Assembly: GCA_021821785.1 (NCBI GenBank)
Contig: JAKACD010000013.1
Coordinates: 1 to 34,633 of the forward strand
Length of the DNA stretch: 34,633 nt
Reading direction: 5' to 3'
From: Thermoplasmata archaeon
GTDB lineage: Archaea > Thermoplasmatota > Thermoplasmata > Lutacidiplasmatales > UBA184
Shown here: positions 1 through 34,633 of the stretch, one piece after another
Numbering within the stretch: position 1 is the first letter of the stretch
Layout: each line of letters starts with the position of its first letter
Program-made: the position numbers and the translations under genes
The notes under the pieces: generated by a model
Database searches by the model: none
What the model saw: only the letters and a program-made list of their open reading frames with translations
What the model was told of the DNA's origin: nothing

Positions 1-25
1 CGGGGTTCAAATCCCCGTGCTCCCA
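1..25 (+). tRNA. 3' end of a tRNA (T-arm and acceptor 3' strand), truncated by window edge; isotype unknown
   Basis: CGGGG-TTCAAAT-CCCCG T-stem/loop followed by TGCTCCC + A; CCA not encoded. Confidence 0.8.
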
Positions 26-85
26 CCCCCCCTTCCCCGCCAGAGAGGGCTTATTAGTCTCGACCGCCGCCGGTGGGTTCGCACT

Positions 86-3000
86 GTGACGCACCGCCGG
101 ACCATCCCGAGCCTTCGCCGCGCCGGGTGGCTTGCCCTCCTCGTGGTGGGGGTGCTCCTGATCGGGCCTTCGAGCGGTCTCGCCTCGCCGTCCGCCTCCG
201 CTCCGGCCCCGCCCTCCCCGCCGCCGCCCCTAGCGGCCGCGCTCGCCGGGGCGCATTCGGCGGCCACGAACTCCCCGGCCCTCGGGAAGAGCCCCACGCT
301 CACGACATCGAACTCGTCGAACCAAACGTTGCAGTGCGATGGGATGTACTGGGCCTCCACGATTTGGGCCACGTACGACCCGAGCTTCTGCTACGGGCAC
401 GATGAGCCCACCGTGAGCTACATCTCCACGGCCGTCGGGTCCGGCGAGGACGCCCACTTCCAGGTCTCCCTTCCGGCGGACGGCACTACCTACGCGCAAG
501 GGGACTTCTACGCGACGCTCTGGTTCGGGGGCACGGTCTACGACACCCAGAGCACGGGGGGCGGGAACCAGGCGTTCCTGGAATTCCAATTCTATCCGGC
601 TCCCCCCGCCTCGACCGGCCCCAATAGCGGCGCCGCGGACTGCCTCCCGGACGGAGCGTTCGCCCCGGTATGGACGCCGGGGTCGAACGAATGGTTCGCC
701 TGCGCGGTCGTATGGCAGCTTCAGGGATCGGTAGAGAACGCCGCCTTCGCGGGTCCCCTGGACGCGGCCGGGACGACCGGCATCCTCGTGATGCACAGCA
801 ACGATACGCTCGACGTGAACTACTCCGGGGTCGCCCAGAGCGCCACGCAGGGCTGGACGATCTCCGTCGCCGATCAGACGAGCGGAGGCGCGGGCTCCGT
901 TACGCTCGTCAATGGCACCCTGGTCCTTCCTCCGTACTATTCCACGGCCGCCCCCGGGAACACCCTCTTGTGGGGGGCGAGCAATCCGGGAGCGATCGCG
1001 TTCGCCTACGAGATCGGCCACTCCCTCAACCCGGCCATCCCGTCGACCTGCGCGCCGGGCGACAATGTGTGCGACAGCTACTGGCCGGGCCGTTGGGCCG
1101 CGGCCGGCCAGATCGACCTCGGACTTCCAGCGCTCGGCGCTTCGAGTGCGCTGACCTATCCCAGCCAGGTCGTGTTCTCCTCCTCCCAGGGTGGGGAGTA
1201 CGAGGTCAACGCCTCGGTCTGCGGGGCCCCTTCTTCCTCGACCTCGACGAACTGCATGTATCCGTTCTTCCAGTACCGAGGGGGGTCGTACGGCTTCACC
1301 TTCGGCACGTCACCGGAACCGAACGCCACCTACGTCTACGGCGGGGAGTACCAGTTCCCCGCGACCCAGAACTCCCGGGGCCAGTGGAACGGCCGCACCG
1401 CGGCCGCACCGTGGGGGACCCTTTCCACGGCCATCTCTCCCCTGAACGCCACGGTCGAGTTCAACCGCATGGGCGCGACCGACCAACTGACGGTGAACCC
1501 GAACGGTCGGGTCACCGGCCAGTTCGTCGAGGGGCCGTACTGGCTCAACATCTCGGCGCCGGGCTGCGTCAGCACAAGCACGTTCGTCTACGTGCGGACC
1601 GGGGCGACCGTGTCGCCGCCCGGTGCGTTGAGCTGCGGCGGGGCGCCGCCGCTCTCCGCGAGCGCGTCCGCTGTCCCGACCAGCGGGGCCGCGCCGCTTT
1701 CCGTGGTGTTCACGGGTTCGGCGTCCGGGGGTACCACCCCGTACGCCTACGCCTGGACATTTGGCGACGGCACCACGAGCACGGCGCAGGACCCCACGCA
1801 CACCTACACGGTCGCGGGCCAGTACACGGCGACGCTCACCGTCACGGACGCCCACGGCGTGACGGCCGGCGCGGTCGTGTCGATCGCGGTCTCGGGCCCG
1901 CTCTCCGCCCATGCCTCGGCCTCGCCGACCTCCGGCGGGGTCCCGCTCGCGGTCCAGTTCGCCGGCTCGGGGGGAGGCGGGGTCCCTCCGTACAGCTACT
2001 TCTGGACGTTCGGGGACGGGAACTCGAGCACGCTGCAAGACCCGAGCCATACCTACTCGGCGGTCGGCAACTACTCGGTGGGGCTGACCGTGACGGACCA
2101 CCAGGGGTCCACCGCCTCCGCGTCCCTCCTGATCCGCGCGACGCCCGCCCCGACCTATTCCGTCGACTTCCACGAGACCGGCCTGCCGAGCGGAACGAGC
2201 TGGAACGTCTCGCTCGGAGGGATCGTCCGGTCCAGCGGGACCGCCTCGATCGCGTTCGCCCTCGAGAACGGGTCCTACGCGTACTCGATCGGGGTGTCGG
2301 ACAGCCGGTACCGGCCGATCACGGCCCACGGCACCGTGACGGTCTCCGGCGGCCCGGAAACGGTCGCGGTCGGCTTCGAGCCCATGAACTATACGATCAC
2401 CTTCACGGAGAGCACACTGCCCTCGGGCCGTACCTGGAGCGTCGTCTTCGGGAGCCAGAATCGGTCCACCTCGGGCCCCTCGATCGCGTTCACCGCCGTG
2501 AACGGGTCGTACGCCTTCACGGTCAGCGGTCCTGCCGGCTACGGCGTGCTTCCCAGCGCGGGCAGCCTCGCCGTCCGCGGGGGCAATGAGACGCTGACCG
2601 AGGTCTTCAGCGCCCAGCTCTATCAGGTTGACTTCCGGGCCAGTGGGCTCCCCTCGGGTACGAACTGGACCGTGACCCTAGGCACAACGTCCCGGTCCTC
2701 GACCACCGCCTTCGTCAACTTCAGTTCGCTGATCGGAACCTATCCGTACGTCCTCACCGCCGTGGCGGGCTTCCTCGCTTCCCCGACCAACGGCTCCCTC
2801 ACGGTCAGCGCGTCGAACCAGACCGTCCCAGTGGCGTTCACTCCGATCCTGTACCCCGTCACCTTCGCCGAGACCGGCCTCCCGAACGCCACGGCTTGGG
2901 AGCTCACGGTGGACGGGATCTCCCATCCGATCCCGGGGACCTCGATCTCCCTGCCGCTCGCGGCCGGCACTCACACGTACTCGGTCGGGCCGCCGTCGGG

Positions 3001-3226
3001 CTACCAGACCCCGAATGCCTCCGGTACCGTCGTGGTGATCGATCGGGCGGTCGCGGTGCAGATCCCCTTTTCGGCCGTGACCCCTTCCCCGTCGTTCCTC
3101 TCGGGTCTCTTTACCAGCCCCGACTTCCTGCTCGGTCTCCTCGCGGTCGGGCTGATGGTGGCCGGGACCGTCATCTATGTGATCGGTGCCCGGCGACGTC
3201 GCCGGGAGTCCCCACCGGCCCGGTGA
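86..3226 (+). CDS. Large secreted, membrane-anchored surface protein with two PKD domains and four GLPSG-type repeats
   Basis: The ORF call at 17 overlaps the tRNA, so GTG at 86 (VTHRRTIPSLRRAGWLALLVVGVLL) is the more likely start and gives a signal peptide. PKD motifs WTFGDG..DPTHTY and WTFGDG..DPSHTY; C-terminal TM plus RRRRR. Confidence 0.85.
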   Translation: MTHRRTIPSLRRAGWLALLVVGVLLIGPSSGLASPSASAPAPPSPPPPLAAALAGAHSAATNSPALGKSPTLTTSNSSNQTLQCDGMYWASTIWATYDPSFCYGHDEPTVSYISTAVGSGEDAHFQVSLPADGTTYAQGDFYATLWFGGTVYDTQSTGGGNQAFLEFQFYPAPPASTGPNSGAADCLPDGAFAPVWTPGSNEWFACAVVWQLQGSVENAAFAGPLDAAGTTGILVMHSNDTLDVNYSGVAQSATQGWTISVADQTSGGAGSVTLVNGTLVLPPYYSTAAPGNTLLWGASNPGAIAFAYEIGHSLNPAIPSTCAPGDNVCDSYWPGRWAAAGQIDLGLPALGASSALTYPSQVVFSSSQGGEYEVNASVCGAPSSSTSTNCMYPFFQYRGGSYGFTFGTSPEPNATYVYGGEYQFPATQNSRGQWNGRTAAAPWGTLSTAISPLNATVEFNRMGATDQLTVNPNGRVTGQFVEGPYWLNISAPGCVSTSTFVYVRTGATVSPPGALSCGGAPPLSASASAVPTSGAAPLSVVFTGSASGGTTPYAYAWTFGDGTTSTAQDPTHTYTVAGQYTATLTVTDAHGVTAGAVVSIAVSGPLSAHASASPTSGGVPLAVQFAGSGGGGVPPYSYFWTFGDGNSSTLQDPSHTYSAVGNYSVGLTVTDHQGSTASASLLIRATPAPTYSVDFHETGLPSGTSWNVSLGGIVRSSGTASIAFALENGSYAYSIGVSDSRYRPITAHGTVTVSGGPETVAVGFEPMNYTITFTESTLPSGRTWSVVFGSQNRSTSGPSIAFTAVNGSYAFTVSGPAGYGVLPSAGSLAVRGGNETLTEVFSAQLYQVDFRASGLPSGTNWTVTLGTTSRSSTTAFVNFSSLIGTYPYVLTAVAGFLASPTNGSLTVSASNQTVPVAFTPILYPVTFAETGLPNATAWELTVDGISHPIPGTSISLPLAAGTHTYSVGPPSGYQTPNASGTVVVIDRAVAVQIPFSAVTPSPSFLSGLFTSPDFLLGLLAVGLMVAGTVIYVIGARRRRRESPPAR
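1651..2130 (+). repeat. Two tandem PKD-domain repeats within the surface protein
   Basis: TSGAAPLSVVFTGSASGGTTPYAYAWTFGDG and TSGGVPLAVQFAGSGGGGVPPYSYFWTFGDG. Confidence 0.85.
2156..3085 (+). repeat. Four ~77-aa tandem repeats with motif Y-x-V/I-x-F-x-E/A-x-x-L-P-S/N-G/A-T-x-W
   Basis: YSVDFHETGLPSGTSWNVSLGG; YTITFTESTLPSGRTWSVVFG; YQVDFRASGLPSGTNWTVTLG; YPVTFAETGLPNATAWELTVDG, starting near 2156, 2390, 2621 and 2852. Confidence 0.85.
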
Positions 3227-3253
3227 CGGGGGCGGCGCCGGCGCTCGCGGCGC

Positions 3254-4756
3254 TCACTCGGTCGGCGCCCGTGTCGGGTCCGCGGCCACGTCCATGGCGC
3301 CCGCGGCCACTTTCTGGCCGAGCACTTCCCGACCGAAGAGGATGAACCCGCCGGCGAACGCGAAGGTGATCGCGGCGATGGCGAAGGCCCACTGGAACGC
3401 GACGAACGCGGGCGCCGACTGACCGTACTCGGCGATCGTGAAGGTCGAGAGGAGCGATCCCGATATCGGCGCCCCGAGCGCACTGCCGATGTTGCGGAAC
3501 ACCGCGCTCATCGACGTCGCAAGCCCCATGTCCCGCGGGTCGACCGTGAGGACGAGGAGGTTGATCATTCCCGCGTTCACGATCCCGATCCCCGCCCCGA
3601 CCAGGAACTCGACCACGAGGAGCGAGACCAGCGACTGCGCCGGCACCGCGAGGAGGAAGCCGACGCCCGTGACCGCCGCCCCGATGAGCGTGATCGGCCG
3701 GGTGCCGATCCGGGAAACGAGGATCCCGGCCACCGGGGCAAAGAGCAGCATCCCGACGGCGAGGGGGACGAGAGCGTCGCCCGCGCTCTGGATGCTCAGC
3801 CGGTACCCCCCGCTGAACGGGGGCGCTTCGAACAGGAATGTCATGGACAGGAGGGCGAGGTACATCCCGAGGCCGGCCACGGCCCCGACGATGTTCGTCA
3901 CCATGACGTTGCGCTGACGCAGCAAGCGGAAGTCGAGGATCGCCTCCCCTCCGGACCGCTGATAGCGCCGCTCGTAGAGAACGAGGGGAGCGAGCAGGGC
4001 CACCCCGGCCCCGAACAACCCGAGGGTCGGGGTCGAGGTCCAGCCCCAGGTCGAGCCCTCCGAGAGGGCCAGCACGACGAACGCGAGGGCGAGGGCGAGG
4101 ATCGCGGCGCCGACGTAGTCGACCCTCGCTTCCGGCCGGCGATACCTCGACTCGCGCACATAGACGAAGACGAGGATCGCGAGGAGGACCACGAACGGGA
4201 TCGCCGAATGGTAGGTCGTCCGCCAACCGAAGTTCCCCGAGACCCACGCCCCGAGCGGAAGGCTCACGGCGAAGCCGGCTCCGAACATCGCGCTCAGGAT
4301 GCCCTGGGCCCTCGGGACCATCTCCCGCGGGAACTCCTCCCGCACCAGGCTCAGGCCGAGAGGGAAGATCGTGAGGCCGATCCCCTGGAACGCACGGGCG
4401 GCGACCATGAACGGGTAGTTCGGCGAGAATCCCGTGACCGAGACGCAGGCCGTGTAGATCACGAGGACGATCCCGAGGACACGCTTCTTGCCGTAGATGT
4501 CGCCGAGCTTTCCCACGACCGGGCTCAAGGCGACACCGGTCACGATGTAGGCGGACAGGATCAGGCTCACCTGCCCCGGGGTGACCCGGAACTCGCTCGC
4601 GATCGTGTTGAGCGACGGGGTGAGCATCCCCTCGATGTACAGCACGAGCGTGATGATCCCGGCCAGGATCAGCATCACGCGCCGGGCGTACGCCGGATCG
4701 AACTCGCTGGAGTTCGGCGCCCCGGGCAGAGGGGCGGCCGCCGGAGCAGGGCTCAT
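3254..4756 (-). CDS. MFS transporter, DHA2/14-TM drug efflux type
   Basis: Start MSPAPAAAPLPG at 4756; many hydrophobic helices; MFS motif VVGKLGDIYGKKRVL; ATGA overlap with upstream marR stop. Confidence 0.9.
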   Translation of the reverse strand: MSPAPAAAPLPGAPNSSEFDPAYARRVMLILAGIITLVLYIEGMLTPSLNTIASEFRVTPGQVSLILSAYIVTGVALSPVVGKLGDIYGKKRVLGIVLVIYTACVSVTGFSPNYPFMVAARAFQGIGLTIFPLGLSLVREEFPREMVPRAQGILSAMFGAGFAVSLPLGAWVSGNFGWRTTYHSAIPFVVLLAILVFVYVRESRYRRPEARVDYVGAAILALALAFVVLALSEGSTWGWTSTPTLGLFGAGVALLAPLVLYERRYQRSGGEAILDFRLLRQRNVMVTNIVGAVAGLGMYLALLSMTFLFEAPPFSGGYRLSIQSAGDALVPLAVGMLLFAPVAGILVSRIGTRPITLIGAAVTGVGFLLAVPAQSLVSLLVVEFLVGAGIGIVNAGMINLLVLTVDPRDMGLATSMSAVFRNIGSALGAPISGSLLSTFTIAEYGQSAPAFVAFQWAFAIAAITFAFAGGFILFGREVLGQKVAAGAMDVAADPTRAPTE

Positions 4757-5235
4757 CGCGCCTTCCCCTGGCAGGGCAGGCCGTACCGGGCGCGCTGCGC
4801 GCGGATCCCGGCGGAGAGGGCCTTCAGGCCCTCCACCGTGCGGGCGCGCATCTCGGGCGGCAGCGAGTCGGTCGACTCGCGCACGACCGCCGCGACGTCC
4901 CGATCGAACTCGCGGAGCAGACGTTCGGCCTTCGGCGTGATGCGGACCACGACGCCCCTCCGATCCGTGGTCGTGTGCTGTCGGCGAGCCCACCCGCGAG
5001 ACTCGAGGGAGGTGACGAGCGAGGTCACGGCCGGACGGGAGATGCCCAACGTGTCCGCGAGAACCGAGAGGCGGACCCCGTCCGCTTCCCGGATCCAGCG
5101 GAGGGCGAGATGCTGACCGGGGGAGACATGGTCGCGGCGGAGCAGGTGCAGGTGAAGGTGCCGCGTCTCCACGAACGTCTCCCAGAGCGCGGGCCAGAGG
5201 TCGCCGGCCGCCGACAGCGAGGTACGCGGGGACAT
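4753..5235 (-). CDS. MarR family transcriptional regulator
   Basis: wHTH: VRLSVLADTLGISRPAVTSLVTSLESRGWARRQHTTTDRRGVVVRITPKAERLL. Confidence 0.9.
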   Translation of the reverse strand: MSPRTSLSAAGDLWPALWETFVETRHLHLHLLRRDHVSPGQHLALRWIREADGVRLSVLADTLGISRPAVTSLVTSLESRGWARRQHTTTDRRGVVVRITPKAERLLREFDRDVAAVVRESTDSLPPEMRARTVEGLKALSAGIRAQRARYGLPCQGKAR

Positions 5236-5249
5236 GGAAGGTTCGGCGA

Positions 5250-5264
5250 ATCTAATGATTAGAT
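5250..5264 (-). promoter_or_regulatory. Candidate MarR operator overlapping an AT-rich core promoter
   Basis: ATCTAAT-G-ATTAGAT perfect 7-1-7 inverted repeat, 15-29 nt upstream of the marR ATG, in an otherwise GC-rich context. Confidence 0.6.
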
Positions 5265-5356
5265 AAGGTTAACTTCCTGGGCCGGGACCCCCCGGCCGCC
5301 CCCGCCCGGGCCGTCGCAAGCCTCATCGAGGACCCGATCGTGGGGTCAGGGGGGCG

Positions 5357-5761
5357 ATGCCGCTCGAGTACACAGGGATCCGGGTCCGCGACATGGCCCG
5401 GTCGATCCGGTTCTACACCGAGGGGCTCGGTCTCCGGACCGGTGCCTCGGGTCGGATGGCCGCGGGAGGGGTCTGGCAGGAGCTCACGGACCCGGTGTCG
5501 GCGGCGGTGCTCGAGCTCAACTACTATCCGGGCGACCCGCCGTACGCCGAGGGCGATGAGCTCGATCACCTCGGCTTTCGGGTCGACGTGCTCGACCGGG
5601 TCGTCGAGCGGCTCATCGGGCTTGGAGCCCGCGTTCGTATTCCCGCCTTCCGAGAAGGGAACGAGCGGCTCGCGTTCCTATCCGATCCGGACGGGGTTTG
5701 GATCGAGCTCATCGAGCGCGAGTCGGAAGAGCTGCCTCCCACCTCGCGCCCGGGGGCGTGA
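5357..5761 (+). CDS. VOC/glyoxalase family protein
   Basis: YTGIRVRDMARSIRFYTEGLGLR ... DHLGFRVDVLD ... FLSDPDGVWIELIE. Confidence 0.88.
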   Translation: MPLEYTGIRVRDMARSIRFYTEGLGLRTGASGRMAAGGVWQELTDPVSAAVLELNYYPGDPPYAEGDELDHLGFRVDVLDRVVERLIGLGARVRIPAFREGNERLAFLSDPDGVWIELIERESEELPPTSRPGA

Positions 5762-5830
5762 GCCCGAAGGGTTCGTAGCGGTCGGGCGACGGACATATGA
5801 AGCGGGGCCCGCCATGTCCCGCCGGTCACC

Positions 5831-7597
5831 GTGGGTCCTTCGAGCGCGCCGGACGCCCCGTCCAACGGAGTTCCTCGGCTCGCGCACTCTCTGACCCTGA
5901 GCTCGGGGGCCGTCTTCGCGACCAGCATCTCGATTCAGCTCATCGGGTTCGTCGGGAGCTTCTTCCTGATGCATCGCATCGGGGCGCCCCCGGGCGGTCA
6001 GGCGCTCCTCGGGACGGCCCAGCTGTTCCTCCTGATCGGCTCCTCCATCAACGGCGTAGGGGACCTGCGCCTCGGGAGCGCGTACTGCTACTTTCTCGCC
6101 CGCGGAAAGCCGCCGCAGGAGAACACCGCGACCTACCTCGGGCTGCGGCTATCGATGGTCGGTGCGGCGGGACTGGTCCTGTTCGTCTTCGCCCCGCTCT
6201 CGTTCGGGGGGCTCGGCGCGATCGCCCAAGGGGGCACGCAGCTCACTTCGCTCGGGATCTTCCTGACGCTCCCGCTCCTGTGGACGTTCTCCACGGTCTA
6301 CAACCAGATGTACATCGGGCTCGGGAACTCGCTGCGGGCCCAGTTCCCGTCGCTGATCGAGGCCCTCGTCCGGCTTCCGGTCCTCATCTACGTCGCCTTC
6401 ACCTTCACCACGGGCTCCGGGGCGATCCTCGGGGTGACGGTCGCGTACGCGATCGGCGCCGCGGCCTCCGCCCTGTTCAGCCTCCCGACGGTCCTGCCGC
6501 GGGTTCGCGGGTTCCGCCGGAGCGAGGCGTCCCACCTCTTCCGCTACGCCTGGCCGCTGATGGGCAGCCTCCTGCTCGGCTACCTCGTCACGAACATGAT
6601 CCCGCTGATCGTCGCCACCCTCGGCCGGGACCAGCTCTCGATCTTCCTCGCGGCGAACGGGTGGCGGATCCTGGTGCTCTCGGTTCCCGGGGCGGTGACG
6701 ACGCCGCTCTTCCCCTACCTCGCGGGGCTCCACCAGCGGGAGGAGTACGAGTCGGTCCGGCGGGGCACGTGGCAAGCGCTCCGTTACTCGGCGATGCTCC
6801 TCGTGCCCGGGGTCATCGCGCTCGTCACCTACCGGTTCAATTTCCTGAACGACTTCGCGGGGCTCAACTACGCTCAGCCAGGGAACATCCCGCTCGCGAT
6901 CCTCGCGGCCGGGGCGCTCCCCCTCGCCCTCAGCCAGATCATGCAATCGAGCATCAACGCGATCGGCCGCCAGCGGCTCGAGCTCTACATCACGAGTACC
7001 CAGGTCGGGGTGCTGTTCGCTACGGTCGCGCTCGTGATGCCCCCGTGGGGACTCCTGCGGATCTTCTCGCCCGACGACGGCCTCATCGCGGCGGCGATCG
7101 CGGTCCTGGTCTCGTCCGCGGCGTCCCTCGCGCTCAACACCTACTTCATGGAGAGCCTGATCCGGGTGCACATCCGCCCCGGCCCGATCGTCGCGATCAC
7201 GGGCAGCGCCGCGGGCTCCTTCGGCGTCCTGTGGCTCTTCACCTCCTCCCACTCGCGCCTGCAGCTCTTGCCCGTCAACGGCGGTCTCCAGCTCTTCCTC
7301 GCCGTCCTCTTGGGATTCGGGGTCTACTTCCTGATTCTGGCCGGAGTGGGCGAGCTCACGCGGAACGACGTGCGCACGATCGCTCGGTCGCTCGGCCTCC
7401 CCGCTCGCCTCTACGAGCCCGTTGCCCGGGTCTGCTGGAGGGAGTCCGCGCCGGACCTGGCCCCGATCGACCTCGCGCGCGCCCCCGGGCTCCGGGCGAC
7501 CGAGCTGCCCGGTACGTTCACCGGGACCCGGGAGATGCCCGACCTCGCCCCGCCCCTCCCGGACCAGGAGCCGCCCGATCCGAGGGCCCGTCCCTGA
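5831..7597 (+). CDS. Polysaccharide biosynthesis/flippase-like multi-spanning membrane protein
   Basis: GTG start; >10 predicted TM segments with MATE/MVF-like layout; TATA-like catatga near 5794. Confidence 0.75.
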   Translation: MGPSSAPDAPSNGVPRLAHSLTLSSGAVFATSISIQLIGFVGSFFLMHRIGAPPGGQALLGTAQLFLLIGSSINGVGDLRLGSAYCYFLARGKPPQENTATYLGLRLSMVGAAGLVLFVFAPLSFGGLGAIAQGGTQLTSLGIFLTLPLLWTFSTVYNQMYIGLGNSLRAQFPSLIEALVRLPVLIYVAFTFTTGSGAILGVTVAYAIGAAASALFSLPTVLPRVRGFRRSEASHLFRYAWPLMGSLLLGYLVTNMIPLIVATLGRDQLSIFLAANGWRILVLSVPGAVTTPLFPYLAGLHQREEYESVRRGTWQALRYSAMLLVPGVIALVTYRFNFLNDFAGLNYAQPGNIPLAILAAGALPLALSQIMQSSINAIGRQRLELYITSTQVGVLFATVALVMPPWGLLRIFSPDDGLIAAAIAVLVSSAASLALNTYFMESLIRVHIRPGPIVAITGSAAGSFGVLWLFTSSHSRLQLLPVNGGLQLFLAVLLGFGVYFLILAGVGELTRNDVRTIARSLGLPARLYEPVARVCWRESAPDLAPIDLARAPGLRATELPGTFTGTREMPDLAPPLPDQEPPDPRARP

Positions 7598-7757
7598 GCG
7601 TTGCGCCCGGGCGTGGGTCGTCCCGGAACCTCCGCGGGGGCGAATGAACCGGGGATCCGGGCCGACCTCCCGGCTGGGGACGATGGCGGGGGTGGCCCCG
7701 CCGCGCCGACACCGGTGTCGGTCTCGAACCGGGGCTGAGAGCCGCCCGAGGTCTTCC

Positions 7758-7765
7758 CTTAAATA
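7758..7765 (+). promoter_or_regulatory. TATA box for ABC-2 exporter operon
   Basis: CTTAAATA centred about 28 nt upstream of the GTG at 7790, consistent with a leaderless transcript. Confidence 0.65.
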
Positions 7766-7789
7766 CGAACCGGCGGCTCGCGCGCGCTC

Positions 7790-8716
7790 GTGACCGGCGA
7801 AGCGCTGCGCAGCGAGAACCTGCGCAAGGTCTACACGACGCGCGGGGTGCCCCCCGTCGTTGCGCTCGCCGGCGTGTCGATGGAGGTCCACCGTGGCGAG
7901 CGAGTCGCCCTGCTCGGACGGAACGGCGCGGGGAAGACGACGTTCCTCAAGATCGCCTCGACGCTCCTGCGCCCCACTTCGGGATCGATCGAGGTCTTCG
8001 GCTTTGACGTCGCGCGCACCCCGGAGCGGGCCCGCCCGTACATCGCCGTGGTGCCGCAGGAAGGCAAGCCGTTCTTCCACCTCACCCCGCGGGAGCAGGT
8101 CTACACGTACCTTCGCGCCCGCGGGATCGGCCGCGAGACCGCCAAGGCCCGTACCGAGGAGTCGCTCGAACGGATGGGGCTCCTCGAATTCGCCGACCGG
8201 CTGGCGATCACGCTCTCCGGTGGCCAGCGACAGCGGACGATGGTCGCCACGGTGATCGCGACCGAGGCGCCGCTCCTCTTCCTGGACGAACCCTCGATCG
8301 GGATGGACCCGTTCGCCCGGCGGGACGTCTGGGAGTCCCTGCGCACGCTCAGCCGACGGGGCTCGACGATCCTCCTGACCACCCACTACCTCGACGAAGC
8401 GGAAGCCCTGAGCCACCGCCTGTACATCGTCGAGCGCGGCGAGGTCCTGGTCAGCGGCACGGCCGACGACCTGAAGCGCTCGGTGGGCGGCACGCTCAAG
8501 GTCTCCATGGCCGGCGGCGCCCGGGAGGTCGAGCGGTTCCGCTCCTTCGGCTCCTGCGTGGCCGACGGCGAGCATCTGAGCGTCATCGTCGCGCCCGAGC
8601 GCCTCGGGGAGCTGATGGACCTCGCCGTCCGTTCTCAGCTCACCGCGACCGTGGGGCCGGTCACGCTCGAAGAGGCGTTCCTCCGGGTCGTCGGTCGGTC
8701 GATCAATGAAGAATAG
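7790..8716 (+). CDS. ABC transporter ATP-binding protein (ABC-2 exporter type)
   Basis: Walker A GRNGAGKTT; signature LSGGQRQR; Walker B LLFLDEPSIGMD. Confidence 0.93.
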   Translation: MTGEALRSENLRKVYTTRGVPPVVALAGVSMEVHRGERVALLGRNGAGKTTFLKIASTLLRPTSGSIEVFGFDVARTPERARPYIAVVPQEGKPFFHLTPREQVYTYLRARGIGRETAKARTEESLERMGLLEFADRLAITLSGGQRQRTMVATVIATEAPLLFLDEPSIGMDPFARRDVWESLRTLSRRGSTILLTTHYLDEAEALSHRLYIVERGEVLVSGTADDLKRSVGGTLKVSMAGGAREVERFRSFGSCVADGEHLSVIVAPERLGELMDLAVRSQLTATVGPVTLEEAFLRVVGRSINEE

Positions 8717-9473
8717 CGACGCGGCCGCCGTCACGGTCGCCCCGTTCCGCGGGCTCACCGCGTTCCTGTGGACGGAGGCGTTGGTCCAGGCGCACGAGAA
8801 CCTCGCGATGGCGACCTCGATGATCGTCCAAGGGGTCCTCCTCGTCTTCGTCTGGATCCTCGCCCCGGGCCTCATCGGGGTCGCGCTCGTCGGAGCGATC
8901 CTGTTCTCGATGTTCGCGATGGGCCAGCGGGTGCTCAACGAGGCCGCGTACATCCGCATCGACCACAAGGCGAACGACCTCTACCTCGCCGGTCCGCTCG
9001 CCCCCGAGGCGTACTTCCTCGGGATGTCGCTCGGGATCCTCCTCGTCTACATCGCCCCGGTGATCGTGCTCGGGATCCTGACGGCGATCGTCGTCCATTT
9101 CTCCGTGCTGACCGCCCTCCTCCTCGTGGGGCTCGCCGCGACCGTCTGGCTCTTCGCGGCCTCCATCGGCTACGTCTTCTCGACGTTCTTCCGCGACAAC
9201 CGGGCGATCTGGGCGTACGCCAGCCTGTTCTTCAACGTCTTCGGAGTGCTTCCCCCCGTCTTCTACCCGTTCTCGAGCTTCCCCGTGGACCTGCGACCGG
9301 TCGCGCTGATGATGCCGCCGAGCGCCGCGGCCGCCGTGCTGCAGCATGCGCTGGGGGCGACCGCGCTGACCTCGGGGGAGCTCGGGCTCGCGGTCGCAAG
9401 CCTCGCGATCGAGACGGTCGGGATCTTCCTGTTCGCCATCGTCTGGGCCCGGCGCACCGTGCAGGGGGCCTGA
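8706..9473 (+). CDS. ABC-2 type permease
   Basis: Overlaps the ATPase gene; six hydrophobic helices; PPVFYPFSSFP. Confidence 0.85.
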   Translation: MKNSDAAAVTVAPFRGLTAFLWTEALVQAHENLAMATSMIVQGVLLVFVWILAPGLIGVALVGAILFSMFAMGQRVLNEAAYIRIDHKANDLYLAGPLAPEAYFLGMSLGILLVYIAPVIVLGILTAIVVHFSVLTALLLVGLAATVWLFAASIGYVFSTFFRDNRAIWAYASLFFNVFGVLPPVFYPFSSFPVDLRPVALMMPPSAAAAVLQHALGATALTSGELGLAVASLAIETVGIFLFAIVWARRTVQGA

Positions 9474-10256
9474 ATGGCGCTCGCGAACGAACCATTGCCG
9501 AAGGTCGTGACCCGGGGCCGGGCCCTGCCCGCCTTCCTCATCGTCGGCTGGCGATGGATCGCCCGGAACCCGGCGGTCACGGTCGCCCCGATCCTCCTGC
9601 CGTTCATCTTCCTCTACTTCCTGTCGTTCATCTCGCCGCCGTCCCTCCTGCCGCTCGAGATCGTGGGGGCGATGCTGTTCACGATGCAGAACATCGGTTC
9701 CTGGGTCCTCGGCGACAGCGCCACCTGGCGGATCGAATGCTCCCTCCAGGACATGTTCGTGGCGAGCCCGCTCGGTCGCCTGCGCTACCTGTTCGGCATC
9801 GCCTTCTCGAACCTGATCGCGATGCTGCCGGCCCTCGCCATCCTGGCCGTGCTTCTCGCCTGGGTCGGGGGCGAGCGGGGCCATCCCCTCACCCCGTTCG
9901 CGGCCGTGGTCCTCGTGGGGGCGCTCGGTAGCCTGTGGGTCCTGTTCTCCTCCATCGGGATCGCGATCTCGAGCCGGCTCCGGACCCAGCGGGAGATCTG
10001 GCCGGTCGGGAACCTCACGTTCACGATCCTCGGGATGCTCTCCCCCCTGTACTATCCCCTCTCGGTCCTGCCGCCCCTCTGGCAGGACGCGGCCCGTTTC
10101 CTCCCCGCGACCTACGCAGCGCTGCTCGTCCAGGGGGCCCTCGGGATCACGCCGGCCTCGCCCGCGGAAATGGCGAGCTATGCGGGGCTGCTCGCGGCGA
10201 CCGTGGGGACCGTGCTGTTCGTCGCCCTCCGCCTCTATCGCTGGGGGGAGGCGTAA
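9474..10256 (+). CDS. ABC-2 type permease, second subunit
   Basis: ATG immediately after the stop of the previous gene; hydrophobic helices; LSPLYYPLSVLPPLWQ. Confidence 0.85.
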   Translation: MALANEPLPKVVTRGRALPAFLIVGWRWIARNPAVTVAPILLPFIFLYFLSFISPPSLLPLEIVGAMLFTMQNIGSWVLGDSATWRIECSLQDMFVASPLGRLRYLFGIAFSNLIAMLPALAILAVLLAWVGGERGHPLTPFAAVVLVGALGSLWVLFSSIGIAISSRLRTQREIWPVGNLTFTILGMLSPLYYPLSVLPPLWQDAARFLPATYAALLVQGALGITPASPAEMASYAGLLAATVGTVLFVALRLYRWGEA

Positions 10257-10434
10257 GCGAGTGGAAACGTTCAAACGGGGTCGCGGCATGGACCGGTCAG
10301 TGCGTCCTGCGAACCCCCCGACTCGATCCCATCGTGTCCCGGGACCGGGGAGGATGGGCAGGACCGACTTCTGTTCTCAGTCCTTCCCTCCTGCTCCCGG
10401 GGCCGAACGGGGAGGACGGTAGCGAGACCGAACG

Positions 10435-10752
10435 ATGGGTAACAACGAGTTCGACGAGATCCTGTCCGCGCTGGACCGCGAGACCGCCCGCATCCGCGTG
10501 CGCGCCGAGCCCCGCCGGTACAACAAGCCGGCGACCGTCATCTCGGGCTTTCCTCCTGGGGTCGACCTTGCGGACATCACCCGGCAGCTGAAGAACCGGC
10601 TCGCCACCGGCGGCTCCGTGGTCGAAGGGGAGGTCTACCTCCAGGGCGACCATCGGGCCCGGATCCGGGAGGAGCTCGGCAAGCTAGGGTTCGACCCCGA
10701 GACGATCGAGGTCTCGGATACCGCGCTCCCGAAGCGGGGCCGGCGCGGGTGA
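10435..10752 (+). CDS. SUI1/aIF1-like translation initiation factor
   Basis: KPATVISGFPPGVDLADITRQLKNRLATGGSVVEGEVYLQGDHRARIREELGKLGF. Confidence 0.9.
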   Translation: MGNNEFDEILSALDRETARIRVRAEPRRYNKPATVISGFPPGVDLADITRQLKNRLATGGSVVEGEVYLQGDHRARIREELGKLGFDPETIEVSDTALPKRGRRG

Positions 10753-10878
10753 TTCCGACCGGGCCGTTCGAACGGGCCCAAGGCCGGTCTCCGAGCGGTG
10801 GAGGCGCCCCCCGCGGGAATTTGCGCACCTCAAAGAACGTATATTCCTCCGCGGCTCCCCGGGGATCGGTGGATTCGA

Positions 10879-11733
10879 ATGGCGGCTTACGCCCACCCGG
10901 AAGTGCTCGTGGAGAACGACTGGCTCGAGGCCCACCTGGGCGACCCGAAGGTGCGCGTCGCAGAGGTCGACTACGACCCGGCGGCGAACTACGCGATGGG
11001 CCACGTTCCGGGCTCGGTCCTGTTCGACTGGCGAAAGGACATCAATGACCCCGTGGGCCGGGACATTCTGAGCGCGGAGGCCCTCACGGGTCTCTTCCAG
11101 CGAGCGGGCATCGACGACGACTCTACGCTCGTCCTCTACGGGGATTTCAACAACTGGTTCGCGGCGTTCGCCTTCTGGGTCTTCAGCTACTACGGCGTTT
11201 CCCAGGTGAAGCTCCTCAACGGCGGCCGGAAGAAGTGGATCGTCGAGGACCGCCCCCTCACGAAGGAAGTACCTACGCCGCCGCGGGGTCGGTTCTCCGC
11301 CCGACCCGCCGACCCAAAGCTTCGGGCCTACCTCGAGGATGTGCGCGCCGCGCTGCCGGCGGTGAGGGCCGGCCGCCTCCATCTGGTCGATGTCCGGGGC
11401 CCGAAGGAGTTCTCGGGGGAGATCACGGCCCCGCCGGAGTATCCCCTGGAACATGCGCAGCGGGGCGGGCATATCCCCGGCGCCCGGAACATCCCCTGGG
11501 CCCTGGCGGTGCGGGACGATGGGACGTTCAAGTCGCGGGAAGAGCTCGAGGAGATTTACCGTCGCGCGGGGGTGCTGCCGGACGCTCCGGTGTTCACCTA
11601 CTGCCGTATCGGGGAGCGCTCGAGCCACACCTGGTTCGTCCTCAAGTTCCTGCTCGGGTACCCGGACGTGCGGAACTACGACGGTTCCTGGACGGAGTGG
11701 GGGAACCTGATCCGCACCCCGATCGAGAAGTAG
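10879..11733 (+). CDS. Thiosulfate sulfurtransferase, tandem rhodanese
   Basis: Two rhodanese domains; active-site loop TYCRIGERSSHTWF; gtatatt at 10839 upstream of the ATG. Confidence 0.92.
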   Translation: MAAYAHPEVLVENDWLEAHLGDPKVRVAEVDYDPAANYAMGHVPGSVLFDWRKDINDPVGRDILSAEALTGLFQRAGIDDDSTLVLYGDFNNWFAAFAFWVFSYYGVSQVKLLNGGRKKWIVEDRPLTKEVPTPPRGRFSARPADPKLRAYLEDVRAALPAVRAGRLHLVDVRGPKEFSGEITAPPEYPLEHAQRGGHIPGARNIPWALAVRDDGTFKSREELEEIYRRAGVLPDAPVFTYCRIGERSSHTWFVLKFLLGYPDVRNYDGSWTEWGNLIRTPIEK

Positions 11734-11765
11734 GCCGCCCCGGGGCGGGGGAGGGCGCCCCTCGA

Positions 11766-12458
11766 TCACCCGCGCCGGCGCCGGGGCCGGGGATCCGCCT
11801 CTTTGCGGACCAGGAACTGATGGATCCCCGCGTCCTTCCGTTGGGCCAGGACGGTGTGGCCGGTCTCGTCCGACCACCGGACCATCTCGATCGGGCTCGT
11901 CGGGTCGTCGGTGACCACGAGCACGGCCTCGCCGGCCGAGCGCCGGGCGAGCTCCTCATTCAGGTTCGTCAGGATCGCCGAGCATTCCCGCCCGATCTCG
12001 TACAGTTCGAGGTCCGGAAGGACCGGCCAGCAACGGATCCCCTGCTGCCGAATGCGCTCCCGGAGCGGCCCGGCGACCGCCGCGGCGGGCAGGAGAAGGT
12101 GATCGGGGTCCTCCGGTCGAAGCGGCCGGATCTCGGCGATCCACCCGTCGGAGTAGGGGGCATCGTTGAGGAGTCGGGGGCGGTCAAGGAGCGCCGCGTT
12201 GCGTCCGACCACGGTGCCGTCGACCGGTATGCGGACCGCGCCGGTGAATCGCAGGCTCTCGACCGTCGCGACCGAGCGATGCCGGGCGAGCGGACCGTCT
12301 ACCGGGCGAAACGTGCAACGCTGGAGGCGACCCGCGAACGCGACGAGCGGCCCGATGAGCCCGATCCGCGCGGTCCCGTCCGCCCTCGGCGCCCACCAGA
12401 CGTCGTGCTCGAGGTCGTACAGCCGATCCTCGGGGAGGAGGCACCCGTCGATCTCCAC
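11766..12458 (-). CDS. Fusion of GcvH/lipoate-binding-like domain (lipoyl Lys replaced by Arg) with TusA-like sulfur-carrier domain
   Basis: N-term YDLEHDVWW..ADGTARIGL..VATVESLRFTGAVRIPVDGTVVGRNAALLDRPRLLNDAPYSDGWIAEIRP follows GcvH; C-term LELYEIGRECSAI...AGEAVLVVTDDPTSPIEMVRWSDETGHTVLAQRKDAGIHQFLVRK follows TusA. Confidence 0.82.
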   Translation of the reverse strand: MEIDGCLLPEDRLYDLEHDVWWAPRADGTARIGLIGPLVAFAGRLQRCTFRPVDGPLARHRSVATVESLRFTGAVRIPVDGTVVGRNAALLDRPRLLNDAPYSDGWIAEIRPLRPEDPDHLLLPAAAVAGPLRERIRQQGIRCWPVLPDLELYEIGRECSAILTNLNEELARRSAGEAVLVVTDDPTSPIEMVRWSDETGHTVLAQRKDAGIHQFLVRKEADPRPRRRRG

Positions 12459-12535
12459 GCCCCGACAGGGCGAGCGGCGTTCTTACGGTCTCGGGAACGA
12501 CAACCTTTTGGTGGGGGTCCACTCCCACCCCGACG

Positions 12536-12730
12536 ATGGTCGCCCGCAGCAGCTCCGAACCCCTCGAGGAGCTAGGGACCCGGGCCCGCTGCCGCTGCGG
12601 TCACCTTCCCACCCATCACATGGTCGTCGTGCCGATCGAGGTCGGCGGCGGCTTCCGCCTCGATCCGATGGGGCCGTGCGCCCTCTGCGGCGAAGCGGTC
12701 TGCCGCCGCTTCACTCCCGGCCCGGTGTGA
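12536..12730 (+). CDS. Small putative zinc-binding protein
   Basis: 64 aa; CRCGHLPTHH...CALCGEAVCRRF; divergent from the GcvH-TusA gene. Confidence 0.55.
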   Translation: MVARSSSEPLEELGTRARCRCGHLPTHHMVVVPIEVGGGFRLDPMGPCALCGEAVCRRFTPGPV

Positions 12731-12757
12731 CCGGGCCAAAGGACCCGGCGGGCCGCC

Positions 12758-13216
12758 TCAGCCGTAGGCGGTCCGGATGAGATATTCCTTCAACCGCTGC
12801 AGTCGGTCGTCCCAGAAGTGGAAGTGCCAGGAACGGGCCTGTTCCCACGCCTCGCCCGCGCCCCAACCCGAGTGCTCCAGCGTGACGTCGACCCCTTCGG
12901 GCGATTCCTGCAGGCGCAGGTAGACCTGGCTCGGCGGCGACGCCGCATGCATCAGGTTCGCGAACGCGGGGGGGCCGATCCAGGTGAAACCGAGGTCGAG
13001 ATCGTTCGTCCGCTGCACGATCTTCCCCGCGCTCTGGAACCGCTCGGGCTCGGTGAAGGTGAGCCGGTACTCCCCGCCCGCCTCGGCCCCGACCGTCGCC
13101 TCGGTGCAGAGCCACCCCTTCAACTGCTCCGGCGTGACCAGGGCGGCGTAGATCATCGGCACCGGGAGCGGCACGGTGACCTGGAGCAGGATCGCGTCCA
13201 ACGGCTCTTCGGGCAC
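12758..13216 (-). CDS. SRPBCC/AHSA1-like domain protein
   Basis: VTVPLPVPMIYAALVTPEQLKGWLCTEATVGAEAGGEYRLTFTEP; TATA-like ctttagg upstream on the minus strand near 13245. Confidence 0.85.
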   Translation of the reverse strand: MPEEPLDAILLQVTVPLPVPMIYAALVTPEQLKGWLCTEATVGAEAGGEYRLTFTEPERFQSAGKIVQRTNDLDLGFTWIGPPAFANLMHAASPPSQVYLRLQESPEGVDVTLEHSGWGAGEAWEQARSWHFHFWDDRLQRLKEYLIRTAYG

Positions 13217-13284
13217 GGTGTCCGCTCCATCTTCGGGGCCTAAAGGATTTACTGCCGGGCGGGGCCAACGCGTTCGCCCTCGCT

Positions 13285-13391
13285 GGGTACCGCCCCCTCG
13301 GGCGCCCCGGTGAGGGGGATTCCCCGGGTCGAACGAGGGTCCGGGGCGCCGGCCGCGAGGGTCAGGCCCTGGGCGGTACTGCTTTCCGCCC
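13285..13391. other. Nested inverted repeats with potential structured RNA (strand unknown)
   Basis: GTACCGCCC (13287-13295)/GGGCGGTAC (13371-13379); CCTCG (13296-13300)/CGAGG (13356-13360); GGCGCCCCGG (13301-13310)/CCGGGGCGCC (13341-13350); alternative GGGCGG (13371-13376)/CCGCCC (13386-13391). Confidence 0.45.
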
Positions 13392-13452
13392 GGCGGCCGG
13401 GGTTGAGGCCGGTCCGACGGCGGGGGCCGCCGTGCGAACGGGCGGGGCTACG

Positions 13453-13640
13453 ATGGCCGAGGGGGGGTCCGCTCCGATCCTTCGCGTGCGGGACCCTTCG
13501 GTCGGGCAGGCCGCCGGGCGATCCTCGAACCGGTCACCTTCGGGGTGCCCCGCGGCGTGACGCTCGCCGTCGTGGGGCCGAACGGGGCCGAAAGGACGAG
13601 CCGCCTGCGCCGGAGATCCGGGGACGAAATGCCCGGCGAG
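13453..13640 (+). pseudogene. Decayed ABC-transporter ATPase fragment
   Basis: Two frames give ILRVRD... then AILEPVTFGVPRGVTLAVVGPNGAERTSRL, resembling ILDHVSFRVPRGITFAIVGPNGGGKSTLL of the intact ATPase at 15638-16342; no intact ORF. Confidence 0.6.
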
Positions 13641-13806
13641 GGGCCCGGTCGTCGAGAGCGACGCCTCTGGCCGTGGACTGCGGAGCGGAAGGAGTGGCCG
13701 AAGTAGCGGTCCGCTTCGCCGGCGCTTTCCTGCGGTCGATGGCCCCTGCAGGGAGAGGACGAGGGGAAAGCTCTGGTCGGACCGAGCGGGGGTTGGGGCC
13801 GAACGA

Positions 13807-14565
13807 CTACGCCTGGAGATAGTGCCGTGCCCCTTCGAGCAGGAACCGCACGTCGGACGCGAGCGAGATGAACCGGAAACCGAGGTCCACGGCGGCCTTC
13901 TTCTCCTCGGGATCGACGATCAGGGTGCCGGGGATCTTCCCGTGCCGCTCGCACGCCTCGACCACGCGGCGCATCGCCTCGCGCACCTTCGGGTTCTTCC
14001 GATCGTCCAGGAGCCCGAGGTTCAACGTTAGGTCCTGCGGGCCGACGAACAGGAGGTCGAGCCCTTCCACGGAAGCGATGGCATCGAGATGATCGAGAGC
14101 CTCGCGCGTCTCGATCTGGATCCCGACGAGCGTTTCCTCGTTCGCTTCGCGCAGGTAGCCGGCGAGGCCCGCCCCGTACCGGGACGCGGCGGCGGCCGCC
14201 GCCCCGCGCACTCCCTGAGGCGGGTACTTTGCGAAGGCCACGGTGGCCCTCGCCTGGGCTTCCGTGCTGACGAGCGGGGCCAGGATCCCGTACGCGCCGG
14301 CGTCGAAGGCCTGCTTCACGAGGTACGGGTCCACGTCGCCCACGCGCACGAAGGGAGCCGCTCCGCGACCGACAAGGATCGCCATCATCGCCGCGAGCGT
14401 TTCGGGATCGACCTGCGAATGCTCGGTGTCGACCATGAACCAGTCGAACCCGAGTTCCCGGATCGCGTCGAGCGCCACGATCGACGACGAGGAGATCCAC
14501 GTACCGAACGAGGTCTCTTTGGTGCCGAGCAGCCGGGCCTTGAGCGGGTTCTTCACGGGTCCCAC
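13807..14565 (-). CDS. HpcH/HpaI family aldolase
   Basis: FGTWISSSS..ELGFDWFMVDTEHSQVD..DPYLVKQAFDAGAYGILAPLVST..VGIQIETREAL..LFVGPQDLTLNLG. Confidence 0.92.
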   Translation of the reverse strand: MGPVKNPLKARLLGTKETSFGTWISSSSIVALDAIRELGFDWFMVDTEHSQVDPETLAAMMAILVGRGAAPFVRVGDVDPYLVKQAFDAGAYGILAPLVSTEAQARATVAFAKYPPQGVRGAAAAAASRYGAGLAGYLREANEETLVGIQIETREALDHLDAIASVEGLDLLFVGPQDLTLNLGLLDDRKNPKVREAMRRVVEACERHGKIPGTLIVDPEEKKAAVDLGFRFISLASDVRFLLEGARHYLQA

Positions 14566-14755
14566 CGCTGCCCGGCAGGGGGGCGGGCAGAATAGCTTTC
14601 CTCGGAGATCCGGGGGATCGGAGTCTGAGACGAAACCAGCCCCGGGGCGATCATCGCCTTTCGGCTGGGGTAGGGTCCACGGTCGCGCGTCTCGCGCTTC
14701 ACGGGGAACGATTTCTGGGGCCGGCTCGGAGGGAGAACGATCGGACGACGGTAGG

Positions 14756-14775
14756 GCGTCCCGGGCTCGGGACGC
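14756..14775. terminator. Stable hairpin downstream of the ABC permease gene; possible 3'-end structure
   Basis: GCGTCCCG-GGCT-CGGGACGC perfect 8-bp stem; no clear poly-T tract. Confidence 0.35.
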
Positions 14776-14843
14776 TCCGCGGTCCCCTTACGGCCCGCGA
14801 ACCATCCCCCGAGAATACTCCGAGGGCGTGTCCGACCCCGGGG

Positions 14844-15641
14844 TCACGCGAGCTCCTTCCGCGCCCGCCGTCGACCGGCCGCCGCGAATCCCCACGAAGC
14901 GACGAACAGGACCACCCCGAGAACGACGACGAGCGGACCCGCCGTGACGCCCCAGGCGAACGAGAGAAGGGTTCCCCCGACGGCGCTCGCCACACCAAAG
15001 AGCGCACTGAGCGTGGCGTACGGAGTGAGGTTCGTTCCGAGTGTCTTCGCCGCCGCGGCCGGAACGATGACGAGAGCCCCGACCAATAGCGTGCCGACCA
15101 CCTGGACCCCCACCGCCACGACGGTGCTCACGAGAACGAGGTAGACGAGGCTGACGAGCTCGACCCGGACGCCCGCGCTCGCCGCCAGGTCCTCCGAGAT
15201 CACCGATAGGATCATCGATCGATAGATGAGGCGTGTGACGAGGACCACACCGGTGGCGAGGACGATCGTCGCGAGGGTTGCAAGGAGCCCGACCTGGCTC
15301 ACGTTCCCGAAGAGCGCCTCGAGAAGATCCGGGTTCGGCGTCAAGAGAACGCCGACCGCCAGCGCGAGTACGAACAGAACCCCGATGATCGCATCGACCG
15401 CAAGATGCGCCGACCGCTCGATGAACCAGGTGAGGAAGGCCGCGGTGAGCACGAAGGCGAACGCACCGAGGAACGGGTCGAACCCGAGGAGGAGGCCGAC
15501 GGCGAGCCCGGGGAGCGCCACATGGGAGAGCGCGTCGCCGACCAAGGCCATCCGGCGTAACACCATGAGCGAACCGACATAGCCGGCGCCGAATCCCACG
15601 GCGGCGGCGGTAGCGAGGCTGTAAGGCGACAGGGCGATCAT
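14844..15641 (-). CDS. ABC-3 family metal permease (ZnuB/MntB-like)
   Basis: LRRMALVGDALSHVALPGLAVGLLLG; VGTLLVGALVIVPAAAAKTL. Confidence 0.92.
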   Translation of the reverse strand: MIALSPYSLATAAAVGFGAGYVGSLMVLRRMALVGDALSHVALPGLAVGLLLGFDPFLGAFAFVLTAAFLTWFIERSAHLAVDAIIGVLFVLALAVGVLLTPNPDLLEALFGNVSQVGLLATLATIVLATGVVLVTRLIYRSMILSVISEDLAASAGVRVELVSLVYLVLVSTVVAVGVQVVGTLLVGALVIVPAAAAKTLGTNLTPYATLSALFGVASAVGGTLLSFAWGVTAGPLVVVLGVVLFVASWGFAAAGRRRARKELA

Positions 15642-16342
15642 CGGCGGGAACCGATCCCGAACGGGGGGATCTCGCCCGGTGGGATGCCGAACGTCTCCGA
15701 CACGCGATCCGGGTTGGACAGGAGTTCAGCGACCGTCCCTTCGAACCGCACGCGGCGTTGGAGAACGAGGACCCGGTCGGCGTAGTGGTGGAGCTCGTGG
15801 AGGTTGTGCGTCACGAGGAGCACGGTCGCCCCGGTTTCGACCTGGACGCTCTTGACGGCCTGCAGGATCGCGTCCTCGCTCCCGATATCCACGTTCGACG
15901 TCGGTTCGTCGAACAGGAGGACGTCCGGCCGGTCGACGGTCGCCCATCCGATCAACACACGCTGGATTTCGCCCCCGGATAGGGTGCCGATCGTCTTCTT
16001 CAGGATCCGTTGATCCAGGCCCACCATCGAGAGGCAGGCCGCATAATCCCCCCGGCACTTGAGGGAGAGGAGCTCTTCGACCGATAGGGGGATGTCGGTG
16101 TCGACGAGTTTCTGGGGTACGTAGCCCACGCGCACCGGGCCGTCCCACTCTACCCGGCCGGTGTATGCAATCCGATCGAGGAGGACCTTGAGAAGGGTCG
16201 ACTTCCCCCCGCCGTTCGGCCCCACAATCGCGAACGTGATGCCGCGGGGCACGCGAAAGCTCACGTGGTCGAGGATCGTCAGCGGTCCGGCGCGGACCGT
16301 GACGTCGGTGACCGTAAGCACCGGAACGGACGGGAGGCTCAT
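15638..16342 (-). CDS. Metal ABC transporter ATP-binding protein (ZnuC/MntA-like)
   Basis: Start MSLPSVPVL at 16342 rather than the ORF call inside the tRNA; Walker A GPNGGGKST; LSGGEIQRVLIGWA; VLLFDEPTSNVD; overlaps the permease start. Confidence 0.92.
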   Translation of the reverse strand: MSLPSVPVLTVTDVTVRAGPLTILDHVSFRVPRGITFAIVGPNGGGKSTLLKVLLDRIAYTGRVEWDGPVRVGYVPQKLVDTDIPLSVEELLSLKCRGDYAACLSMVGLDQRILKKTIGTLSGGEIQRVLIGWATVDRPDVLLFDEPTSNVDIGSEDAILQAVKSVQVETGATVLLVTHNLHELHHYADRVLVLQRRVRFEGTVAELLSNPDRVSETFGIPPGEIPPFGIGSRR

Positions 16343-16418
16343 GAGTTTGCGTCGGAGGCCATTCAGATTCGTGCCCTCCTGCGGCCTCTCGACCGGACGA
16401 CCGCCCATGCAGGGAAGA

Positions 16419-16492
16419 TGGACTGGTCGGGATTTGAACCCGAGGCCTCCGGTTTGCAAAACCGGCGATCTTCCGGACTGATCTACCAGCCC
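16419..16492 (-). tRNA. tRNA-Ala (anticodon TGC)
   Basis: GGGCTGG/CCAGTCC acceptor with G3:U70; anticodon arm CCGGT-TTTGCAA-ACCGG; T-arm TCGGG-TTCAAAT-CCCGA; no intron; CCA not encoded. Confidence 0.95.
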
Positions 16493-16520
16493 ACGGCCGT
16501 GGCACGGAGCGGCCCATGCC

Positions 16521-17270
16521 TTAGCTTTTCGGCACCGGCCGGCCGCTCACTTGGTTCCAGGCTCGATCGAGCTTTGGAACGGTCGGCCGCTGTCGGATCT
16601 CTCGGGGATCGACCCACTCGGCGCGGGCGGATTCCCAGTCGAGACGGATCTCCGGGGCTCGGACGAGGAAGCGGAACGGGAACACGACGAACACCCGGGT
16701 CCCGTCCCGGGCCAGGACCGGATCCCCCTCCGCCGCCAGGGCGAGGTCCTCACGGGCCATTCCGACCTCCTCTGCGATCTCGCGGTACGCTTGCTCGAGG
16801 GGGGTCGGGTCCTCGAGGTAGCCCGAGATCCCCGCCCACCGGCCCCGGAAGCTCCCAACCTTGTCGGACCTCTGGAGAAGGAGGATCCGGCCGTCCTCCC
16901 GCTCGAGGAACGCCGTCACGACCAGCACCTCCTCCACCCCCACGATCGCGATCGTGCCCTTGGAACCGTTCACCTCGACCCGCTCGCCCTCGAGCAGAAG
17001 GTCGACGTCGGCCCCGGCGACTGTCGGGAGCGGGGGTCCACCGGCGGTCGGGCCGGTGGGCAGGCCGAGGAGGATTGCCGCCCGGGCGTTCGTCGGCAAC
17101 GGGTGCGGCGGGGGCCACCAGAGCGCCGGAACGACCGTCACCTCGGGCCCTTCCCGGTCCGAGCTCCACGCGATCGGGTCGTCGACAAGATGGACCTGGC
17201 CCGTGGCCCAACCCGGGGCGACCGGGAGGAGGGGCAAGGACATGCTCCGACCGAGCGCGTGTCTGCTCAT
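16521..17270 (-). CDS. NUDIX hydrolase with N-terminal domain resembling a PEP-utilizer swivelling domain
   Basis: NUDIX: GRWAGISGYLEDPTPLEQAYREIAEEVGM; N-term APGWATGQVHLVDD...LPTVAGADVDLLLEGERVEVNGSKGTIAI. Confidence 0.8.
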   Translation of the reverse strand: MSRHALGRSMSLPLLPVAPGWATGQVHLVDDPIAWSSDREGPEVTVVPALWWPPPHPLPTNARAAILLGLPTGPTAGGPPLPTVAGADVDLLLEGERVEVNGSKGTIAIVGVEEVLVVTAFLEREDGRILLLQRSDKVGSFRGRWAGISGYLEDPTPLEQAYREIAEEVGMAREDLALAAEGDPVLARDGTRVFVVFPFRFLVRAPEIRLDWESARAEWVDPREIRQRPTVPKLDRAWNQVSGRPVPKS

Positions 17271-17332
17271 CGGCTTGTCGGCCGGTATGGGTCGCGGGAA
17301 ACGCCATCTACCCCGGGCCGGTCGGTGTACCG

Positions 17333-18322
17333 GTGAAGCTCAGCGCCTTCTCGGTAGTGGACGAGTACGACGGGGCCGAACGCTCCCGTCGTCTCCTCGA
17401 CGTTCTGGCGCTCGCGGGGGCCGCGGAGACCGGCGGGCTCTCCGCGCTCTGGGTCGCGGAGCACCACTTCCACGCGGGGGGCGTATGCCCCTCGCCGCCC
17501 ATCCTCCTGGCCGCCGCGAGCGGGAAGACCCAGCGGCTGCGTCTCGGCGCGCTCGTCAGCGTTCTCCCGTTCCACTCACCGATCGAGCTCGCCGAACAGT
17601 ACGCGATGGTCGACCGGCTCTCGGACGGCCGGTTGAACCTGGGAGTGGGGAGCGGCTACATCCCGATGGAGTTCGCCGGGTTCGGAGTCGATCCCGAGAC
17701 CAAGCGCGCGCGCTTCGACGCCGGGCTCGATACGCTGCTCGCGGCGTTCCGCGGCGACGAGGTTCGAGCGGTGGGCCCCGGGGCGACGGCGGTCCGGATC
17801 AACGTCCGGCCGGTCCAGACACCGCATCCTCCGATCTGGGTGGCGGTCCAGCGCCGGGAGGCGATCCCGTTCGTGGCCGCACGAGGCTGGTCGATCGCGC
17901 TCATTCCGTACGCCACGCTCTCCGGACTTCCCGAGCTCGCCGAGGAGGTCCGAGAGTTCCGGTCCCGCCGGCCCGCCGGCTCGCGAGGTGAAGTGGCGGC
18001 CGGCTTCCACCTCTACGCGGGCGATCACCCGGACCGCGCCCGCGCCGCCCTTCAGCGCTATCTCGACAGCCGTCGGGCGACGCAGAGCGCCTTCTACCTC
18101 GAGAAGGTCGCCCGCGACGCGTCGCACGCGAGCGCCAAGACGATCGAGGAGAGCGGTTTCGCGCTCATCGGGTCACCCCGCGAGGTGGCGCGGCGGCTCG
18201 AGGCGGTCGCCGAGACGGGGGTCGACGAGGTCCTCGGTCTGTTCGATTTCGGCGGGCTTCCCACGGACGAGGTGGCCCGTTCGGTGATCGCGCTCGGGCG
18301 GGCGCTTTCGGCGTCCCTGTGA
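17333..18322 (+). CDS. LLM-class flavin-dependent oxidoreductase
   Basis: ALWVAEHHFHAGGVCPSPPILLAAASGKTQRLRLG..VLPFHSPIELAEQYAMVDRLSDGRLNLGVGSGY; start set to GTG at 17333. Confidence 0.9.
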   Translation: MKLSAFSVVDEYDGAERSRRLLDVLALAGAAETGGLSALWVAEHHFHAGGVCPSPPILLAAASGKTQRLRLGALVSVLPFHSPIELAEQYAMVDRLSDGRLNLGVGSGYIPMEFAGFGVDPETKRARFDAGLDTLLAAFRGDEVRAVGPGATAVRINVRPVQTPHPPIWVAVQRREAIPFVAARGWSIALIPYATLSGLPELAEEVREFRSRRPAGSRGEVAAGFHLYAGDHPDRARAALQRYLDSRRATQSAFYLEKVARDASHASAKTIEESGFALIGSPREVARRLEAVAETGVDEVLGLFDFGGLPTDEVARSVIALGRALSASL

Positions 18323-18427
18323 GCCGGGGCCCGGCGGGTCGGTCGGGGGGTCGGGGCGCGATTCTCTCGAGGTCGGTCCGTCCGAAGCTCTTTAGCGGTC
18401 CGAGCGCTGCGCCGCCCGAGGAGAACC

Positions 18428-19096
18428 ATGGCGGAGATACTTCCCGGAGTGCACCTGGTGGAAGGCGTCGACCCCTCGCCCGACTTCACGACCCACGTGT
18501 ATCTCCTGAAGGACAAGGGTGCCTCCTGGACGCTGATCGACACCGGGCTACCCGGCGCCTCCGAGGCGATCTTCGCCTACCTCGCGAAGATCCACGTGGA
18601 ACCGAGCGCCGTGAAGAAGATCCTCCTGACGCACCTGCACCGGGACCACACCGGCTCGCTCGCCGCCGTGCACGCACGGACGAAGGCTCGGACGTTCGCG
18701 CACTGGATCGAGGCGGCGTACATCGGCCTCGACCCGAAGTACGACGGTCCGGGGACGCCGCCGGCGGAAGCGTTCGCCGTGGACGAGCGGTTCAAGGACG
18801 GCGACGAGATCGATGCCGCCGGGGGCCTGATCGCCTACCACACTCCGGGCCACACGCCGGGGCACACCTCGTACTATCACCCCGAGCGCCAGCTGCTCTT
18901 CTCGGGCGACCTGTTCTTCGTCGACGGAGCGACCGCGAACCTGACCCCACCCGATTTCACGCACCACACCGCCACCGCGAAGATCAGTGCCCGGCGGATG
19001 GCCCAGCTCTCCGTCGCCTCGGTGCTGAGCTACCACGGGGGCCCGATCCTGAAGAACGGGGGCCACGCGCTCCGGGCGCTCACCCAGAAGCTGTAG
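18428..19096 (+). CDS. MBL-fold metallo-hydrolase
   Basis: LTHLHRDHTGS motif; HTPGHTPGHTSYY; LLFSGDLFF; TATA-like ctctttag near 18388. Confidence 0.93.
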   Translation: MAEILPGVHLVEGVDPSPDFTTHVYLLKDKGASWTLIDTGLPGASEAIFAYLAKIHVEPSAVKKILLTHLHRDHTGSLAAVHARTKARTFAHWIEAAYIGLDPKYDGPGTPPAEAFAVDERFKDGDEIDAAGGLIAYHTPGHTPGHTSYYHPERQLLFSGDLFFVDGATANLTPPDFTHHTATAKISARRMAQLSVASVLSYHGGPILKNGGHALRALTQKL

Positions 19097-19143
19097 GCGG
19101 GCGTCCGGGGACGACGGGCGGACCGCCCGTCGCGAAGGCCGAA

Positions 19144-19218
19144 TGGGACTGGCCAGATTTGGACTGGCGTCTCGGAGTCCCGAACCCCGAAGGATGGACC
19201 AAGCTACCCCACAGTCCC
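19144..19218 (-). tRNA. tRNA-Pro (anticodon CGG)
   Basis: GGGACTG/CAGTCCC acceptor; anticodon arm CGGGG-TTCGGGA-CTCCG; T-arm GCCAG-TCCAAAT-CTGGC; discriminator A; CCA not encoded. Confidence 0.93.
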
Positions 19219-19245
19219 AGACGGGGGTCGGCCACTCCCCCGCGC

Positions 19246-19252
19246 TATTTAT
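19246..19252 (-). promoter_or_regulatory. TATA box for tRNA-Pro
   Basis: ATAAATA on the minus strand, about 31 nt upstream of the mature tRNA 5' end. Confidence 0.6.
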
Positions 19253-19358
19253 CCGTAAGGGACGGGGGATGCCCAGGGACCGCGCCGCTCGGGCCGGGGG
19301 TGTTTCACTACCTCGGGTCATGGGCTTACAAGCTCCCTCCCCCTAGTTCCTCTGGCCC

Positions 19359-20681
19359 ATGACGACGGAGAGCACGGCTTCTCCCATCCCGGGCCTTCCC
19401 CCGGTTCCCGCGCTCTCCTGGACGATCCCCGGGCTCCGCGAAGACCCCACGATGTGCCTGAAATGCCGCTCCGCCCAGCTCCTGTGCGGCAAGCCGATCT
19501 GCCCGATCCTCCTCAAGTATCGCGCCTTCGAGCGCACGCTACCGATGATCGAAGGGACCGAGCTGGCGGGCAGCTCGCCGCCCGGACTCTTCGTCGGGCG
19601 GTTCGGGTACCCGAAGGTCGCCCTCGGGCCCCTGTTGAGCCCCGAGCACGGGTCGACCGAGCTCCTCGATACCCCCGAGGAATGGGTCGGCCGTTCGGTC
19701 CAGGAGGTGGTCTCCTTCCGCACGGGCCTCGTGCGCGGGACGACCCGGATCCGGGTGACGGACGCCGAGCGGCCGATCCCGATGCTGGAGGAGCTCCAGC
19801 TCCTCGGCATCGCCGGCGAATCCGTCGAGTCGGAGGCGACCTTCCGTCGACCCCCCCGCGGCCACCTGGCCCTTTCCGACTCCACCCCCCCGTTCGGTCC
19901 CTCCGCGCCGATCGAGCGGGTGCACCTCGATGTGCGCCGGGTCGATCCGCATCTCGACCGCCTCTCCTCCGACACCGACGCCAACGCCCGGATCGCGGTC
20001 GGGGAGCTCTACACGCGCGGCGTCCGGGTGAGCCGGATCCAGCGCGCGTTCAGCGTCGGGATCCTCGGGCGTCACGGCCGTCGCCGGCTCGTGCCGACCC
20101 GGTGGAGCATCACCGCGGTCGATGATCTCCTGTCGAAGCAGAACCTCGAACTGGTCCGCTCGCTGCCCGAGCTCTCCGAGGTCCTGCTCTACCGCTACAC
20201 CGCGCTCGACAACCGCTGGATCATCGTCCTCCTGCCCGGGGCGTACCGCTACGAGTCGATCGAGGCTTGGTATCCGAACACGTTGTGGAACCCGAGTCCG
20301 AGCGAGTTCGTGGTGATCGGGGACCACGAGGGTCACTCCGGGCGAACTACGTACGCCTCGATCGGGGGATGCTACTACGCAGCCCGCCTCGCGACCAGCG
20401 AGGGGCTCCTGGCCCTGGGTCGACAGGCCGGCGTGGTCGTGCTGCGAGAAGTGCACCCGGGAGAGATCCTTCCGCTCGGCGTCTGGAACGTCCGGGAGCA
20501 CGTCCGAGCCGCCCTGCGCACCCGGCCCGAGAGGCTGCCGGGGCTGGGGGAACTCTTCGCGCGGGTCGGCTCCACGTTCGCGATTCCGCTCGAGCGGTGG
20601 AAGCGGGCCAGCACCGTTCTCCATGAGGCCCGGACCCAGCGGCGGCTCGACGAATGGGCCCCGACGGCGTTGGCGGCGTGA
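19359..20681 (+). CDS. Archaeal Nre-family DNA repair protein
   Basis: N-term CLKCRSAQLLCGKPICPILLKY; RFGYPKVALGPL; C-terminal PIP-like QRRLDEWA. Confidence 0.88.
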   Translation: MTTESTASPIPGLPPVPALSWTIPGLREDPTMCLKCRSAQLLCGKPICPILLKYRAFERTLPMIEGTELAGSSPPGLFVGRFGYPKVALGPLLSPEHGSTELLDTPEEWVGRSVQEVVSFRTGLVRGTTRIRVTDAERPIPMLEELQLLGIAGESVESEATFRRPPRGHLALSDSTPPFGPSAPIERVHLDVRRVDPHLDRLSSDTDANARIAVGELYTRGVRVSRIQRAFSVGILGRHGRRRLVPTRWSITAVDDLLSKQNLELVRSLPELSEVLLYRYTALDNRWIIVLLPGAYRYESIEAWYPNTLWNPSPSEFVVIGDHEGHSGRTTYASIGGCYYAARLATSEGLLALGRQAGVVVLREVHPGEILPLGVWNVREHVRAALRTRPERLPGLGELFARVGSTFAIPLERWKRASTVLHEARTQRRLDEWAPTALAA

Positions 20682-20718
20682 CCCGTTAACGGCGGAAGCC
20701 TGGCCGCCGACCGCCCCC

Positions 20719-21645
20719 TCAATCGAACCGGGTCCCGCAGCGCCCGCAGAAGGTGTCCGACGAGGTGCGGGGAGTTCCGCACGCGGGGCAGCTCGCCCCG
20801 CCGTGAGGCTTGCCGCAACCCCGACAGAAGGTGTCCCCCGGTAGCGTCGGGTACCCGCACGCGGAACACCGGTCCGCGCCCGCGACCCGCTCGGCGGCGG
20901 CGCTCGCATCGAGCGGCCGCGCCGCGTCGGGGGCCGCCGCTCGCGGCGCCGACGCCACCCGAGCTCCGGGCGAAGGCGGGAGCGATTCCACCGAGCCCCC
21001 CAGGGCCCGCCGACCGCGCAGGGCCAGACGGAACGCCTCCGTGTAGTCGGACCGGTCGAAAGCCATCTGAGCGTCCCGCTGAAGGGCGGTCGCCTCCGCC
21101 GTGGTAGGCCCCTCGGGCCCATCGCGACGGGCTCGCTCGAGCTCGCGGTCGAGGACCGTCAGCTGGAACTTCGACTCCGCCCGGTTCTTCGCGATCCCGG
21201 GCACGGGGACCGCCGTGGCTGGGGTGGCGATCGGGTCGGGCTCCGGGGACCGGACCGGGGTTGGCTCGGGCCCACTCTTGGGGGAGGAGGACGGCAGTGG
21301 AGACGCCTTGCGAGCGTGGACGAGCGATTCGTGGGCGAGCTGCGCGGATTGATAGGCCGCCTCGTAACGGCGGGTGTCGAACGAGGCCTGGGCAGTCGCG
21401 ATCAGCTCCCGCGCCCGCGTGACGTCGGTTCCCCGGACCGCCAGGAGCTCGGCCTCCCGTCGCGCCATCGCGATGCGGTTGAACGCCCGGTCCTGGATGA
21501 GCTCCGGTCGGTCCTCTAGGTCGCGGAGGAGCTGGGCCCTCTTCCGGCGCAGCTGCTGACGGAGGTAGAGGAGCATGCCGACGACGATGACGGCCACGAC
21601 GACCACGATGAAGATCGCCGTCAGGTCCGCGGAAGTGAGGTCCAT
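20719..21645 (-). CDS. N-terminally membrane-anchored protein with C-terminal double zinc ribbon
   Basis: TM IFIVVVVAVIVVGMLLYL; charged helical region; CSACGYPTLPGDTFCRGCG and CPACGTPRTSSDTFCGRCG. Confidence 0.88.
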   Translation of the reverse strand: MDLTSADLTAIFIVVVVAVIVVGMLLYLRQQLRRKRAQLLRDLEDRPELIQDRAFNRIAMARREAELLAVRGTDVTRARELIATAQASFDTRRYEAAYQSAQLAHESLVHARKASPLPSSSPKSGPEPTPVRSPEPDPIATPATAVPVPGIAKNRAESKFQLTVLDRELERARRDGPEGPTTAEATALQRDAQMAFDRSDYTEAFRLALRGRRALGGSVESLPPSPGARVASAPRAAAPDAARPLDASAAAERVAGADRCSACGYPTLPGDTFCRGCGKPHGGASCPACGTPRTSSDTFCGRCGTRFD

Positions 21646-21728
21646 CTTCGCTTCGTGACCGGCTGAGGGCGCGCGCGGTCCCGCCGGGCGGATGCTTCTA
21701 GGGGGGGTGGGGGTATTTAGAACGCCGC

Positions 21729-23006
21729 CTACGCGGGTCGCCCGAGGAGATACGTGGCGCGGGCCCCGTCGACCCGGACCGTCAGCGTTCGACCGAGCGC
21801 CTGTCGCTCTCCCAGCACCACGGGCAGGTAGTTCGGGAAGCGGGCCACGGAGCTCGACCCGGCACCGTGCTCGAGGACGCGGGCCGGGAGCTCTCGACCG
21901 ATCCAGCGCTCGAAGCGGGCCCGGGCGAGGCGCTGACGGAGCGTGGTGAGGGCGCGGGAACGGCCCTTCGCGACGGACGGTGGGAGCCGGGGTAGTCGCG
22001 CAGCGGGGGTCCCCGGACGCGCCGAGAACCGGGTCACGTTCACCATCTCGGGCGCGACCGACTCAAGGAGCGCCTCGGTCGCCCGGTGATCGTCGTCCGT
22101 CTCCCCGGGAAAGCCGACGATCACATCGGTGGAGAGCGCGAGATCGGGGATCCGGCCGCGGGCCTCGGCGACCTGGCGTTCGAACTCCGCGGCGGTGTAG
22201 CCGCGTCGCATCGAGTGAAGGACGCGGTCCGAGCCGCTCTGCGCGGGCAGGTGAAGGAAGTGGTAGCACCGGTCCGAGGCGAGCACCTCGAGGTGGTCGT
22301 CGAGGATCGACCGTAGGGTCTGCGGACTCATCATGCCGACCCGGATCCGGAACTCCCCCGGGACCTGAGCGACCGCGCGGAGGAGGTCGGGGAGCCGCGC
22401 GCCGTCCGTACGGTCAAGGCCCCAAGCGGCGGTGTCGAGCGAGGTGAGTCGGACCTCGTGGACTCCTCGGGCGACGGCCGAGCGCACCCGGCGCACGACC
22501 TCCGGAATGGGGACGCTCTCGAGGGGGCCGCGGGCGAGGCGACTATAGCAGTACGAGCAGCCGCTCGTGCACCCCTGGGCGATCACGACCTCCTCGGTCA
22601 CGGGGGGATGCGCGGCGAGGGGGACCATCGCGAGACCCCCCGGGCTCCGACCGGACGGTGCCGGGACTTCCCCCGGAGGAGGGAGGAGCAGCGCCGGAAT
22701 CCGAGCCTGCTCGCGGATCGGGACAAAGAGCGTCCGGTCGCGGCCCGGGCCGTCAAGAAGGTCGGTTCGCAGCGGGACGAGGCACCCCGTGACGAGGACC
22801 CTCGGGAGCCGCTCGGCCAGCGCTTGCCAGCGTCGGACCATCCGCGCCTCGGTGGAGGCGATGACGCCGCAGGAAACGAGGATCCCGGCCTCGGCGTCCC
22901 GGGGCTCGGGGACGATCTCGTGGCCCTCTTCGGCGAGCGCCCGGGCGATCGCCGCGCCCTCGCCCTGGTTCTGCGAGCAGCCGTAGCTCTCGACGTAGAC
23001 GCGCAC
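21729..23006 (-). CDS. MiaB-like tRNA methylthiotransferase (archaeal e-MtaB type)
   Basis: VRVYVESYGCSQNQGEG; radical SAM CTSGCSYCYSR; DVIVGFPGETDDD; C-terminal TRAM-like region; GTG start at 23006. Confidence 0.92.
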   Translation of the reverse strand: MRVYVESYGCSQNQGEGAAIARALAEEGHEIVPEPRDAEAGILVSCGVIASTEARMVRRWQALAERLPRVLVTGCLVPLRTDLLDGPGRDRTLFVPIREQARIPALLLPPPGEVPAPSGRSPGGLAMVPLAAHPPVTEEVVIAQGCTSGCSYCYSRLARGPLESVPIPEVVRRVRSAVARGVHEVRLTSLDTAAWGLDRTDGARLPDLLRAVAQVPGEFRIRVGMMSPQTLRSILDDHLEVLASDRCYHFLHLPAQSGSDRVLHSMRRGYTAAEFERQVAEARGRIPDLALSTDVIVGFPGETDDDHRATEALLESVAPEMVNVTRFSARPGTPAARLPRLPPSVAKGRSRALTTLRQRLARARFERWIGRELPARVLEHGAGSSSVARFPNYLPVVLGERQALGRTLTVRVDGARATYLLGRPA

Positions 23007-23035
23007 GGTCGGGGTCCTCCCCCGCACCGAGGCGC

Positions 23036-24232
23036 CTAGAAGACCGTGAGCTTGTCGGTCAGGAGCCGGCGCGGGATCGTGTCGATTTGGTCGAACCAGC
23101 TCTGCGCGACCGCCTCGGCCTTGCCCTTCACCTGGGCGAGCTTGACCCCGTCCGCGGGAAGGATCTGGAGGCTCGCGACCTGCGGCTGATCGACCGGTTT
23201 CCCGATCTGGGAGAGGATCCGCACGTGGACCTCCCGAACGTTCCCTCCGGTCTCCTTCACGATGTCGTTCGCGATCATGTTGCCGAGGATGTTGTAGATC
23301 TTGCCGACGTGATTGACCGGGTTCTTCCCGGCCGACGCCTCGAGGCTCATCGGGCGGCACGGCGTGATGAGGCCGTTGGCCCGGTTGCCGCGACCGACGG
23401 ACCCGTCGTCGCCGGCCTCCATCGAGCAGCCGGTGACCGTGAGGTAGTAGCGGCCGAGCTCGGGGTCGTCGGCGGTGTTGACGTCGATCGTGAGCTCGCG
23501 ACGGGTGAGCTTCGTGGCCTGATCGGCGAGCTTGTCCCGGATCTCGTCGCAGACCGATTGGTACTCCTGCCCGTCCTTGACCTCACTGTCGACCAGGGCC
23601 GCGGCGACCGTAAGGTGGATCTTCTCCCCCTGCCGGTAGCCCATGACCTTGACGTCCTCCCCGATCGCAGGGACCTTCTTCTTGAGCTTGAGCGTGAGGA
23701 GCTTCTCGCTCTCGAGGACGATCCGCTCCGTGTCGGAGAGCGGCGCGAAGCCGACCCCGAAGCTCGTGTCGTTCGCGAGGATCTCCTTCTGGTCGAAGAC
23801 GCCCCGGAGGTCGACCGAGCCCTGACCGATCTTGCAGTCGAACTCGACGTGCTTGTCGACGTCGACGTGGGAGCAGACCGATTTGACGTAGTTGCGGGCC
23901 GCCTCGATCGCGACATCCCGGTACGGGAGCTTCTCCCCGTTGACCTCGGTGGTCGCCCGACCGACGAGGAGGATGTAGATCGGGCTCGTGACGCGGCCGC
24001 CGCCGAACTTCGGCTCGGACGCCCCGCCCACCACCTGGGTCTCATCGGTGTTGTGGTGGAGGATCTTACCGAACTCGTCCAGGTAGAGCCGGCAGAGCGC
24101 CCGGCTCACGGACTCCGAGACCCCGTCCGCGATCGAATCGGGGTGGCCGAGCCCCTTGCGCTCGACCAGCTCGACCTCTTGGTCCTCGATGTGGACGGTC
24201 CGCAGCGGTTCGATCTGTATGTTCCGGGCCAT
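23036..24232 (-). CDS. mat: Archaeal-type S-adenosylmethionine synthetase
   Basis: [63 protein letters not shown]. Confidence 0.96.
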
Positions 24233-24314
24233 GAGGGATTCCCTGCGCTCGCCGATACGGGGGTGGGTTTAACCCTTGCGCGACCGGCACACGGGGGTCG
24301 GTCGAGGGACCCCG

Positions 24315-25871
24315 TCAGGAGTTGTGTCCCACGAAAAGTCCCTTCGCGAGGTGAGGGCCCCGGGGCTCGTAGCCGAGCCCCCGGTAGTACCCGCGGGTCC
24401 CGACGGCGCTCGTAACGTAGATCTGCGCGAAGCCCCGCGTGCGCGCCTCCTCTTCGGCGGCCGCGAGGAGCGCTCGGCCGAGCCCCCGGTGCTGGTAGTC
24501 CGTCGGGCGCGCCCCGGGCTGCCCCACCGCCACCTCGCTTCCGAGCACCTTGAGCTCGCGGATCACCGGGGCGTCGAGCACCCTCTCCGCCCGATCGCGC
24601 GGATAGCGAAGACGGAGGTATCCGGCGACCGTGTCGGTCCGCGGCTCCTCCCAGGCCCAGAAGACCTCCCGGCCTCCGCTCGCCGCGTACTCGGCCCGGG
24701 TCAGCCGGAACTCCTCGAGCGGTGGGGCGGCCTTCCGACCGACCTCCCGGCAGCGCAGGCAACGGCACCGGGCGCCCTCGGCCTTGAGTCGCTCGATCGC
24801 CTTCTCCCGGAGGTTGCTAGTGCGCACCCCGGCGGCGATCAGTCGCGCCGGGATGTCCCGCTGGATGCGCTGGATGCGAACCCACGGGGGAAGCTCGCGC
24901 TTCATCCGGGCAAGCAGTTCGGCGGCGGTCCCGGTGTCGTACGGGACGTACCGGCCCGATTTCCAATCCTCGTAGAGCGGCGTTCCGGGCAGGACCAGCG
25001 TGGGGTAGATCTTGAGGAGGTCCGGTCGGAACGCTTCGTCCGACCAGAGCCGTCGGAAGTCGGCGAGGTCCTTTTCGGGGTCCATGCCGGGCAATCCCAG
25101 CATCAGGTGGTAGCAGACCTTGAGCCCGTGGTCCCGGGCGGCGGCCGTCGCCTGCTCCACGTCCCCGGTCGAGTGGGCCCGACCGACGGCCGAGAGCACG
25201 TCATCGCGCAGGCATTCGACCCCGATCTCGATGCGCGTCACCCCTCCCTCCAAGAGGAAGGAGAGGACCTCCCGGTCGCACCAGTCGGGGCGGGTCTCGA
25301 CCGTGAGCCCGACCATCCGGTGGTCGGCGGTTTCGTTCCGGGCCTGAGCGGCCCGGAGGCTCGCGGAGGGGGCCCCGTTCAGCCCGTCGTAGATCCCGCG
25401 GAGGACCGACTCCTGATACGAACGGGGTCGGGAGGGGAACGTCCCTCCCATGACGATCACTTCCACCTTGCTGGTCGGGTGGCCGATGGTCTCGAGCGTC
25501 TCGATCCGGTGGCGCGTGATCGCCGCCGAGTCCCAGTGGAACTGCGCCCCCCGCAGCGCGGACGGCTCCTCTCCGGTGTAGCTCTGCGGGCTCGCATTCT
25601 CCACGCCGCCGGGGCAGTAGGTGCAGCGACCGTGGGGGCATCGGGCCGGCGCGGTCATCACGGCCACGATCGCGACCCCCGAAAGCGTGCGGGAGGGCTT
25701 GCGCCGGACGGCGCCCGAGAACCGGGCCGCCTCCTCCGGTGGAAGGGCGTTGATCCAGTCGACGTTCGAAGGAAGGGATGCCCCCGGCGCCTTCCGCATC
25801 CACGCGAGCTTGGCCCGGTGGATCGCTTCCGGGGAGGGGTCGGTGGGCTCGGAGGTCAGCGACGGGTCCAC
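24315..25871 (-). CDS. elp3: Elp3-family tRNA U34 modification enzyme (radical SAM + GNAT)
   Basis: RCPHGRCTYCPGGVENASPQSYTGEEP; HLMLGLPGMDPEKDL; C-term GNAT HRGLGRALLAAAEEEA. Confidence 0.95.
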   Translation of the reverse strand: MDPSLTSEPTDPSPEAIHRAKLAWMRKAPGASLPSNVDWINALPPEEAARFSGAVRRKPSRTLSGVAIVAVMTAPARCPHGRCTYCPGGVENASPQSYTGEEPSALRGAQFHWDSAAITRHRIETLETIGHPTSKVEVIVMGGTFPSRPRSYQESVLRGIYDGLNGAPSASLRAAQARNETADHRMVGLTVETRPDWCDREVLSFLLEGGVTRIEIGVECLRDDVLSAVGRAHSTGDVEQATAAARDHGLKVCYHLMLGLPGMDPEKDLADFRRLWSDEAFRPDLLKIYPTLVLPGTPLYEDWKSGRYVPYDTGTAAELLARMKRELPPWVRIQRIQRDIPARLIAAGVRTSNLREKAIERLKAEGARCRCLRCREVGRKAAPPLEEFRLTRAEYAASGGREVFWAWEEPRTDTVAGYLRLRYPRDRAERVLDAPVIRELKVLGSEVAVGQPGARPTDYQHRGLGRALLAAAEEEARTRGFAQIYVTSAVGTRGYYRGLGYEPRGPHLAKGLFVGHNS

Positions 25872-27001
25872 GCGCGCGTCTCCCCCGTGACGACGTAGCG
25901 CGCCCGGCGGAGCTCCTCGATCGATCGGGAGCCCGTGAGGAGCATCGCGACCTTGAGCTCGTGGACCAGGGTCTCGAGCTCCGTTTTCGTCTCGGCGAAC
26001 CCCGTGGCGGCGGCCCGAAGCATCCCGCCCGCGGTGCCGGCGGCCGTCGCGCCCAGCGCGAGCGCCCGGGCGACGTCGAGCCCGGAACGGACCCCGCCGC
26101 TCGCGATGACCGGTAGTCCGAGGGGGACGACCTCGAGGACCGAGACCGGGGAGGGGATCCCCCAGTTCCAGAACGTCTTTCCGACCCGGGCCTCCCGTTC
26201 CGCGCCCTGGTCGACCGCACGGTAGTGCTCGACCGCGGCGAAGGAGGTGCCCCCGGTGCCGCTCACGTCGAACGCGCGCACGTGGCGGTCGCGCAACGAC
26301 TCCGCGACGGTGTGGGAGATGCCGGCGCCGGTCTCCTTCACGAGCACGGGGAACACCCGGGCCAGAAGGCCGATCTGCTCGAGGCAGCCTCGAGCGCGGC
26401 GGTCGCCCTCGGGTTGGACCATCTCCTGGAGGAAGTTGAGGTGGATCGCGAGGACGTCCGCATGGATCAGGTCCATGGCCTCCCGGACCTCCGCAGGGCC
26501 GACGACCCGGTCCCCCGCCTTCTGGGGGATGATCTGGGGGGCGCCGATGTTCGCGAACTTGAGGGGGACGGCATGGCGGGCCACGGTCGAGTAGCTCTCG
26601 GGGTACTGGCCCTTCAGCACCGCCGCCCGCTCGCTCCCGACGCCCATCGCGACCCCGACCTCCGCCGCGGCGCGCGCGAGATTGTCATTGATCTTCACGG
26701 CATCCGGGAAGCCCCCGGTCATCCCCGTGATCACGATCGGGGCGTTGAGCCGGTGGCCGAGGAGCGAGACCGAGGTGTCGATCTCGTCGAAGTCGACCTC
26801 GGGCAGCGCCGAGTGGATGAGCTGGATGTCGTCCCAGTAGCGGTAGCGACCCTCTACGTCGCGGCCCAGCACGACCTTGACGTGCTCGGCCTTGCGGTGG
26901 CTCAAGTCGAGGCTTTCGGTCTCGGGCCGGTCAGCGGGGTTCGGCGTGGGCCCAGCTCCCGTAGACCTTCTCCCCCCGGATAGCGCGCGAGAGCGCTCCA
27001 T
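25856..27001 (-). CDS. fni: Type 2 isopentenyl-diphosphate delta-isomerase
   Basis: HRKAEHVKVVLGRDV..NAPIVITGMTGG..VGVAMGVGSERAAV..DVSGTGGTSFAAVEH; start uncertain (ATG 27001, or TTG 26905 giving SHRKAEH). Confidence 0.92.
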   Translation of the reverse strand: MERSRALSGGRRSTGAGPTPNPADRPETESLDLSHRKAEHVKVVLGRDVEGRYRYWDDIQLIHSALPEVDFDEIDTSVSLLGHRLNAPIVITGMTGGFPDAVKINDNLARAAAEVGVAMGVGSERAAVLKGQYPESYSTVARHAVPLKFANIGAPQIIPQKAGDRVVGPAEVREAMDLIHADVLAIHLNFLQEMVQPEGDRRARGCLEQIGLLARVFPVLVKETGAGISHTVAESLRDRHVRAFDVSGTGGTSFAAVEHYRAVDQGAEREARVGKTFWNWGIPSPVSVLEVVPLGLPVIASGGVRSGLDVARALALGATAAGTAGGMLRAAATGFAETKTELETLVHELKVAMLLTGSRSIEELRRARYVVTGETRAWTRR

Positions 27002-27749
27002 CCGTGAGACCACTAATAAGACCTGCGTCCGCGCCGGCCCGGGCGATGGTGCGGATGGCCTCGGCCTTCCCTCGAATTCCGCCGGTCACATCGGTCGCGC
27101 CCGGCGGGGGGCGCAGTCCCGCGACCACGTCGTCCGTGATCGCCTCGACCACCGTCCGACGACCCGCGCCGCCGGGGGAGAGGATGCCCGGGACGTCGCT
27201 CACGAAGACCACCCGGTCCGGGTGCAGCGGCGGGACGAGCGCGGTCGCGATGGTATCGGCGCTGAGGATCGAGTATCCCCACTCCTCGTCCGGGACGACG
27301 TCCCCGAACGAGACGGGGATCGACCTGCGCCCGAGCGCCATCGCGAACGGAGCGACGTCGAACGCGACGAGCCGACCGGCCCGGTTGCGAGCGTGGGTGG
27401 CAATCGGCACGGAGGCAGGGCTCGCTCCGGCGCGGACGAGAGCGCGCAGGACCTCGAGATGGAGCCGTCGCACCTCCGTGGCCACGATCGCCGCGCCCCG
27501 CGCTCGATGGCGGGGGTCGCTCCCATTCACGGGGGGGGCCGCGAGGCCGAACCGTCGCGCCCCGGGATGGCCGAACGACCCGGCGCCGTGAAGGAGGACC
27601 ACGTCCCGCTCGGGAACCTGAGCGACCTCCCGGGCCAGGCGGTCGAGGATCTTAGGTCGGATCCGCTCGACCTCCCGCTTGCGGGTGATCACGCTGCCGC
27701 CGAGCTTGACGACCACGAGCGGCGGGTCGCGCCGCGGGTCCCCGGCCAT
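26931..27749 (-). CDS. Isopentenyl phosphate kinase
   Basis: LVVVKLGGSVITRK; VVLLHGAGSFGHPGARRFGL; TDVTGGIRGKAEA; start MAGDPRRD. Confidence 0.9.
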   Translation of the reverse strand: MAGDPRRDPPLVVVKLGGSVITRKREVERIRPKILDRLAREVAQVPERDVVLLHGAGSFGHPGARRFGLAAPPVNGSDPRHRARGAAIVATEVRRLHLEVLRALVRAGASPASVPIATHARNRAGRLVAFDVAPFAMALGRRSIPVSFGDVVPDEEWGYSILSADTIATALVPPLHPDRVVFVSDVPGILSPGGAGRRTVVEAITDDVVAGLRPPPGATDVTGGIRGKAEAIRTIARAGADAGLISGLTDGALSRAIRGEKVYGSWAHAEPR

Positions 27750-27765
27750 CGTTGCCGCCCTGGGT

Positions 27766-27984
27766 CTACGCCCGGTCCGGCCCGGTCCCCCGGGTGAACA
27801 GCATGAGCGCACCGAAGATGAGCGGGATGAGGGAAGCGAAGTAGAGCCAGTCGAACGTCACAAGCCAGTACGCGAGCCCGAGGAGCCCGACCCCGCATAG
27901 GAGCGCGGAGAGGACCAGGAACGGGATCGAGAGCGTCCCCGCCGTCGAACTGTGCGCGCCCGCGCCGCTCTCGTACGCCGTCAT
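27766..27984 (-). CDS. Small two-TM membrane protein
   Basis: 72 aa; IPFLVLSALLCGVGLLGLAYWLV and LYFASLIPLIFGALMLF; codirectional with IPK. Confidence 0.65.
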   Translation of the reverse strand: MTAYESGAGAHSSTAGTLSIPFLVLSALLCGVGLLGLAYWLVTFDWLYFASLIPLIFGALMLFTRGTGPDRA

Positions 27985-28161
27985 CGGTCCCGCGGAGAGC
28001 GCCCCCCTTCAAATGCGTTCGGTCAGGTCGGACCGCCCGGCGGAAGGGGCCCGAACGGGCCGAACGGCCGATCGCGCGAGCGCTTCCGTCGAACGAGTGC
28101 AAAAGATAGATATGGCTCGCCCTCCTCGTACTCCCGCCCGAGGCCCGGGCAGGCGTAGACG

Positions 28162-29595
28162 GTGCCACCTGCTCCCGACGACCGGCCGGCGGAGACGCCG
28201 GAGCGGTCCGATCCTGCGTACGCCACGAACCCGGCGGTCGCTCCCGTCGGTGACCGCCGCCCGGTCGGGGGAGGTGCGAGCCCTGCGAACGCAGCGGCCC
28301 CTCCGCCCTCGGCCGGGAACCCGAGCTCGGCCGGTGAGTACCTCGATTCGCTCCTGCAGGCGAAGAGCGAGCTGTTCCGCACCACCAAGGAGGTCCTTCG
28401 CGACTCCTACGTACCGAGCCGGCTCCCGCACCGCGAGCAGCAGGTGCGCCAGGTCGCGGAGATCCTCGCCCCGGCGCTGAAGGGCGATCTTCCCTCGAAC
28501 CTCCTCATCTACGGTAAGATCGGGACGGGGAAGACCGCGGTCGTGGCGCAGGTCCGCCAGGAGATCCTGCGCCGCACCGAGCTCGCCGAGCACATCAGTT
28601 TCGTCTCGATCAACTGCGGCAACATCGACACGCCCTACAGCCTGCTCCAGACGATCGGCAACACGTTCGCGAAGAACGAGGCGGATCGGGTGCCGACGGG
28701 CTGGTCGCTCGACCGGGTCCAGGCGGGCATGCGCCGTCTGATGGACTCGAAGGGGGGCATCGTCCTCCTCATCCTGGACGAGATCGACCGGCTGGTCGCT
28801 CGGAGCGGCGACGGGGTGCTCTACACCCTGAGCCAGCTGAACACGGAGCTCGAGACCGCCCGAGTGGTCCTCGTAGGGATCTCGAACGACCTCAAGTTCA
28901 CGAACCAGTTGGATGCCCGGGTCCGCAGCCGGCTCAACGAGGAGAAGATCCTCTTCCCGCCGTACGACGCCCTTCAGCTTCAGGACATCTTGCGCGAACG
29001 GGCCCGCGAGGCGTTCCGGGACGGGGTCGTCGATCCCGGCGTAGTCGAACGGTGCGCGGCGTACGCCGCGCTCGAGAACGGGGACGCCCGGCGGGCGCTC
29101 GCCCTCCTGCGGCTTTCCGCTGAGATGGCCGACCGCGACCACGCGAAGCGGATCACTGCTGACCACGTCGTCAAGGCGAAGAACCGCCTCGAGCAGGACA
29201 TCATCATCGAGTGCGTTCGCACGCTCCCCCCGCACTGCAAGGTGCTGCTCTACGCGATCCTCCAGTCCTACGAGCGCCGCCGCAATGGAGTGCTCACGGG
29301 GGAGGTGTACGAGGGCTACAAGCGGCTCGCGGAGCGCCTCGGGCTCCAGCCGCTGCACGCTCGGTCGATCTCGAACTACGTCTCCGAGCTCGAGTCGCTC
29401 GGACTGATCCGCGCGACGATCGTCTCGCGCGGGCGGGGCGGACGAACGCGGGAGATCATCGTGGACGTCCCGATCTCCGAGACGATGCCGGCGCTCGAAG
29501 AGGACCCCCTGATCGCGCCGGTCGGCCGCCCGAAGTCGCGCGGTCAGATGCTGCTCACGAACTTCGACAACCCCGGACGCACCGGTCCGTTCTGA
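28162..29595 (+). CDS. cdc6: Orc1/Cdc6 replication initiator
   Basis: Walker A IYGKIGTGKTAV; Walker B VLLILDEIDRL; NDLKFTNQLDARVRSRL; C-terminal wHTH; start codon (GTG) tentative. Confidence 0.94.
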   Translation: MPPAPDDRPAETPERSDPAYATNPAVAPVGDRRPVGGGASPANAAAPPPSAGNPSSAGEYLDSLLQAKSELFRTTKEVLRDSYVPSRLPHREQQVRQVAEILAPALKGDLPSNLLIYGKIGTGKTAVVAQVRQEILRRTELAEHISFVSINCGNIDTPYSLLQTIGNTFAKNEADRVPTGWSLDRVQAGMRRLMDSKGGIVLLILDEIDRLVARSGDGVLYTLSQLNTELETARVVLVGISNDLKFTNQLDARVRSRLNEEKILFPPYDALQLQDILRERAREAFRDGVVDPGVVERCAAYAALENGDARRALALLRLSAEMADRDHAKRITADHVVKAKNRLEQDIIIECVRTLPPHCKVLLYAILQSYERRRNGVLTGEVYEGYKRLAERLGLQPLHARSISNYVSELESLGLIRATIVSRGRGGRTREIIVDVPISETMPALEEDPLIAPVGRPKSRGQMLLTNFDNPGRTGPF

Positions 29596-29655
29596 ACGAG
29601 GCCCCGGCGGCCCGCCGGCGCCCGACCGCGTCGGGGGGCTCCGATGGTCCGCGCG

Positions 29656-29865
29656 CTAGACGGTGATCGGATCGGAACCGGCCGTCGCGTCCGCCGTCGC
29701 CTCGACCCGAGCGCGCCGGCGGGCGCGCTCCCGCTTGAGCTCGCGCAGGTCCCGGTTGATCTCGTTCAGCTCCGAGGTGGCCCGACGCAGCCGGATCCGG
29801 GCGATCCGCTCGAGCGCCGCAATCTCCCGATCGATCTGCTCGTCGGTCGCCCGGTAGCGGTTCAT
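29656..29865 (-). CDS. Small coiled-coil protein, translationally coupled to ALDH
   Basis: MNRYRATDEQIDREIAALERIARIRLRRATSELNEINRDLRELKRERARRRARVEA; ATG overlaps ALDH TGA (ATGA). Confidence 0.6.
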   Translation of the reverse strand: MNRYRATDEQIDREIAALERIARIRLRRATSELNEINRDLRELKRERARRRARVEATADATAGSDPITV

Positions 29866-31358
29866 GCCGCCGTTTCGCTGTCGATCTGGGCCTTCTGGAG
29901 CTTGGAGGAGAAGTCGACGAAGACGGTCTTGATCTCCGTGAACTCTTCGACCGCGGCGCTGCCCGCTTCGCGGCCCCCGTTGCCCGTGTTCTTCACGCCG
30001 CCGAACGGGAGCTGGACCTCGGCCCCGATCGTCGGCGCGTTGACGTAGGTGATCCCCGCCTCGAGGTCCTGGATCGCGCGGAAGGCGCGGTTCACGTCCC
30101 GCGTGTAGATCGACGAGGAGAGACCGTACTCCACATCGTTCGCCACGCGAACGGCCTCGTCGTAGCTCGCGACCTTGATCACGGACAGGACCGGGCCGAA
30201 GATCTCCTCCTTCGAGATCCGCGTCCCGTGCGGCGTCTCGAAGATCGTGGGCTCGAGGAAGAAGCCCCGGTCGTAGGCTCCGCCCGTCAGCTTGTGGCCG
30301 CCATAGCGGAGCTTCGCCTCCTTCTTGCCGAGCTCGATGTACTCGAGGATCTTCTGCTCCTGGTCCCGCGAGGCGACCGGGCCCATCCCGGTCGCGGGAT
30401 CGAGCGGATCCCCGACGGGGAACTTCTCGAGCCGCGCGGTCAGCATCCCGAGGAACTGGTCGTAGACCCGCTCGTGGACGATGAGGCGGCTCGTGGCCGT
30501 GCACCGCTGGCCCGAGGTCCCGAAGGCGCCGAAGAGGACCCCGTCGAGCGCGAGGGGTAGGTCGGCGTCCTCCATCAGGATCACGGGATTCTTCCCGCCG
30601 AGCTCGAGATGGACCATCTTGAGCCCCTGGGCGCCGCGGACGTAGACCTCCCGGCCCGTCGCGACCCCACCCGTGAACGAGACGGTCCGCACGCGGGGGT
30701 CGTCGATGAGCGCATTGCCGACCACGCCACCGGAACCGGTGACGAAGTTGAGGACCCCCGGGGGGACCCCGGCCGCCTCGTAGATCTTGACCACCTCGGC
30801 CCCGCAGCGGGCGGTGCCGGACGCCGGTTTGAAGACCACCGTGTTGCCGGTGACCAGGGCCGCGGCGATCTTCCAGTTCGGGATCGCGGTCGGGAAGTTC
30901 CACGGAGTGATGCAGGCCACCACGCCCTTCGGCTGGCGTACCGTGAGGCAGAACTTCGAGCGGAGCTCGCTCGGGACGGTCTCCCCGAAGAGACGACGTC
31001 CCTCCCCGGCCATGTACTCGATGAAGTCGATCGACTCCTGGACGTCGCCGCGACCCTCGCTGATGACCTTGCCCATCTCGCGGGTGACCGTGCGGCCGAG
31101 CTCTTCCTTCGCGAGCTTCATCCGGCGCGCGGCCTCCAAGAGGATCTCCCCGCGCTTCGGGGCCGGGGTCTCCTTCCAGCCCCGGAACGCCTTCGCGGCG
31201 GCGGCCACCGCCTCGGCCGCATCCGCCGCCGTGCCTGCCACGAACGATCCCACCGTCTCTCCGTTGGCGGGGTTCATGGTCGTGAACCGCTTCGCCCCGC
31301 GGGGCGTGACCCACTTTCCGCCGATGTAGAGTCCGAACTCCTCCGCCTTCGACGACAT
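29862..31358 (-). CDS. NAD(P)-dependent aldehyde dehydrogenase
   Basis: ITPWNFPTAIPNWKIAAALVTGNTVVFKPAS; LELGGKNPVIL; GTSGQRCTATSRLIV; start MSSKAEEFG at 31358. Confidence 0.94.
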   Translation of the reverse strand: MSSKAEEFGLYIGGKWVTPRGAKRFTTMNPANGETVGSFVAGTAADAAEAVAAAAKAFRGWKETPAPKRGEILLEAARRMKLAKEELGRTVTREMGKVISEGRGDVQESIDFIEYMAGEGRRLFGETVPSELRSKFCLTVRQPKGVVACITPWNFPTAIPNWKIAAALVTGNTVVFKPASGTARCGAEVVKIYEAAGVPPGVLNFVTGSGGVVGNALIDDPRVRTVSFTGGVATGREVYVRGAQGLKMVHLELGGKNPVILMEDADLPLALDGVLFGAFGTSGQRCTATSRLIVHERVYDQFLGMLTARLEKFPVGDPLDPATGMGPVASRDQEQKILEYIELGKKEAKLRYGGHKLTGGAYDRGFFLEPTIFETPHGTRISKEEIFGPVLSVIKVASYDEAVRVANDVEYGLSSSIYTRDVNRAFRAIQDLEAGITYVNAPTIGAEVQLPFGGVKNTGNGGREAGSAAVEEFTEIKTVFVDFSSKLQKAQIDSETAA

Positions 31359-31457
31359 CCCGTTCACACTCGCAGGGCGGACCACGGCCGGGCCCACCTA
31401 AAGCGGTACTGGCTCCCGGGGCACAAGCATTTTCGGCGCGGACCCTTGGGGGGAGAG

Positions 31458-32750
31458 ATGATCGACCTCGAGCTGCTCCGCAAGGAGCCGGACCGGGTCC
31501 AGGAGAACCTCGGTCGACGGCGGCGGATGGAGTACCTCGATCTCTTCCGGTCCGCCCGCGAGAAGGACGGGGAGTGGCGGGCCCTGCTCGGCGAAGCGGA
31601 CGGCCTTCGCCGTCGCCGCAACCTCCTCAGCCAGGAGATCGCGAAGCTCCGGGGGAGCGGCACGCCTTCCGCCGAGCTCGAGGCCGAGGCCCGCACGCTG
31701 CCCGACCGATTGAAGGGCCTCGAGGAACGGGAGTCCGCGGTCCAGGCCGAGCGCGACACGCTCCTGCGACGGATCCCGAACCTGCTCGATGACTCGGTCC
31801 CGTTCGGCAAGGACGACAGCGAGAACGTCGTGGTCGCCACCTGGGGCACTCCCACGAACGCGCCCGAGGGACTCGGCCCCCACGGAGAGACGCTCGAACG
31901 GCTCGGCATGGCCGAGTTCGACCGGGCGCATCGGGTGAGCGGCGCGGGTTTCTACTACCTGAAGGGCGGGATCGTCCTTCTGGACCTGGCCCTCCAGCGC
32001 ATGGCCCTCGACCTGCTCGTCGAGCGCGGGTTCCTCCCCGTGGAGCCGCCCCTGTTCCTTCGGCGGGGCCCGTATGAGGATGTGACCGACCTCGGCGACT
32101 TCGAGCAGGTCATGTATCGGATCGATCAGGAGGACCTCTACCTCATCGCGACCAGCGAGCATCCGCTCGCCGCGCTCTACCGAGGGGAGATCCTCGACGA
32201 GGACTCCCTTCCGATCCGCCTCGCCGGGATCAGCCCCTGCTTCCGCAAGGAGATCGGTGGCCACGGGGTCGACCAGAAGGGGATATTCCGGGTCCATCAG
32301 TTCCAGAAGGTCGAGCAGTTCGTCTTCTGCCGGCCCGAGGACTCGCCGCGGATCCACGAGGAGCTCCGCGCGAACGCCGAGGAGATCTTCCGCCGCCTCA
32401 AGGTCCCGTACCGCGTAGTCAACGTCTGCACCGGCGATCTCGGGACCGTCGCGGCGAAGAAGTACGACATCGAAGCGTGGTTCCCCCGGCAGCGGGCGTA
32501 TCGCGAGGTCGTGAGCTGCTCGAACTGCACGGACTACCAGGCCCGCCGCCTCCGTATCCGCATGGGGAAGGCCGGCCGGCCCGGAAAGATGGTTCCGCAC
32601 ACTTTGAACTCCACCGCGGTGGCGACGTCCCGTGCGCTTGTCGTCCTCGTCGAACAGTACCAGCGGCCCGACGGCTCCATCGAGGTCCCCGAGGTCCTGC
32701 GCCCGTACCTGGGGGGGCGTACTACGCTGACGGCCGAGGCCCGGCCGTAG
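31458..32750 (+). CDS. serS: Seryl-tRNA synthetase (class IIa)
   Basis: MIDLELLRKEPDRVQENLGRR; motif 2 PIRLAGISPCFRKEIGGHGVDQKGIFRVHQFQKVEQF; motif 3 TSRALVVLVEQYQRPDGSIEVPEVLRPYLGG. Confidence 0.95.
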   Translation: MIDLELLRKEPDRVQENLGRRRRMEYLDLFRSAREKDGEWRALLGEADGLRRRRNLLSQEIAKLRGSGTPSAELEAEARTLPDRLKGLEERESAVQAERDTLLRRIPNLLDDSVPFGKDDSENVVVATWGTPTNAPEGLGPHGETLERLGMAEFDRAHRVSGAGFYYLKGGIVLLDLALQRMALDLLVERGFLPVEPPLFLRRGPYEDVTDLGDFEQVMYRIDQEDLYLIATSEHPLAALYRGEILDEDSLPIRLAGISPCFRKEIGGHGVDQKGIFRVHQFQKVEQFVFCRPEDSPRIHEELRANAEEIFRRLKVPYRVVNVCTGDLGTVAAKKYDIEAWFPRQRAYREVVSCSNCTDYQARRLRIRMGKAGRPGKMVPHTLNSTAVATSRALVVLVEQYQRPDGSIEVPEVLRPYLGGRTTLTAEARP

Positions 32751-32849
32751 TGAACGTCCGGGTCCCGCCGACCGGCTACGGAGCCGTGCGGCTCGAGCCG
32801 GTCCGCCGGACCTAAAGGTGCGTCGCGGTCTTCGCCCCGGGGACCTTCC

Positions 32850-34577
32850 ATGAGCCACCAGCGTCTCCTCGACGAGTTCACCGGTGGAGGTCCCGTCGCA
32901 CCTCCGCCGGCCGCGCCCGCCGGGCGGCCCCGACCGCCGCCGCTCCCCGGTGTCTGGAGCGTCGAAGACGGGAACGTCCGCCACCCTCTCCTGCGGCCCC
33001 GGGAGATCCGAGCGTTGCCCTTCCAGCTCGATCTCGCCCGCATCGGTCTCGAGGAAGACCTCCTTGTCGTCCTCCCGACCGGGCTCGGGAAGACCGTAAT
33101 CGCCGCGCTCCTCGCCGCCGAACTCTTGCGGGCCCAGGAGGGTAAGGTCCTCTTCCTCGCGCCCACGCGGCCCCTCGTGCAACAGCACGCGGAGTCGTTC
33201 GCGCGCTGGCTCGTCCCCCTGCGCGTGGCCCGCTTCACCGGTACCGTGCGGCGTCCGGTACGGGAGGGTGCGTGGGACAGCGCCGACCTCGTGTTCGCGA
33301 CCCCCGAGATCGTGGCGAACGACCTCGAGGCCGGGCGGTACCGGCTGAACGACGTCGCCCTCCTCGTCTTCGACGAGGCGCATCATGCGGTGGGCAAGTA
33401 TGTCTACGTGCCGATCGCCGCCCGCTACCTCGCCGAGCGACCGAAGCGAGGACGGGTGCTCGCGCTCACCGCCTCCCCGGGCGGAAAAGACGAGCGGATC
33501 GAGGAGGTCGTGACCGCGCTCGGGGTTCGGCGGATCGAAGCCCGGACCCGGGAGGACGAGGGGGTCCGGGAGCATGTCCAGCCGATCGAGGTCGACTACC
33601 GGTGGGTCGACCTCCCGCCGGCGACCGCGCACATCCGTGACCTCGTCGGGGAAGCCTCCCGCGCGACCGCCCGGAAGCTCCAGAAGCTCGGCTTCCTCAG
33701 GAAGAAGCCGATCGCCTCGCTCTCCGTCAAGGACCTCATCGCGCTACGGGCCGAGATCTTCGCGCGGCCCGGGCCGATGGTGCGCCGGTTCGGTCCCCTG
33801 TTCCATCAGCTCGTGCTCCTGCACCTGCACCATGCCCAGGAGCGCCTCGAGACCCAGGGCCTCGCTCCGTTCCTCCAGTACTTCGACCGCCTCGAGGCGA
33901 AGGAGAAGCCGAGCCGAGGGGATCTCGCGGTCCTCAAGCTCCCGGAGGTCGTGGCCGCCCGTCGCGAGGCCGTCGAGTTCCTCCGCACGACCCGCGAGCC
34001 GTCCCACCCGAAGCTTGACGCGCTCGTCGAGCTCGTCCGGGAGACCCTCGCCGCCCCTCGGGACCACCCCTGCCGCATCCTCATCTTCGCCCAGTACCGG
34101 GACACGATCCAGACGATCCAGGAGGCGCTCGAGCTCCAGGAATGGAGCGTGGGCCGATTCGTCGGTCAGGCAACCCGGGACTCCAAGGACAAGGGAATGA
34201 GCCAGAAGGAACAGGCGCGGGTGCTCGACGGGTTCCGGCAGGGCCGCTTTCCGCTCCTGGTCGCGAGCAGCGTCGCGGAGGAGGGGCTTGACGTCCCCGA
34301 CGTGGACCTTGTCGTCTTCTTCGAGTCCGTGCCGAGCGAGATCCGCGCGATCCAGCGACGGGGACGCACCGGCCGCAGCTCGCTCGGCCGGGTCGTCGTG
34401 CTGCTCACCCGCGCTACCCGCGATGTCGCGTATCAGAAGGCCGAGGCCCGACGGGAGAAGGCGATGCGGCGGATCGTCCGACGGCTCTCGGCCGAAGCCC
34501 GGCAGCGGGCGACCCGACCGCGGACCCCGGACGGGGGCCCATCCGAGGGGTCGCCGCCGCCCGCCGGCGCATCTTAA
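32850..34577 (+). CDS. Hef/FANCM-type SF2 helicase without XPF nuclease domain
   Basis: LPTGLGKTVIAALLAAELL; VFDEAHHAVGKYVYV; LTASPGG; ASSVAEEGLDVPDVDLVVFFE; QRRGRTGR; ORF ends soon after the helicase core. Confidence 0.92.
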   Translation: MSHQRLLDEFTGGGPVAPPPAAPAGRPRPPPLPGVWSVEDGNVRHPLLRPREIRALPFQLDLARIGLEEDLLVVLPTGLGKTVIAALLAAELLRAQEGKVLFLAPTRPLVQQHAESFARWLVPLRVARFTGTVRRPVREGAWDSADLVFATPEIVANDLEAGRYRLNDVALLVFDEAHHAVGKYVYVPIAARYLAERPKRGRVLALTASPGGKDERIEEVVTALGVRRIEARTREDEGVREHVQPIEVDYRWVDLPPATAHIRDLVGEASRATARKLQKLGFLRKKPIASLSVKDLIALRAEIFARPGPMVRRFGPLFHQLVLLHLHHAQERLETQGLAPFLQYFDRLEAKEKPSRGDLAVLKLPEVVAARREAVEFLRTTREPSHPKLDALVELVRETLAAPRDHPCRILIFAQYRDTIQTIQEALELQEWSVGRFVGQATRDSKDKGMSQKEQARVLDGFRQGRFPLLVASSVAEEGLDVPDVDLVVFFESVPSEIRAIQRRGRTGRSSLGRVVVLLTRATRDVAYQKAEARREKAMRRIVRRLSAEARQRATRPRTPDGGPSEGSPPPAGAS

Positions 34578-34620
34578 ACCTTCGCCGAGGGCGTGCGACG
34601 CTGCGACTCGGTCACGGAAG

Positions 34621-34628
34621 CTAAATAA
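34621..34628 (+). promoter_or_regulatory. TATA-like box for a gene beyond the window
   Basis: CTAAATAA in a GC-rich intergenic stretch. Confidence 0.4.
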
Positions 34629-34633
34629 CCGGC

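Follow-up and report, generated by a model that had tools for sequence, protein, structure and literature searches.

LbpA, the lipoate-binding protein of the sHdr sulfur-oxidation system, is thought to act through its lipoate, and its exact part in sulfur oxidation is unsettled. Its lipoyl lysine is strictly conserved in all 95 LbpAs, and the family is further characterized by two conserved cysteines, one towards each terminus, that the glycine cleavage H-protein GcvH lacks (Cao et al. 2018, PMC6067878). In known sulfur oxidizers, rhodanese and TusA have been proposed to feed LbpA-type systems (PMC6067878). For the Lutacidiplasmatales, the genome paper lists TST and SUOX and proposes the oxidation of thiosulfate-derived sulfite; heterodisulfide-type genes are not mentioned there (PMC9287336).

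The window, the whole 34,633-nucleotide stretch analysed here from a Thermoplasmata archaeon, encodes a protein in which two of these families are joined. This open reading frame (11766..12458, minus strand) has a GTG start and specifies 230 amino acids. Its LbpA/GcvH-fold domain spans residues 8-122 (12093..12437, minus strand), with a Pfam GCV_H match over residues 13-122 (E 1.7e-19), and its TusA-fold domain spans residues 150-219 (11802..12011, minus strand), with a Pfam TusA match over residues 156-219 (E 6.7e-8); both matches lie above the gathering cut-off. The AlphaFold2 model, built from an alignment of 40 orthologues, reaches a pLDDT of 95 and a pTM of 0.85 and recovers both folds. 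The first half matches the H-proteins of E. coli and Thermus (TMt 0.89-0.93; 0.90-0.93 for the Foldseek hits 3a8i and 1onl). The second half, a beta-alpha-beta-alpha-beta-beta arrangement according to DSSP of the model, matches IscS-bound TusA (3lvj_C, TMt 0.86).

At the position of the lipoyl lysine, the protein carries Arg70 (codon CGA, 12249..12251, minus strand), in the motif ESLRF and at the tip of the modelled beta hairpin 62-68/72-76. Three cysteines stand out. Cys6 (12441..12443, minus strand) is common to LbpA and not found in GcvH, while the counterpart of LbpA's C-terminal cysteine in the alignment is Cys143 (12030..12032, minus strand; IRC). Cys159 (11982..11984, minus strand; ECSA), the predicted persulfide carrier, stands at the start of helix 159-172, the first in the TusA domain. 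The TusA active-site motif, GRECSAIL, retains the cysteine but has lost the prolines of CPxP. A sequence-only reading had described a GcvH/LbpA-like domain without its lipoyl lysine, followed by a TusA half with its cysteine and without CPxP; profile searches, the model, the PDB folds and the codon bear out this description throughout. Of the two halves, TusA is the better conserved, with a pairwise identity averaging 0.61 as compared with 0.46 in the GcvH half; this fits a carrier with its chemistry in the C-terminal half.

The same reading had the N-terminal part follow GcvH closely. This holds for the fold, but the domain is closer to LbpA. In a tree of 76 N-domain rows, comprising bona fide archaeal GcvH, sHdr-cluster LbpAs, other Lys-type relatives and the fusions, bona fide GcvH splits off (100/99) from all the others, and the fusions form a single group (96/84). 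The N-terminal half scores only 65 and 46 bits against the NCBIfam GcvH models, whose cut-offs are 117 and 116. Because of the tree split and the diagnostic Cys6 and Cys143, the N-terminal half is, as judged from sequence, LbpA-like and not GcvH. All highly complete fusion genomes that were checked also encode a separate GcvH; a glycine-cleavage role of the fusion, already doubted in the sequence-only reading, is thereby ruled out. A plasmid-borne Lys-type LbpA-like protein of Acidithiobacillus ferrooxidans shows 39% identity over fusion residues 2-143, ends in CMRC and is encoded near an sHdrB-like gene. This gene, annotated as GcvH on plasmid p1 (NZ_CP040512.1, L208), is clustered with hemerythrins, a globin, a thioredoxin, a DUF2249 gene and the sHdrB-like gene.

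The fusion is widespread among relatives of the source organism. Orthologues were found in 29 of 37 same-genus genomes, the window's own included, and beyond the genus they extend to other genera of the family and to a second family within the class; such conservation far exceeds chance. Many of the genomes compared are incomplete MAGs. A scan of GTDB species genomes gave 122 relatives, of which 80 were kept. These are mostly Thermoplasmata MAGs, one of them named Ca. Lutacidiplasma silvani, and the remainder are labelled Bathyarchaeota, Crenarchaeota, Thaumarchaeota or Euryarchaeota; soil MAGs are among the distant fusions. Over these 80 loci, the lipoyl site is Arg at 68, Lys at 10, Thr at one and a gap at one. 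Every readable Thermoplasmata fusion examined has kept the Arg, and no Lys or Thr form among the 80 loci falls within the window's own clade. Lys is found in distant archaeal fusions only, namely in most Bathyarchaeota-labelled ones and at L140, L144 and L145. On a tree built without the lipoyl-site columns, at least four changes are needed to account for the Arg, Lys and Thr states. Cys6 is present at all 80 loci, Cys143 at 78 and Cys159 at 77, the shortfall being alignment gaps. Arg70 is thus real and constrained: its fixation in the window's lineage rules out a sequencing error or sporadic mutation, the explanation that homologs with Lys would have favored. As Lys occurs in distant fusions, its loss marks sublineages and does not define the fused family as a whole.

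The only neighbor kept across lineages, when the genes of the window were checked in other families, is a tandem-domain rhodanese of the thiosulfate sulfurtransferase type (10798..11733, plus strand; Pfam Rhodanese). It has the active-site loop CRIGERSSH, and its closest PDB matches are Thermus 1uar (E 1.7e-109) and 3aax (E 4.7e-89). The rhodanese partner hinted at from the sequence alone is confirmed, and it adjoins the fusion gene almost everywhere. Of the loci that have both genes, 70 are convergent, one is co-directional (L145, from a Thaumarchaeota-labelled MAG), and no other orientation occurs. In 68 of the 70 convergent pairs, 2-76 bp separate the ends of the open frames. The two genes are unlinked in G010, G438 and G439, yet each of these genomes has both. 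Most genomes without the fusion are also without the rhodanese, and both are missing from the near-complete G018, G096 and G340; a rhodanese without the fusion occurs in G241, G157 and G028. Being convergent, the neighbors are not an operon. An AHSA1/SRPBCC-family gene (window 12758-13216) adjoins the fusion in most same-genus genomes and not in other lineages.

Rhodanese paralogues were also seen directly adjoining the gene of a sulfite-oxidase-type molybdenum enzyme, on the same strand, in G016 (L203, G016:C91) and G035 (L204, G035:C4). This arrangement suggests a route from thiosulfate via sulfite to sulfate, and it fits thiosulfate as the donor, split to sulfite. A tie between the fusion itself and sulfite oxidase was considered and set aside as patchy, since complete genomes with the fusion, G029 among them, lack the enzyme, while G018 has it and no fusion.

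Taken together, these observations favor, with a probability of roughly 0.6, a two-domain cytoplasmic sulfur carrier, which would be loaded by the rhodanese on Cys159 and in which a non-lipoylated LbpA-like domain would dock or relay. The N-terminal half would have descended from the LbpA side of the GcvH family, that of the sulfur-type lipoate-binding proteins, with the lipoylation lysine lost in this lineage. Thiosulfate is the most likely source of the sulfane sulfur that the tandem rhodanese would take up and pass on to Cys159 in the TusA half. The LbpA-like domain, free of lipoate, may provide a docking surface and possibly a relay via Cys6 and Cys143. The persulfide would then be delivered to a putative acceptor, for which the sHdr complex may serve in the minority of genomes having it; in the rest, the acceptor must be a different one. 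This mechanism is supported by the assignment of both domains by profile and fold, the placement of the N-domain with LbpA (100/99), the LbpA cysteines, the retained Arg70 and the rhodanese pairing. It is weakened by the convergent, non-operon arrangement, the rhodaneses that occur without a fusion and the absent CPxP.

A link to sHdr, implied by the sequence-only reading, would make the fusion an accessory that brings rhodanese sulfur to the sHdr complex in place of separate TusA and LbpA. Its LbpA-like N-terminal half would suit such a role, and in a 57-genome set, sHdrB1 was detected in nine genomes, all of them with the fusion. The own genome of the window encodes sHdrC1-B1-A on contig C29 (L178, G000:C29), and AprA, DsrE, TusA, SQR-like and Lys-type LbpA-like genes on contig C78 (L031, G000:C78); together with Mrp/ApbC, they form a dissimilatory sulfur-oxidation set. 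However, the fusion gene is neither in nor beside the sHdr cluster and occurs in many sHdr-free genomes, including G029 (100% complete), G019 (97%) and G002 (95%). The query that gave the nine positives, which serve as its control, found no sHdrB1 in any of the 14 distant genomes with a fusion; in G241, there is an sHdr cluster and no fusion. Moreover, sHdr genomes retain separate LbpA and TusA genes. The accessory role is accordingly improbable, and the distribution rules out the fusion as an obligate sHdr part: the module of rhodanese and fusion is separable from sHdr. Full sHdr-LbpA-DsrE-LplA clusters are found in nearby genomes, with LbpA of the Lys type. A second group of Lys-type LbpA-like proteins (ES[ED]K), which evolves fast, lies among DsrE, TusA and SQR genes (L031:10563-10982, L034:12612-13286, L036:8398-8835 and L046:831-1487), and in several genomes it is accompanied by a second, divergent LplA.

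The occurrence of the fusion in G029 and G019, which have neither sHdr nor sulfite oxidase, would also suit an N-domain acting as a pseudo-lipoyl regulator or tether, for example by binding lipoate ligase or GcvT-like partners, next to a TusA domain with a housekeeping function in tRNA thiolation or molybdenum cofactor synthesis. The nearest TusA structures are indeed those bound to IscS, and the Arg is held as strictly in the window's lineage as a binding role would require. A mere tether would, however, not need the invariant Cys6 and Cys143, the partner is a rhodanese and not a cysteine desulfurase, and the joint loss of the pair from three near-complete genomes argues against essential housekeeping; we therefore regard such a function as unlikely. 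Somewhat less doubtful is an ancestral fusion that was lipoylated, with working lipoylation surviving in the Lys-bearing archaea and Arg forms that are decaying or partly redundant. The distant Lys forms agree with it. So does a 256-aa LplA-type ligase (PF21948), which was found in six of seven Lys genomes and in neither of two Arg genomes within the Bathyarchaeota-labelled set. This correlation is a lead only, suggestive at best, since it has a chance of about 0.08 by simple counting, rests on few independent events, with two Arg genomes that are sisters, and could be due to incomplete MAGs. Decay, for its part, is hard to reconcile with full-length, intact and highly conserved Arg proteins over dozens of species. 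In L196, L197 and L199, the ligase is preceded by a small ORF that resembles LplB when read by eye. PF21948 was used after a PF03099 search had failed to pick up the sHdr-type ligase of G058 and G047; its match in G435 reads, by eye, like LipB and lies beside an E2 gene. GcvH is also present in the ligase-negative G433.

Beyond the two-domain carrier favored above, a wider view can be put forward tentatively: rhodanese and LbpA-TusA fusion may form a self-contained archaeal relay that operates independently of sHdr. The lipoyl arm would have been dropped more than once, and Cys6, Cys143 and Cys159 would do the carrying. If the relay reading is true, a GcvH-fold protein works in sulfur transfer without its cofactor. 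A conserved LbpA-like domain without a lipoyl site, tied to a TusA-type carrier, splits the docking role from the cofactor chemistry, and the Lys and Arg orthologues offer a ready-made comparison. The finding points to a so far overlooked route of sulfur trafficking in archaea that are widespread in acidic soils, and in which the fusion is probably an undescribed sulfur courier. No paper on such a fusion was found in open-access full text, a body of literature that omits most subscription papers.

Both domains and the rhodanese are of known kinds, and it is the fusion itself that lacks a description in the open-licence papers searched. With the LbpA of the sHdr system, it shares the GcvH fold, the N- and C-terminal cysteines and the grouping apart from GcvH; it differs in being joined to TusA, in lacking the lipoyl lysine in the window's lineage, and in lying outside the sHdr cluster and occurring in genomes without sHdr. 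GcvH has the same overall fold (TMt about 0.9), whereas the fusion has extra cysteines, no lipoyl lysine and sub-cut-off NCBIfam scores, in genomes that encode a separate bona fide GcvH. Like the TusA/SirA carriers (E. coli TusA, PDB 3lvj and 1dcj), the C-terminal half has the beta-alpha-beta-alpha-beta-beta fold with the carrier cysteine opening helix 1, but here ECSA replaces CPxP, the TusA domain is half of a larger protein, and the NCBIfam TusA score is 21 bits against a cut-off of 78. The rhodanese of the window aligns over its full length with the tandem rhodaneses 1uar and 3aax of the putative thiosulfate sulfurtransferase type, from which it is set apart by its pairing with a fusion gene in archaea.
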